Source: Sphingomonadales bacterium
GTDB lineage: Bacteria; Pseudomonadota; Alphaproteobacteria; Sphingomonadales; Sphingomonadaceae
Assembly (NCBI GenBank): GCA_009995225.1
Contig: JAACPW010000004.1
Span: forward strand, 140,605-204,604
DNA: 64,000 nt
Reading direction: 5' to 3'
Part shown: positions 1 to 64,000 of the stretch, piece by piece
How the letters are laid out: every line of letters begins with the position of its first letter
Position numbering within the stretch: the stretch's first letter is position 1
Program-made: the position numbers and the translations under genes
Notes under the pieces: generated by a model
Databases searched by the model: none
What the model was told of the DNA's origin: nothing
Seen by the model: the letters and a program-made list of their open reading frames with translations, nothing else

Positions 1-376
1 TGTCGACGAAATGGCCCGCCGTCACGCGCCTGTGACCGATTGCCTGTGCAATCTGCAACACCGCGCCCGCCGCTTCGGTCGCGTAGCCGCGGCCCCAATG
101 TTGGCGCGCAATCCAGTAGCCAAGCTCGGCCCCGCCATCATGTTCGCCAAGGCCGGCCGCGCCGATCACACCTGCGCCCGGCACGGTGACGAGAAAGTGC
201 GGCAGCCGCAGGTCCTGCGGCAGCGCGGCGAAGGCCAGCGCATCGTTGATGCCATAGGGCCACGGCGCGCGGGCCAGATTGCGCACCACGCCTTCATCCT
301 GGATGCCAGCGAGGATCGCCGCGGCATCGTCAAGAAAAGCGGGCCGCAGAAACAGTCTTTGTGTGCGATGGAACAC
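1..376 (-). CDS. GNAT family N-acetyltransferase (3' part runs off the window edge)
   Basis: My reverse-strand translation reads VFHRTQRLFLRPAFLDDAAAIL...GAELGYWIARQHWGRGYATEAAGAVLQIAQAIGHRRVTAGHFVD, a RimJ-like GNAT acetyl-CoA-binding motif. Confidence 0.85.
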   Translation of the reverse strand, partial: MFHRTQRLFLRPAFLDDAAAILAGIQDEGVVRNLARAPWPYGINDALAFAALPQDLRLPHFLVTVPGAGVIGAAGLGEHDGGAELGYWIARQHWGRGYATEAAGAVLQIAQAIGHRRVTAGHFVD

Positions 377-471
377 GAGAATTCTCCCTACCTCGCCGGG
401 CGCACCCCTAGGGTCAACGCATGACAATTTCATGGCCGTGAAACGATATGATTCAACAACCTGTGAGGGAG

Positions 472-521
472 AAACGAAAAAGGGAGACGGACCCCCTCGA
501 ATGAGGACGGTCCTGTCTCCC
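472..521 (-). terminator. Rho-independent terminator after rplU-rpmA
   Basis: GGGAGACGGACC...GGTCCTGTCTCCC inverted repeat at 482-521. The A-run at 476-481 on + gives a U-run on the minus transcript. Confidence 0.7.
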
Positions 522-588
522 TCTGATGGCAGGTCTTGCACCTGCCGGGACCGTCCTTGCCGGACGACCCCTTTTGCGAGTCGTCCGC

Positions 589-858
589 TTATTCGGCGGC
601 TTGCGCCACGGCGTCGACCGATACGTATTTGCGACCGAGCTTGCCCGAGTGGAAACGCACCACGCCTTCGCTGAGCGAATAGAGGGTGTGATCACGGCCC
701 ATGCCAACGTTGACGCCCGGATAGACGCGGGTGCCGCGCTGACGGATGATGATGTTGCCGCCGATCACTTCCTGACCGCCGAACTTCTTCACGCCGAGGC
801 GACGACCGGCCGAATCACGACCATTACGCGACGAACCGCCTGCTTTTTTATGTGCCAT
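589..858 (-). CDS. rpmA: 50S ribosomal protein L27
   Basis: [29 protein letters not shown]... Confidence 0.97.
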
Positions 859-872
859 GGTTCAATCGCTCC

Positions 873-1253
873 TTATTCAGCCGATGCGGCGGCTTCGGCC
901 GGCGCATCGTTCGTGGTCTTCTTGGCAGCCGCCTTCTTGGCAGGCTTTTTGTCTTCAGCGCCAACAGCCGTGATGCGCAGCAGGGTCATCTGCTGGCGAT
1001 GGCCGTTCTTGCGGCGATAGTTGTGACGGCGACGCTTCTTGAAAACGATCACCTTCTCGCTCTTGGCCTGAGCGATGATTTCCGCCGAAACGGTCACCTT
1101 GCTCGCGTCGGCGAGATCGTCGCCTTCGCCGGCGAGCAGGATGTCGCCCAGCGTGATGGTGTCACCGGCTTCACCGGCAAGCTTTTCAACGGCAATCTTA
1201 TCTCCGGCGGCAACGCGGTACTGTTTGCCGCCAGTGCGCACTACAGCGAACAT
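873..1253 (-). CDS. rplU: 50S ribosomal protein L21 with Ala/Lys-rich C-terminal tail
   Basis: [31 protein letters not shown]...; start moved from 1463 to 1253. Confidence 0.96.
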
Positions 1254-1486
1254 GGCTTTATACTCTCGTGTCTGTGCAGATCCGGTTGAGCCAGGAAACG
1301 CCAGGCTTACCGAACGGCAATGCGAGGCGTGCGACGATGCAGCCCCGGAAAGATGTTGGCCGGTAGGGGAAAGGCGGTGCCAAGTCAACGCCCGCTTGAT
1401 CGGAAAACGCTGCAAAAAGCATCGCGCGGCACGGTAGTCGGCGTCTTTGCCATTGTCGGGCATCGTGCTAAAAGCGCAATAATCTT

Positions 1487-1987
1487 ATGCATGGAAATAC
1501 AAAAAACTCGCTGGGCATGGTGCTGCTGATTGTGGCGCTGTCAGGATGTGCCGGTGAAGCCGGGCGCTACCCCTCTTTAGCGGTTCGTCCGTTTGAAAGC
1601 GGGCCTGTCATGCCTGGGCCGACCCTTTCCGAACCGATTCGCCCGGTGACATCGCCCACCCGGCTCGCCGAATTGCGCAACGCTGCGACGGACGCACACA
1701 CGGCGTTTATGGCCAAGGAGGCCGACGCTGCCCGGCTGGTACAAGCCGCCTCCGGCCAGTCTTTTGAAACCCGCAGCCGGGCCGCCGCCATGGTGGCCCT
1801 GGCCGATCTTGATGCGCGCCGCGGTGCAACCGCCGGAACGCTGGCCACGGTCGATACGCTCGCGGCCGAGGCGGCCACCGCGCTCAGCCCCGATCCGGCC
1901 CTTGCAGAAACGCAGTCCGAAATTGCCGCCCTGCTGGCCCGTCAGGATACGGCCATAGCGCGATTATGGGAGGCGATGGGGTCATGA
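1487..1987 (+). CDS. Small hypothetical lipoprotein
   Basis: N-terminal signal with lipobox (VALSGCAG); ATGA overlap with the downstream regulator gene. Confidence 0.6.
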   Translation: MHGNTKNSLGMVLLIVALSGCAGEAGRYPSLAVRPFESGPVMPGPTLSEPIRPVTSPTRLAELRNAATDAHTAFMAKEADAARLVQAASGQSFETRSRAAAMVALADLDARRGATAGTLATVDTLAAEAATALSPDPALAETQSEIAALLARQDTAIARLWEAMGS

Positions 1988-2673
1988 ACCTCGCGTGCCG
2001 CACCTGCCCGGTCAACGAAACCGCCGCCTGCGCGGTTCTCACCCTTGAGGAGCGCGACGCGATGGCCGCGGCGGGCCGCACGCGGGTGCTGAAGCGCGGC
2101 GAGATGCTGTTCGCTGCGGGCGACGAAGACGCCGCCTGCGCCACACTGCTGACAGGCGCGCTCAAGGTTTCGGCGGTGGATGTGGATGGCAACGAGCAAA
2201 TCCTGTCGCTGGTCCACCCGGCGGGCTTCATCGGCGAATTGTTCGCGCCCTTTGCCCATCATGACGTGGTGGCGTTGACCGAGAGCAGCCTGTGCACCTT
2301 TGCCAAGCGCGATATCGAGCGCGCGATCGAGGATTACCCGGCACTGGCCCGCGCTTTGTTGCGACGCAGCCAGGCAGACCTTCTGGCGACGCGCAATCTT
2401 CTCGAATTGACGGGCCACGCCAGCGCCGAGGCCCGTCTTGCGGCGCTGCTTCACGACTTTGCCTTCGCTGCGAGCCCGAGCTCATGCCATCTTGCCCAGC
2501 AGTTCGAACTGCCACTGACTCGCGGCGAAATCGGCAACATGCTCGGCCTGACCATCGAAACCGTCAGCCGCAAGTTGGGTGAGTTGGAGGATTTGGGCGC
2601 GATCCTGCGCGCTGGCAAGCGCGGCATTATCGTGCGCAACCCGGAATTGCTGCACGAAATTTCAGGGCGGTAG
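1984..2673 (+). CDS. Crp/Fnr family transcriptional regulator (FNR-like N-terminal Cys motif)
   Basis: MNLACRTCPVNETAACAVLT; cNMP-binding-type core; HTH LTRGEIGNMLGLTIETVSRKLGELEDLGAI. Confidence 0.9.
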   Translation: MNLACRTCPVNETAACAVLTLEERDAMAAAGRTRVLKRGEMLFAAGDEDAACATLLTGALKVSAVDVDGNEQILSLVHPAGFIGELFAPFAHHDVVALTESSLCTFAKRDIERAIEDYPALARALLRRSQADLLATRNLLELTGHASAEARLAALLHDFAFAASPSSCHLAQQFELPLTRGEIGNMLGLTIETVSRKLGELEDLGAILRAGKRGIIVRNPELLHEISGR

Positions 2674-2707
2674 ACCTGCGGCCACCATGCGCTTCGCGTG
2701 GCGGCAA

Positions 2708-3145
2708 TCAGGTCACCACCGCCGCGATCAGCGCCACAGCGAGTCCCCACACCACCAGCAACACCGGCAGGATCAACACCTGAATGGTGGCATCGCGCGG
2801 CGCGAGACGCCCCGTGCTTGTCATGATGCCACTGCGCCCGAACGCGCCAAGCGTCTGCGGCGCGGTGGTGTTGCCTGCCAGCCGCGTCCAGATGGCGGGG
2901 ACGCCGAAACCGGCCACGATGAACAGCGCAAAGATCGCCAGGGGAATGGCAAGACCGGGATTGGCGAAGGCGGTGCCCACGATCACCAGAAAGCCAAGAT
3001 AGCAACTTACGGTGATCCCGTAGAGCGCCGATGGCAGGCCGAAATTGCGATCGGTGTCGACCTGATGGCGGGTCGCAGGGGCATCGGGCTGCGCAACGAC
3101 AAACGCATCGCCGCGAGCGATAAGATCGTAGGCGGTGTGTCTCAT
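2708..3145 (-). CDS. Hypothetical inner membrane protein
   Basis: 145 aa with three or so hydrophobic segments; no family recognised. Confidence 0.65.
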   Translation of the reverse strand: MRHTAYDLIARGDAFVVAQPDAPATRHQVDTDRNFGLPSALYGITVSCYLGFLVIVGTAFANPGLAIPLAIFALFIVAGFGVPAIWTRLAGNTTAPQTLGAFGRSGIMTSTGRLAPRDATIQVLILPVLLVVWGLAVALIAAVVT

Positions 3146-3386
3146 GGGATGTTCCTTTCCGTTGTCGGGAAGGAATTACCGCTTGCGCCGCGCCGCTGCC
3201 TTGACAGTGATCAAATTGGCTGGCCGAGAGCCGGTTTCCTACCTGCGCCCGGTGTGGCAGGCGGTGGGTCATGAACCCGATGCCCGTGCGCTGTGCGGTG
3301 CGCTGGGCCGTGCGCTGTGATAGCCTTTCAGGCACTGTCAGGATGGAGCGAGCGGCGGGAGAGGTTTTGCGTTTCTGGACAGTGTC

Positions 3387-3851
3387 TCATGTGTCTCCAA
3401 CAGGCGCCTGCCAGCGGGCGAGATCGGCATGGTCCTGTTCGCGCGGCTCGATCCAGTGCCATGCGCCCGCTCGCTTCTCGCGCTTCCAGAACCAGGCCGC
3501 GCTCTTGAGATGGTCCATACAGAAGTCCACCGTGTCGATGGCGTCGCGGCGGTGGCGCGCGGCAGCGGAGACGCAGACGATCGGCTCGCCCGGCCGCATC
3601 CGGCCGACGCGGTGCACCATCAGCAGACCCATCAGGTCGAACCGCGCAAAGGCCCGGTCGGCCAGCAGGTGCATCCCCGGCAAAGTGAGGGGCTCGTAAT
3701 GGGTAAGCTCCAGCGCCTCGACATCATCGTCACAGCGCACCTCGCCCACGAAGGTGCACACGCCCCCCAGCCCCGGATTGGCCTGCGTGAAGGGGCCGAT
3801 CAAGGTGCCGGGGATGAACTTCTGGTTGAGCAGACGAATGTCGCGCATCAT
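3387..3851 (-). CDS. moaE: Molybdopterin synthase catalytic subunit
   Basis: GGVCTFVGEVR...LELTHYEPLTLPGM...VHRVGRMRPGEPIVCVSAAARHR; adjacent to moaD and moaA. Confidence 0.93.
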   Translation of the reverse strand: MMRDIRLLNQKFIPGTLIGPFTQANPGLGGVCTFVGEVRCDDDVEALELTHYEPLTLPGMHLLADRAFARFDLMGLLMVHRVGRMRPGEPIVCVSAAARHRRDAIDTVDFCMDHLKSAAWFWKREKRAGAWHWIEPREQDHADLARWQAPVGDT

Positions 3852-4087
3852 CCCCCCGAGACGGGAGGTAGCAGAGCAATCTCGTCACCATCACCGGCCT
3901 GCAACGCCGATCTGTCAGCCAGCAGCGCGCCATTGACCGCGACACGGTTGCGCGGATCGTCAAGGGCTTCGACCAGCGATGCGGGCAGTGCCGCTCTGAG
4001 CCCTGCCCAGTCGAGCGGCGCCGCCAGCGTCAACGCCGGCGCCCCGCCCAGATCGGCAAGCTTACCCAGCAGGACGACCGTAATCAT
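3848..4087 (-). CDS. moaD: Molybdopterin synthase sulfur carrier subunit
   Basis: Ubiquitin-like size with C-terminal ...LLPPVSGG; ATGA overlap with moaE. Confidence 0.9.
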   Translation of the reverse strand: MITVVLLGKLADLGGAPALTLAAPLDWAGLRAALPASLVEALDDPRNRVAVNGALLADRSALQAGDGDEIALLPPVSGG

Positions 4088-4088
4088 G

Positions 4089-5168
4089 TCACCCCCCCGT
4101 CATCGACATATGGCGCGCCGTTGCGGGATTGGCCCCGCGCGCGTCCATGCGGAAGTGATGCTTTTCGGGTTTGATGCGCAGCGCGGCTTCCAGCGCAGCG
4201 GCAAGATTTGCCTCGGGATCAGCGGACCGCAGCGCGGCGCGCAGGTCGACCTGCTCGCCCCCGCCGAGGCACGGATAAAGCTGACCGGTGGCCGTCACCC
4301 GCAAGCGATTGCAGCCCGCGCAGAAATTGTTGGTGTGCGGCGTGATGAGGCCCAGCCTGCCGCCGGTTTCAGCGACCTCAAGATAACGCGCCGGGCCGCC
4401 CGTCGAAACCGCAAGCGGTGTCAGCGTCCAACGCTGCTCCAGCACGGCCTGAACGTCATCAAGCGGGAGATACTGGTCAAGCCGCTCCGCTTCGACATCG
4501 CCCAGCGGCATCACCTCGATCAACGTCACATCGTGGCCCTGGGCATGGCCCCAGGCGATCAGGTCGGGCAACTCGTCTTCGTTGACGCCCTTGAGCGCCA
4601 CGGCGTTCAATTTGACCTTGATACCCGCCGCCTTCGCCGCCGCGATCCCTTCGAGTACCTGCGGCAAGCTGTCGCGCCGGGTCAGCTGCGCAAACTTTGC
4701 CCGGTCCAGCGTGTCGAGCGAGACATTCACCCGTCGCACGCCCGCCCTTGCCAAAGCCTCGGCATGGGCCGCCAGTTGTGTGCCGTTGGTGGTCAGCGTC
4801 AGTTCCGCCAAGCCCCCGTGCTCTTTGGGCCCCAGCCTGCGCCCCAGCGCGGTGAAAAGGTCGATGATGTCACGCCGCACCAGCGGTTCGCCCCCGGTGA
4901 TCCGGATTTTGGTGACGCCCCGCGCAATGAACGCGGTGGCAAGATCATGAAGTTCTTCGAGGCTCAGCACATCCTTCTTGGGCAGGAAGGTCATGCGTTC
5001 GGGCATGCAGTACGAACAGCGCAGGTCGCAGCGATCGGTGACGGACAGACGCAAATAGGTGATGCGGCGCAGGAAGCTGTCGACCAGCGGCAAGGATGGC
5101 TCCGCCAGTTCGCGCGGCACGATCAGATCGGGCGTTCGGGGTGGCTGGATCGACACGCCATCATTCAT
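4089..5168 (-). CDS. moaA: GTP 3',8-cyclase
   Basis: Radical SAM CDLRCSYCMPERM; C-terminal CAGCNRLRVTATG; ends in the typical GG. Confidence 0.95.
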   Translation of the reverse strand: MNDGVSIQPPRTPDLIVPRELAEPSLPLVDSFLRRITYLRLSVTDRCDLRCSYCMPERMTFLPKKDVLSLEELHDLATAFIARGVTKIRITGGEPLVRRDIIDLFTALGRRLGPKEHGGLAELTLTTNGTQLAAHAEALARAGVRRVNVSLDTLDRAKFAQLTRRDSLPQVLEGIAAAKAAGIKVKLNAVALKGVNEDELPDLIAWGHAQGHDVTLIEVMPLGDVEAERLDQYLPLDDVQAVLEQRWTLTPLAVSTGGPARYLEVAETGGRLGLITPHTNNFCAGCNRLRVTATGQLYPCLGGGEQVDLRAALRSADPEANLAAALEAALRIKPEKHHFRMDARGANPATARHMSMTGG

Positions 5169-5478
5169 GGCACAGGAGATACTGCCCTGTCACCCCGGGC
5201 GCATCGGACACAAAGCGTAACGTCGCCTCGCGTGCCTCTCCCGGCAAGCCTGCAATCACGTTCACCCGCTTGGGCGCGGCCTCCCGCGCCAGATCGCGGG
5301 CCAGGGCCATCCGCCAGTCGCGGTGATCATGGGCCGCGGGCGGAAGGACGATGGCAAGCGCGCTGCAATCCGCCTCTGCCAGAGTTGCGCGCGCGGCTTC
5401 AAGATGAAAGGCCATGAAAGCGGTGCTGGCGTCCAGCGCGTTGTCTGGCAGCAGCCCGACATCGATCCGCCGCATCAT
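5161..5478 (-). CDS. Short SDR/Rossmann-like protein (C-terminal half only)
   Basis: MMRRIDVGLLPDNAL...MALARDLAREAAPKRVNVIAGLPGEAREATLRFVSDAPGVTGQYLLCHE resembles the C-terminal part of short-chain dehydrogenases; lies between folB and moaA. Confidence 0.6.
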   Translation of the reverse strand: MMRRIDVGLLPDNALDASTAFMAFHLEAARATLAEADCSALAIVLPPAAHDHRDWRMALARDLAREAAPKRVNVIAGLPGEAREATLRFVSDAPGVTGQYLLCHE

Positions 5479-5482
5479 CGCC

Positions 5483-5869
5483 TCAACCCCCGTGGGCCGC
5501 AGGCCGTTCACGGTGGAGGGTGATGCCGATCTGTTCGTTCGCTTCGGCAATGGCGAGCTTGACGATCTTGACCGTCACCGCCTCCACCCGCGTATCCTGC
5601 ACAAACAGGCTTTCGCAAATGTGATCGGCCACCGCCTCAATCAGCTTGAAATGCACGCCCTGCGGCAAGCCGCCACTGGCGGCGAACTTCAGGTCCATGT
5701 AGTTCTTGCTCGCATCGAGCGGCGTGTCGGGATCGTAACGATCCGCGATGTTGTAGCGCGCTGCGATGGAAATCCGCAGGGGTTGGGGTTTGCCGGTTTC
5801 TTCGGAATAGATGCCGGTCAGGACATCGACCGCAAGATCGTTCACTTCAAGGGTAAGGGTGTCGTGCAT
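5483..5869 (-). CDS. folB: Dihydroneopterin aldolase
   Basis: MHDTLTLEVNDLAVDVLTGIYSEETGKPQPLRISIAARY...ASKNYMDLKF. Confidence 0.88.
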   Translation of the reverse strand: MHDTLTLEVNDLAVDVLTGIYSEETGKPQPLRISIAARYNIADRYDPDTPLDASKNYMDLKFAASGGLPQGVHFKLIEAVADHICESLFVQDTRVEAVTVKIVKLAIAEANEQIGITLHRERPAAHGG

Positions 5870-5965
5870 TGCGAGGCCGTTGGCAGGATGGGAGGCACAA
5901 GTCCAGCACTGCCGCTCGCCTCGCCCCGCCCCGCTCGCCCCGCCCTGGCCCGTCCCGCGCCGTGG

Positions 5966-6862
5966 CTAACGGCTCCAGCGTGCAAAGATCGCGGTGGGGA
6001 GCAGACGGCCACCCCCGTTCTCTCTGGTGCCCTCCTCACGCACGGCAAGATCGCCATGTTCGATCCGGCCCGGCAGATGCGACAGCGCCTCTTCCAGCAG
6101 ACCGGCAATTGCAAGGCTGCTCATCCGCACGGCATACACGGTAAGAAACAGGAAGCGGCTGTCATTGTCGAGCAGCCGCGCGCAATCGGTTACGAGCCCG
6201 GCCAGATGTTCTTCGAGCCGCCACACTTCGCCATCGGGTCCGCGCCCGAACTTCGGCGGATCCAGGATGATTCCATCGTAGCGTTTCTGCCGCCGCACCT
6301 CGCGCGCGGTGAACTTCGCCGCATCGTCGGTGAGCCAGCGGATCGGGCGATCGTCAAGTCCGGACAGCGACGCATTCTCCCGCGCCTGCGCCACGGATTT
6401 CTTCGAGGCATCGACATGCGTCACCCGCCCGAACCGCGACAGCGCCAGCGTGCCAAGACCGGTATAGCCGAACAGGTTGAGTGTCTCCGCTTCGGTCATG
6501 CCGTCCAGCTGCGTGCGCATCCACTCCCACACCGGCGCCATATCGGGGAAGAATTGCAGGTGCCGGAACGGGGTGGGTCGCACGGTGAAGCGGACCTCGT
6601 CCCACGCCAACGGCCAGCCATCATCCGGCAGCCGCTCACGAAACTGCCAGCGCCCGCCGCCATCCTCGTCCGAACCGGGAACGAATTCACCCGCAGCGGG
6701 CCAATCGGGCAGGCGGGGATGCCACATCGCCTGGGGTTCGGGGCGAATGAAGCTGCGCTTGCCAAAAGCCTCCCACTTGCGTCCCAGCCCGCTATCGAGC
6801 AGGCGATAGGAATCCCACCCGGCACATTCCATCACCAGCGGCTGCTGGACGAGATCGGCCAT
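5966..6862 (-). CDS. Class I SAM-dependent (RlmI-like) rRNA methyltransferase
   Basis: LNLFGYTGLGTLALSRFG.VTHVDASKKSVAQARENASLSGL...IILDPPKFGRG. Confidence 0.88.
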   Translation of the reverse strand: MADLVQQPLVMECAGWDSYRLLDSGLGRKWEAFGKRSFIRPEPQAMWHPRLPDWPAAGEFVPGSDEDGGGRWQFRERLPDDGWPLAWDEVRFTVRPTPFRHLQFFPDMAPVWEWMRTQLDGMTEAETLNLFGYTGLGTLALSRFGRVTHVDASKKSVAQARENASLSGLDDRPIRWLTDDAAKFTAREVRRQKRYDGIILDPPKFGRGPDGEVWRLEEHLAGLVTDCARLLDNDSRFLFLTVYAVRMSSLAIAGLLEEALSHLPGRIEHGDLAVREEGTRENGGGRLLPTAIFARWSR

Positions 6863-8286
6863 TATCCTGCGTCCGCATCAGCAGTGGCACCCGCCGCATT
6901 TTCAAGCACATGATCACGGGCGGTCGCGTAATCGCCGGCCAGCGCAATAAAGCTTTCCTTGCGCCCGAACAGATCGCCGACCCGCGCGGGCAGCGATGGC
7001 CGCATCCCGATGGCCCGCTCGACAGCGTCGGGGAATTTGGCCGGGTGCGCCGTCGCGAGCGTGACGATCGGCACGCCGGCAGGCAGGCTTGCCGCGACCG
7101 CCTGCGCGCCGTGAAGGCCCACACCAGTGTGCGGGTCAATCACCTGCCCGGCGGCGCGATAGGCCCATTGCAGCGCGCGCGCGGTTTCGACCTGATCGAC
7201 GCGCGCACTGATGAACAATGCGGCGGCGCTGGTGGCCTGGGCATTGGTGAGTTGCATCGCTTTGGTCGTTTCGAAGCCCTGCATCTGCGCAGCCATCGCC
7301 GCGCCATCACGATCGCCAGCATCGAACAACAGGCGTTCGAAGTTCGACGACACCTGAATATCCATCGACGGCGTGATCGTGGCCGTGACCCCGTCCGCCG
7401 CGTAGTCGCCGCTGGTGAGCGCGCGGTGAAGGATATCGTTGATGTTGGTGGCAACGATCAACCGCTCGATCGGCAGACCCATCCGGTGCGCGACATAGCC
7501 TGCAAACACATCGCCGAAGTTGCCGGTCGGCACAGAATAGGCCACCGTCCGGTCGGGCGCGCCGAGTTGCAGCGCGGAGGCGAAGTAATAGACCACCTGC
7601 GCCATCAGCCGCGCCCAATTGATCGAATTGACCGCGCCGAGATTGAGCCGTGCGGTGACGTCGCCATCGGTGAACATCCGCTTCACATGCGCCTGCGCAT
7701 CATCGAAGCTGCCATCAATGGCGAGGTTGTGGACGTTCGGGGCGCGCACCGTCGTCATCTGCCGGCGCTGAACGTCGCTCACCCGGCCCTTGGGATGAAG
7801 CATGAAGATTTCGACCCGCTCCAGCCCCGCAACGGCCTGGATCGCGGCAGACCCCGTATCCCCGCTGGTCGCGCCGACGATGGTGAGGCGTTCGCCGCGC
7901 CGTTCAAGGAAGGTCTCGAACAACCGGCCGAGCAATTGCAGCGCCACATCCTTGAACGCCAGCGTGGGCCCATGGAACAGTTCAAGCAGCCAATGCTGCT
8001 GATCGAGCTGCACCAATGGCGCAACTGCGGCGTGGCCGAAATCGCCATAGACCGCGTGGCACAGTGCCAGAAGCTCGTCCTCGGTCAGGCTGGGCGTAAC
8101 GAAGGGCGCCATGATGCGCGCGGCGAGATCGGGATAGGCAAGGCCGCGCATCTCACGGATTTCCGCTGCGCTGAAGCGTGGCCATTCAGCAGGGAGATAC
8201 AGGCCGCCATCGCTGGCGAGGCCCGCCAGCGTCACCCCTTCGAAATCGAGCGCCGGTGCGCGCCCTCGTGTCGAGACGTATTGCAT
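6862..8286 (-). CDS. thrC: Threonine synthase
   Basis: MQYVSTRGRAPALDFEGVTLAGLASDGGLYLP...HGPTLAFKDVALQ...VGATSGDTGSAAIQA. Confidence 0.96.
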   Translation of the reverse strand: MQYVSTRGRAPALDFEGVTLAGLASDGGLYLPAEWPRFSAAEIREMRGLAYPDLAARIMAPFVTPSLTEDELLALCHAVYGDFGHAAVAPLVQLDQQHWLLELFHGPTLAFKDVALQLLGRLFETFLERRGERLTIVGATSGDTGSAAIQAVAGLERVEIFMLHPKGRVSDVQRRQMTTVRAPNVHNLAIDGSFDDAQAHVKRMFTDGDVTARLNLGAVNSINWARLMAQVVYYFASALQLGAPDRTVAYSVPTGNFGDVFAGYVAHRMGLPIERLIVATNINDILHRALTSGDYAADGVTATITPSMDIQVSSNFERLLFDAGDRDGAAMAAQMQGFETTKAMQLTNAQATSAAALFISARVDQVETARALQWAYRAAGQVIDPHTGVGLHGAQAVAASLPAGVPIVTLATAHPAKFPDAVERAIGMRPSLPARVGDLFGRKESFIALAGDYATARDHVLENAAGATADADAG

Positions 8287-8297
8287 GGGGACGCCGC

Positions 8298-8867
8298 CTA
8301 ACCCCGACGCCGCCGTAATGCCAGCACGTAGATGACCAGCGCGGTCAGGGCGAAGAAGAACCACTGCCCCGCATAGGCCAGATGGTTGTTGGGCAGATCA
8401 CCGGGATCCGGGGCGGCCAACGGATCAAGCCCGGCCTGCGGTGTTTCCGCTACGAGGCGAACGGCATCGCCGTAGGTCGCCAGACGACCGGTCACCGGCC
8501 CACCGCTCCATTCCGGCGAATCGGGCGAACGCGACCAGCCGATTGTCACATCGGCCAACCCGCCGCCGGCATGGCTGCAACGCGCGATGTGGACCCAGCC
8601 GTTCCGTCCGGTGGCAGATTTGCCGGCAATCGGATCAATCCCGCGCACCGCAAGGCAATCAACGGTGGTTCGCCGGAACAGATCGCTGGTGAAGTCCGCC
8701 GGCTTTGGCCAGGGCACCAATGCCCTGTCCCCCAGCGCCGCCTCGTAACGGACGATCAGCGCCTCTTTCTCGGCTTTGCGGCCCAACTGCCACACGCCCA
8801 GCGCGATCATCGTCGCCACCGCTGCCAGCACGATGATCGTGGGGATGATCGGCACACGGCGGGTCAT
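8298..8867 (-). CDS. SURF1 family cytochrome oxidase assembly protein
   Basis: LGVWQLGRKAEKEALI...NNHLAYAGQWFFFALTALVIYVLALRRR. Confidence 0.9.
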   Translation of the reverse strand: MTRRVPIIPTIIVLAAVATMIALGVWQLGRKAEKEALIVRYEAALGDRALVPWPKPADFTSDLFRRTTVDCLAVRGIDPIAGKSATGRNGWVHIARCSHAGGGLADVTIGWSRSPDSPEWSGGPVTGRLATYGDAVRLVAETPQAGLDPLAAPDPGDLPNNHLAYAGQWFFFALTALVIYVLALRRRRG

Positions 8868-9238
8868 GGGCGGCTTTCCTCGTATTGGTGATAGACCCAC
8901 ATGGTCTTGTAAAAGCGAAGCCCGCCGATCACCGCGACCACCGTGAGCGGCGCCCAGATCAACAGGGACATCCACAGCGGCAGACGCAGCCATTCATCCA
9001 CGCCCAGCGCAGCCAAAATCAGAGCCAGCGCCAACAGCATTGTCACCACCCCGACAAAGCGGCCACCGCGTTCAAGGCTGACAATCTCCAGCCCGCATGC
9101 CGAACATTCATCTGCAAGCGCCGCCGGTGCAACAAACAGCGTCTTCGATCCGCACCGGGGACACAAACCGGAAAGGGCAGCCGAGACCAACCCCGGCTGC
9201 CCCTTGTGTTCCGTTGGACTTTCGCCCGGAAGCATCAA
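8864..9238 (-). CDS. DUF983 family protein
   Basis: GLCPRCGSKTLF...ADECSACGLEI plus two TM segments; sits in the cox cluster. Confidence 0.88.
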   Translation of the reverse strand: MMLPGESPTEHKGQPGLVSAALSGLCPRCGSKTLFVAPAALADECSACGLEIVSLERGGRFVGVVTMLLALALILAALGVDEWLRLPLWMSLLIWAPLTVVAVIGGLRFYKTMWVYHQYEESRP

Positions 9239-10104
9239 TGATATTCAGCGCCCCAGCCGCCCCAAACGTAAATGGTAACGAACAGGAACAGCCATACCAC
9301 GTCAACAAAGTGCCAATACCACGCCGCTGCTTCGAAGCCGAAATGCTGGCGCGGGGTAAAGTGGCCGAGGTATGCGCGGTAGAGGCAGACCGCCAGGAAG
9401 ATCGTCCCGATCAGCACGTGGAACCCGTGAAAACCGGTCGCCATGTAAAACGCCGAAGAATAGGTGTTGCCGCCAAAACCGAACGGCGCCGCACTGTATT
9501 CATAAGCCTGGATCGCGCTGAACAGCACGCCGAGCCCAATGGTCGCCCACAGGCCCTGCTTGAGGCCTACACGATCCCCGTGGATCAGGGAGTGGTGCGC
9601 CCACGTCACCGTGGTGCCCGAACACAGCAGGATCAGCGTGTTGAGCAGCGGCAATGCGAAGGGATCGAGCACTTCGAGCCCTTCGGGAATGAAGGCGGCC
9701 ACGGCGCCCGTTTCGCCGAACAGGCTGGTGGTTGCACCCGTCGCTTCGTCATAGGTCAGCGGGGTCGGAAACAGCGCGAAATCGAAGAAGCTCCAGAACC
9801 AGCCGACGAAGAACATCACTTCGGATGCGATGAAAAGGATCATGCCGTAACGCATGTGAAGCTGCACCACCGGGGTATGATCGCCGCGCTCGGCTTCGAC
9901 CACGATGTTCTTGAACCACATGAAGAAGGTGGCGATCAGGCCGGCAAGGCCCGCCCACATCACGATGCTGGCGGCGCTGCCGAACAGATCGGGGTGGAAG
10001 CTGAGCACCATCCCGCTGGTGAAGGTGAGCGCCGAAAACGAGCCGACCAGCGGCCAGATATCGGGTTCAAGGATATGATAATCGTGGTTTACTTTGCCAG
10101 CCAT
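9235..10104 (-). CDS. ctaE: Cytochrome c oxidase subunit III
   Basis: MAGKVNHDYHILEPDIWPLVGSF...TWAHHSLIHGDR...GFHGFHVLIGTIFL...WYWHFVDVVWLFLF. Confidence 0.97.
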   Translation of the reverse strand: MAGKVNHDYHILEPDIWPLVGSFSALTFTSGMVLSFHPDLFGSAASIVMWAGLAGLIATFFMWFKNIVVEAERGDHTPVVQLHMRYGMILFIASEVMFFVGWFWSFFDFALFPTPLTYDEATGATTSLFGETGAVAAFIPEGLEVLDPFALPLLNTLILLCSGTTVTWAHHSLIHGDRVGLKQGLWATIGLGVLFSAIQAYEYSAAPFGFGGNTYSSAFYMATGFHGFHVLIGTIFLAVCLYRAYLGHFTPRQHFGFEAAAWYWHFVDVVWLFLFVTIYVWGGWGAEYH

Positions 10105-10139
10105 TGGTCGATCCCGTCCCTGGGTTGTGCGTCAAAGGT

Positions 10140-10739
10140 TCAATTGATGCGCGGACTGACCGGGGTTACCGGGTCTTCCGCGCGGTGGAAAGTGTAGCTC
10201 AACGTGATCTGCTCGACACCCGCCATATTGGGGTCATCCAGCATCGCCGGATCGACATAATAGAGCACCGGCATGGTGACTTCCTGACCGGGCTGCAACG
10301 TCTGCTGCGTGAAGCAGAAACACTGGATCTTGTTGAAATACTTGCCCGCCTGTTCTGGCGTGACGTTGAAGGTCGCCATGCCGGTGATGGGCTGATCGCT
10401 GTTGTTACGGGCAACATAGGTGGCAATGTCACGTTCACCGATCGCGATGGTATCGGTCGACTGGCTGGGCTGGAATGTCCACGGCATATTGGCCGGAACC
10501 GAGCCATCGAACCGGATCGAGATGGTCTCGCCGGTCGCCAAGGACGCGGCGCGTGCCGCTTCGCTTTCGCTGGCGACCATCGTGGTGCCACCAAAGCCTG
10601 TAACCTGACAGAACAATCGGTACAGCGGCACAGAGGCATAGCCCAGCCCCAGCATGGCCAATGCACCCGCGAATGCCAGCAGCCCGACACGCAGATTGCG
10701 ACGCGCGGCATCAGCCGAAACAGGCGGCATCGTTGCCAT
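10140..10739 (-). CDS. ctaG: Cytochrome c oxidase assembly protein (Cox11/CtaG)
   Basis: ASVPLYRLFCQVTGFGGTT...FNKIQCFCFTQQTLQPGQEVTMPVLYYVDP. Confidence 0.95.
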   Translation of the reverse strand: MATMPPVSADAARRNLRVGLLAFAGALAMLGLGYASVPLYRLFCQVTGFGGTTMVASESEAARAASLATGETISIRFDGSVPANMPWTFQPSQSTDTIAIGERDIATYVARNNSDQPITGMATFNVTPEQAGKYFNKIQCFCFTQQTLQPGQEVTMPVLYYVDPAMLDDPNMAGVEQITLSYTFHRAEDPVTPVSPRIN

Positions 10740-10879
10740 TAACCGGGGTCTCCGATCCGCACGATGGTGATGGCATAGAACAGCACCACGAAAAACAGCA
10801 GCGTGATGGCCACAACCCAGTTGCGCGCCTTGCGGCGCCGCAGGAACTCGCGTTCTTCATCGGGCGTCATGCTATCCAT
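10739..10879 (-). CDS. 46-aa single-TM protein between cyoE and ctaG (absent from the ORF track)
   Basis: My translation: [51 protein letters not shown] overlap with ctaG and overlap with the cyoE 3' end. Confidence 0.8.
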
Positions 10880-11793
10880 CCTTGATAGGCAGCCACACGG
10901 TCCGCCACCAATGCAGCGAACAGCACGAAGAGGTACACGATCGAATATCTAAACAGCGCCTTTTCGGGCAGCATCGCATCCACATCGGAACGTGTGCGGG
11001 TAAAGACGGGCAGCGCCAGCACGACAAACAACGCCGACAGCACGACCGCGACTGAGCCGTAGATCCAGCTGGTCCCGCCGATATACCACGGCGCAATGGC
11101 AATGGGGGCCAGCAGCAGCGTGTAGATCATGATCTGACGCCGGGTCACCTTCTCGCCCGCGACCACCGGAAGCATCGGAATACCGACCTTGGCATAATCC
11201 GACTTCACAAACAGCGCGAGCGCCCAGAAATGCGGCGGGGTCCAGAAGAAGATGATTGCAAACAGCAGGATCGGCATGGCGGTGATCTCACCGGTCACGG
11301 CCACCCATCCAATCAGCGGCGGGAACGCGCCCGCGCCGCCGCCGATGACGATGTTCTGCGGCGTACGCGGCTTCAACCACATGGTGTAGATCACGGCGTA
11401 GTAGATGACCGCGCCAAACAGCAACGCGGCGGCCAGCCAACCAATTGCGACACCCATCAGACCAACAGACACGGCTGACAGGAAAACTCCGAAATCGCGC
11501 GCATCTTCGGGCCGCATCCGGCCACCGGGCAGGGGACGGTTCATCGTGCGCTTCATGCCCGCGTCGATATCGGCTTCCCACCACATATTGAGCGCAGCCG
11601 ATCCGCCCGCCCCCATTGCAATCGCCAGAATTGCAGTAAAGCCCAGCACCGGATGGATCGACCCGGGCGCAGCCAACACACCGCAGATCGCGGTGAAGAT
11701 CACCAGTGTCATCACCCGCGGCTTGGTCAACGTGAAGAAATCACGCCATTCCGTTGGCAGCATCGCTGTGGTCTGGGGTGCGGTTGAGGCCAT
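10867..11793 (-). CDS. cyoE: Protoheme IX farnesyltransferase (heme O synthase)
   Basis: [19 protein letters not shown]...[24 protein letters not shown]; alternative upstream start at 11817. Confidence 0.95.
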
Positions 11794-11820
11794 GATTGTC
11801 CTGGTTTCCATCGGCAAGGA

Positions 11821-11843
11821 GCGCGGCCTTTAAAAAGCCGCGC
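11821..11843. other. Stem-loop GCGCGGC/GCCGCGC between ctaD and cyoE
   Basis: 7-bp perfect stem with an A/T-rich loop; no clear U-tract, so terminator function is uncertain. Confidence 0.4.
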
Positions 11844-11908
11844 CCCCGCTTGTGCATTCGTCCGGTCGAAGCGGCGCGGCTGTCACCAGCCTCACCCCCA
11901 AGCCGCGA

Positions 11909-13633
11909 TCATGCCGTCACGGGACGGTGATCATGATAGTCGTGCGCGTCAGTGATGACAGGCAGCGTCTCGAACTGGTGGTACGGCGGCGGGCTCGGCA
12001 GGGTCCATTCGAGCGTCGTCGCACCTTCGCCCCACGGATTGGCAGCCGCCTTCTTACCGGCCAGCAGCGCATAGGCGATGTTGACGAAGAAGAAGATCAT
12101 CGAACCGGCCATGATGTAATACCCGTAGGTGCTGACCTGGTGCCAGAAGGTGAACGCTTCCGCATAGTCGGGGTAACGACGTGGCATCCCCTGCATCCCG
12201 AGGAAGTGCTGCGGGAAGAAGATCACGTTCACGCCGACGAAGAACGTCCAGAAGTGGATGTGGCTCAGCAGTTCGGAATGCATCCGACCGCTCATCTTCG
12301 GGAACCAGTAATAGAAGCCTGCAAACATCGAGAACACGGCGCCCATCGACAGCACGTAGTGGAAGTGAGCCACCACATAGTAGGTGTCGTGCAGGTTGTC
12401 GTCGATCCCGCCGTTTGCCAGAACCACACCGGTAACGCCGCCCACGGTGAACAGGAAGATGAAGCCCATCGACCAGACCATCGGCGATTTGAAGCTGAGA
12501 CTTCCGCCCCACATCGTCGCGATCCAGCTGAAAATCTTCACGCCGGTGGGCACTGCGATCACCATCGTGGCGGCCGTGAAGTACATCTTCGTGTTCACGT
12601 CGAGACCCACGGTATACATGTGGTGCGCCCAGACGATGAATCCGACCACGCCAATCGCGACCATGGCGTAGGCCATGCCGAGATAACCGAACACCGGCTT
12701 TTTCGAGAAAGTCGCGATGATCTGGGAGATCATACCGAAACCGGGCAGGATCATGATGTACACTTCCGGATGGCCGAAGAACCAGAACAGGTGCTGATAG
12801 AGCACCGGATCACCGCCGCCTGCCGCGTTGAAGAAGGTCGTGCCAAAGTTACGATCGGTCAGCAGCATGGTGATGGCAGCAGCCAGCACCGGCAGCGCGA
12901 GCAGCAACAGGAAGGCTGTCACCAGCACCGACCACACAAACAGAGGCATCTTGTGCAGGGTCATCCCCGGCGCGCGCATGTTGAAGATGGTGGTGATGAA
13001 GTTGGTCGCACCCAGGATCGAACCTGCGCCCGCAAGGTGGAGCGAGAAGATTGCGAAGTCGACTGCCGGACCAACCGAACCGCTGGTCGAAAGCGGCGCA
13101 TAGACCGTCCAGCCGGTGCCCGCACCGGGACCCGTGCCGCCGGTAACGAACAGTGAGAACAGCAGCGAGAAGAAGCCCGCCACCGTGAGCCAGAAGCTGA
13201 CATTGTTCATACGCGGGAAGGCCATATCCGGCGCGCCGATCATCAGCGGCACGAACCAGTTGCCAAAGCCGCCGATCATGGCGGGCATGACCATGAAGAA
13301 CACCATGATCAGACCGTGCGCGGTGATGAACACGTTCCACATATGCAGCGCGGTGTTGATATCGTTCGCGCCGCCCATGAACTGGGCCCACCACTGGAGA
13401 TACTGAATACCAGGTTCGGCGAGCTCAACCCGCATGATCCCGGAAATTGCACCGCCCACGATCCCTGCGATAACCGCAAAGATCAAGTACATCGTGCCGA
13501 TGTCCTTATGATTGGTCGACATGAACCAGCGGGCAAAAAAGCCCGGCTTATGGTCTGCGTGATCGCGGGAATCATGCCCGTGATCCTTGTGCCCAATTCC
13601 GTGGGCGTCGAAGCCTTCTGCGGTGGTTGCCAT
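11909..13633 (-). CDS. ctaD: Cytochrome c oxidase subunit I
   Basis: [21 protein letters not shown]...[20 protein letters not shown]...[16 protein letters not shown]. Confidence 0.98.
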
Positions 13634-13670
13634 GGTCAGCTACTCTTCTGCTTCTGTGTCTTGTTCAATT

Positions 13671-14753
13671 TCAACCTGCGGCCGCAGAAGCGGCCGCGGC
13701 AGTGTCGGTGGCAGGCTGGGCAGCCGCTGCAGCATCAGCAGGCGCCGCATCCTCACCCGGCATCGCGCCGCCCTGCTCTCTCACCCAAGCGGCAAATTCA
13801 GCCGGCGGAAGCGCCTCAACAGCGATTGGCATGTAGGCATGGCGCGCACCGCACAGTTCGGAACATTGGCCGTAGTATACACCAGGCTCGGGAATGGTCA
13901 GCAGCTTTTCGTTGAGACGGCCCGGAACTGCATCCATCTTGAACCACAACGAGGGCACAGCAAATGCGTGGATCACGTCGCTGGCGGTCGTCTGGATGCG
14001 CAAGGGGACGCCCGCTGGCACGACCATGCGATTGTCTACCGCCAACTGCCCCGGCTCACCGCGGCGCACGGCCTCGCCTTCATCAAGCATGTTGGAGATC
14101 ACCTCAAAGTCGCCATGATCGGGGTAATTGTAACCCCAGTACCATTGATAGCCCGTCGCTTTGATGGTGACGGCGTCGGCCGGCGGCGTTTCATATTGAC
14201 GCGCCAGCAGCGTGATCGAGGGCACGGCGATGATGACGAGAATGATCACCGGCACGATCGTCCAGATCACTTCGATCGCGGTGTTGTGGGTGGTGCGCGA
14301 CGCAACCGGATTGCGACGCCGGTTGAACCGGAACACAACATACAGCAGCAAGCCCAGCACCAGCAAACTGATCGCCGTTATCACCGGCATCAGGATCGCG
14401 TCATGCATCCACTGGGCATATTTGCCGTTTTCGGAATATTGATCCTGAAAGGTCATGCTCTGGAGCGCGCCGTCCTCGTAAGAGGTCGGCATCCCCTTGC
14501 CCTTGGTCGGAGCCATCGGGGCGTAAGCCCCTTCACCGGCAGGCGCCACAGACGCTTCAGCAGGCGTGAGGTTGCCCGCCCCCGCCTCGGCACCGGGCGC
14601 AGTCTGCGCGCCTTCAACCTGACCGGCTTGCGTTGCGATCGCAGCGGGCGCGGCGGCATCCTGTGCGGCCAGACCAAGCGGAGCAAAGGCCGCAAGGCTG
14701 GCAGCGACTGCCGACAGAATAACTTTTTTCATACGGGTGTTCTGACCCATCAC
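13671..14753 (-). CDS. ctaC: Cytochrome c oxidase subunit II with Ala/Pro-rich N- and C-terminal extensions
   Basis: TM hairpin region and CuA motif VYYGQCSELCGARHAYMPI. Confidence 0.96.
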   Translation of the reverse strand: MMGQNTRMKKVILSAVAASLAAFAPLGLAAQDAAAPAAIATQAGQVEGAQTAPGAEAGAGNLTPAEASVAPAGEGAYAPMAPTKGKGMPTSYEDGALQSMTFQDQYSENGKYAQWMHDAILMPVITAISLLVLGLLLYVVFRFNRRRNPVASRTTHNTAIEVIWTIVPVIILVIIAVPSITLLARQYETPPADAVTIKATGYQWYWGYNYPDHGDFEVISNMLDEGEAVRRGEPGQLAVDNRMVVPAGVPLRIQTTASDVIHAFAVPSLWFKMDAVPGRLNEKLLTIPEPGVYYGQCSELCGARHAYMPIAVEALPPAEFAAWVREQGGAMPGEDAAPADAAAAAQPATDTAAAASAAAG

Positions 14754-14973
14754 ATGTGTCCAAGTGGTTCTAATCTGATCCCATACAGCCCGCCGCTTGG
14801 TCCATTCAGACCCGCTCCAGGCCGCGTTCGACCAACCCTAGGGTCGGCTTCACCATTGCCCTTAGCCCCGCTTGCCGGGGGCCTCAAGCGCTTCTAGGGA
14901 GAAAATTATGCAAGGCGCCATGCCTGGCGCGCAAGTCGGCGCTTTCTTTCATGTTTTCTAGGGGTTTCCGCAC

Positions 14974-15555
14974 GTGATACAAGACGAAGTTCTGGCCGAA
15001 TTCCGCAATTCTGGTGCATTGCTGGAAGGTCATTTCAAGCTGTCATCCGGCCGGCATAGCGGGCACTATCTTCAATGCGCGCGAGTTCTCATGAGCCCTG
15101 CCCGCGCTGCCAGACTGGCGGAAGCTGTGGTCGCCGGGATCCCGGCAGATGTGCTTGATCGGATTGATGTTGTGGTCTCGCCGGCAATGGGCGGGATCAT
15201 CATCGGCCACGAAGTCGGACGCGCACTCGGCAAGGACGCGCTGTTCCTCGAACGGCCCGAAGGCGTGTTCCATCTGCGCCGCGGCTTTGCGCTGGAAACA
15301 GGCGCACAGGTGCTGATGGTCGAAGACGTGGTCACTACGGGTCTGTCCAGCCGTGAAGCGATCGCGGCGGTCGCGCGCGAAGGCGGGAACGTTGTTGCGG
15401 AATGCGCCATCATCGACAGATCTTGCGGTTCGGTCGATCTGGGCGTGCCATTTTATCCGCTCGTCTCCATCGATTTTCCAACCTACGATGAGGCCGACAT
15501 CCCTGAGGCGCTGGCCGGCGTAGCTGTGACGAAACCGGGCAGCAGAAAGGAATGA
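14974..15555 (+). CDS. pyrE: Orotate phosphoribosyltransferase
   Basis: LKLSSGRHS..YLQCA; VLMVEDVVTTGLSSREAI. Confidence 0.95.
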   Translation: MIQDEVLAEFRNSGALLEGHFKLSSGRHSGHYLQCARVLMSPARAARLAEAVVAGIPADVLDRIDVVVSPAMGGIIIGHEVGRALGKDALFLERPEGVFHLRRGFALETGAQVLMVEDVVTTGLSSREAIAAVAREGGNVVAECAIIDRSCGSVDLGVPFYPLVSIDFPTYDEADIPEALAGVAVTKPGSRKE

Positions 15556-15559
15556 CCAG

Positions 15560-16591
15560 ATGAAAAGGCTCCTTGGATGCGCGGCACTGCTCGTGCTCGG
15601 AGCCTTGCCGGCCACCGCGCAACCTGCTCGGTCGCCCGCGGTTGACGCTGCGGCTGTCACAGACGCGCTCAACCCCGACACAGCGCCCGGTACGGTTCTG
15701 ATCGCGCGCGGCGACACAGTCGTATTCGAAACCACAGTCGGCACCATCGCGATGCAGGAGGTGGCCGCAGGCCGCCTCGATCTCGATGCCCCGATTACCC
15801 GCTATCTTCCCGACAGCAAAGCGCCTTACGCCAACCGGATAACATCGCGAATGCTGATGCAGCACGTTTCGGGCCTGCCGCGCACCGAGGAAAGCCCCAT
15901 CGACCGAGACGGTTGGCCGACCTTCTACAGCGTCAACCTTGGCCACCCCGCAACCGGGCGGACATGGTGCGAGGGGCCAACCACACGCGAACCGCTGTCG
16001 GAGTTCTTCTACGGTGACTGCGATTTCATCATGATGGCCGCCGTGATCGAGGCGACCAGCGTTAAGCCTTACGCCACCGTGATTGACGAACGCATCGCCC
16101 AGCCGCTCGGCCTCGCCAGCGTCGGTTTCTTCCCTCGCGCCGAACCCACGGTGGCGGGCTATGCCGATGGGAAGCCTGAATCGACCGCCTTCCGGCTGGA
16201 GAATTTCAGTGGTGCCGGCGCCTTGTATGGCACGACCCGCGATCTGCTGGCCTTCGACCGGGCGCTGATGACCGGCAACCTCATTCCCGAAGCTGAGCGC
16301 GCGCAGATGTGGGACGGCAAGCCTGAATACGGCATGGCAGCGCTCGGCCAATGGTCGTTCAGCTCGCCCCTGAAGGATTGCGGCGACACCCCGGTGCGAA
16401 TCATCGAGCGGCGCGGCGCAATCGGAGGTGTAGTGCTGCGCAACATCATCCTTCCCGATCTCGACATCGTGATTGTCATGACATCGAACCGAGCTGAGGC
16501 TGATGCAGCCTACGGCGAAATATGGCAGCAGACTGGTATCAGCCACGATGTGATGCGCGCTGCCTTGTGTGCAACAGGAACCCCGCTTTGA
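15560..16591 (+). CDS. Class C beta-lactamase-fold (serine hydrolase family) protein lacking the SxxK segment; probable pseudoenzyme
   Basis: Signal peptide; family-like segments VLIARGDTVVFETTVG, MQEVAAGRLDLDAPITRYLPD, HVSGLP, DERIAQPLGL; no SxxK motif. Confidence 0.8.
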   Translation: MKRLLGCAALLVLGALPATAQPARSPAVDAAAVTDALNPDTAPGTVLIARGDTVVFETTVGTIAMQEVAAGRLDLDAPITRYLPDSKAPYANRITSRMLMQHVSGLPRTEESPIDRDGWPTFYSVNLGHPATGRTWCEGPTTREPLSEFFYGDCDFIMMAAVIEATSVKPYATVIDERIAQPLGLASVGFFPRAEPTVAGYADGKPESTAFRLENFSGAGALYGTTRDLLAFDRALMTGNLIPEAERAQMWDGKPEYGMAALGQWSFSSPLKDCGDTPVRIIERRGAIGGVVLRNIILPDLDIVIVMTSNRAEADAAYGEIWQQTGISHDVMRAALCATGTPL

Positions 16592-17358
16592 CCCAACGTC
16601 CTCAACCCGACCTTTTGCGTCCCACGCCTCTGAGGTTGGGCGTGAATATTGACCACGTCGCCACCATCAGAAACGCACGCGGCGGGGATCATCCCGATCC
16701 GGTGCGGGCGGCAGAAATCGTTGCTGCAGTCGGCGGGGACGGGATCACCGCGCACCTGCGCGAAGATCGCCGCCATATCCGTGACGAGGATCTGGCGCGG
16801 ATTCAGGCTGCGACCAACCTGCCGCTCAACTTCGAAATGGCTGCGACCAGCGAGATGCTGGCAGTCGCGCTCAAACACATGCCGCACGCCGCCTGCATCG
16901 TCCCCGAAAAGCGCGAGGAGCGCACCACCGAAGGCGGTCTGGATGCAGCGGGCATGCACAACACGCTGGCCCCGATTGCAGAAGAACTGCGCAGCGCGGG
17001 CATTCGACTATCGTTGTTTATCGAGGCGGACGAGCGACAATTGGACGCGGCCTTGCGACTGGGGGCGCCCGTTGTGGAGTTCCACACAGGCGAATACGCC
17101 CATGCCATGCTTGATGGGAACCGCGAAGGTGTGGAGCGCGAACTGCGTCGCATCACCGATATGGCCGCGCTCGCCGCCAAGAACGGGATCGAGCCGCACG
17201 CCGGCCACGGCCTCACCTTCGACAACGTGCAACCCATCGCCGCCATTCCCCAGATCGCGGAACTCAATATCGGCCACTATCTGATCGGTGAAGCAGTGTT
17301 CGTCGGCCTTGAAAACGCGATCCGCCGGATGCGGGAACTGATGGATGAAGTGCGTTAG
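16588..17358 (+). CDS. pdxJ: Pyridoxine 5'-phosphate synthase
   Basis: LRLGVNIDHVATIRNARGGDHPDPV...GLTFDNVQPIAAIPQIAELNIGHYLIGEAVFVGL; likely TTG start overlapping the previous stop. Confidence 0.96.
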   Translation: MTQRPQPDLLRPTPLRLGVNIDHVATIRNARGGDHPDPVRAAEIVAAVGGDGITAHLREDRRHIRDEDLARIQAATNLPLNFEMAATSEMLAVALKHMPHAACIVPEKREERTTEGGLDAAGMHNTLAPIAEELRSAGIRLSLFIEADERQLDAALRLGAPVVEFHTGEYAHAMLDGNREGVERELRRITDMAALAAKNGIEPHAGHGLTFDNVQPIAAIPQIAELNIGHYLIGEAVFVGLENAIRRMRELMDEVR

Positions 17359-17360
17359 GC

Positions 17361-17645
17361 ATGGCCGAGCCTGACCTCCCCCCGCTTACCGGTGCGCAGA
17401 TGCGCTGGGCATTCGCCGCGGCCGCGCTTTTCCTTCTGGCGATAGTATTTCTCGGCTTCGCGCTGAACGCGCAAGTGATGGTGGTTTTTGCGGTCGGCTG
17501 GATCACTCTACAAATATTGGGATTTGTTGGCGCACTGAGGATCGCCAAGGGCGATTTTGCGCATCCTCTTTTCAAGAGCCAAGTGATGGTGCACGCCGTG
17601 GCCTTGACCTTGCTGGTTGCTGTTGGTGTGAAGGCGTTCAAATGA
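17361..17645 (+). CDS. Small hypothetical membrane protein
   Basis: 94 aa with three hydrophobic helices, coupled between pdxJ and acpS. Confidence 0.7.
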
Positions 17646-18043
17646 TTATCGGCATGGGTTCCGATCTCTGCAATATCGAACGGATCGCCAATTCCCTTGC
17701 CCGTTATGGCGAGCGGTTCGAGAACCGCGTGTTCACAGCCACCGAAATCGCCAAGGCGCGGCGCCGGCCATTCACCATTGCCGGAACCTACGCCAAACGC
17801 TTTGCCGCCAAGGAAGCCTTCAGCAAGGCGGTTGGCACCGGGTTCCGTCGCGGCGTGTTCATGAAGGACATCGGCGTGGTTAATGCCCCCTCGGGCGCGC
17901 CCACTCTGGCGCTGACCGGCGGCGCGGCTTTGCGGCTTGAAGAAATGATCCCGAACGGCCATGAGGCGCGCATTCATCTCACTCTCACCGACGATCACCC
18001 ATGGGCCCAGGCTTTCGTGATCATCGAAGCCCTCCCTGTGTGA
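17642..18043 (+). CDS. acpS: Holo-[acyl-carrier-protein] synthase
   Basis: [15 protein letters not shown]...[27 protein letters not shown]. Confidence 0.96.
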
Positions 18044-18963
18044 CCAGCGCCCCTGTGGCCCGCATCGAAAGCCCGCACGTGACTGACAGCAGCGCCTCTG
18101 AGAAGGTTAACTGGCTTGCCGAAATCCGCGGTCTCGGGCTGATGCTGCTCGCGGTGCTGGCATTTCACAGCCTTGTCGCCAAGCCTTTCTACATCCCATC
18201 GACCTCGATGATGCCAAGCCTGTGGGTTGGCGACCGGCTGGTGGTGAGCAAGTACCCCTATGGATGGTCCTGGGCCTCGGCCAGTTTCCACATCCTGCCG
18301 CGGGCAAACTGGCGCGTGCTGCCATCGACCCCCGAATATGGCGATGTCGTGATCCCCGTTCATCCGGATCAGGACGTCGACTATATCAAGCGTGTGGTGG
18401 CGCTGCCGGGCGATACGATCGAAGTGCGCGGTGGGCAGATCATTCTGAACGGGGAAGCAATCAAGCGCGAAGTTGTGCCGTCCGTCAGGCTTCCCTTCGA
18501 ACCTGAATTGATGTGCGGCAGCTACGGTGGTGAGCAGCCCTGTCTTCAGGCATTCGAAGCCTATCGCAAGATGGGTTCTGACGGCGCCCTTTATTTCGAT
18601 CCGCCGACCTGGCGCGAAACCCTGCCGAACGGCGCGACCTATCTCACCATCGACTACCGCGATCAGGACCTCGACAATTATGGCCCCGTCACGGTGCCAG
18701 ACGACAGCGTCTTCGTGATGGGCGACAACCGCGATCTTTCAGCCGACAGCCGCGCCCTTCCCATTGCCGATGGGCTTGGCGGACCGGTGCCGATGGCCAA
18801 TATCGGCGGGCGCGCAGAATTCATCACATTCAGCCTTGATGGTTCGACCACTTGGAATCCAGCGACATGGTTCACCAGTCTGCGCGGTGATCGCGCCTGG
18901 ACCACGTTGCGTCCCGCTCTGGCCGAAGCCTCTAATACCAGCGCCAACACCAGTGCCCGATAA
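18040..18963 (+). CDS. lepB: Signal peptidase I
   Basis: [55 protein letters not shown]; probable GTG start. Confidence 0.95.
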
Positions 18964-18983
18964 GTTAAGGTAGCGAAACACGA

Positions 18984-20126
18984 ATGGCTCGCAAGTTTCT
19001 CTATTTTGTCGCTTTCTGCATCGTCCTGGTGATTGGCGGGCGCATCGCCTACGAGCTGTTTCAGGAGGAGTTGGCCGAAATCGCCCTGGTGCCCTCGGCC
19101 GCCTTCGCGCCGGTCAGGCCGCTTGAAGCCAACGCCTATGAGGACACTGCGCTTTGGTATTCGCGGCCCGGTATCGGCGTGAACGATCCTGCGCGCTGGC
19201 AGCCCGCCTATGCGAATGATGGCGGGGCTTTAGCCACGCCAGCGGAGCCGACACAACGCTTCGCGGTGTTCTTCGTCCACCCCACCAGCTACCTCAATCG
19301 CTCACAGTGGAATGCGCCGCTGGAGAATGGCGGCGATCCCGATGCTGAACGCATCGCCCGGATCTATCTGCGCGGCATGGCCAGCCCCTTCAACGCGGCC
19401 ACCGAAATCTGGGCACCGCGCTACCGTCAGGCGACAATGGGCGCGTTCCTGACCGATCAGCCCGAAGGCAAGCAGGCAATCGATGCGGCCTATTCGGATG
19501 TGCGCGAGGCGTTCCGCTTTTTCCTCACCAGCGTCGCGCCCGAAACGCCTATTGTGCTGGCAGGCCATTCGCAAGGTGCGCTCCATCTCAAGCGGCTGTT
19601 GGCCGAGGAAGTCAAAGGATCGCCTGCTGCAACGCGGCTGATTGCCGCCTATGTCATAGGCTGGCCGGTCTCGGTCGAGCATGACCTGCCCGTGATCGGC
19701 TTTCAGCCGTGTCTGGCACCGGACCAGACCGCTTGTCTGATCAGCTGGTCGAGCTTTGCCGAACCGGCGGACCCGGCCTCAGTGCTTGAAGCCTATGGCG
19801 CAGCGCCGGCGCTTGACGGCGAGGCACCCGGTACCAGCCCCATGCTGTGCACCAATCCACTCACCGGCCTTGTTGGCGGCACGGCGCCCGCCAGCGCCAA
19901 TCTGGGAACGCTGGTGCCCGAAGACAGCATGGAAAATGGCGAGCTCGTGCCCGATCTTGTGCCCGCCCGCTGCGATAGCCGCGGCCTCCTGCTGATCGGT
20001 CCGCCACCGGAAATGGGCTCGTACGTGCTGCCGGGCAACAACTACCATGTCTATGATCTGCCGCTGTTCTGGGCGAACACCAAGGCTGACGTGATCCGCC
20101 GGGCCGAGGCATGGAGCGCCCGTTGA
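18984..20126 (+). CDS. DUF3089 family alpha/beta-hydrolase-like protein
   Basis: FAVFFVHPTSYLNRSQWNAP...PIVLAGHSQGALHLKRLL...GWP. Confidence 0.85.
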   Translation: MARKFLYFVAFCIVLVIGGRIAYELFQEELAEIALVPSAAFAPVRPLEANAYEDTALWYSRPGIGVNDPARWQPAYANDGGALATPAEPTQRFAVFFVHPTSYLNRSQWNAPLENGGDPDAERIARIYLRGMASPFNAATEIWAPRYRQATMGAFLTDQPEGKQAIDAAYSDVREAFRFFLTSVAPETPIVLAGHSQGALHLKRLLAEEVKGSPAATRLIAAYVIGWPVSVEHDLPVIGFQPCLAPDQTACLISWSSFAEPADPASVLEAYGAAPALDGEAPGTSPMLCTNPLTGLVGGTAPASANLGTLVPEDSMENGELVPDLVPARCDSRGLLLIGPPPEMGSYVLPGNNYHVYDLPLFWANTKADVIRRAEAWSAR

Positions 20127-20611
20127 AACCTGACAGCGCGGTAATTTTTGAAGATGCGCGCGGCTTTGCAGATGCTCTGGGTGAAGGCGGCGTTCTTCTG
20201 GGCCTCGACCTTGGCACCAAGACATTGGGCACAGCAACCTGCGATGGCGGCTGGCGGTTTGCCACCAACGGCATCACGATCCAGCGCGGCAAGTGGGGCC
20301 GCGACCGCGAGACTCTCGCAGCGCTGATAAAGAGCCGCAGCATCAAGGGCATCGTCCTTGGCCTGCCCCGCAACATGGATGGCTCGGAAGGGCCGCGCGC
20401 CCAAGCAAGCCGCGCCTATGCCCGCAACTGCGCCGAGGCATTCGCGCTGCCCCTCCTGTTATGGGACGAACGATGGTCCACGCAGGCGGCTGAAGCTGCT
20501 ATGATCGGCCAGGACATGAGCCGCGCGAGGCGCGCTGCTGTCATTGATGCCCACGCTGCCGCCATCATCCTGCAAGGCGCGATCGACCGGCTGGCTGGCG
20601 GCGTGCTTTAG
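20111..20611 (+). CDS. ruvX: Holliday junction resolvase RuvX/YqgF
   Basis: LLGLDLGTKTLGTA...IKGIVLGLPRNMDGSEGPRAQ...LWDERWSTQAAEA. Confidence 0.93.
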   Translation: MERPLKPDSAVIFEDARGFADALGEGGVLLGLDLGTKTLGTATCDGGWRFATNGITIQRGKWGRDRETLAALIKSRSIKGIVLGLPRNMDGSEGPRAQASRAYARNCAEAFALPLLLWDERWSTQAAEAAMIGQDMSRARRAAVIDAHAAAIILQGAIDRLAGGVL

Positions 20612-20654
20612 GTCTGACGTAAATCTCCGTTGCAAGGCAGCGCCGCCCGCCCCT

Positions 20655-21146
20655 ATGGCGCGCAGCATGAACATGCCCCCTGCCCGCTTCAATGCGCGCG
20701 AAGCATCGAAATGGTTCTTCAGCCACGGTCATACCGGTTGGCTGGGCCTCAAATTTGCCGATCAGGGCGACAATTGGGTCGAGCTTGAACTGCCGTGGCG
20801 TGAAGATCTGCTGGGCGAAGCCAGCCGGCCGGTGCTCGCCTCTGGACCGATCATCAGCCTGATGGATATGGCAAGTGGCATGGCGATCTGGCAGGCCAGT
20901 GGCAGTTTCACGCCGGTGGCGACGCTCGACTTGCGCGTCGATTATCAACGCGCCGCCCGCGAACGCGCCAGCGTGCGCGGGCGGGTCGAATGCTACCGCC
21001 GCACACGCTCTGCCGCATTCGTGCGCGGTATTGCACATGATGGCGATCCCGAGGATCCGGTGGCCCATGTCGCGGGGGTGTTCATGACCATTGGCGCCGA
21101 TCCGCGCACTGGCAACAAGGCATTGAAAGGCGGCGCCAATGGCTGA
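20655..21146 (+). CDS. PaaI family hotdog thioesterase
   Basis: GHTGWLGLKFADQGDNWVELELPWREDLLGEA...GPIISLMDMASGMAIW. Confidence 0.82.
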   Translation: MARSMNMPPARFNAREASKWFFSHGHTGWLGLKFADQGDNWVELELPWREDLLGEASRPVLASGPIISLMDMASGMAIWQASGSFTPVATLDLRVDYQRAARERASVRGRVECYRRTRSAAFVRGIAHDGDPEDPVAHVAGVFMTIGADPRTGNKALKGGANG

Positions 21147-21531
21147 CCGGTTGGAATTGCCCGCCTATGCCCGCTCGCTGGGAATCACGATGACCGGCGA
21201 GGAAGACGGGATGCCGGTGCTTTCTGTCGATTTCGGGCCCACGGTCGAGGGCCGCCCGCAGCACTTTCACGGCGGTGCGACAGCCGGTTTGCTGGAAAAC
21301 GCAGGCTACGCTGCACTGCGAACTGCATTGCTCGCCGCCGGGCGCGATCCGCAATTGAAGCCGATCAACATCACCGTGCAATATCTCGCCGCGGGCAAAT
21401 CGAAACCTACCTTTGCGCTGGGCCGCATTACCCGGTTGGGGCGGCGCAACGCCAACGTCGCGGTCGAAGCATGGCAGGATGACCGCAGCCGCCCGATCGC
21501 GACAGCCGTGATGAATATTCTGATGGTCTAG
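21139..21531 (+). CDS. PaaI family hotdog thioesterase
   Basis: QHFHGGATAGLLENAGYAAL...INITVQYL; tandem with the previous thioesterase. Confidence 0.82.
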   Translation: MADRLELPAYARSLGITMTGEEDGMPVLSVDFGPTVEGRPQHFHGGATAGLLENAGYAALRTALLAAGRDPQLKPINITVQYLAAGKSKPTFALGRITRLGRRNANVAVEAWQDDRSRPIATAVMNILMV

Positions 21532-23699
21532 GGCGGGGAATCTGGCGCTTGCTGGACGACCATGCCCCCTTCGTCCAATCGCAGTTCGACCGGCAGGCCT
21601 TCCTGACGAAGGATCACCCCATCACTCTCGATCGAGAGCGTGGCGCCGTCCTGACCTAGGGAGATTTCCTCGCCTTCCAGAACATCAAGCGGTTGCACCG
21701 GACCTTCGGGATCGGGCGAGCTGTCAGCCTTTGGCGCAGGTGCAGCCTCGATCCGAAGCGCGCCGCGCATGAAATCGCGCCAGATCCGCGCTGGCGTGCT
21801 GCCTCCGGTTACGCCGTTCAGCGGGGTGTTGTCATCATTGCCAACCCAAACGCCAACCACCAGATCACCCGCATAGCCGACGAACAGCGCGTCCCGGTAA
21901 TCCTGCGTCGTGCCAGTTTTCCCGAAATTGGCGATTGGCAGGACGGCATTGCGCCCGGTTCCGCGATTGATCGCGGCACGCAGCATCGCTTCGAGGTCTT
22001 CGTGCGTGCTGGATGACATCGAATCCGTCCGCGTGGTCAGCCATTCCCACCAACTCTGCTCGCCCCGCGCAAAGGCATGGGGTTTGATCGGGTATTCGTT
22101 GGCCGCGATCCCGGCGTAGGCTGCGGTCAGTTCCATCAGAGTCATGACAGACGTGCCGAGAGCAAGGCTAGGGTCGCCTTCGGTCATCGGCGCTGTAATC
22201 CCGAGATCACGCGCGGTGCGGATCACCTTTTCGCTACCCACCGCCTGAAACAGACGCAAGGCCGCGACATTGCTGGACTGCGCAAAGGCATCTTCCAGCG
22301 TAATATCGTCCGAATAGCGCTCACGCGCGTTTTTCGGGCGATAGCTGCCTTGGGTGATCGGTGTGTTGGGGATGGTATCGTCCGGCTCCCACCCCGCTTC
22401 CAGGGCGGCGAGATAGACGAAGGTCTTGAAGGTCGATCCCGGTTGGCGGCGGGCTTGTGTCACGCGGTTGAACGGGGATGTACTGTAATCGCGCCCGCCG
22501 ACCATGGCGACGACTTCGCCATTGCGCCGCATCGCTACCAGCGCGACCTGCGCGCCGCCCAGGGGCGCGCGTGCGACAATCCGTCCGGCCAAGGCCTGAA
22601 GGCGGGAATCGAGCGTTGTGGTGAGCACTGTCTGCGAATAACTCGCCTCCATGCCCTCACGTGCCAGAGGCAAGGCCCAGTCCGCGAAATAGGTGCCAGT
22701 CGGCAGGTTATCGCCGCGGGTGCGCACGTCGATGCGGGGATCGGGCAAAGCGTTGGCCTGGGCAGCGGTGAGATAGCCGACATCGACCATCGACTGCAGC
22801 ACCAGGTCCATCCGCTTCCTCGCCCTGTCGTAATGCTTCGTCGGCGCATAGCGCGAAGGCGCTTGCAGCAGGCCCGCCAGCATCGCCGCCTGTTCGGGGC
22901 GCAGTTTTTCCGGTTGGCGATAGAAATAGTGCAGACTGGCGGCGCGCAGGCCATATTGGTTGTCGCCGAAATAGGCATTGGAAAGATAACGTTCGAGGAT
23001 TTCGTCCTTGGTCAGCCAGGACTCCAGCCAGACTGCGATCAAAGCTTCCCGTGCCTTCCGGGTGAGGGATTGTTCGGGCGTCAGAAAGGTGAACTTGGCG
23101 AGCTGCTGGGTGATGGTCGAACCGCCGCCATAACCCGTCCATGCCGCCCGCGCGATGCCGCGGGGATCGACACCCCAATGCGAATAGAATCGCCGATCCT
23201 CGATGGCGATGAAAGCCTCGACCACATGGGACGGCAGATCCGCCACCCTGACCGGCGCGTCGACCACCGCCCCCTGCCGGGCAATCGGCGTGCCATCGCT
23301 GGCCAGCAGCGTGACCTGCGGCGGAGCGATCGGTTCAAGACTTTTCGATAGCGGCGCGGTGAAGGTCAGCCAGCCGATCAGCAGCGCCAGAACCGCCAGT
23401 GACGCCATGATGCCGCGCCCCGTCCACCACAGCTTCGAACGCGAATGCCAGTAATCGCGCTGCCACCACCTGAAGCGGCGTTTCTCCTCGACCGCAAGCG
23501 CATCGTCGATCTGGCCGAGCTGCGCATCCCACGTGTCAAAATCCGGCGTTCTTGAAGCCCGTGGGCGCGTACCGTCGTCTTCGTCTTCGTCGAGCGGACG
23601 GGTCGATTCGTACAGCGGGTAGAACCCGCCAGGCTGCGCGTCGTCTGCTGCACCGTGACCGGTGCGTGAGCCTTTCCAGAATCGATCAAACAGCGTCAT
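21528..23699 (-). CDS. Bifunctional penicillin-binding protein (transglycosylase/transpeptidase, PBP1 class)
   Basis: FIAIEDRRFYSHWGVDPRGIARA; GSTITQQLAK; transpeptidase GSTFKTFVYLAAL and GKTGTTQDYRDALFVGY. Confidence 0.95.
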   Translation of the reverse strand: MTLFDRFWKGSRTGHGAADDAQPGGFYPLYESTRPLDEDEDDGTRPRASRTPDFDTWDAQLGQIDDALAVEEKRRFRWWQRDYWHSRSKLWWTGRGIMASLAVLALLIGWLTFTAPLSKSLEPIAPPQVTLLASDGTPIARQGAVVDAPVRVADLPSHVVEAFIAIEDRRFYSHWGVDPRGIARAAWTGYGGGSTITQQLAKFTFLTPEQSLTRKAREALIAVWLESWLTKDEILERYLSNAYFGDNQYGLRAASLHYFYRQPEKLRPEQAAMLAGLLQAPSRYAPTKHYDRARKRMDLVLQSMVDVGYLTAAQANALPDPRIDVRTRGDNLPTGTYFADWALPLAREGMEASYSQTVLTTTLDSRLQALAGRIVARAPLGGAQVALVAMRRNGEVVAMVGGRDYSTSPFNRVTQARRQPGSTFKTFVYLAALEAGWEPDDTIPNTPITQGSYRPKNARERYSDDITLEDAFAQSSNVAALRLFQAVGSEKVIRTARDLGITAPMTEGDPSLALGTSVMTLMELTAAYAGIAANEYPIKPHAFARGEQSWWEWLTTRTDSMSSSTHEDLEAMLRAAINRGTGRNAVLPIANFGKTGTTQDYRDALFVGYAGDLVVGVWVGNDDNTPLNGVTGGSTPARIWRDFMRGALRIEAAPAPKADSSPDPEGPVQPLDVLEGEEISLGQDGATLSIESDGVILRQEGLPVELRLDEGGMVVQQAPDSPP

Positions 23700-23759
23700 G
23701 GTGGCAACCGTGTTACCAGCGTAAGACAGTTGGTAGCAAGACCATGGTTGCGCTCTGCG

Positions 23760-24197
23760 TCAATAGGGCTGACCGGTTGCAGGCGGAACGGTCATCAGCT
23801 CGCCCGCATCGAACGCGGCCATGCAGAGCCGCGATATGGCCGCGTCGCTGGTGCCTTCGCGATGCGTGCCAATCCTGATGCCGACGCCATTGTTGTGAAG
23901 ATCCATCGCCCTTTCGCGCGGCGGGTTCGCCGAATAGGCTTCGTGGGCGTTGGTGAAGGTCCGTGCATTCTGCGCCCCCAGATCGCGGGCGAGCAGCGCC
24001 GATACGAATCACTGCCGGAAGGCATCGCCTGCCCCATTGTGCTGACCCTCCCGCGGAAAAAGCCGGCGCGCCTCGACCGATGCCTTGTCCCTGACGTCCC
24101 GAATAATGCTGACATGATGCGGGTGCGTCATCAGATAGAGCTTTTCTGCAGGCGTCAGGCCCGACACAACTCCCTGGATAACCAGTCCATCGGTCAT
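23760..24197 (-). pseudogene. DUF6973-like protein gene interrupted by one in-frame TGA
   Basis: My translation: MTDGLVIQGVVSGLTPAEKLYLMTHPHHVSIIRDVRDKASVEARRLFPREGQHNGAGDAFRQ*FVSALLARDLGAQNARTFTNAHEAYSANPPRERAMDLHNNGVGIRIGTH...GQPY*. The frame stays open and family-like after the stop at 24009-24011. Confidence 0.75.
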
Positions 24198-24210
24198 GAC
24201 TGTGCCCCCT

Positions 24211-24630
24211 TCAGTCTGTCATGATTTCCGAACTTTCGAACTTTCCGCGATCGTTAAAATCAAAGACCAACCACTGTGAATCAACCGCAGAAAAGCCTTC
24301 TTCCGGGCCGATCCAATACACCAGATCGTGATCAGCGAAATATGGGGTGTCGGTCGGTGATCCGAGCACGGCGATCACGTCGGCGCGTGACATGGACGGC
24401 ACCAGCAGACGGGCGCGCACATCGTCGACCATCTGCCGGCGTGGATAAGGCGCCTCGTACCAGGCGTTTTCGTCAGACCACACGTTTGGGTCGAAGGTCA
24501 TCGCCGTTCCCTTGCCTCCGTACGCTTGAACATCGGATGCCGTATTGTCACCAGGCGCGCAGGCCGCCGCAAGGCCCAGCACGACCAAGGAAGGGCCAAG
24601 GCCAGACATGAAGCGTTTCACCAAGACCAT
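24211..24630 (-). CDS. Small lipoprotein with BamE/SmpA-like C-terminus
   Basis: Lipobox GLAAACAPG; SMSRADVIAVLGSPTDTPYFADHDLVYWIG. Confidence 0.6.
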   Translation of the reverse strand: MVLVKRFMSGLGPSLVVLGLAAACAPGDNTASDVQAYGGKGTAMTFDPNVWSDENAWYEAPYPRRQMVDDVRARLLVPSMSRADVIAVLGSPTDTPYFADHDLVYWIGPEEGFSAVDSQWLVFDFNDRGKFESSEIMTD

Positions 24631-24688
24631 CGCTCCGCACCCTTCTGCAGAGTGAGAATGTCCCGAACCGCGCCGACTGTAAACTGGA

Positions 24689-25678
24689 TTACCGCTTCTT
24701 GGCGGCGCCTTCGGGAAGGTCTTCGCCAAACACGCGCTGGTAATATTCGGCCACCAACGTGCGCTCCGCTTCGTCACATTTGTTCAGGAAGCTGAGGCGG
24801 AACGAAAATCCGGTTGAGCCGAAAATCGCCGCGTTCTGCGCCCAGGTGATGACTGTGCGCGGGCTCATCACGGTCGAAATGTCGCCGTTGATAAAGCCCT
24901 GACGGGTGAGTTCGGCCACCTTGACCATATCGGCAATCAGCTTGTCATCAGCCTCTGGCGTCTTGGACTTGACGATCTTCTGTTCGACTTCAGGCGCAAG
25001 GTAATTGAGCGCGACCACCACGTTCCAGCGGTCCATCTGGGCCTGATTGATCGCCTGCGTACCGTGATACAGGCCCGACGTATCGCCAAGCCCAACTGTG
25101 TTGGTGGTGGCAAACAGCCTGAACCACGGGTTAGGCGTGATCACCCGGTTCTGATCGAGCAGGGTCAGCCGGCCATCAAACTCCAGAATACGCTGGATCA
25201 CGAACATCACGTCCGGACGGCCGGCGTCATATTCGTCAAAGGTCAGCGCCACCGGATGCTGAAGCGCCCACGGGAGGATGCCTTCCTTGAATTCCGTGAC
25301 CTGCAGTCCGTCTTTCAGCACGATCGCATCACGGCCAATCAGATCGATACGGCTGATATGCGCATCAAGGTTGACCCGGATGCTCGGCCAGTTGAGGCGC
25401 GCGGCGACCTGTTCAATATGGGTCGATTTGCCGGTGCCATGATAACCCTGCACCATGACCCGGCGGTTGTGCGAAAAGCCTGCTAGGATCGCCAGCGTCG
25501 TGTCCGGATCGAACACGTAAGACCCGTCCGTTTCGGGCACATGTTCATTGCCGTGCGAAAAGGCAGGCACCTGCCAATCGACATCGATGCCGAAGACCTC
25601 GCGGACATCGACCGTGGTGTCGGGCTGATTGGGCATGGCGTGATCGCCGGTGACGTTTTTGTTTGCAGGAGAAGTCAT
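24689..25678 (-). CDS. cobS: Cobaltochelatase CobS-like AAA+ ATPase
   Basis: [17 protein letters not shown]...[45 protein letters not shown]; start adjusted from 25867. Confidence 0.93.
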
Positions 25679-25793
25679 CGCCGTTTCGGTTAAAGCGCGA
25701 GAGCCGCATCTGCAAGCGGTGGTTTGGCAATATTCGCTCGCAATTTTTGCACCCCCGTTCCCCTTGGCCCGCATCATTCCTATATCTTGGATT

Positions 25794-26651
25794 ATGGCCG
25801 ACCCCGTCGAAACTCTGCGTCTCAAACTGGTGTCCCAGGTGCGCGGCGTGTTTAACGACGCGGCCAATGGCCAGCAGCCGGTTCCCCCATCTGACGATGC
25901 GCTGTTTGCCCGCGATACGCCGATCCGCCAAGTCCACGCCGATATCGTCGGGATGATGACCGGCGGGGTACGTGCATTGTTGCTCCAGATGCTTCACCCC
26001 CATGCGCTGCAAGGCGTGCTCGATCATTCCAATTTCCGCGAAGACATGCATGGGCGACTGCGACGGACCGCGAGGTTCATTGCCGTAACGACCTTTGGCC
26101 ACCGCGATGATGCAATGAAGGCGATTGATCGGGTGAATCGTATCCACGCCAAGGTGGGCGGCACCTTGCCGGACGGCACCCGCTATGAAGCGACCAATCC
26201 GCGGACATTGGCCTGGGTCCACGTGACCGAGGCGCAAAGCTTTCTGGCGGGCTACATCCGGCATGTGCGGCCCGATATGCCCCTGGCCGAACAGGATGAA
26301 TATTATCGCCAGTTTGCCGTGATCGCCCGCGCTTTGGGCGCCGATCCGGTGCCGGAAACCCGCGCCGAGGCCGAGGCGATCTTTCGCGAGCTGCGCCATG
26401 ACCTGCAAGGCTCGGCAGCCGCACGGGAAATCGCGCAGCTAGTATTGAGCCAGCGGCCGCAAGGCTCGCCCCAGGCCGTGCAGGCGATGATTACCGCCGA
26501 CTCCGTCGCCATGCTGCCCGACTGGGCGCGCACGATGCTGCGATTGCAACGCCCAATGCTGACCGCCCTTCCCGCCCGCGCGGCGACTTGGGGCATGGGA
26601 CGCACGCTGCGCTGGGCATTCCGCCAGAACGCCCCGCCCACGCGCACTTAA
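25794..26651 (+). CDS. Oxygenase MpaB family (DUF2236) protein
   Basis: [34 protein letters not shown]...[14 protein letters not shown]. Confidence 0.87.
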
Positions 26652-26711
26652 AGACGCGCCGACCCAGACGGCCAATGCCTCAGGCGCGGCGGTTATCAGC
26701 GTCGCGCGGCA

Positions 26712-27305
26712 TCATGCCAGCGCCGCGCTGTTCCTGAGCAGCTGATACGCATCGACCACCGCCGTCAGCTTGCTCTCGTGCCGGCGATCGCCGCCGTTGC
26801 GGTCGGGGTGGAACCGGCGCACCAGTTCGGAATACCGGCGCCTCAGCCGCGTGCGGTCAGTGTCAGAACCAAGGCCCAAGGTTTCCAGCGCCTGCGCCTC
26901 TTCTCTAGAGAAACGGCCCGTGGCCGACATTCGTGCTTCGCGTTCGGCCCGGCTGCGGATGCCGCGTGCACGCGCGGCGATGGCATCGAGCGGATCGGCA
27001 TAATCGGCCCAGCGCGGAATGCCATCGACCCCCGCATCGGGGCGAAAAGCGCGGGTTTCGGAGCGCCACCCGGCGACCGGAGACTGCGCAGCAAGGATTT
27101 CCTCGGCGCTCATGCCCTGAAACCAGTCATAGCCTGCGTTGAACTCGCGCACGTGCTCAAGGCAGAACCAGCGCCAGTCGCCCGGCCCATCAGCGCCATT
27201 GGGGCGACCTCCGGGCGCGCGGAACTCGCCCGCCTCGCAGCAGCCCGGCGCTTCGCACAGGCGCCCCGCGCTCTCGACGCGGCCGTGAAATCGTGGTGAA
27301 GGCAT
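26712..27305 (-). CDS. DnaJ-domain protein with N-terminal Cys/His region
   Basis: C-terminal RLRRRYSELVRRFHPDRNGGDRRHESKLTAVVDAYQLL; N-terminal CEAPGCC...WFCLEH. Confidence 0.88.
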   Translation of the reverse strand: MPSPRFHGRVESAGRLCEAPGCCEAGEFRAPGGRPNGADGPGDWRWFCLEHVREFNAGYDWFQGMSAEEILAAQSPVAGWRSETRAFRPDAGVDGIPRWADYADPLDAIAARARGIRSRAEREARMSATGRFSREEAQALETLGLGSDTDRTRLRRRYSELVRRFHPDRNGGDRRHESKLTAVVDAYQLLRNSAALA

Positions 27306-27382
27306 AGCCTTTGCAAATGGCAATGGGGCTCCCAAGTTCCAACCCATAAATTGCCTTTGCCAGCCTGAAAAAAAGGAAATCT

Positions 27383-27658
27383 GTGATGACTGGACGTGTT
27401 GCCGAAGAAATGCACAGCCTGCTGACCCAGGCCTTTGCGCCGACGCGTCTGGCGATCATCAATGATAGCGGCCAACATTCCGGCCACATGGGCGACGATG
27501 GATCGGGCGAATCCCATTTTACCATCGAAATCGACGCACCGGCCTTTGCCGCAATGAACCGCCTCGCCCGCCAGCGCGCGGTGATTGCGGCGCTGGGCGA
27601 TATTGTCGGTGGGCGGGTGCACGCGGTGGCGATCAAGGCGGGTGTTCCGGGCGAATGA
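27383..27658 (+). CDS. BolA family protein
   Basis: INDSGQHSGHMGDDGSGESHFTIEIDAPAFAAMNRLARQRAV. Confidence 0.9.
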   Translation: MMTGRVAEEMHSLLTQAFAPTRLAIINDSGQHSGHMGDDGSGESHFTIEIDAPAFAAMNRLARQRAVIAALGDIVGGRVHAVAIKAGVPGE

Positions 27659-28137
27659 GCCTCAACTCTACCGCCGTGAACCCTAATCCCCAGAATCCCT
27701 CACTGCGCCTGCGGCGCGCGGCGCGTGTGATTGTGCTGGACCCGCTGGATCGTGTGCTGATGTTCCGCTTTGACGTGCCGGGCCGTGATCCTTTCTGGGT
27801 GACGGCAGGCGGCGAATGCGAGCCGGGAGAAAGTTTTGAGGACGCGGCGCGGCGCGAACTGTTGGAGGAAACCGGCATCACCGCCGATCCTGGCCTCCAG
27901 ATCGCCCGGCTGACGCCCCAATTCGTCACGGTAGAAGGTGAGCCGGTGCAGGCGGACGAACGCTTTTTCCGCGTTCGCGTGGCCGAAGCGGTTATCGATA
28001 CCTCGCGACACACCGCAGCCGAACAACGGCTGATGACGCAGCACCGCTGGTTCACCCGCGCCGAGCTTGCCGATTGGCACGAGGCCGTGTTTCCTGAAAC
28101 CATCCTTGCCATGATCGATGAGGACAACGCCGCATGA
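27655..28137 (+). CDS. NUDIX hydrolase
   Basis: Nudix box GGECEPGESFEDAARRELLEETGI. Confidence 0.92.
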   Translation: MSLNSTAVNPNPQNPSLRLRRAARVIVLDPLDRVLMFRFDVPGRDPFWVTAGGECEPGESFEDAARRELLEETGITADPGLQIARLTPQFVTVEGEPVQADERFFRVRVAEAVIDTSRHTAAEQRLMTQHRWFTRAELADWHEAVFPETILAMIDEDNAA

Positions 28138-29012
28138 TCACGCAGACCATCACCCCTGTGACCCACGATCTGGGCGAGTTTACCGTGCGCCGCGTGCTGC
28201 CATCCAAAGCGCGCACGATGGTGGGACCGTTCATTTTCGTCGACCAGTTCGGGCCCGCCGATCTGACAGGCGAAGGCATGGCCGTGCGCCCCCACCCCCA
28301 CATCAATCTGGCGACTGTCACATGGCTGTTCGACGGCGCGATTGATCACCGCGACAGCTTGGGCACCTGCGCCACGATCCGTCCCGGTCAGGTCAATCTG
28401 ATGACCGCCGGGCGCGGAATTGTGCATTCCGAGCGCAGCCCCAAGGGTGAATTGGCGACCAATCCAGGATTGTTCGGAATGCAGACGTGGCTCGCGCTGC
28501 CCGATGGGCTTGAGGAAATTGATCCTGCGTTCGAGGCGGTGACCAATCTTCCTGTCGTTTCCGACACGGGTGCAAAGGCCTGGGTGATCATGGGCGAATT
28601 GTGGGGGGCCAAGGCGCCGACCACGACCCATGCGGCCACGATCTACGCAGAAATCGTGCTTGCGCCGGGCGGGTCGATCCCGCTGGATGCCGAGGCGGAC
28701 GAGAGGGCGGTGATGCTGGTGAACGGCGACGCACAAGTCGATGGCATTGCCTTGGAGCAATACCAGCTTGCGGTGCTGGCGCCCGGTCAGGCGATGCGCC
28801 TCGTCAGCCAGAACGGCGCGAGGGTGATGCTGCTTGGGGGTGAAGCGTTCACTACCAAGCGGCACGTGTTCTGGAACTTCGTCAGCTCGGACCGCGAACG
28901 CATCAACCAGGCCAAGGAGGACTGGCGCGCAGGCCGCTTTCCCATCGTGCCGGGTGACGAGGACGAATTTATCCCCTTGCCCGACAAGCCCAAGACCGTC
29001 AGCTATCCCTGA
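28134..29012 (+). CDS. Pirin family protein
   Basis: GPFIFVDQFGPADL...VRPHPHINLATVTWLFDGAIDHRDSLG...RGIVHSE. Confidence 0.93.
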   Translation: MITQTITPVTHDLGEFTVRRVLPSKARTMVGPFIFVDQFGPADLTGEGMAVRPHPHINLATVTWLFDGAIDHRDSLGTCATIRPGQVNLMTAGRGIVHSERSPKGELATNPGLFGMQTWLALPDGLEEIDPAFEAVTNLPVVSDTGAKAWVIMGELWGAKAPTTTHAATIYAEIVLAPGGSIPLDAEADERAVMLVNGDAQVDGIALEQYQLAVLAPGQAMRLVSQNGARVMLLGGEAFTTKRHVFWNFVSSDRERINQAKEDWRAGRFPIVPGDEDEFIPLPDKPKTVSYP

Positions 29013-29033
29013 AATCATATTCGGGAGAGAGTG

Positions 29034-29855
29034 ATGGATTACGCCAGCAGTTTTGGGGGCAAGGTGGCATGGATCACCGGGGCATCATCAGGCATCGGCG
29101 CGGCGCTGGCACGGGAACTGGCGACGCGCGGTGCCCATGTGGTGTTGTCAGGACGGGACGAGGCACGGCTTGCCGAAGTTGCCGCCACGTGCGGGGAAAC
29201 CCTGCTGATCCCCTTCGATGTGCGCGACGACGCTGCGCTGGCCGAAGCGACGGCGAAAGCTATCGCGTGGAAAGGCGGCGTGGACATGGCCTTTGCCAAT
29301 GCTGGCATCTCGCAACGCAGCCGTGCGCTCAAAACCTCGATGCAGGTCTATCGGGACATCATCGATGTCGATCTCACCGCGCAAATCGCCTTCAGCCAAA
29401 GTCTTATCGGGCACATGGCGGAGCGCGGTTCCGGCGCGCTCGGGTTCATCTCCTCGATTGCCGGCAAGGTCGGCGTGCCGATGCGCACCGCCTATTGCGC
29501 GGCCAAGTTCGGGTTGGCGGGATATGCCGATGCGCTGCGGGCCGAGCTGACACAGAACGGCGTTAGCGTTCACACGATCTACCCTGGATCGGTTGCCACC
29601 AACGTTTCGAAGAACGCGCTGACCGCCGAAGGCACCGCGCGCGGGCGCTCCGACAAGGCGATTGACGAAGGCATCCCGGCTGACGTTGCCGCCCGTCAGA
29701 TGCTCGACAGTATCGCTGCGGGCGAGCGCGAAATCATCGTGGCCGAGGGCGGCGAATTGGCCATGGGCGAAACGCGCCGCACGCCCGGCGCTCTGTTGGA
29801 TCAGATGGCGGGCATGGTGGCCAAGGGCTACATGGAAAAGCTGGAGCAGCAGTGA
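29034..29855 (+). CDS. SDR family oxidoreductase
   Basis: AWITGASSGIGAALAREL; catalytic SSIAGKVGVPMRTAYCAAKFGL. Confidence 0.93.
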   Translation: MDYASSFGGKVAWITGASSGIGAALARELATRGAHVVLSGRDEARLAEVAATCGETLLIPFDVRDDAALAEATAKAIAWKGGVDMAFANAGISQRSRALKTSMQVYRDIIDVDLTAQIAFSQSLIGHMAERGSGALGFISSIAGKVGVPMRTAYCAAKFGLAGYADALRAELTQNGVSVHTIYPGSVATNVSKNALTAEGTARGRSDKAIDEGIPADVAARQMLDSIAAGEREIIVAEGGELAMGETRRTPGALLDQMAGMVAKGYMEKLEQQ

Positions 29856-30748
29856 TGGCACTCGACCTCAAGCGGGTGCAACTGCCCAACGGCATCAGCC
29901 TCAACATCGTCGATGAAGGCCCGGTCGATGCGCCGGTGTTGATTTTCCTGCACGGCTTTCCCGAAAGCCACCGCACCTGGCGGCACCAGATCGCGCATTT
30001 TTCCGACCGCTTCCGCTGCATCGCGCCCGACCAGCGCGGGTATCGCGGGTCGTCCAAGCCGCAGGCGGTGGAAGCCTACACGCCCGACAAGCTGATCGGC
30101 GATGTGTTTCTGCTGGCCGATACGCTCGGGATCAGCAGCTTCACCATCGTCGGCCACGACTGGGGCGGAGCGATTGCCTGGGGCGTGGCGCTGGGCGGGC
30201 AACATGCGCGGGTCACACGCGCGATCATTGCCAATGCCCCGCATCCGTCGATTTTCCAGAAACTGCTATATACCCATCCCGGCCAACGCGCGGCGAGCCA
30301 GTATATCCGCGGCTTCCGCAATCCGGCCAATGACGCGCTGATCAAGGAACATGGGCTCACCGGATTGCTGCTGAAAGAGGTCAAATGGGACCGCCCCAGC
30401 AAGATGGAGCCGGAAGAACGCGACGCGCTGCTGCTCGACTGGCAGAACCGCGATGCGGCCTTCGGGATGCTCAACTATTATCGCGCCAGCCCGATCGACG
30501 TGCCCCTGATGGATGCGCCTTTCGACGTGCCCGGCGGCTATAAGCCGCCGCAACTGCCCAAGCTGACCATCCCGACGCTGGTGATCTGGGGGCTGGACGA
30601 TCTGGCCCTGCCGCCTGAGAACCTCGATGGGCTCGAAGACATCATCGATCCCTTGACCATCGTCCACGTGCCCGATTGCGGTCATTTCGTTCCGTGGGAA
30701 GCGCCCGAAGCGGTCAATGCGGCGATGGAGGCGTTTATGGCGGTATGA
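29852..30748 (+). CDS. Alpha/beta fold hydrolase (epoxide hydrolase-like)
   Basis: LHGFPESHRTWRHQI...GHDWGGAIAWGVAL...PDCGHFVPWEAPEAV. Confidence 0.92.
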   Translation: MMALDLKRVQLPNGISLNIVDEGPVDAPVLIFLHGFPESHRTWRHQIAHFSDRFRCIAPDQRGYRGSSKPQAVEAYTPDKLIGDVFLLADTLGISSFTIVGHDWGGAIAWGVALGGQHARVTRAIIANAPHPSIFQKLLYTHPGQRAASQYIRGFRNPANDALIKEHGLTGLLLKEVKWDRPSKMEPEERDALLLDWQNRDAAFGMLNYYRASPIDVPLMDAPFDVPGGYKPPQLPKLTIPTLVIWGLDDLALPPENLDGLEDIIDPLTIVHVPDCGHFVPWEAPEAVNAAMEAFMAV

Positions 30749-30802
30749 TCCCGCCATTCCCATTGCCCTTTTGCGTGTGCATCCTTAAATGCGCGGCCAA
30801 TC

Positions 30803-31489
30803 ATGATCACCCGCAATATTCAAGACAATCCCGGCCAGCTGACCTTCGCTGTCCCCAAAGGGCGCATCCTCGACGAGGCGCTGCCCGTGATGGCGCGTGC
30901 CGGGGTTGAACCCGACGCCGAGTTCCACGATCCCAAGAGTCGCGCGCTCGCCTTTGCCACCAACCGGGCTGATATGCGGTTGATCCGGGTGCGCGCCTTT
31001 GATGTGGCGACCTTCGTTGCCCACGGTGCAGCGCAGGTAGGGATCGTCGGTTCGGACGTGATCGAGGAGTTCGATTACGCCGATCTTTATGCGCCTGTCG
31101 ATCTGGGCATCGGGTTGTGTCGCCTGTCGGTTGCACGGCTTGACGGCGACGGGGACAATCCCGGCAGCGTCAGCCACCTCAGGGTCGCAACCAAGTATCC
31201 CAGCCTCACCCGCCGCCATTTTGAAGCGACCGGCGTGCAGGCCGAATGTGTCAAGCTGAACGGTGCGATGGAGCTGGCCCCCTCACTCGGTCTTGCGCGC
31301 CAGATCGTCGATCTCGTGTCGACCGGCAGGACGCTGAAGGAAAACGGGTTGGTGGAAACCGACGTGATCCTCGATATCTCGGCCCGGCTGATCGTCAATC
31401 GCACCGCGCTCAAAACCGACGCTCGCGTGGTAGCCCTGGTCGATGCTTTTCGGCGCGAGGCCGACCTGCGCAGCGAAAAGGCCGCCTGA
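30803..31489 (+). CDS. hisG: ATP phosphoribosyltransferase catalytic subunit
   Basis: [18 protein letters not shown]...[11 protein letters not shown]...[26 protein letters not shown]. Confidence 0.95.
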
Positions 31490-32784
31490 TGATCAATATC
31501 CTCTCCACGCTGCAACCCGATTTTGCGAGCAAGTTTGATCGGATTGTCGATGCCCGGCGGGAGTCGGACAGCGATGTCGCAGGTCAGGTCGCTGACATTC
31601 TCCGAGCGGTAAAGCTGCGCGGCGATGCAGCATTGGCCGAATATAGCCAGCGGTTCGATGGCTATACACTGGCGCAGGACGCGGATTGGTTTATCCCGCG
31701 CGAACGGTGCGAGCAGGCCTATAACGACCTCGCCACCGATTTGCGCGATGCGCTGGAGCTCGCAGCTGCCCGCATCCGTGCCTATCACGAAGCACAGCTC
31801 CCGCAGGACCGCGATTATGTGGACGCAGCAGGCGTAAGGTTGGGCGCGATCTGGCGGCCGGTTGATGCGGCAGGGCTGTATGTGCCCGGTGGGCGTGCCG
31901 CCTATCCGTCCTCGCTGCTGATGAACGCGATCCCTGCAAGGGTTGCGGGAGTCGAACGGCTGGTGGTGGTAACGCCGACGCCCAAAGGCCTGTCGAACCC
32001 GATGGTGCTGGCCGCCGCGCACATCGCGGGCGTGGACGAAATCTGGCGGGTCGGCGGGGCGCAGGCCGTGGGCGCACTGGCCTACGGGACGAACCGCATT
32101 CGTCCGGTCGATGTCATCACCGGCCCCGGCAATGCCTGGGTAGCCGAAGCCAAGCGCCAGCTTTACGGCGTGGTCGGCATCGACATGGTGGCCGGCCCTT
32201 CGGAAATCCTGGTGATCGCGGATGGCAATAATGATCCGGACTGGATCGCAGCCGATCTGCTCAGCCAGGCTGAACACGATCCGACCTCACAATCCATCCT
32301 GATCACCGATGATGCAGGCTTTGCGCGGCAAGTCGAAGATTGCATCGACCTGCAGATCGGGCAGCTTTCAACCGGTAAGACCGCGCGCACCAGTTGGGAT
32401 GCGCATGGCGTGATGATCGTGGTCAATGATTTGCTGGCCGAGGCTCCCGCTCTCGCCAATCGCTTGGCCGCCGAACACGTCGAGATCGCAGTCGACGACC
32501 CGGAACCCTATTTGAAGGCGATCCGCCATGCCGGGAGCATCTTCCTTGGCCGGATGACGCCCGAAGCCGTGGGCGACTATGTGGCCGGGCCGAACCATGT
32601 GCTGCCCACCGGACGTCGTGCGCGCTTTTCGAGCGGGCTTTCGGTGCTCGATTTCATGAAGCGCACCAGTTTTCTGGGGCTGGATGCGGCGTCTTTCGCC
32701 GCGATCGGCCCTGCCGCCGCAACCCTCGCCCATGCCGAGGGGCTGCCTGCCCACGCCAAGTCCGTGGAACTGAGGATCAAATGA
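31489..32784 (+). CDS. hisD: Histidinol dehydrogenase
   Basis: LYVPGGRAAYPSSLLMNAIPARVAG...PVDVITGPGNAWVAEAKRQ...VDMVAGPSEIL-like. Confidence 0.96.
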   Translation: MINILSTLQPDFASKFDRIVDARRESDSDVAGQVADILRAVKLRGDAALAEYSQRFDGYTLAQDADWFIPRERCEQAYNDLATDLRDALELAAARIRAYHEAQLPQDRDYVDAAGVRLGAIWRPVDAAGLYVPGGRAAYPSSLLMNAIPARVAGVERLVVVTPTPKGLSNPMVLAAAHIAGVDEIWRVGGAQAVGALAYGTNRIRPVDVITGPGNAWVAEAKRQLYGVVGIDMVAGPSEILVIADGNNDPDWIAADLLSQAEHDPTSQSILITDDAGFARQVEDCIDLQIGQLSTGKTARTSWDAHGVMIVVNDLLAEAPALANRLAAEHVEIAVDDPEPYLKAIRHAGSIFLGRMTPEAVGDYVAGPNHVLPTGRRARFSSGLSVLDFMKRTSFLGLDAASFAAIGPAAATLAHAEGLPAHAKSVELRIK

Positions 32785-33251
32785 ACCAGCCCTCCCGCTC
32801 AAAAGCCCGCTCGGCTGCGCGTCTTGCCGCCGTGCAGGCGCTATATCAGCACCACATGGAGGGCACCGCGCTGGCACGGCTGCTCGACGAATTCCATCAG
32901 CACCGCTTAGGCCGCACCATCGATGACGATGATTTCGACGATGCCGAATATGCCGATGCCGAAGTGCCATTTTTCGATGACATCGTGCGCGGCGTCGATG
33001 CGCGGCGTGACGAGATTGATGCGCTTGTTGGCGACAAGCTTGCCTCCGGATGGACCATTGCGCGGTTGGACAAGACTATGCTGCAAGTGCTGCGCGCCGG
33101 CACCTATGAACTGATCGCCCGCGCAGATGTGCCGCCTGCGGTCACGATCAACGAATATGTCGAAGTTGCCAAAGCATTCTTTGACGATGGGCAGGCGAAG
33201 TTCGTCAACGGGATCCTTGATGCCGTGGCCAAGGGTGCACGCGCGGGCTAG
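32781..33251 (+). CDS. nusB: Transcription antitermination factor NusB
   Basis: SAARLAAVQALYQHHM...LDKTMLQVLRAGTYELIARADVPPAVTINEYVEVAKAFFDDGQAKFVNGILDAVA. Confidence 0.95.
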   Translation: MNQPSRSKARSAARLAAVQALYQHHMEGTALARLLDEFHQHRLGRTIDDDDFDDAEYADAEVPFFDDIVRGVDARRDEIDALVGDKLASGWTIARLDKTMLQVLRAGTYELIARADVPPAVTINEYVEVAKAFFDDGQAKFVNGILDAVAKGARAG

Positions 33252-33266
33252 ACCATAGCCTGCACC

Positions 33267-34124
33267 ATGACCGAAACCGATTTCATCACCGCCTTGCGCG
33301 CGCTCCCGCTGCACCCTGGCGCACGCGAGCTGGCAGATGATTGCGCGGTGCTGACCATCGGCGCCGAAACGCTGGTCATCACCCATGACATGATGGCCGA
33401 AGGCACGCATTTTCGCGAGAGTGCCGATCTGGCGGACGTCGCTTGGAAGCTGGTCGCCACCAATCTGTCCGATCTTGCGGCCAAGGGTGCCGAGCCTGTC
33501 GGCGTGCTGCTGGGCCATATGCTCGGACGCGAAGATGCACGATTTCTGAAAGGGCTGCACGAGGCGCTAACCTTCTTCGGCGTGCCGCTGCTAGGCGGCG
33601 ACACGATTGCGGCACAAGGCGCACGCACCTTTGGCCTCACCGCTATCGGAAGGGCGACCCATGCACCGGTGCCGTCGCGCTCGGGCGCGCAGGTCCGGGA
33701 TGGCATCTACCTCACAGGCCCGGTCGGCTGCGCGATGCTCGGCTTTGAAGGCGTGACTGAATATCTCGCCGCCTTTGATCGCCCCATGCCGCGCCTTGCC
33801 GATGGCCAGGCGCTCGCCCCGCATGTCAGTGCGATAATGGATGTCTCGGACGGGCTGCTGCTCGATAGCTGGCGCATGGCCGAAGCGAGCGGCGCGACCT
33901 TCGCCATCGACCCCGCAGCCGTGCCGGTAGCCGACCCTGCACGGAGGGACGCCTGTATGCGCTGGGGCGATGATTACGAGCTTTTGTTCACCACCCCGCC
34001 CAATGTTCACTTGCCGGTCGAGGCACACCGGATCGGCACGGTCTTGCACCGTAAGGCCGCCCCGCTGCTGCTGGGTGACGTGCCTCACACCAGCCCCGCC
34101 ACGCTCGGCTATCAGCACGGCTGA
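33267..34124 (+). CDS. thiL: Thiamine-phosphate kinase
   Basis: DDCAVL...VITHDMMAEGTHFRESADLADVAWKLVATNLSDLAAKGAEPVG...MDVSDGLLLD...WGDDYELLFT. Confidence 0.93.
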   Translation: MTETDFITALRALPLHPGARELADDCAVLTIGAETLVITHDMMAEGTHFRESADLADVAWKLVATNLSDLAAKGAEPVGVLLGHMLGREDARFLKGLHEALTFFGVPLLGGDTIAAQGARTFGLTAIGRATHAPVPSRSGAQVRDGIYLTGPVGCAMLGFEGVTEYLAAFDRPMPRLADGQALAPHVSAIMDVSDGLLLDSWRMAEASGATFAIDPAAVPVADPARRDACMRWGDDYELLFTTPPNVHLPVEAHRIGTVLHRKAAPLLLGDVPHTSPATLGYQHG

Positions 34125-34274
34125 CGGATTCGGGATGTGCCGATGGCTCAGTCACCAACGGGATCGTGATTCCGGCAAGCTTTATTATTGGCGCCGCGCC
34201 TGTCCCTGCATCGGACAGCATTCACCGGCGCTGAGGCTTTCTTAATCGCCTTCTGTCATGACTTTGCAAGGCGC

Positions 34275-35471
34275 ATGGATCGGCGCGGCATGACAGGGTT
34301 AACGACGATGGACATGGGACGTGCGGCCAGCTTTCGCATCAGCAGCGCGCCCGTTGCTCCGGCCGCGCCTGCGCAGGGTCAGTTGCATCTACTTGGTGTC
34401 GAGCAACTTGCCGAACCGGCCTTTCTTGCAGCATGGGAACGGCTGGTTGCCCACGCTGCCGAGCCCAATCCCTTTTTCGAACCATGGTTCCTGATGCCCG
34501 CGCTGCGCCAATGCGGTGTGAACGACCGGGTCATTACAAAGGCATGGTTCCAAGAAGGACGGCTGACAGGCCTGCTGCCTGTGGTGCGCAGTGCCCGCTA
34601 TTACAGCCACGTCGTCACGCACGCTACCAGCTGGCTTCATGCCAATGCCTTTTGCGGCGCGCCCCTGATTGCCGCGGGGCATGAAGATGCATTCTGGCGC
34701 GACATGCTGGCCCATTTCGATCGCCGGCCGCGCCGCGCGCTGTTTTGGCACCTGCCAATTCTACCCACCGACGGCCCTGTTAACGCTGCGCTGGAACGGG
34801 TGCTCTCCGATCGGCCCCGCCCCCATTACATTGCGGCCGAACACAACCGCGCACTGCTGACGGGCGACGCGTCAGCCGATGCCTATTTCGCAGACTCCAT
34901 GAGCGCCAAGAAGCGCAAGGAGCTGCGCCGTCAGCACAACCGCCTGGCGGACGAGGGCATGCTCGTGTTTGAGCGGCATGACGATGACGCAGGGCTAGCG
35001 GACTGGTGCGCCGAATTCCTGGCACTGGAAGCCGCCGGCTGGAAAGGTGCAGGCGGCTCGGCCCTCGCCAGCGCAATCGGCACACACGCCCTGTTTGAAC
35101 AATCACTGGCAGGCGCTGCGGCGGCCGGACGGCTGCAACGCCTCGCGCTCCGCCTTGATGGCCGCGCCATCGCCATGCTGGTAAACTTCGTCACCCCGCC
35201 CGGCGCCTACAGTTTCAAGACCGCCTTTGACGAAACCTACGCCCGCTTTTCGCCCGGAATGCTGCTGCAGCTGGAAAACCTCGCCTTGCTGGAACGGGCA
35301 GACATTCAGTGGGCCGATAGCTGCGCGGTTGAAGGCCATCCGATGATCGAACGCCTGTGGCGCGAGAAACGCCGAATAATCAGCCGCAATATCGCCATTG
35401 GCGGACCCGTCAGGCGCGGCCTGTTCCGCCTGCTGATGGCCTACGAGACCCGTCCGAGGAATGCCCGATGA
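34275..35471 (+). CDS. CelD/BcsL (GNAT/FemAB-like) acyltransferase
   Basis: NPFFEPWFLMPALRQC...SAKKRKELRRQHNRLADEG...FLALEAAGWKGAGGSAL...AYSFKTAFDETYARFSPGMLLQLENL; start uncertain. Confidence 0.85.
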   Translation: MDRRGMTGLTTMDMGRAASFRISSAPVAPAAPAQGQLHLLGVEQLAEPAFLAAWERLVAHAAEPNPFFEPWFLMPALRQCGVNDRVITKAWFQEGRLTGLLPVVRSARYYSHVVTHATSWLHANAFCGAPLIAAGHEDAFWRDMLAHFDRRPRRALFWHLPILPTDGPVNAALERVLSDRPRPHYIAAEHNRALLTGDASADAYFADSMSAKKRKELRRQHNRLADEGMLVFERHDDDAGLADWCAEFLALEAAGWKGAGGSALASAIGTHALFEQSLAGAAAAGRLQRLALRLDGRAIAMLVNFVTPPGAYSFKTAFDETYARFSPGMLLQLENLALLERADIQWADSCAVEGHPMIERLWREKRRIISRNIAIGGPVRRGLFRLLMAYETRPRNAR

Positions 35472-36346
35472 ACGCCCCTGCCCAATTTGCCGACGCGCGC
35501 TCCGCCTGCGTTTTCACAGAACAGGCGCGCCGCCGCTTTGCCGCGAATTATCCCGAAACGCCGCATATTCTGGCCCACAACCTGACCAGCCACGCGCTGC
35601 TGGAGATCGAGGCGCTGGCGCAGTTGGCCGAGCGTCTGCCGATCACATCGGTGGAGTATAATCGCGGCGATCTGCCGATCGGTATCGATGGCAAGCCCGA
35701 ATCGAACGGGCTGACGATCGCCGAGACGATCCGCAAGGTGGCCGAGGCGGAAAGCTGGGCCGTGCTCAAGAATATCGAACAAGTGCCCGCCTATGAGGCG
35801 CTGCTGCTGAGCCTTCTGGACGAAATCCGCCCTGAAATCGAAGCCGCGACTGGTGCGATGCTGACGCCGCAGGGGTTCATTTTCGTCTCAAGCCCCAATT
35901 CGGTCACGCCCTATCACTTCGATCCCGAACACAACATCCTGCTGCAGATCCGCGGTAATAAGGTGATGACCCAGTTTCCCGCTGGCGACACGCGCTTTGT
36001 GCCGGACGAAAGCCACGAGACCTACCATTCAGGCGGCCCGCGCGAATTGCGGTGGGATGATGGCTTTCTGGCCCACGGGCAGGCCTTTTCGCTCCAGCCC
36101 GGAGAGGCGCTGTTTGTGCCGGTCATGGCGCCGCATTTCGTGAAGAACGGCCCTACCCCGTCGGTGTCGCTTTCGATCACGTGGCGCAGCGAGTGGAGTT
36201 ACCGCGAAAGCGATGCGCGAATCTTCAACGCGATCCTGCGGGAACGCGGTGTCACACCCACCGCGCCAGGGCGCTGGCCGCACCAGAACTTTGCCAAAGC
36301 CTATGCCTTTCGCGTGATGCGCAAGCTGGGATTGACGGGGGCGTGA
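35468..36346 (+). CDS. Cupin-like/JmjC-type Fe(II) dioxygenase-like protein
   Basis: VTPYHFDPEHNILLQIRGNKVM...LQPGEALFVPVMAPHFVKN (HxD...H); ATGA overlap with the upstream acyltransferase. Confidence 0.82.
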   Translation: MNAPAQFADARSACVFTEQARRRFAANYPETPHILAHNLTSHALLEIEALAQLAERLPITSVEYNRGDLPIGIDGKPESNGLTIAETIRKVAEAESWAVLKNIEQVPAYEALLLSLLDEIRPEIEAATGAMLTPQGFIFVSSPNSVTPYHFDPEHNILLQIRGNKVMTQFPAGDTRFVPDESHETYHSGGPRELRWDDGFLAHGQAFSLQPGEALFVPVMAPHFVKNGPTPSVSLSITWRSEWSYRESDARIFNAILRERGVTPTAPGRWPHQNFAKAYAFRVMRKLGLTGA

Positions 36347-36368
36347 CGCCCAAGCATGGCCTTGCGGC

Positions 36369-37292
36369 ATGAGCGAAACACCCACGAAGGAAGAACTGGT
36401 CGCCGGCCTCATCGGGCTGTTGACCGTGGAAAAACGCGCCGCTGACGTTTTTGCAGGTCCGCCGCAGGTCGATGGAATCGGTCGGGTCTTCGGCGGCCAG
36501 GTGCTCGCTCAGGCGTTGCAGGCTGCGCAAGGCACCGTCACCGACGGGAAGCGCGCCCATTCGCTCCACGCCTATTTCCTGCGCGGCGGGCGCGAGGGCG
36601 CACCGATCGAATACCGTATCGAACGGGATTTTGACGGGCGCAGCTTTGCCAACCGCCGTGTGGTCGCAGCGCAGGAGAACGATGAAGGCATCGCCGTTCC
36701 GATTCTCAACCTCACCGCCAGCTTTCAACTGCCTGAGGACGGATTGGAGCACAGCGATTCACCGATGCCCGACGTGCCACGCCCCGATGATCTGCGGTCC
36801 GATATGGAGCAGCGCCGCGAGATTGCCGAACAATGGGGCGACCGCCTCAGCGATGCCCAGCGCCGCATGATGCTGCGTTCTCGCCCGATTGAGATGCGCA
36901 CCACTGATCGCCTGCATTGGATGAGCAGCGAGCCGCGCGAACCCCGCGCGCATTCGTGGTTCCGGGTTGCCGCCCCCATTACAGGCGCGCACGACACGCC
37001 CGAATTGCACCGTGCCATCATGACCTATGCCAGCGACTATACCTTGCTCGGCACCAGCGCGTTGCCGCATGGCCTCAGCTGGATGCGAAACGAACTGGTC
37101 GGCGCAAGTCTTGATCACGCGCTGTGGTTCCACCGGGATGCGCGGGCGGATGAATGGCTGCTCTACGCCACAGATGCGCCGTGGTCGGGCGGCGGGCGCG
37201 GGTTCAATCGCGGTCGGATCTTCAACCTTGCCGGCGAGCTGGTGGCCAGCGTCGCGCAGGAAGGCATGATGCGCAAAAGGGTTGCCCGCTAG
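36369..37292 (+). CDS. tesB: Acyl-CoA thioesterase II
   Basis: RVFGGQVLAQALQAAQGTV...HSLHAYFLRGG...WMSSEPREPRAHSWFRV...HALWFHRD. Confidence 0.92.
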   Translation: MSETPTKEELVAGLIGLLTVEKRAADVFAGPPQVDGIGRVFGGQVLAQALQAAQGTVTDGKRAHSLHAYFLRGGREGAPIEYRIERDFDGRSFANRRVVAAQENDEGIAVPILNLTASFQLPEDGLEHSDSPMPDVPRPDDLRSDMEQRREIAEQWGDRLSDAQRRMMLRSRPIEMRTTDRLHWMSSEPREPRAHSWFRVAAPITGAHDTPELHRAIMTYASDYTLLGTSALPHGLSWMRNELVGASLDHALWFHRDARADEWLLYATDAPWSGGGRGFNRGRIFNLAGELVASVAQEGMMRKRVAR

Positions 37293-37330
37293 AGCGACGG
37301 CGCGCAGCGCCGCAAGCGGGGCAAAACACG

Positions 37331-38146
37331 CTAATGCGCCAGCAAGATCGGCATTTGCGGCGCATTCAGCATCCGGCGCGTCACACCGCCCAGAAGCATT
37401 TCCGCCAACCGTGAGTGGCCATATGCGCCCATCACCATCAGCCCGCATTCGCGCATCTGCGCAGCCGAAAACAGAGTGTCGGCAATGTGGGCCTCGCCGC
37501 GCGGGATTTCCACGATCTCGCAGTCGATCCCGTGGCGGCTGAGATATTTTGCACCGTCGGTTGACGGCAGGTCCGCGCGCCCCTTTTCCCTGTCCTGGGT
37601 AATGTTCACCAACGTGACCGTGCAGGAACATGCCAGAAGCGGCACCGCGGCGCGCAGTGCGTGGGCCGCTTCGGATGAACCGTTCCAGGCGACCAGCATC
37701 GGCGCGCTGAGATCAAGGCTGGTCGCGCTTTCCGGCACCACCAGCACCGGCACCGACGCCTTCATTACCACATCCCCCACCACGGCAGATGCCCCATGGC
37801 CATCGGCCCGCGCTTCGGCCGGGCCGAGGATCACGACATCGGCCAGCGGCGAGGCTTCGAGCAGGCGGTGCGCCGCAATGCCATAAACAAAGCGCCAGTC
37901 CCAAACCGCGCCTTCATGCTCCAGCTCCGTTTCGATCTGGCGCCGCAGCTGTTCGGCGTTTGCCTTGATGACGGGCATCGCCACTGCGATCGCCGAGCCG
38001 TAGACATCGCCCGGCGCAAACACATCATAGCTTACCGCCTGAAGGCAGGTGATGTGGCCATTGGTGGCTCTCGCGATGTCGAGCGCCACATGTAGGCGGG
38101 CGCGCATGGCCGTGTCGTGATCGATATGAAGCAAGATGGATTTCAT
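37331..38146 (-). CDS. Universal stress protein (tandem UspA domains)
   Basis: C-terminal LMVMGAYGHSRLAEMLLGGVTRRML; start MKSILLHIDHD at 38146. Confidence 0.9.
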   Translation of the reverse strand: MKSILLHIDHDTAMRARLHVALDIARATNGHITCLQAVSYDVFAPGDVYGSAIAVAMPVIKANAEQLRRQIETELEHEGAVWDWRFVYGIAAHRLLEASPLADVVILGPAEARADGHGASAVVGDVVMKASVPVLVVPESATSLDLSAPMLVAWNGSSEAAHALRAAVPLLACSCTVTLVNITQDREKGRADLPSTDGAKYLSRHGIDCEIVEIPRGEAHIADTLFSAAQMRECGLMVMGAYGHSRLAEMLLGGVTRRMLNAPQMPILLAH

Positions 38147-38278
38147 GGCGTGTCTCCCACTGATGTCACCGATCATCAGCGCAAACGGCCTCGCCTGCCT
38201 TGATCGGGATCAAGTCTGCGCAGTGCAGCTTGCCACCCTGCCCGCAATCGCGCATCCTGACAGCAGGGAGAGACTGTT

Positions 38279-39775
38279 ATGCAGATCACGCGCCACCCGC
38301 CGGTCAAGGCCTCGCTCCAGCCGTCGAACCATCCGTATCTGACAGGGCCGTGGACGCCGCTCCACGAAGAGACGGATGTTGCCGAACTGCCGGTGATTGC
38401 AGGCGAAATCCCCGCGGACATCGACGGCATTTACCTGCGCAACACCGAAAACCAGGTGCATCAGCCACTGGGCCGCCATCACCCGTTTGATGGCGACGCC
38501 ATGATCCATCAGGTCAACATTGCGGGCGGCAAGGCAAGTTATCGCAACCGTTTCGTGCGCACCCACTGTTTCGAGGCGGAGCAGATCGCAGGGCAGAGCC
38601 TGTGGGGCGGGCTGATGGACCCGTGGGGCACGAGCCTGCGCCCCGGCTTTGGCGCGCATGGCGGACTGAAGGATACCGGCTCCACCGATATTACCGTTCA
38701 CGCCGGGACAGCCTATGCAACGCTGTATCAGTGCGGTGAGGCATGGATGCTCGATCCGATGACGCTCGCCAGCCGGGGCAAGGCGCCGTGGGTGCCCTTG
38801 GACGGCATCTCGGCGCACCCCAAGGTCGACGAAGCGACCGGCGAGCTGATGTTCTTCAACTACTCCAAACACGCGCCATTCATGCATTATGGCGTGGTCG
38901 ATCGCACGGGGAGCCTGGTTCATTACACGCCCATCCCCCTGCCCGGCCCGCGCCTGCCGCATGACATGGCGATCACGCCGAACTGGTCGATCCTCAACGA
39001 TATGCCGCTGTTCTGGGACGAAGACCTGCTGCGCCGTGACATTCACGCTGCGCGCATTCACGAAGGCATACCCACCCGCTTCGCGCTGATCCCGCGTTAT
39101 GGCCAGCCTGAAGACATCCTATGGTTCGAAGCTGCGCCGACATACGTGCTGCATTGGACAAATGCCTATGAGGACGGCGACGAGGTGATCCTTGAAGGGT
39201 ATCATCAGGACAAGCCGATGCCCGATCCGATTGAGGAAATGGGCCGGTACAGTCACATGATGGCCTATGTTGACGAGCATTCGTTCCAATCCCGCCTGCA
39301 CCGCTGGCGGTTCAACGTGAAAACGGGCGAAACCCGCGAAGAACGCCTGACCGACCGCATCGTCGAGTTTGGAATGATCAACCCGGCCTACGCCATGCAC
39401 AAGAGCCGCTATGTCTGGTCCACCACCACCCGCCCCGGCTGGTTCCTGTTCAACGGCTATGTCCGGCATGACACCGAAACGGGCGAGGAACAGGTCTACC
39501 GCCTGCCTGAAGGCGTCTATGCCAGCGAAAGCCCGATGATCCCCCGCAAAGGGGCAATCACCGAGGACGATGGTTACCTGATCACCTTCCTGATCGACGA
39601 GAATACCGGCACCTCCGAATGTGCGATCCTGGATGCAAGAGATATCACCAAAGGTCCGATTTGCCGCCTCGCGCTGCCGCACAAACTGTGTTCGGGCACC
39701 CATTCGGTTTGGGTCGAACACGATCAGCTGCGCGCAGATGCAGCCTTCCACGCGCGCCGCTTTGCGCAGGTCTGA
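38279..39775 (+). CDS. Carotenoid/stilbene cleavage oxygenase family protein
   Basis: GIYLRNTENQVHQPLGRHHPFDGDAMIHQVNI...GISAHPKVDEATGELMFFNY...LPHDMAITPNWSIL...CSGTHSVWVEH. Confidence 0.92.
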   Translation: MQITRHPPVKASLQPSNHPYLTGPWTPLHEETDVAELPVIAGEIPADIDGIYLRNTENQVHQPLGRHHPFDGDAMIHQVNIAGGKASYRNRFVRTHCFEAEQIAGQSLWGGLMDPWGTSLRPGFGAHGGLKDTGSTDITVHAGTAYATLYQCGEAWMLDPMTLASRGKAPWVPLDGISAHPKVDEATGELMFFNYSKHAPFMHYGVVDRTGSLVHYTPIPLPGPRLPHDMAITPNWSILNDMPLFWDEDLLRRDIHAARIHEGIPTRFALIPRYGQPEDILWFEAAPTYVLHWTNAYEDGDEVILEGYHQDKPMPDPIEEMGRYSHMMAYVDEHSFQSRLHRWRFNVKTGETREERLTDRIVEFGMINPAYAMHKSRYVWSTTTRPGWFLFNGYVRHDTETGEEQVYRLPEGVYASESPMIPRKGAITEDDGYLITFLIDENTGTSECAILDARDITKGPICRLALPHKLCSGTHSVWVEHDQLRADAAFHARRFAQV

Positions 39776-39882
39776 CGTCTCCCGTCGAGGTGGCTTTATC
39801 GCTCGTCACCAGCACGCTTGCGTCCGATGTGTCTGAAGCCTAGCGCCCCGCTGCTGCCATCCTACCCTCGGGGACCGTTCAC

Positions 39883-41700
39883 ATGACCTTGCGCCTTGCC
39901 CTTGCCGTATCGACCGCGCTGCTGTTGACCGCCGCACCTGCGTCTGCGCAGATCGATACGCAGCCCGTGGCCGCCACAACCGCATTGTCGGAACACGACA
40001 AACTGTTTGCGCTGTTCGATGATGCGGACGCGCGCGAACTGGCGCTTAATCCACTTTCGCGGCTGTTTCGCGGTGAGGAGGAAAATGCCGACCGTCTGGG
40101 CGACCTGCTGACCGATTCCGCTTTTCTGGCCGGCCGCACCGACATCAAACTCAACTTGGCGCTGCTCGCCGCGATTGACCGCGCCAAGCTCTCCGAAACC
40201 GATCAGCTTGCCTACGATGTGTTCAAATATAACCAGGAACACGCGCTGGAGGGCTATACAGATGACATGCGCGCGCTGACCGAGGTGCGCCCGCTCAATC
40301 ACTTTTACGGGCTGCACACCTTCTACCCCAGCTTTGCGAGCGGCACCGGCGTTGCACCGTTCAAGACCCTCGCCAATTACGAGGACAACCTGTCGCGTCA
40401 CGATGATTACATCGCCTTTGTCGACCGCGCGATCGGCAAGTTCCGTGATGGCATGGCCAGCGGCGTGGTCGAGACCAGGCTGACCGTTGGGATCATGGTC
40501 ACCCAGCTCAATACACAGCTGGACACCGCGATAGCGGATTCGATGTACATGGCCCCGGTCAAAACCTTTCCCGAAATCATCTCACAGGCCGACCAGGCCC
40601 GCCTGAGTGCCGCTTATGCCGCCAAGACTGCCGAAATCTACGCAGCCAACGCAAGGCTTCGCGATTTCCTGCGCGACGAATACTTGCCCGCCGCGCGCGA
40701 CAGCATCGGTCTTTCCCAGATGAAGGGCGGCGGCGAGCTTTACGCCCGTCTGGTGGAAGATTCGACCACGCTGCCGCTCGATCCCGAAACGATCCACCAG
40801 CTTGGTCTGTCGGAAGTCACGCGGATCAAAACCGATCTCGAAAGGCTGAAAACCGAAGTGCGGTTCGATGGCTCGCTCAATCAGTTCTTCGATTATGTCC
40901 GCACCGATCCCAAGTTCCAGCCCAAAAGCCGCGAGGCGCTGACGCAATCCTATTACGATATCGGCAAGCAGGTCGATGCCAGGATCGGCGATTACTTCTC
41001 GCTGATCCCCAAGTCGCCGCTGGAAATCCGTCCCTATGACACCTCGACAGAGGAGTTCGAGGCGGGCGGTTCTTACCAATCGGGCTCTGCCGACGGAGCA
41101 CGGCCGGGGGTGTTCTATTTCAACGCCTATGACCTTCCGAGCCGCCTGACGACAGGTAACGTGACGCTTTACCTCCACGAAGGCGCGCCGGGGCACCATT
41201 TCCAGATCAGCCTGGCACAGGAGAACGAGGCGCTGCCAGCATTCATGCGGTATGGCGGCACCACCGCCTACGTCGAAGGCTGGGCGCTTTATGCAGAGAC
41301 ACTGGGTTACGAGATGGGTTTCTACGATGATCCCTGGAACCGTTACGGCACCTTGCAGGATGAACAGCTGCGCGCGATGCGGCTGGTGGTGGATACCGGC
41401 ATCCATGCCAAAGGCTGGACCCGCGATCAGGCGATCGATTTCATGATGAACAATTCAGGCATGACCCGCACCGAAGTGGTGGCCGAGGTGGACCGCTACA
41501 TCGCCATCCCCAGTCAGGCGCTGGCTTACAAGATCGGTGCGCTCAAGATCCAGGAGTTGCGTGAGCGGGCCGAAAAGGCGCTCGGCAGCAAGTTCGACAT
41601 CAAGGCATTTCATGCCGAGGTGCTCGATACTGGCGGGCTGCCACTGACGGTGCTGGAGAACAAGATCGAACGCTGGATCACGGCGCAACTGGCGGACTGA
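39883..41700 (+). CDS. DUF885 family protein (exported, metallopeptidase-like)
   Basis: Signal peptide; LYLHEGAPGHHFQISLAQE...AYVEGWALYAETLGYEMGFYDDPWNRYGTLQDEQLRAMRLVVDTGIH. Confidence 0.9.
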   Translation: MTLRLALAVSTALLLTAAPASAQIDTQPVAATTALSEHDKLFALFDDADARELALNPLSRLFRGEEENADRLGDLLTDSAFLAGRTDIKLNLALLAAIDRAKLSETDQLAYDVFKYNQEHALEGYTDDMRALTEVRPLNHFYGLHTFYPSFASGTGVAPFKTLANYEDNLSRHDDYIAFVDRAIGKFRDGMASGVVETRLTVGIMVTQLNTQLDTAIADSMYMAPVKTFPEIISQADQARLSAAYAAKTAEIYAANARLRDFLRDEYLPAARDSIGLSQMKGGGELYARLVEDSTTLPLDPETIHQLGLSEVTRIKTDLERLKTEVRFDGSLNQFFDYVRTDPKFQPKSREALTQSYYDIGKQVDARIGDYFSLIPKSPLEIRPYDTSTEEFEAGGSYQSGSADGARPGVFYFNAYDLPSRLTTGNVTLYLHEGAPGHHFQISLAQENEALPAFMRYGGTTAYVEGWALYAETLGYEMGFYDDPWNRYGTLQDEQLRAMRLVVDTGIHAKGWTRDQAIDFMMNNSGMTRTEVVAEVDRYIAIPSQALAYKIGALKIQELRERAEKALGSKFDIKAFHAEVLDTGGLPLTVLENKIERWITAQLAD

Positions 41701-41888
41701 TCCGCACCGCAGGCCACGATTTTGCCTCAATTCGTCGTATCTCGCGCCCCGGTTGCCCGCAGATAGGGTAACCGGATGTTCGGCGTTCATCTGCGCGCAA
41801 GGTGTCGGTCAACAACCACGCGGCACACCGAACACGATCAACGGGCCACCATACGGGATCGCGGCCCCATCACCGGAGCAAGACCACT

Positions 41889-42794
41889 GTGAACACCACC
41901 ATCCGCACCGCACGCAAATTCGCGTTGATCGCCCTTCTTGGCGCGGCATCTGCCACCGGACTGTCGGCCCAGACGCAGCCTCCCGCCACGGATCAGGGCG
42001 AGGTTCTGACCACCGTTTACGGCTCGCTCCCGCCACTCGCGGAAATGTCTGAAGGGCCCAAGGTCAGCGGCATCATTTCGGCACGCAGGGGTTCGCGCCT
42101 CCAGATCACCGCCGATGACGGCACCACCACCATGATCACGCTGCACCCCGAAACCGAAATCCGCACCCGTGGCGGTTTCCTCGGCATCGGCAACAAGGCC
42201 TTCGATCAGAACGCGCTTATCAATGGCTTACCCGTGATTGTGAAGACCGGGCAATATGGCGAAGGCCTCGTCGCCAGCGAAGTGCGCTTCACCAGCGACG
42301 ATCGCCAGATTGCGGCAATGATCCGCGGCGGCACCCAGCAGCAGTTCGGCGAACAGGGCGCTGCCATCCAGCAGAACAGTGCCGCCACCGAAGCACTGCG
42401 CGGACGGCTGGGCGATATCGACAAGTACAATCTCAAAAGCACCACCAACGTCTATTTCGACACAGGCCGGTCGATGCTGACACCGGCCGCCAAATCCGAA
42501 CTGTGCGCCGCGGCGCAGACGGCCAATGCGAACGAGAATTCGCTGATGCTGGTTCTCGGTTACACCGACTCCACCGGCTCGCAGGAGGTCAATCAGACCT
42601 TGTCCGAAAAGCGCGCCGCAGCCGTGGTCAATCACCTGCAGCAGGTCTGCAAGTGGAAGCCCTACCGGATGCTGACGCCCACCGGCATGGCCACCGCCGA
42701 TCCCGCCGCCGATAACACCACCTTCGCAGGTCGCGCACAAAACCGTCGCGTTTCGGTGAACGTGCTGGTCAGCAAGGCGCTCGACGGGCAGTAA
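41889..42794 (+). CDS. OmpA family protein with N-terminal DUF5666-like domain
   Basis: OmpA C-terminal TTNVYFDTGRSMLTPAAKSEL...LGYTDSTGSQEVNQTLSEKRAAAVVNHL...NRRVSVNVL; preceding KVSGIISARRGSRLQITADDGTTTMITLHPETEIR; probable GTG start. Confidence 0.85.
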   Translation: MNTTIRTARKFALIALLGAASATGLSAQTQPPATDQGEVLTTVYGSLPPLAEMSEGPKVSGIISARRGSRLQITADDGTTTMITLHPETEIRTRGGFLGIGNKAFDQNALINGLPVIVKTGQYGEGLVASEVRFTSDDRQIAAMIRGGTQQQFGEQGAAIQQNSAATEALRGRLGDIDKYNLKSTTNVYFDTGRSMLTPAAKSELCAAAQTANANENSLMLVLGYTDSTGSQEVNQTLSEKRAAAVVNHLQQVCKWKPYRMLTPTGMATADPAADNTTFAGRAQNRRVSVNVLVSKALDGQ

Positions 42795-42806
42795 CGCTCG
42801 CAAGAG

Positions 42807-42830
42807 GGGCAGGCGTTGGCGGGCCTGCCC
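42807..42830. terminator. Stem-loop between convergent OmpA-family and DUF6445-like genes
   Basis: Perfect stem GGGCAGGC/GCCTGCCC; weak T-tract. Confidence 0.45.
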
Positions 42831-42831
42831 T

Positions 42832-43515
42832 TCAGTGCCCTAACACGAACATGTTGATGGTCAGGCGCCCTGCGCCCGGATCGTCGGACAACGCAGCAGG
42901 ATCGGGAATGATGCCCGAATGCAGTTGCCGCCCGCGATAAAGCGCCATGCGGTCGGCCCGCGCTTCGACGGCGCCGATTTGTTCAAACGCCTGGCTGTCC
43001 TCCGAGGGGTAGCCCGGCGCTGGCGGGCCGAATTCCTGCAAGTCTTCGTCCAATCCGGCAGCGTAGGCCGCCTCGCGCGCGGGCGTGATGGCCTCGAAAC
43101 CCGTGCGGCGATGGCGATAGAACGCCGTTCCGCCGCTTTCCGGCCCATCCAGATAATGCATGATCGCCACGCGCCCCGCATCCGAATGATCGTGATGCGG
43201 GATGCGCTGGCGGGGCGACAATTTTTCCGGCGTCAGCGTCACCAGCGAAAACGCCGCAATTTCACACTGCACGCCCCGCGACAAGCCGAACACCCGTGCC
43301 ATGATCTGCATCATCAGATCGCGCCGCAGGTCGAGATAGGCTGGGTCCGCCAGTGCGCGCCGGCCCGGATAGTCCACCCCAGCGGGATGATACTGCGCTG
43401 CCCTACCCATGGCGCGCAGTCGTTCAGGCTGACCGGTGAAGTTGTCGATGATCACCAGCGGCTCACCCTCGCGGCCCAAGCGTTCGACGGTGACGGAGGC
43501 TTCGGGCAGGATCAT
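42832..43515 (-). CDS. DUF6445-like 2OG-Fe(II) oxygenase-like protein
   Basis: RIPHHDHSDAGRVAIMHYLDGPESGGTAFYRHRRTGFE...RADRMALYRGRQLHSGIIP. Confidence 0.8.
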   Translation of the reverse strand: MILPEASVTVERLGREGEPLVIIDNFTGQPERLRAMGRAAQYHPAGVDYPGRRALADPAYLDLRRDLMMQIMARVFGLSRGVQCEIAAFSLVTLTPEKLSPRQRIPHHDHSDAGRVAIMHYLDGPESGGTAFYRHRRTGFEAITPAREAAYAAGLDEDLQEFGPPAPGYPSEDSQAFEQIGAVEARADRMALYRGRQLHSGIIPDPAALSDDPGAGRLTINMFVLGH

Positions 43516-43524
43516 GCGACGCGT

Positions 43525-45498
43525 CTAGCCGCCCGCGTGGTAGAAATCATAGACCTTGCGCGCCACCGTGGCGCTCACGCCGGGGGCGCGTTGCAGGTCT
43601 TCCAGCGCGGCGGCACGCACCTTGCTGGCGGTGCCGAAGTGCAGCAGCAGCGCGCGTTTGCGGGACGGGCCGACACCAGGGATTTCATCGAGCGGGCTGG
43701 CCGTGATCGCCTTTGACCGCTTGGCCCGGTGCGCGCCGATGACATAGCGGTGAACCTCATCCCGCAGGTTCTGCAGATGGAACAGCAGCGGCGAATTGAC
43801 GGGGAGCATCTTCTCGCGCCCGTCAGGGAAGTGGAAGACCTCGCGCCCGTCGCGGCCGTGATGCGGGCCTTTGGCGACACCGACAACAGCGACCTCGTCA
43901 GCGATGCCGATGTCCGTCAATACGCGCATGACGCTGGAAAGCTGGCCCTTGCCACCGTCGATCAAAAGCAGGTCCGGCAGGATGGTTTCGTGTCCGCCTG
44001 GCTTGGCCTCCGCACCGGCCTCCCCTTCCGCAAAGTTGCGGAACCGGCGCGCCATCACTTCGCGCATCATCGCGAAATCATCATTGGTTTGCGCCTCGCG
44101 GATGTTGAACTTGCGGTACTGGCCTTTTTCGAACCCGTCCGGCCCCGCCACCACCATCGCGCCCACCGCCTTGGTGCCTTGGATGTGGCTGTTGTCATAG
44201 ACCTCGATCCGCTGCGGCGGGGTGTCGAGTTCCAGAAAATCGGCCAGTTCCCGGTTCAGTCGCGCCTTGGTGCCGGTTTCTGCCAGGCGCCGTTCCAATG
44301 CCTCGACCGCGTTGCGCTGAGCCTGCACCATCAGCTTGCGCCGGTCGCCGCGCTCGGGGATGGAAATGCGCACCTTGCGGCCCGCAAGCTCGCTCAAGGC
44401 CGCTTCAATCAGCTCGCACTCGGGCAGATCGCGGTCGACCAGAATCGTCGGCGGGGGCGGCACTTCTTCGTAGAATTGCAGCATCACATCAGCCAGCACC
44501 TGCGCTTCTTCCACATCATTGGTGTGGCGCGGAAACAGCGCGCGGTGGCCCCAGTTCTGCCCGCCGCGGATGAAGAAGGACTGCACGCTCATCTGCCCGC
44601 TCTTGGCCGCCAGCGCGAATACATCCGCGTCGCCAAGCCCTTGCGCATTGATCGCCTGCGAGCCTTGAATAAAGGTCGCTGCGCGCAGCCGGTCGCGCAG
44701 CATCGCTGCCGTTTCGAATTGCAGGTTCTCGGCAGCCTCGGCCATTTGGCGTTCCAGATCAGCTTGGACCGCGCCCGATTTGCCGGACAGGAAATCCTTT
44801 GCCTGCCGCACCAGCGCGTCATAGCCCGGCGCGTCGATCCGCCCCACACACGGCGCTGAACATCGCTTGATCTGATACAGCAGGCATGGCCGGTCGCGGT
44901 TGTTGAAAAAGCTGTCGGTGCAGGACCGCAGAAGAAACAGTTTCTGCAGCGCGTTCAGGGTGCTGTTCACGCTGCCGGCGCTGGCGAAGGGGCCGTAGTA
45001 ATTGCCCTTGGCCCGCCGCGCGCCGCGATGTTTCTGAATGCGCGGGAAGGCATGGTCGGCACGCAGCAGGATGAACGGAAAGCTTTTGTCATCGCGCAGC
45101 AGCACGTTGAACGGCGGCCGGAACCGCTTGATCAACTGCGCTTCGAGCAACAGTGCCTCAGCCTCGGAATTGGTGGTGATGATCTCCATGCTGCGGGTCT
45201 GGCTGACCATGCGCTGCAAACGGCCCGATAGGCCCGCAATCTGGGTGTAGTTTGCCACCCGCGCCTTCAGGCTGCGCGCCTTGCCCACATAGAGAACCTC
45301 GCCGCGCGCGTCGAGCATCCGGTACACGCCCGGCACAGGCTTAAGCACCTTCACCGTATTGCGGATCGCCTCGATCCCGCCTTCCAAATCGGGCTGAGCG
45401 CTGGAAACGGTGTAGGCGGCGCGTTCCTCGTTGAATCGCTCTGAGCCCCCAGGGCCTTGGGACGGATAACCGGGGGTGCCTGCGGGGGTCTTGGCCAT
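43525..45498 (-). CDS. uvrC: Excinuclease ABC subunit C
   Basis: PGVYRMLDARGEVLYVGKARSLKARVANY...CLLYQIKRCSAPCVGRI...EVYDNSHIQGTKAVGAMVV; C-terminal HhH EIPGVGPSRKRALLLHFG. Confidence 0.97.
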   Translation of the reverse strand: MAKTPAGTPGYPSQGPGGSERFNEERAAYTVSSAQPDLEGGIEAIRNTVKVLKPVPGVYRMLDARGEVLYVGKARSLKARVANYTQIAGLSGRLQRMVSQTRSMEIITTNSEAEALLLEAQLIKRFRPPFNVLLRDDKSFPFILLRADHAFPRIQKHRGARRAKGNYYGPFASAGSVNSTLNALQKLFLLRSCTDSFFNNRDRPCLLYQIKRCSAPCVGRIDAPGYDALVRQAKDFLSGKSGAVQADLERQMAEAAENLQFETAAMLRDRLRAATFIQGSQAINAQGLGDADVFALAAKSGQMSVQSFFIRGGQNWGHRALFPRHTNDVEEAQVLADVMLQFYEEVPPPPTILVDRDLPECELIEAALSELAGRKVRISIPERGDRRKLMVQAQRNAVEALERRLAETGTKARLNRELADFLELDTPPQRIEVYDNSHIQGTKAVGAMVVAGPDGFEKGQYRKFNIREAQTNDDFAMMREVMARRFRNFAEGEAGAEAKPGGHETILPDLLLIDGGKGQLSSVMRVLTDIGIADEVAVVGVAKGPHHGRDGREVFHFPDGREKMLPVNSPLLFHLQNLRDEVHRYVIGAHRAKRSKAITASPLDEIPGVGPSRKRALLLHFGTASKVRAAALEDLQRAPGVSATVARKVYDFYHAGG

Positions 45499-45579
45499 TC
45501 CTGCCAGATAGGGACTGGTCCCCCATCTGTCCAAGCCGGAACGCCCGCCAATCGACAGGCATGATCGGTCAGCACCACG

Positions 45580-45611
45580 AAAACGGGGCGCAGGTGTTTA
45601 GCCCGCGCCCC
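45580..45611 (-). terminator. Probable Rho-independent terminator downstream of the host-attachment-like gene
   Basis: GGGGCGC...GCGCCCC stem followed on the minus strand by GTTTTCG. Confidence 0.55.
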
Positions 45612-45634
45612 ATTTGTCTAGCGATACGAAGTGT

Positions 45635-46042
45635 TCAGGCTGCGGTGATGGCCTGTTCGATGTCGTCGATCGAATGGTTTGTCAGAGCCTTGCCGACTTC
45701 GCCGAGCAGGCACTTTTCCAACTCGCCATGATAATGCCGCCGGATTTCGCCCAAGGAGCGTTTGTCGGCCACAATGATCAGGTTGTCGACCTTGTTGGTC
45801 AGCACCTGATGATTGATCCAATCAGCCGCCGCCGCGACGTGTGCAGCTTCATCCAGATCGTTGCCACTGTGCTGGCCGCTGGTGATGGAGTGGCGCATCT
45901 TGCCCGAGCTGCGATTGGTGGGGTCAAGATCGGGCGTGCCGATCAGGTCGAGCTGCGGGTGCGCGACGTCACCCTTGTTGCGCAACCAGATGAACCGCTC
46001 GCCATCAACCACGGCAACATGTGCGCCTTCGGGAATATCCAT
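45635..46042 (-). CDS. Host attachment family protein
   Basis: VAVVDGERFIWLRNKGD...DEAAHVAAAADWINHQVLTNKVDNLIIVADKRSLGEIRRHYHGELEKCLLGEVGKALTNHSIDDIEQ. Confidence 0.85.
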   Translation of the reverse strand: MDIPEGAHVAVVDGERFIWLRNKGDVAHPQLDLIGTPDLDPTNRSSGKMRHSITSGQHSGNDLDEAAHVAAAADWINHQVLTNKVDNLIIVADKRSLGEIRRHYHGELEKCLLGEVGKALTNHSIDDIEQAITAA

Positions 46043-46074
46043 GGAGTAAGCTCCTAAATCAAATGAAGGTGGAG

Positions 46075-46398
46075 TCAGGCACGGTGGCGATCGGCTTTGC
46101 CGAACACCGTATCCAAGCGGCTGACCATTGTGCCGAGGGCAGAATTGACAGCGTCGAACGGCTCTTCAGCGCGTTCTGATACGAAGATCGGCGCGCCATT
46201 CTTCGGGCGTGCCTCAATCTTCGCTTCCACGCCATCGCTGCGGTTGCTGTCACCATCAACATCGCTGACGTGAACCTCAATCGTGGTCAGACGCGATCCG
46301 AAGCGCGTTTCCAATCGCTCTGTGATGCGCTCGCGCACCTTGTCGCCCAGATCGGCGTTGCCATCGATGGCATTGTCGGAGTTGAAGCGGATATCCAT
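46075..46398 (-). CDS. HPF/RaiA-type ribosome-associated protein
   Basis: IRFNSDNAIDGNADLGDKVRERITERLETRFGSRLTTIEVHVSDVDGD. Confidence 0.8.
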   Translation of the reverse strand: MDIRFNSDNAIDGNADLGDKVRERITERLETRFGSRLTTIEVHVSDVDGDSNRSDGVEAKIEARPKNGAPIFVSERAEEPFDAVNSALGTMVSRLDTVFGKADRHRA

Positions 46399-46400
46399 GA

Positions 46401-46607
46401 TCAGCGCACCTTCCTGCTGCGTTCCAGCGCGGGACGCTGGCCTTCGGCGTCGAACGCCCCCGATACAGGCTCGTTCTGATTGCGTTCGGCAATGGGGCCA
46501 TCGCCTGCGGTGTCCTGCTGTCTATCAAGGTGATCTTGCGCGGGCGCGTTGTCGGTCTTGATCTGCATCGCCTTGTCGGCAATGTCCTTCTGGGTCTTGT
46601 CGGTCAT
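46401..46607 (-). CDS. Small charged hypothetical protein
   Basis: 68-aa ORF (MTDKTQKDIADKAMQIK...) directly upstream of and co-directional with the HPF-like gene. Confidence 0.55.
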   Translation of the reverse strand: MTDKTQKDIADKAMQIKTDNAPAQDHLDRQQDTAGDGPIAERNQNEPVSGAFDAEGQRPALERSRKVR

Positions 46608-46803
46608 GTTGCCACGTCCTCCTTGTTTTTATGATGATCCCGGACACTCAGGCCGAGCGTGCGGGCTTCGGTTAATCAACAGGATATGGAGGGCGAATGT
46701 TCCATCTGCGCTGGCAAAGGCGGCAGGCTGAGCCAATTGAGCCGACACGGCGACCAAACCGGACATCATTGGCAACAGCTTGCGCAGGCCCTATCGCGGG
46801 GTG

Positions 46804-48009
46804 GTGAACACACATGACGTCATCATCCTGGGCGCAGGCGCGGCTGGGCTTTTCGCTGCCGGGCAAGCCGGGCAGCGCGGGCGCCGTGTGGCCCTGTTGG
46901 AAAAGGCGGATGCGCCAGGGAAGAAAATCCTGATCTCGGGCGGGGGGCGTTGCAACTTCACCAACCTTGGCGCGGGGCCGGACAACTACCTTTCGGCCAA
47001 CCCCCATTTCGCCAAAAGTGCGCTGGCGCGTTACACGCCCGCCGATTTCATCGCGCTGGTCGAAGCCCACGGCATCGCATGGCACGAAAAAACACTGGGG
47101 CAGTTGTTTTGCGACGGATCGGCCAAACAGATTGTGGCGATGCTGCTCGACGAATGCCCGTCTGACACAGTGTCACTGACCTGCGAGGTCGATGTGGCGC
47201 ACGTGGCGCGGGATACCGACGGCATCTTTACCGTCACCGCTGCCGATGGCCGCATATGGCGCGCGCCAGCCTTGGTCATCGCCACCGGTGGGCCTTCGAT
47301 CCCCAAGATGGGCGCGAGCGACTTTGCCTATGGTCTTGCACGGCAATTCGGGCTGAAGGTGGTTGCGCCCCGCCCTGCCCTCGTCCCGCTGACATTGGGG
47401 GGCGAAGATGCACTATTCCGGGAATTATCGGGCGTCGCTGCCCCGGTGCGCGCACGCGCTGGGGCGGGCAAGCTGAAGGCCGAGTTCACTGAAGCGGCGC
47501 TGTTCACGCATAAGGGCCTTTCAGGCCCGGCGATCCTGCAGGCCTCGTCCTACTGGCGGCATGGTGAGGAGGTAGGCATCACGTTCCTGCCCGATGCTGC
47601 GACCGATTGGCTGATCGCAGCCAAGCGTGACCGCCCGCGCTCGCATCTGCGCACCTTGTTGCGCGAAGCTCTGCCCGCAAGGCTCGCCGATGCGCTGGCA
47701 GATCGGCTGGGATTGGAGCGGGAATTGGGCAATCTGTCAGACAAGGATTTACGCAGCGCCCAAGCACGTATGGCCGACTGGCGCTTCGCCCCCAACGGCA
47801 CCGAAGGGCTTGCCAAGGCCGAAGTCACCGCAGGGGGCATCGCCACGGCGGAACTTTCCAGCCGGACAATGGAAGCCACCAAGGTGCCGGGGCTCTATGC
47901 CATTGGTGAGGCCGTGGACGTCACCGGGTGGCTTGGCGGCTACAACTTCCAATGGGCGTGGGCGAGCGGCTTTGCCTGCGCCGAGGCGCTCGCCCAGAAG
48001 TCTGATTAG
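46804..48009 (+). CDS. NAD(P)/FAD-dependent oxidoreductase (HI0933/YhiN-like)
   Basis: DVIILGAGAAGLFAAGQAGQRGRRVALLEKADAPGKKILISGGGRCNFTNLG...GGYNFQWAWASGFACAEAL. Confidence 0.92.
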   Translation: MNTHDVIILGAGAAGLFAAGQAGQRGRRVALLEKADAPGKKILISGGGRCNFTNLGAGPDNYLSANPHFAKSALARYTPADFIALVEAHGIAWHEKTLGQLFCDGSAKQIVAMLLDECPSDTVSLTCEVDVAHVARDTDGIFTVTAADGRIWRAPALVIATGGPSIPKMGASDFAYGLARQFGLKVVAPRPALVPLTLGGEDALFRELSGVAAPVRARAGAGKLKAEFTEAALFTHKGLSGPAILQASSYWRHGEEVGITFLPDAATDWLIAAKRDRPRSHLRTLLREALPARLADALADRLGLERELGNLSDKDLRSAQARMADWRFAPNGTEGLAKAEVTAGGIATAELSSRTMEATKVPGLYAIGEAVDVTGWLGGYNFQWAWASGFACAEALAQKSD

Positions 48010-51000
48010 AACAACTTTCTAAGGTCGATCCCAAGGTACAGACCCAGCGGATCAATCACGAAGGGCTGGTAATTGACCGGCGTCTCGCCCGCCGAATCCT
48101 GCACGCTGCGTTGTGCGTCAAACAGGTTGTCGGCGACGAGGGAGACGCGGAAGTCCTTGAGGACGCCTTCGTTCTTGCCCGTCACTTCGCCCATATTGGC
48201 AAAGATGCGCAGATTGAAGGTGGCGATGTCATCAAAGAACAGGTCGCTGCTGCCGACCGCGCCGTCGAGCCGGGTTTCGCCCGTGTAGATGCCGGAAAGG
48301 CGGAAGCCGACACCCTTGCCGAACAAGCCTGCTTCGAGCCTGCTTGAATGGCGCGGCTGGCCAAAGGCACCGGTGGCTTGCCCGTCAAGCTGATCGAGCG
48401 GCGCGAGGCCAGGGGCGATCAGGATTTGATTGGCGAGTTCGATCGTGTGCGTCAGGTTGAAGAAATATCGCCAGCCGGGGAAACTGCGCTGGGCCAGCGG
48501 GTTGAAGGCCGGCCCGCCCGCAGGCGCACCGCCGCCTGCCGCCGGAGGGCCGCCTGCGCCGCCAGCGGCGGGAGTGGCCGCGCAGAAGCGTTGCTGGAAC
48601 TGCGCCAGCGCCTCGGGCGGAATTGTGCCGTCGGGCAACCGCGACCGGTCGAGCGCCATCTTGATGAAGGCTGGATCCATGCCCGGCAGCTCGGCCGAGA
48701 CATCTTCACCGCGGTCGATTTTGGCGACCAATCCCGCTAGCACTGCCACACCGTCGGGCCCACACGCCCGCTCACGAAACGCGGCAAACGGCGGCGGAAG
48801 GGTCGCAGCGGTGCCGCTACCACCCCCTGCCGCTGCCATTGTCGCCGGGTCAATCGCGCAGATGCGGGTGCGGAACTGTGCCAGGCGCGCCGGATCGATG
48901 GCTCCATCCGCGCCGCGCAATCGTGCCAACATCGGGGCGAGGCGTGCCGGATCAATACCGGGAAACTCAGCCGAAACATCTGCGCCGCTATCGATTGCGG
49001 CGACCAGCTTTTCGAGAAACACCTGACCATCATCGGCGCACAACCGCGTGCGGAAGGCCATGAACTGCTCGCGCTGCTCGGGTGTTGCTGCGCTACCTGC
49101 TCCAAAGCCCATACCGCCCGCTGGCCGTCCACCCTGCGCTGCTTGCGCAGCGGGGGCCGCACCAGTGGTCGGGCCAGTGGTTGGGGGCGCAGGCTCAGGT
49201 GCAGCCGGTGGCGTGGCTGCCGGAGCGCCGCCGCCAAATCGCCTGCCGCGCCCGCCACCCTCGCCCTCAGCCGGGGCGCCGATGCTGCCGTTGGTCGAGA
49301 AGGTGAACTGGATCCGGTCTGCCCGCGTCTCGGCAAAACTGACCTGACGCCGGTCGATCGCGATCAGGCGACCATCGGCGTCGCGCGTCACCCGGCCCGG
49401 AAACGCCGCTTCGATGTCGGACGTGATTTGCGGGAAACCGCTCACCACGTTGTCCGAACGGTTGCGGATGTAGTCCACCCCGAAACGCGAGTTTTCCCAG
49501 AACGGCAATTCCCAGTTGGCCGAGAACTTCCAGTCGCGCTGGGTTTCTGCCGGGAGATCGGGATTGCCGCCAGTGCGCACATCGGCGAGCACCGTTTCAC
49601 CGCGCACAAAATCAAACACGGGCACGTTGAAATTGGTGATCTGCGGGTTGCCCAGCGTGGTCAGCCCCGGCGCGACTTCGCGCAAGATATAGGTCGCCGA
49701 CAGATCAAGCCCGTCGAACGGCTGCCATGTGATGCCAGCGTTCCAGTCCCCCAACACACCAAAGTCGCTGAGATCTTCGATCCCCGCCTGAAGGTTCAGC
49801 GTGAATGTGCCAAGCGCATCAGCGAATTCCTCGCGCGTGCTGGTCAATGGCACCACAAGATTGGCGCCTGTCGAAAGCTGGCGACGGGTCAGCGCAACGT
49901 CGGTCGACGAGCGCGTGTCGGCGCTCTCGATTCGTTGCCAGTTCAGCCCGACATCGAAGGTCGCCAGGACTTCTCCCGCAGGAAGCGAGCCGACCGGGCC
50001 TTCCAGCGTGGTGAGCGAACTTCCGGTGATCGAACGGCTGCGCGCCACGTCGAAACCGTTGGCCGTGTCACCGGGCAGAGGCCCATCAACAGCCAGCGCT
50101 CCGGCCAATGCCGCGTTTTCGAAGACCTCAAGCTGATCCGGTGTCAGGCGCCGGTCAATCTCGGTCTCGCTTTCGGCAAACGACCCGTCGAAGGTGCTGG
50201 TGAGGCGGAAGGCGTTGACCCGCTTTGTCACCGAACCCGCCGTCGAGACGGTGTCCGTAGAGGATCGGCGCGCCAGCGGCGTATCGCCGCCAAAGGTGCG
50301 GAAGGTTCCAGGGCCCGCTTCAACGGCGCTCAGCACAATGCTGTTCAACCCATCAAGGCTGCGGCTTTCGCTGCGATCGTAATTGAGGTTGGCACTGAGT
50401 GACGTGCCGCTGTCTATGATGGCCTTGGCCCACGAAAGGTTGGCTTCCAGTCCGAAGGTATCGGCCAACAGGCTGCGGAACTGCGCCGGATCAGGATCGC
50501 CCGGCACTAGTGAAACCGACCCTTCGGTCTGCCGGATATTGCGTTCATCCTCGGTCAGAATGGACGTATCCTGCACCTCGATGTTGGCATTGATGCGCCC
50601 GCCATCGGCAATCTTGAGAATGCCAAGCTGCTGTTCGGTGCTGACGTAGCCGCCGCGCGAGGGCGCCTCAAACTCCAGATCGATCTGCCGGTTGGAGTAA
50701 TTGTCCTTGAGGATGAGGTTGATGACCCGGCGATCAGGCGGAAAGCCGAACCGCTGGGCGACTTCTTCCGGGAACACTTCGACCCGCGCGAGCGCTTCGG
50801 GCGGGTAGTTGGCGAATTCGCGGAAGGAGCCAATGCGGATGCCATTGACGAGAATCACCGGCTGGCCGCCGCCGCCGCGTCCGCGTGCAGATCCGGTGCG
50901 GGCGCTGATCTGTGCAATGAGGTCCGTGATCGACGTGACACCCTCGGCAGCAATCGCGGTTTCATCGAGTTCGAGCAGCGGAGCCTGATCCACGAACAAT

Positions 51001-51215
51001 TGCCCGCGCAGCCGGCCGGACCGGACGACGATCTCGTTGCCCGTGTCGCCGGTGTCGCTGGCGCTGTCAGGTTCTTCCTGTTCAGGCGCTGCCGCCGGGT
51101 CGGGCTGCGGCTGCGCGGTTGCACCCGCCTCTGCCGACAACGGCAAAGCGAGAACAAGGGCAAGAGCACACGTGCCAGCGCGCAAACCGGCGCGGGAAAG
51201 CGGGGAGAGGTTCAT
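48006..51215 (-). CDS. TonB-dependent receptor with large loop insertion containing a two-copy Cys-bounded repeat
   Basis: Signal peptide; plug region ITDLIAQISARTGSARGRGGGGQPVILVNGIRIGSFREFANYPPEALARVEVFPEEVAQRFGF; barrel C-terminus; about 260-aa Ala/Gly/Pro-rich repeat insert. Confidence 0.9.
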   Translation of the reverse strand: MNLSPLSRAGLRAGTCALALVLALPLSAEAGATAQPQPDPAAAPEQEEPDSASDTGDTGNEIVVRSGRLRGQLFVDQAPLLELDETAIAAEGVTSITDLIAQISARTGSARGRGGGGQPVILVNGIRIGSFREFANYPPEALARVEVFPEEVAQRFGFPPDRRVINLILKDNYSNRQIDLEFEAPSRGGYVSTEQQLGILKIADGGRINANIEVQDTSILTEDERNIRQTEGSVSLVPGDPDPAQFRSLLADTFGLEANLSWAKAIIDSGTSLSANLNYDRSESRSLDGLNSIVLSAVEAGPGTFRTFGGDTPLARRSSTDTVSTAGSVTKRVNAFRLTSTFDGSFAESETEIDRRLTPDQLEVFENAALAGALAVDGPLPGDTANGFDVARSRSITGSSLTTLEGPVGSLPAGEVLATFDVGLNWQRIESADTRSSTDVALTRRQLSTGANLVVPLTSTREEFADALGTFTLNLQAGIEDLSDFGVLGDWNAGITWQPFDGLDLSATYILREVAPGLTTLGNPQITNFNVPVFDFVRGETVLADVRTGGNPDLPAETQRDWKFSANWELPFWENSRFGVDYIRNRSDNVVSGFPQITSDIEAAFPGRVTRDADGRLIAIDRRQVSFAETRADRIQFTFSTNGSIGAPAEGEGGGRGRRFGGGAPAATPPAAPEPAPPTTGPTTGAAPAAQAAQGGRPAGGMGFGAGSAATPEQREQFMAFRTRLCADDGQVFLEKLVAAIDSGADVSAEFPGIDPARLAPMLARLRGADGAIDPARLAQFRTRICAIDPATMAAAGGGSGTAATLPPPFAAFRERACGPDGVAVLAGLVAKIDRGEDVSAELPGMDPAFIKMALDRSRLPDGTIPPEALAQFQQRFCAATPAAGGAGGPPAAGGGAPAGGPAFNPLAQRSFPGWRYFFNLTHTIELANQILIAPGLAPLDQLDGQATGAFGQPRHSSRLEAGLFGKGVGFRLSGIYTGETRLDGAVGSSDLFFDDIATFNLRIFANMGEVTGKNEGVLKDFRVSLVADNLFDAQRSVQDSAGETPVNYQPFVIDPLGLYLGIDLRKLF
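48582..49040 (-). repeat. Tandem protein-coding repeat (92-codon period, two copies)
   Basis: Copy 1 Cys codons at 49038 and 48858; copy 2 Cys codons at 48762 and 48582. Both span exactly 180 nt and are offset by 276 nt. Confidence 0.85.
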
Positions 51216-51451
51216 TGAGTCCCTTTGAAAACAATTCTTGTAGAAGGGCGGCATCTAACCGCTCCCTTTGCGGCCGGGTGTTTACGCAGATTGACGGCGC
51301 CGAGATGCACGATGCTCCCTGAACCGGGCCTGCAAGTGCCCGTATATTATGGGCCTAACGCACGAGCCTTCCCTTTTGGTTCCCGCATCGCTAAAGCGCC
51401 TCCCCACATCGACGGGCGTATTGTGCGCCGCAAAAGATCCAAAGGAATTAC

Positions 51452-51697
51452 ATGGCCAAGGAAGAACTCCTCGAAATGCGCGGGCGCGTAGTTGAATTGC
51501 TGCCCAATGCGATGTTCCGGGTGGAGCTTGAAAACGGCCATGAAGTGCTCGGCCACACCGCAGGCAAGATGCGAAAGAATCGCATCCGCGTGCTGGTGGG
51601 TGACGAAGTGCTTTGCGAGCTGACGCCCTATGACCTCACCAAAGCGCGCATCACCTACCGCTTCATGCCGGGTCGCGGCGGCCCCGGCCCGCAATAA
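51452..51697 (+). CDS. infA: Translation initiation factor IF-1
   Basis: [51 protein letters not shown]. Confidence 0.97.
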
Positions 51698-51715
51698 TTG
51701 CTGGCGGCCCCGATG

Positions 51716-52285
51716 GGCACGCTTCATCTAACACTGGCATCTGCCTCGCCCCGGCGGCGCGAATTGCTCGCGCGACTGGGCCTTGGTGCGGATGCCATTA
51801 CCCCGGCCGATATCGACGAAACCCCGCACAAGGGCGAACTTCCGCGTGCCTATGCCTTGCGCATGGGCCGGGAGAAGGCGCTTGCCGTGGCTGCGCCAGG
51901 GTTCGTTCTCGCAGGCGACACGGTGGTGGCTGTGGGACGCCGTATCCTTCCCAAGACCGAAACCGAAGCAGAGGCCCGCGCCAGCCTCGACCTGATGAGC
52001 GGACGTCGGCATCAAGTGCTCTCCAGCGTCGTGCTGCGCGCGCCGGACGGCACCCTGCGCGAACGCCTTTCCGAAACCATTGTCCACTTCAAGCGCCTCT
52101 CGGTCGAGGAGATCGCGGCCTATCTTGCGGGCGGCGAATGGCAGGGCAAGGCGGGCGGTTATGCCATTCAGGGCGCGGCGGAAGGGTTGATCGAATGGAT
52201 CAGAGGCAGCCATTCGGGCGTGATGGGCCTGCCACTCCATGAAACACGCGCGCTGCTCAAAGCGGCAGGGTTCCCCATTGCCTGA
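51716..52285 (+). CDS. maf: Maf family nucleotide pyrophosphatase
   Basis: LTLASASPRRRELLARLGL...VLAGDTVVAVGRRILPKTETEAEARASLDLMSGRRHQVLS; start approximate. Confidence 0.92.
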   Translation, partial: GTLHLTLASASPRRRELLARLGLGADAITPADIDETPHKGELPRAYALRMGREKALAVAAPGFVLAGDTVVAVGRRILPKTETEAEARASLDLMSGRRHQVLSSVVLRAPDGTLRERLSETIVHFKRLSVEEIAAYLAGGEWQGKAGGYAIQGAAEGLIEWIRGSHSGVMGLPLHETRALLKAAGFPIA

Positions 52286-53240
52286 CTGGCTGATCGAGGA
52301 GGGCATCGGCGAGACCCGTGCCCTGCTGGTCGCAGGCGAGCGGTTGCTGGCGGCCAAGGTGTTCTGGCCGGGCGAACTGCGCGCGGGACAGCGCGCTACC
52401 GGGCGACTGACCTCCAAACTCAAGGGCGCGCAGCGCGGTGTCGCTTTGCTCGATGGCGGAACGGAGGCGTTGGTGGATCATCTGCCGCATGCCATCAGTG
52501 AAGGGCAGGTGATCGATTTCGTCATCACGCGGGCTCCGCTAGCCGAACGAGGGCGGCTTAAACGCGCTCAGGCGCGTGTCATGACAGCCGATACCCCATC
52601 ACCCCTCTCGCCCTTTCCCGGCGGCCGAACGGTCCGACGATTCGCTGCGGGATTGTGGGAAGATGTGTGGCACGCGGCCTCTTCCGGCAGCCTCGACTTT
52701 GCCGGTGGCGAAGTCCTGGCCAGTGTCACCCCTGCCATGACCGTGATCGATATCGACGGTATCGGCGCCCCGCGCGACGTGGCCCTGGCGGCGGTGCCCG
52801 CAGTGGCCCGCGCGTGCGCTTGGTTCGAGATCGGCGGAAATATCGGAATTGATTTTCCCACGCTGGCCACCAAGGCCGATCGCCGTACGGTGGACGAGGC
52901 GCTTGATACGGCGCTGACAGGCTGGCCGCATGAACGCACCGCGATGAACGGCTTCGGCTTTGTCCAGCTGGTCGCGCGGCTCGAAGGCCCGTCGCTGCTC
53001 CACCGCTTTGGGACCTCCAGGCTGGACGCTGCGGCACGCATGGCACTGAGGCGGGCGGAGGTGTCCGCCGAGGGAGCCACGGGCCGAACGGTGTTGCTCA
53101 CCGTTCATCCTGCGCTCAAATCGAGGCTCAAGCCGGAATGGCTGGATGAATTGGCGCGCCGGACCGGGCGGGTGGTGGAGATAGCGGTCGATCCGGCCCT
53201 TGCGATTGAGGCCGCAAATGCCCAACTTCTTTCATCATGA
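52239..53240 (+). CDS. Ribonuclease E/G-like protein (true start probably about 52275)
   Basis: VTPAMTVIDIDGIG...EIGGNIGIDFPTLATKADRRTVDEAL...MNGFGFVQLVARLEGPSLLHRF. Confidence 0.82.
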   Translation: MKHARCSKRQGSPLPDWLIEEGIGETRALLVAGERLLAAKVFWPGELRAGQRATGRLTSKLKGAQRGVALLDGGTEALVDHLPHAISEGQVIDFVITRAPLAERGRLKRAQARVMTADTPSPLSPFPGGRTVRRFAAGLWEDVWHAASSGSLDFAGGEVLASVTPAMTVIDIDGIGAPRDVALAAVPAVARACAWFEIGGNIGIDFPTLATKADRRTVDEALDTALTGWPHERTAMNGFGFVQLVARLEGPSLLHRFGTSRLDAAARMALRRAEVSAEGATGRTVLLTVHPALKSRLKPEWLDELARRTGRVVEIAVDPALAIEAANAQLLSS

Positions 53241-53425
53241 CCTTCGCCGCAACCAAGCCCTGCCCCATCTGTCGCAAGCCTCGTACACCGCAATTCCACC
53301 CTTTCTGCTCGCAGCGCTGCAAGGACCGCGATCTGGCGCGCTGGTTCTCGGATTCCTACGCTGTCCCCGGCCCGCCTGCGGACCCGGAAACGCTCGCCTC
53401 TGAAGATTGGCGCGAACAGGATTGA
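53237..53425 (+). CDS. yacG: DNA gyrase inhibitor YacG
   Basis: CPICRKPRTPQFHPFCSQRCKDRDLARWFSDSYAVPG. Confidence 0.92.
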   Translation: MTFAATKPCPICRKPRTPQFHPFCSQRCKDRDLARWFSDSYAVPGPPADPETLASEDWREQD

Positions 53426-53554
53426 ACAAAGCGCAATTATCTTGCGCACCGGACGCAAAAGCCCCTTGCCAACCCCCGCCGCCTTCGCCATAGGGCCGCT
53501 CTCATTTGCTCGCCGGGGTGGCCACATGGCCTGAACCCGTCGCTCGCAGCGAAT

Positions 53555-53629
53555 GCCCGAGTAGCTCAGGGGTAGAGCAGCGGATTGAAAATCCGCGTGT
53601 CGGTGGTTCAAATCCGCCCTCGGGCACCA
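53555..53629 (+). tRNA. tRNA-Phe (GAA), CCA encoded
   Basis: GCCCGAG acceptor stem paired with CTCGGGC-A-CCA; anticodon loop TTGAAAA; T-arm GGTTCAAATCC. Confidence 0.95.
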
Positions 53630-53670
53630 TTCGCTGAAAGCGTCACAGGCGCGCTGGGAGTGCCGTTCAA

Positions 53671-54474
53671 ATGTCCCGCCGCACCAAGATCTACGAAGGC
53701 AAGGCCAAGATCCTCTATGAGGGTCCGGAACCCGGCACGCTTATCCAGTATTTCAAGGATGATGCGACTGCCTTCAATGCCGAGAAAAAGGGCACGATCA
53801 ACGGCAAGGGCGTGATCAACAATCGCATCAGCGAACATGTGTTCACCCGCCTCGCCCATATCGGCATCCCGACCCACTTCATTCGCCGTCTGAACATGCG
53901 CGAGCAGCTGATTCGGCAGGTCGAGATCATTCCGCTGGAAGTGGTGCTGCGCAATGTCGCCGCCGGTTCCATCAGCAAACGCCTCGGCATCGAGGAAGGC
54001 GAACCGCTCCCGCACACGTTAATCGAATATTATTACAAGGACGATGCACTGGGCGATCCGCTCGTGTCGGAAGAACACATCGCCTGCTTCAACTGGGCCA
54101 CCAACGAGGAAATGCACGACATTTCATCCATGGCGATCCGCATCAATGACTTCCTGTGTGGGATGTTCGCTGCAATCGACATTCGTTTGGTGGACTTCAA
54201 GCTGGAATTCGGGCGGCTTTACGATGGCGATTACAGCCGCGTGATTCTGGCCGACGAAATCAGCCCGGACGGGTGCCGTCTTTGGGATATGACCACCGGC
54301 GAAAAACTCGACAAGGACCGCTTCCGCCGCGATCTGGGCGGTGAGGAAGAGGCGTATCGCGAAGTCGCACGCCGCCTCGGACTGCTGAACGCCGAGGACA
54401 ATGGTCCGGGCGAGGTGTTCGACCTGTCCCATGCACGCTCACGCCTGCGTGGGCCGCCACCGCTCAAGAAATAA
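53671..54474 (+). CDS. purC: Phosphoribosylaminoimidazole-succinocarboxamide synthase
   Basis: [58 protein letters not shown]. Confidence 0.97.
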
Positions 54475-54502
54475 GGCCTGTCAAAAAATAGGCTGACAGG
54501 CC
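54475..54502. terminator. Stem-loop after purC
   Basis: Perfect 9-bp stem GGCCTGTCA/TGACAGGCC; no strong T-tract. Confidence 0.45.
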
Positions 54503-54559
54503 GGATTGATGCGCTAGTCTCGGGCCGTACGCCAACGATCCGAGAGATGCCTGATATTC

Positions 54560-57424
54560 ATGCGGAATTTTTCTGTTGCTGCCGGCCTTTTGCTGGCTTT
54601 GTCCCCGCTCGCCCTTACCACCGCACTCGCAGCGCAGGATGCGCCCGCCGCTCAGGCATCGCCTGAACCGACCGCGCCGACGTGGGCGTTCGAGGAAAGC
54701 GACGTCCCGGTCGACACGGGCTACACCTTCGGACAGCTCGATAACGGCATGCGCTACATCATCCGCCAGAACGCCACGCCTGCGGGCACGGCGATGGTGC
54801 GGATGCGGATCGATTCAGGCGCTCTGGAAGAAACCGACACCGAACGCGGCCTTTCGCACTTTCTCGAGCACATGGCCTTCAACGGATCGAAGGGCATCCC
54901 CGAAGGCGAGATGATCAAGCTCCTCGAACGCGAGGGGTTGGCCTTTGGCGCGGACACCAATGCCTCCACCGGCTTCGAGGCGATCACTTACCTCCTGAAC
55001 CTGCCGCGCAATGACGAGGCGCTGCTGGGCACCGCACTGATGCTGATGCGCGAAACGGCGAGCGAGTTGACGATTGCGCAGGATGCGGTCGACCGCGAAC
55101 GCGGCGTGATCCTGGCCGAGCGGCGCGACCGGGCGGGCTTCCAGCAGCGCAATTACGAAGACAATGCCGCCTTCCTGGCGCCCGGCGCGCGGTACACCAA
55201 TCGCCTGCCGATCGGGACGGTCGAAGTGCTTGAGGGCGCGACTGCGGCGCAAATCCGGGCGCTTTACGAACGGACCTATCGCCCGTCGAACACCGTGGTT
55301 GTGGTGGTCGGCGACTTTCCGGTCGACGTGGTCGAAGCCGCAATCCGCGCCCGCTTTGCCGATTGGACGCCCGCCCCTGCCCCGGCAGAACCGGCTGCCG
55401 GGCCGATCGATGTGACAAGGCTGGGCCTGACAGACATTCACCTCGATCCCGCCTTGGCTGAAAGCGTGACCATCAGCCGCCTCGCCCCGTGGCGCGACGA
55501 GCCCGATACCATCGCCAATCGCAGAGCGGGTTTGTTGCGCGGCGTCGGCTACGGGATCATTAACCGGCGGCTCGCGCGGCTTGCCCGCGGGGCCGATGCA
55601 CCCTTCCGGGGGGCGCAATTTGGCTCCGGCGACATCTTCGAGGATGCACGCATCACCAGCCTTCAGGTCGGCAGCGCCGACGGCGAATGGCGCAAGGGCG
55701 TGCTCGCCGCCACCCGCGAGGTCAATCAGGCGCTGACCTATGGCTTTACCCAGGCCGAGGTGGACGAACAGCTCGCCAATATCCGCACCTCGCTGGAGAA
55801 CGCGGTCAAGTCCGCGGACACCCGCAGCAACGGTGTCTTCGCCAATGCGGCGCTTGCCCTTACCGGCAATGAACGCGTGCCCGTGACCCCCGAATGGCAA
55901 CTGGCCGAGTTCGAGCAGCTGGCCCCCGCCATGACGCCCGAGGCGCTGTGGCAGGCCGTGCGCGCCGACGCCGCGCCGCTGGAAGAGCCGCTGATCCGCT
56001 TCACCGGCCGCACCGCGCCTGAAGGCGGTGAGGCCGCGCTGCGCAGCGCCTTTGCCGAGGGCATGGCGCTGGCGATCGCAGCGCCCGCCGATAACGGCCC
56101 ACTCGCATTTGGCTACGACGATTTCGGCCCGGCGGGCACCGTCGTGTCAGATGTGGTCGAGGAACGGCTGGGCCTGCGCCTGATCCGCTTTGCCAACGGC
56201 GTGCGCCTCACGCTCAAGAAAACCGACGTGCGCAAGGATCGCATCGCCTTCACCATGGCGGTGGATGGCGGCAATCTGATGAACACGCGTGATGCGCCGC
56301 AGCGGACACTCTTGACCAACTCACTGACGGGCGGCGGGCTCGGCAAGCACAGCTATGACGAGATCATTCGCGTTTTGGCGGGACGTAGCGTCACCTTTAG
56401 CATTGTGAGCGTTACCGACGCCTTCAGCAGCGGGGGAACCACCACGCCGCGCGACCTGCTGTTGCAGATGCAGGTGCTGGCCGCCACGCTGACCGATCCG
56501 GGCTACCGGCCCGAGGGGGTGGAGCGGTATCGCAAGAGCATCGACAACCTCTTCAACACGCTCGATGCCACCCCCGGTCGCGCGCTGTCTACAGCAAGCG
56601 GGGCGATCCTGTCGGACAATGACCCACGCTTCAGCCTCCAGCCCAAGGAGGCGTTCACCGCGCTCGATTATGATGGGCTGCGCAATGCCATCGGTGACCG
56701 GCTGATGGCTGGCGCGATCGAAGTCGCGCTGGTTGGCGATCTGGATGAAGACGCTGCGATTGCCGCGGTCGCCGCCACGCTCGGCGCGCTCCCACCGCGC
56801 GAGCCGGCCTTCAACCCGCGCGCCGAAAACCGCACCCGCAGCTTCACCGCCACTCGCGGGGAGCGCGTGATCACCCACAAGGGCGAGCCCGATCAGGCGC
56901 TGCTGCAGTGGGTGTGGCCTACGACAGATGACAGCGATCTGGCCGAGGATCTGCGGCTCAGCCTGCTGGCGCGGATTGTTCGGCTGGAACTCACCGACCG
57001 GCTGCGCGAGGAGCTGGGGCAGGCCTATTCGCCCGCGGCTGGCTCCAACACCAGCCATTACTATCAAGGCTACGGCACCTTTGCGATCGGTGCTTCGGTC
57101 GCGGCGGATCAGGCGGAGGCGACCCGCGAGGCGGTAGCGGGCCTGATCGCCGATCTGCGCAAAGGCCCGCTCGATGCCGACGTGCTGGACCGGGCACGCA
57201 AGCCTTATCTGGAGGAGTACAGCAACGCGCTGAAAGATCTGGGCGGCTGGACGGCGCTTACCGCTCGTGCGCAGAGCGAGCCAGAGCGGCTTGACCGGTT
57301 CATTGCCGTGCCTGACGTAATGGGCGCCATCACGCCGGAGGACATCCACCAGGCCGCGCTGAAATACCTTACCATGGACGGTGCGGTGGCCTTTGCCGTG
57401 CTGCCTGAAGCGAAGGTCGAGTAG
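54560..57424 (+). CDS. M16 family (pitrilysin-like) metallopeptidase, exported
   Basis: GLSHFLEHMAFNGSKGIPEGEM (HxxEH); two M16 halves; signal peptide. Confidence 0.94.
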   Translation: MRNFSVAAGLLLALSPLALTTALAAQDAPAAQASPEPTAPTWAFEESDVPVDTGYTFGQLDNGMRYIIRQNATPAGTAMVRMRIDSGALEETDTERGLSHFLEHMAFNGSKGIPEGEMIKLLEREGLAFGADTNASTGFEAITYLLNLPRNDEALLGTALMLMRETASELTIAQDAVDRERGVILAERRDRAGFQQRNYEDNAAFLAPGARYTNRLPIGTVEVLEGATAAQIRALYERTYRPSNTVVVVVGDFPVDVVEAAIRARFADWTPAPAPAEPAAGPIDVTRLGLTDIHLDPALAESVTISRLAPWRDEPDTIANRRAGLLRGVGYGIINRRLARLARGADAPFRGAQFGSGDIFEDARITSLQVGSADGEWRKGVLAATREVNQALTYGFTQAEVDEQLANIRTSLENAVKSADTRSNGVFANAALALTGNERVPVTPEWQLAEFEQLAPAMTPEALWQAVRADAAPLEEPLIRFTGRTAPEGGEAALRSAFAEGMALAIAAPADNGPLAFGYDDFGPAGTVVSDVVEERLGLRLIRFANGVRLTLKKTDVRKDRIAFTMAVDGGNLMNTRDAPQRTLLTNSLTGGGLGKHSYDEIIRVLAGRSVTFSIVSVTDAFSSGGTTTPRDLLLQMQVLAATLTDPGYRPEGVERYRKSIDNLFNTLDATPGRALSTASGAILSDNDPRFSLQPKEAFTALDYDGLRNAIGDRLMAGAIEVALVGDLDEDAAIAAVAATLGALPPREPAFNPRAENRTRSFTATRGERVITHKGEPDQALLQWVWPTTDDSDLAEDLRLSLLARIVRLELTDRLREELGQAYSPAAGSNTSHYYQGYGTFAIGASVAADQAEATREAVAGLIADLRKGPLDADVLDRARKPYLEEYSNALKDLGGWTALTARAQSEPERLDRFIAVPDVMGAITPEDIHQAALKYLTMDGAVAFAVLPEAKVE

Positions 57425-57449
57425 CAGGCCTCAATCAGAAAACGAAAAA

Positions 57450-57473
57450 GCCGGCAGGTCGCCCCCTGCCGGC
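57450..57473. terminator. Bidirectional terminator between M16 peptidase and TonB-dependent receptor
   Basis: AAAAA-GCCGGCAGG-TCGCCC-CCTGCCGGC-CTTTCCTTT. Confidence 0.75.
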
Positions 57474-57511
57474 CTTTCCTTTGGTTTGCCTTCCCCAAGG
57501 AAGGCCCTCCC

Positions 57512-59722
57512 TTAGTACTTGACGCCGAACGACACGCCGATGACCCGCGGATCATTGACGAAAGCGGTGTTGTTGTTGAAGTCGATCACGCCCTGGATAT
57601 TGTCTTCGTTGGTGATGTTGCGCGCAAAGGCGGCCAGTTCCCATTGGCCATCGTCGCCCGAATAGCCGACCTTCAGGCCCCCTTCGATCCGGCTCTTGGC
57701 GTTGAATTCGCGGCTTTCATACAGCAGGAAGTTGGTGTCGCCGAGGAAGACCCAGTCCGTGAACATGAAGAACTCACCCGCGCTTCCCACCGGAATGGCA
57801 TAACGGGCCGTGAAATCGCCGCTCCATTCAGGGGCGTTGGGGAAAGGGTTGCCATCAATCAGTGCGCGTGGGCTGCCGCCGATCAGACGGGTCGGATCGG
57901 TCACGGTGCACTGTGCGCATACGCCCACCGCAAGGTTCGCATCCTTGATCTCGGTGTTGTTGTAAGCGACGCCCAGCGTCACCAAAAAGGCGGGCGTGAT
58001 CTGGAACGCGCCGTCGAATTCGACGCCGTACCCCTCACCCTTGTTGGCGTTGATAAGCTGCACCAGGTTGCCCGCGCCGCCGACTGCGGTGAACTGCGGA
58101 TCTTCGACCGTGTAGTAATAGAACGCACCGTTGAGACGCACCCGGCGATCAGCCAGCTCAGTCTTGTAGCCCACTTCGTAGGAGGTGATGTTTTCCGACT
58201 GCGCCACCGAAGGCGGGTTGAAGAAAGCGACGTCGCGGCCCTGAATCGTCGGCCCACGGAACGAGTTGGCGATCTTGCCATAAACGCTGAGGTCAGGCGT
58301 CAGATCGGCAAACAGGCTGACATCCCAGTCGAACTGGTCATCCTGCACGCTGCGAGGCTGCAGCGCGGCGCCCGAACGGACGAAAAAGTCTTTCTGGTCA
58401 TCGGTGTAGCGGATACCGCCGGTGGCGCGTAACGTGTCTGTCAGTTGATAGCCAACCTGACCGAACAGCGCCCAAGCCTCGTTGGTGTGGTTGACGGTCA
58501 CCGGCGGCGGGAAGGTGAAGCCGACCGTGGTCACATCGAAATCGCTCTCGAAATAGAAACCGCCAACCTGCCAGGTGAGCGGCCCGCCGCCATTCGAGGC
58601 GAGGCGCACTTCCTGTGTGGTCTGCTCGAGATCCAGCGAGTCCTGCGTGTCCGAAGGGAACGGAATGAAGCCCGGGCCCGCCAGATTGCCGCCGTCGACA
58701 TCGCCGCGGCTCGATCCTTCGCTGGTCCAGTGGCTCGTGATCGACGTCAGCGTTGCGCCGTCGAATTCATAGGCCGCCGTCAGCGTCGCACCGAACTGCT
58801 GGTACTCCGCCACGTTACCGCCGCCGGCATCATAGAACACCGTGTTGCGATCGTAGTTGTCGTTGAGCTCGTTGTTGCCCGGCCCCACCACGTTGGCGCG
58901 GAAAAAAGTGGATGAGCCATCAAGATCGCGGAAGTTGACGGCCGCAAGAACGCTCGCACGCTCAGACGGCGTGAAAAGCAATTGTCCGCGCATCGCAATA
59001 TCGGTGAAACCGCCAAGTGCATTGTCCTGACCGGTAAAGCCGTTGTCGATCCAGTCGCCGCGGCTCTGAAACTGCGCTGAGGCGCGGAATGCCAACACAT
59101 CCTGCACGATCGAACCGCCGACCGCGCCATTGAGCGCCATCGTGTCGAGGCTGGCAAAGGAAAGGCCAGCAACCACGCTTGTGTCATGGCTTGGCTTGAC
59201 CGATTCGATCTTCACGATCCCGGCGGGCGTGTTGCGGCCAAACAGTGTCCCTTGCGGACCGCGCAGCACCTCAACGCGCTCGACATCAAAAATCGGGAAA
59301 CTCTTGAGCGTCACGTTTTCCAGCACGACATCGTCAAGCAGCACCGAAACAGGCTGCGATGCGGCTAGATCGAAATCGGTATTGCCGAGCCCGCGAATGT
59401 AAAAACGCGGCGCCACGCGGCCATTGGAGCTTTCGACATTGAGGCCCGGCGCCGTTCCCGCCAGCGCCGTGATATCGGCCGATCCGCTGAAAATCGCGCC
59501 GACGCGTTCGGCATCAAGAATGTCGGCAGACACCGGCACATCCTGAAGGTTTTCCTCGCGCCGGTTGGCGGTGACGATGATGGTGGCAAGCTGGCCTTCG
59601 CTCGCTTCGGCGGTATCGCTGTCCTGCGCGGCAGCGGGCGCGGCGACGCCAAAGGCCACAGCAGCCGCGAGCGCGGTGGAACAGGAGTAAAGCGTACGGA
59701 ATGCGTGGAGGCGGAGAGACAT
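57512..59722 (-). CDS. TonB-dependent receptor
   Basis: ATIIVTANRREENLQDVPVSADILDAERV...RFYIRGLGNTDFD...EVLRGPQGTLFGRNTPAGIVKIES. Confidence 0.95.
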   Translation of the reverse strand: MSLRLHAFRTLYSCSTALAAAVAFGVAAPAAAQDSDTAEASEGQLATIIVTANRREENLQDVPVSADILDAERVGAIFSGSADITALAGTAPGLNVESSNGRVAPRFYIRGLGNTDFDLAASQPVSVLLDDVVLENVTLKSFPIFDVERVEVLRGPQGTLFGRNTPAGIVKIESVKPSHDTSVVAGLSFASLDTMALNGAVGGSIVQDVLAFRASAQFQSRGDWIDNGFTGQDNALGGFTDIAMRGQLLFTPSERASVLAAVNFRDLDGSSTFFRANVVGPGNNELNDNYDRNTVFYDAGGGNVAEYQQFGATLTAAYEFDGATLTSITSHWTSEGSSRGDVDGGNLAGPGFIPFPSDTQDSLDLEQTTQEVRLASNGGGPLTWQVGGFYFESDFDVTTVGFTFPPPVTVNHTNEAWALFGQVGYQLTDTLRATGGIRYTDDQKDFFVRSGAALQPRSVQDDQFDWDVSLFADLTPDLSVYGKIANSFRGPTIQGRDVAFFNPPSVAQSENITSYEVGYKTELADRRVRLNGAFYYYTVEDPQFTAVGGAGNLVQLINANKGEGYGVEFDGAFQITPAFLVTLGVAYNNTEIKDANLAVGVCAQCTVTDPTRLIGGSPRALIDGNPFPNAPEWSGDFTARYAIPVGSAGEFFMFTDWVFLGDTNFLLYESREFNAKSRIEGGLKVGYSGDDGQWELAAFARNITNEDNIQGVIDFNNNTAFVNDPRVIGVSFGVKY

Positions 59723-60027
59723 CGGGCAACCCCTTTAGGTTTGAACGGACCAAGCGTGTGTTCGCCGCGCCGGTGGCATTTTTGTCTGATTCGCGCGATA
59801 ATTGCTTTGTCCAATGTTGCGCCAAAACGACAATTGGGCGGCGTTCTTGGGACAGTTGTTGCAACAAGGTTACAATCATGGGCAATTGACTACCGCTATG
59901 TGACAAGACGCGTGCAATCCACGGTGGGCAGTTGGCCTGAACAGCGCGATTGCACACGGCCACCGGAACGCTATAGCGACCGCAAATCGTGCATCCTTGG
60001 GGTGCGGACGGAAATGGAGTGCCAACC

Positions 60028-60267
60028 ATGCAAGCGCGTGTTCTTGTCCGATTGAAACCTGGCGTGCTCGACCCGCAAGGCCGTGCGGTGCACAATGCGC
60101 TCGAAGGCCTCGGCTTTGCGGGCGTGGAAGATGTGCGGATCGGGCGTTTGATCGAGCTTGATCTGGCCGATGGCACCGATCACCATACGATCAGGGCGAT
60201 GTGTGAAAAGCTGCTCGCCAACACGGTCATCGAAAGCTTCACGATCGAAACGGGGGCTGCGGGCTGA
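60028..60267 (+). CDS. purS: Phosphoribosylformylglycinamidine synthase subunit PurS
   Basis: [44 protein letters not shown]; start moved from 59989. Confidence 0.95.
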
Positions 60268-60956
60268 TGACCTTTCGGGCGGCGGTCATCACCTTCCCCG
60301 GGTCCAATTGCGACCGGGACATGGCGACGGCGCTGGAGGCGGTATCGGGCCAGCCTGCGCTGCGCGTATGGCATGGCGATGCCGATCTGCCGGACAGGCT
60401 TGATCTGATCGCACTGCCGGGCGGCTTTTCATATGGCGATTATCTGCGTTCAGGCGCGATGGCCGCAACCAGTCCGATCATGCACGCGGTGATCGCCGCA
60501 GCACAGCGCGGCGTGCCGGTGCTGGGCGTGTGCAATGGTTTTCAGGTGCTGACCGAAGCGCGGATGCTGCCGGGCGCGTTGCTGCGCAATGCCGGACAGC
60601 GTTTCATCTGCCGCACTGTCGACCTCACGGTCGCAAACACCACATCGCCCTTCACCGCAGGCTTTGCTCCGGGCGAGGCGATCCGCGTGCCGGTGGCGCA
60701 TCATGACGGCAATTACTATGCCGACGCCGAGACACTCGACCGGATCGAAAGCGAAGGGCAGGTCGCTTTCCGCTATGCAACGGGCTGCAATGGATCTGCG
60801 CGCGACATTGCCGGGGTGCTGAGCGCCAATGGCCGGGTGCTGGGCATGATGCCGCACCCTGAACGCGCCATCGAGCCTGCGGCCGTAAACGCAATGGGCG
60901 GCGCTGACGGGCGGCGTTTGTTCGCGAACATTCTGGCCGCATTCGCCTCTGCGTAA
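60267..60956 (+). CDS. purQ: Phosphoribosylformylglycinamidine synthase subunit PurQ
   Basis: [19 protein letters not shown]...[18 protein letters not shown]...[14 protein letters not shown]...[11 protein letters not shown]. Confidence 0.96.
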
Positions 60957-60965
60957 CCGGCCGGC

Positions 60966-63332
60966 TCAGGCGCGGCGCTGGTGCATCATGCGGAACAGGC
61001 CACGGGCATCGTCGGCAGGCATCGGCCGGCCAAAATAGAACCCCTGGATCTTGTCGCAGCCCAGATTGCGGATCAGTTCCGCTTCCTCCGCAGTCTCGAC
61101 CCCTTCTGCGGTGGTCGTCATGTTCAGGCTCTGGGCCATCGCCACGACGGCGTTGATGATGGCAAGACTTTCGGCGCTGTTCTGGGCTGCGCCTTGCACA
61201 AAGGTCCGATCGACCTTGATCGTCGAAAAACGTAGCTTGCGTAAGTAACCAAGCGACGAATAGCCGGTGCCAAAATCATCCAGCGCCACCGAACAGCCAA
61301 GCGCCATGACCTGTTCAAGCGCGTTACGCGCCACGCTGGCATCCCGCAAGAAGATGCTTTCCGTGACTTCGATCTCAAGCCGTTCGGGATTGAGCCCAGT
61401 AGCCGCCAGCGTTCGGAGCACATCAGCGTGGAAATCGGGTTCAAGCAATTGTTCGGGAGACACGTTGACATTGACCTTCACGTGTTCCGGCCAATGGCGC
61501 GCTTCTTCGCACGCCTTGCGCATAACCCATTGTCCGATCGGAATGATCAAGCGGGTGTCTTCGGCCAGAGGAATGAATTTGCCCGGTGAGACAAACCCAT
61601 GTTCCGCACTGTTCCATCGCACCAGTGCTTCAAAGCTGACCACGCTTTCACTGCGGGCATCAACCACCGGTTGATAATGCAACACCAGCTCATCGCGCCC
61701 CAACGCCATGCGCAAGGATGCCTCCAGCGAGCGCCGTTCTTCCGCGATGGCATGAAGTTCAGGCTCGAAACGGCGATGCTCGCCTCCGCCATCATCCTTG
61801 GCCTGATACAGCGCCAGGTCGGCGTTGCGCATCAATTCTTCAACGGTGGTGCCATCGCGCGGACCTACGGCAGAACCAACACTGGCCCCCACATACAGCG
61901 TGTGGTGATCAACCTGATAAGGCTCGGACAAGCGGTCGATCACGTGCTGGGCCAGGTTCCGGATGCAACCCGGCGTGCTGGCGTCGCGGATGACGATGGC
62001 GAATTCGTCGCCGCCCAGCCGTCCGACCATTTGGTTTTCGCCCATCAGCGATTGCAGCCGGGCCGATACCTGCCCCAGAAGCTTGTCACCCGTCATGTGA
62101 CCAAGCGAATCATTGACCGCCTTGAACCGGTCCAGATCGACCATCAGTAGCGCACAGCGCGTGCGCCATTGGACGGCGTAGCGCAGCGCCTCCCCCAGAT
62201 CCTCGGTCAGGTGCAGGCGGTTGGGCAGTTGGGTCAGTGTGTCATAGCGCGCGAGATAGGCGATCTTCTCCGACGAATTGCGCTGTTCGGTTACGTCAGA
62301 ACCCACGCCGCGAAAGCCGGTGAACCGCCCCTGATCATCGCGCATCGGCGCGCCGGAGATTTCCCACCAGCGCTCCTCACCCAGGATCTGAACCTGCACC
62401 AGCATCGTCGAAAAGTTCTCGCGGTTCTTCAGCCGCTCAGCCAGATCGTGGAGGCTGGGGGGAAATTGCCCCGTCGCCCAGTTGCGGCCTGAGATCATCT
62501 CAAGCAACGGCTTGCCCTCGACATCGGCTTGCGCGCGGCCAAGCGCAAAGGCGAAGCGCGGTGAGACCGAACGCAGCCGCCGGGCGGGGTCTACCTCCCA
62601 CAGCCAATCAGCCTCGTTTTCCTCGAACTCGCGCAGCAACAAGGAAACCACAGCGTCCTTCTCGATCACGGCGGCCTCTGCCAGACGCGCCTTCACAAAG
62701 GTCGATCGCACCTGGATTGTGGCGACGAGACTGGCGATGGTGAACAAGATCACGCCGCAGGCCGCAGGCCATTCGCCGTTGATCGCGAGTGAACCCGCCG
62801 CGCCCAGTCCGAGAATACCGAGATAGATCAGCACACTAAGCGGTGAAGTGGAGAAAACGAAGGTCGATGAGATCATCAACACCAGCACGACCAGCAGCAT
62901 CGTGAGCGCCTGCGCGCCATCGGCAAGCCACGGAAACACCATCAGTGCCGTGAGCCAGCAGACAGAACCGGCAATGGCGTTCAGGTTCTGCGTTCGCTCG
63001 ATGGCGGCGGGACCGGCGCGGTAGCCGGGATCGACCAGCAGCAAATCGGTTTGCCGGGATTTGTAGAGAATGAGCCCCAGCATGACGGCCCAAGGCGCGA
63101 TATATGCGAGGCCGATCAACGGCGCAAACACAGCTGCGACAAAGACCGCGACAATCGCATTGGCCAGCATCCGATTGCGGCTGGCCTGCGCCAATTCACT
63201 ATATTCGTCACCGCGCAACCGGGTGGGGTCAAATGCGGGATTGCGCGACAATCCGAGGATGTCGGACAACGGCAGCTCGGCCGTTAAAGTCGACGGCAAG
63301 GAAGCGGAATGTTTGACCACGCGGGCTGTCAT
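60966..63332 (-). CDS. Membrane-anchored PAS-GGDEF-EAL protein
   Basis: N-terminal TM helices; PAS-like region; RLGGDEFAIVIR; EALVRWNS; DDFGTGYSSLGYLRKL. Confidence 0.95.
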   Translation of the reverse strand: MTARVVKHSASLPSTLTAELPLSDILGLSRNPAFDPTRLRGDEYSELAQASRNRMLANAIVAVFVAAVFAPLIGLAYIAPWAVMLGLILYKSRQTDLLLVDPGYRAGPAAIERTQNLNAIAGSVCWLTALMVFPWLADGAQALTMLLVVLVLMISSTFVFSTSPLSVLIYLGILGLGAAGSLAINGEWPAACGVILFTIASLVATIQVRSTFVKARLAEAAVIEKDAVVSLLLREFEENEADWLWEVDPARRLRSVSPRFAFALGRAQADVEGKPLLEMISGRNWATGQFPPSLHDLAERLKNRENFSTMLVQVQILGEERWWEISGAPMRDDQGRFTGFRGVGSDVTEQRNSSEKIAYLARYDTLTQLPNRLHLTEDLGEALRYAVQWRTRCALLMVDLDRFKAVNDSLGHMTGDKLLGQVSARLQSLMGENQMVGRLGGDEFAIVIRDASTPGCIRNLAQHVIDRLSEPYQVDHHTLYVGASVGSAVGPRDGTTVEELMRNADLALYQAKDDGGGEHRRFEPELHAIAEERRSLEASLRMALGRDELVLHYQPVVDARSESVVSFEALVRWNSAEHGFVSPGKFIPLAEDTRLIIPIGQWVMRKACEEARHWPEHVKVNVNVSPEQLLEPDFHADVLRTLAATGLNPERLEIEVTESIFLRDASVARNALEQVMALGCSVALDDFGTGYSSLGYLRKLRFSTIKVDRTFVQGAAQNSAESLAIINAVVAMAQSLNMTTTAEGVETAEEAELIRNLGCDKIQGFYFGRPMPADDARGLFRMMHQRRA

Positions 63333-63601
63333 AAAAGCTAATGGTTAGGTTGCGGTAAAGGAACGGCGATGCGCGTCTGCCGATTTATGGCAAATGCCCC
63401 TCCTTGTCCCCTTCCAAAACAAATTTCCGGAGATGACCGCTCGCCCCCTCGGAAAGCGCAAGGGTTTGAAATCGATGAGTTACAATAAAACTTCCTCCAA
63501 GAGCATCTGAAGCTCCACTTCGCGGCTCCACAGCACACAAAACTCGATTTTCGTGAAAATAGAAAATTCCGCCAAAAACCGGCAATTCATCGATGAGCTT
63601 T

Positions 63602-63901
63602 CAGCATCACAGCGAGCAGCAGATGGTGAAGCGGCGGACTGGACCCTCCCCCCCAAAGCAAGCCCCCAATCCAGCGCTGACTGCACTGCCCATCGGTCTC
63701 AAGGCCATGCCAGATCCTGAGCGTGTCTCCCCAATAACGTGTCATCGCTTGAGCGACCTTGAGAAGATTGGCTTCGCCAACCTTGTTCAACATACCCGCG
63801 CGATCAAGCTCCTCGCGGTAATACGCCCTCCGGTCGTCAGGATGCACCTGCCTGGGATCATCGAGGAGGAGATCACTTGCTCGCGCCAACTCTTTGAGGT
63901 C
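63602..63901 (-). pseudogene. TnsD/TniQ-like fragment interrupted at its 5' side by an IS3-family element
   Basis: Open frame from the IS border: ...DLKELARASDLLLDDPRQVHPDDRRAYYREELDRAGMLNKVGEANLLKVAQAMTRYWGDTLRIWHGLETDGQCSQRWIGGLLWGGGSSPPLHHLLLAVML. The W...PLxHLLL segment with upstream YxxELxxxG resembles internal TnsD motifs. Confidence 0.5.
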
Positions 63902-64000
63902 TGAACCGCTCCGGGATTGTCGGAGGCTCCAACTCTTGAGTAGATGGAGTCCTTATGAGCAAGACAACGAACAAGTTTTCTCCGGAGGTTCGCGCCCGTG
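63902..64000 (+). mobile_element. Left end of an IS3-family insertion sequence (truncated by window edge)
   Basis: TGAACCGCTCCGGGATTGTCGGAGGCT terminal repeat-like sequence followed by an orfA start. Confidence 0.78.
63955..64000 (+). CDS. IS3-family transposase OrfA (5' end only)
   Basis: MSKTTNKFSPEVRAR..., typical IS3 OrfA N-terminus. Confidence 0.78.
   Translation, partial: MSKTTNKFSPEVRAR

Follow-up and report, generated by a model that had tools for sequence, protein, structure and literature searches.

The right-hand edge of a 64,000-nucleotide stretch of DNA from a Sphingomonadales bacterium (the window, analysed as a whole) carries a short open reading frame that runs into an insertion sequence (IS), and the question raised by this locus is what that frame is derived from and what lies beyond it. 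The original prediction regarded it as a piece of a TnsD/TniQ-like gene disrupted by an IS3-family element, and placed a transposition module, possibly with an unknown targeting system, to the right of the window. As described below, the frame most probably belongs to the relic of a decayed Tn7-like transposon that sits at attTn7, the classic insertion site of Tn7 behind the essential gene glmS, with its right end toward glmS, and has lost its core genes. The TnsD homology, the architecture of the ends, the position of the insertion and the empty sites of congeners are direct observations, and the features in the window are listed in Table 1.

Table 1. Features of the locus in the window.
Feature	Positions	Strand	Remarks
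GGDEF/EAL protein gene	60966..63332	minus	chromosomal flank outside the element; adjoins glmS in congeners
Putative 5-bp target-site duplication, CTCCT	63400..63404		copy on the glmS side, C11 3401-3405, is CTGCT in window orientation; 4/5 bases match
Tn7-like element left end	63405..63586		TGT at the terminus; three TnsB-site-like repeats, spaced, beginning at offsets 17, 84 and 159
tnsD fragment	63587..63901	minus	104 codons and stop; PF15978 positions 1-99/355; truncated at both ends
IS3-like insertion sequence, left terminus	63902..64000	plus	bears the inverted repeat and the start of the first transposase ORF; contig end

The tnsD Fragment and Its Relatives

The minus-strand frame (63590-63901) is open from the IS border at 63901/63902 to a stop codon at 63587-63589, much as had been predicted, and it carries YYREELDRAGMLNKVGEANLL...YWGDTLRIW...LHHLLLAVML. 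Its score against the Pfam profile of TnsD (PF15978) is 33.8-34.7 bits (E 1.3e-8 to 2.4e-8), which exceeds the Pfam curated cut-off of 32.4 bits, and the predicted identity is thus borne out by profile search. The part of the profile covered corresponds only to the middle of the protein, that is, the fragment starts past the TniQ-type N-terminal part and ends ahead of the C-terminal part, which in TnsD may recognize the attachment site (PMC10293859). The predicted loss of the N-terminal side, where the gene is cut by the IS, was found; the C-terminus, whose loss had not been predicted, is also missing on the window side, and there is no IS there.

The nearest relative in sequence is a TnsD relic of another genome (G057, 48% identity to the fragment), a pseudogene with in-frame stops at about 9600-10230 of contig C1, whose neighbours are a glpD-like gene and a probable tRNA gene. 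Among intact relatives, the closest found was the 423-aa TnsD of Pelagerythrobacter aerophilus (G316), another genome of the family, which is 31-33% identical to the fragment and shares with it the conserved positions YWG.TL / W / PP..H.L.L. In a two-sequence profile search of solved structures, only TnsD of Tn7 was matched (8glu, residues 192-292), and this match is weak by itself (E 0.59). The fragment is also short, so that the open frame could be supposed to resemble TnsD by mere chance, a supposition that is extremely improbable in view of the PF15978 score, the positions conserved with intact TnsD and the location of the frame within Tn7-type ends.

The first of two contig scans gave no relative of the fragment and the second gave only P. 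aerophilus, the class-level search added nothing, and a plasmid search with the fragment gave no match. The only addition of the order-level search (G436) is a short match that does not continue in a TnsD-like manner and was discounted as fortuitous. Among 114 genomes of the genus, TnsD matches occur only in the genome of the window and in G435; elements bearing TnsD are uncommon in the genus, and their kind is well known. The TnsD-matching frame of G435 (408 codons, near the end of contig C52) is situated at a different site, beside a comM-like gene; other relatives of Tn7 are known to target comM (PMC10293859). It might be supposed that the element stands for an alphaproteobacterial lineage of its own among the glmS-targeting Tn7-like transposons, one with a selector far from the known TnsDs and represented so far by relics only (in the genome of the window, G000, and in G057) with its intact members unsampled, but this is rather unlikely.

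The Insertion Sequence and the End of the Contig

The contig of the window (C9) ends exactly at base 64000, 99 bases into the IS, and the apparent accessory edge at this position is an assembly break, not a new module. Consequently, an intact transposition module directly to the right of the window was rejected. The IS has terminal inverted repeats, TGAACCGCTCCGGGATTGTCGGAGGC at the left and TGAACCGCCCCGGGATTGCCGGAGGC at the right. The left end, which starts at 63902, recurs at two other contig ends, namely where it closes C26 and near the start of C14, and matching right ends close C11 and C35, so that three left ends and two right ends were found in the genome. The IS itself was thus where it had been predicted, and its assignment to the IS3 family is suggested by a weak match of the first 57 codons of its first ORF, as far as they could be read, to NF033516 (E 0.034). 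There is one plasmid match to the IS, annotated as a transposase. IS elements, particularly those of the IS3 family, are found in about 30% of Tn7-like transposons (PMC8649781). Another copy of the same IS interrupts an aldo/keto reductase gene at 18460-18987 of C35, and the other IS-bounded contig ends that were read do not show the second half of this gene.

The glmS Locus

Sequence similarity to congeners extends across the GGDEF/EAL gene to about 63365. The gene beyond it in congeners is glmS, with its 3' end toward the GGDEF/EAL gene. Both genes are seen in the retrieved stretches of 12 congeners, and in these about 80-141 bp separate the GGDEF protein match from the stop codon of glmS. 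In a thirteenth congener, G417, an unrelated gene lies between the two (C14 3852-5298), and the glmS-GGDEF spacer therefore also takes insertions of other kinds. In the genome of the window, glmS is located on contig C11, which ends inside the right end of the matching IS; the order on C11 toward glmS is the IS right end, a truncated PifA-like ORF, a transposon right end and glmS. When window position 63404 is joined to C11 3400, leaving a single copy of the target, the resulting spacer aligns with the glmS-GGDEF spacers of the 12 congeners and is equal to them in length, and empty sites are thus present in congeners. We infer that C9 continues into C11 through a single copy of the IS. A 3-4 bp target duplication around the IS is absent, since the flanking bases are GTC on C9 and ATC on C11, which suggests deletion or recombination after the IS had inserted.

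The PifA-like ORF (C11 3575-4441, minus strand of C11) lies between the right end and the IS and is open to the IS border; PifA is a phage-exclusion protein of the KAP type. Its match to PifA of PADLOC is weak (27.7 bits, positions 461-656/720, the C-terminal part), and it has no match in Pfam, PHROGs or NCBIfam, nor in a plasmid search. Defence against mobile genetic elements is among the cargo enriched in Tn7-like transposons (PMC8649781).

The Transposon Ends

In Tn7, the TnsB sites are spaced at the left end and dense at the right end, and it is the right end that faces glmS. Insertions of Tn7 lie about 20 bp past glmS and duplicate 5 bp (PMC2918618), and Tn7 has three TnsB sites at the left and four at the right (PMC8649781). 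In the genome of the window, the right end TGTAGGCGAACAA begins at C11 3406, 23 bp past the glmS stop codon (3380-3382), and WNWNTTCC repeats start, counted inward, at offsets 17, 37, 68 and 169, that is, three close together and one apart. The same repeats are spaced at the other end, inward from the TGT at 63405 (Table 1), and the end with dense sites is the one at glmS. None of the repeats is in the opposite orientation, and a total of seven was reached by 0/2000 dinucleotide shuffles, a count which alone is no fair test because the pattern was picked after inspection. Judged from sequence, both ends appear to have a TGT terminus and inverted arrays of putative TnsB sites.

In an ungapped, anchored alignment with the outermost 25 bases of the glmS-side end, the end at 63405 is identical at 16/25, the best of the region, and a match of this quality was reached by 4e-5 of 120,000 placements. 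A gapped local alignment of the two ends is weakly significant (18/1000 shuffles), so the argument for the ends is carried by the ungapped anchored test and by a terminus search, both of which are independent of the repeat pattern picked after inspection. The terminus search was performed in 401 genomes of the family using a pattern with only the first site, and besides the genome of the window it gave a single match adjoining glmS, in G075, which belongs to a different genus of the same family. This right end is located 24 bp past the glmS stop, has its sites at 17/37/68 and is identical at 48/75 positions. At the locus (C3 3241-3350), no tns genes were recognized beside it, so that it is a solo end or a relic. 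Matches in G157, G281, G398, G337, G031, G094 and G290 are not beside glmS and do not have the spacing of the sites, and they were discarded.

Since a right end can persist alone, as in G075, and since tandem and nested elements are known at attTn7, two independent events might be imagined, one that left an unrelated scrap of tnsD by the GGDEF gene and another that left a Tn7-like right end at glmS. The two ends, however, are alike, face inward and have the spaced and dense asymmetry of Tn7, and their flanks join into a normal spacer, so that two events are very improbable. The predicted Tn7-like origin of the fragment is supported by the TnsD match, the Tn7-type ends and the position at glmS.

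Missing Transposition Genes

No tnsA, tnsB or tnsC is present at the site, and the element is therefore classed as a remnant and not as functional. The original prediction placed the N-terminal remainder of TnsD and a transposition module beyond the IS. Neither was found: the contig ends in the IS, no further PF15978 match occurs in the genome, and by synteny the sequence resumes on C11 with the features described above. A new targeting system to the right was likewise unsupported, as the genome's sole TniQ match (PF06527) and its sole strong TniB/TnsC match both lie in an unrelated element on C26.

The latter (C26 5016-11394) is a separate, apparently intact transposition gene set, in which the TnsA position is taken by an ORF of 318 aa; the set further contains a DDE-type transposase (754 aa), TniB (PF05621) and a TniQ protein (635 aa; PF06527), with a tyrosine-recombinase-like ORF after the TniQ gene. 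The 318-aa ORF and the transposase have no Pfam match. This tnsA/tniA/tniB/tniQ-type set was rejected as the source of the missing genes, because its TniQ is unrelated to the fragment by BLASTP and the set is inside its own contig.

It could be argued that most of the element still exists, and that tnsABC, the remainder of tnsD and cargo were left unassembled between two IS copies at the site. Both contigs end in the IS and the flanks form no duplication, so two copies with DNA between them are conceivable, and three left IS ends were found versus only two right ends. On the other hand, the assembly is rated 99.95% complete, the genome has no other TnsD, TniQ or strong TniB/TnsC apart from the C26 set, and the TnsD C-terminus is gone also on the window side, where no IS could hide it. 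A largely intact element is thus very improbable.

Comparison with Known Elements and Probable Course of Decay

The relic resembles Tn7 and the other glmS-targeting Tn7-like transposons, which have TnsABC and TnsD, in its position past the glmS stop with the right end toward glmS, in its TGTNGGCGNACAA-type terminus with spaced left and dense right TnsB-like arrays, and in holding a TnsD gene, an IS and cargo of a putative defence type inside. It differs from them in being without tnsABC and in having only the middle piece of tnsD; in addition, its right end adjoins the PifA-like remnant, not tnsA, and the target duplication matches at only 4/5 bases, and these last two features count against the relic reading, as do the lack of a duplication around the IS, the indirect link between C9 and C11 and the choice of the repeat pattern after inspection. 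The right-end relic of G075 has the same terminus and site spacing, and differs from the relic of the window in that only a right end is recognized. The P. aerophilus element (NZ_QXFK01000013-15) is similar in its TnsD, a protein which there has both TniQ and TnsD domains, but unlike the relic it is intact, with tnsA, tnsB and tnsC genes. In G316, the TnsD-bearing element (C2 1-11321) has tnsA and two consecutive tnsB-like/tnsC-like pairs, and its tnsD region is found again at several of the contig ends in G316.

The history of the relic may be reconstructed as follows. A Tn7-like transposon would have entered the spacer between glmS and the GGDEF/EAL gene at attTn7, which lies about 20 bp downstream of glmS. 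By analogy with Tn7, its TnsD, when intact, would have recruited TnsC and the TnsAB transposase after binding to the end of glmS, a route to which the position, the ends and the tnsD piece point. An IS-mediated deletion then probably removed the N-terminal part of tnsD together with tnsABC, and a separate deletion on the window side may have taken the tnsD C-terminus. What would remain is the left end, the middle piece of tnsD, the IS3-like copy, the C-terminal part of the PifA-like cargo gene and the right end. The relic lacks tnsABC as well as both the TniQ-type N-terminus and the C-terminus of TnsD, and for this reason it is unable to call a transposase and cannot move by itself.

The relic is what decay has left of a mobile element of a well-known kind, real but ordinary, and gives no sign of a new targeting system. 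It indicates that attTn7 behind glmS, with the Tn7 right end toward glmS, has been used in this alphaproteobacterial family, and it shows the course of decay of such an element, in which an IS inserts, the core genes are lost and the ends are kept.
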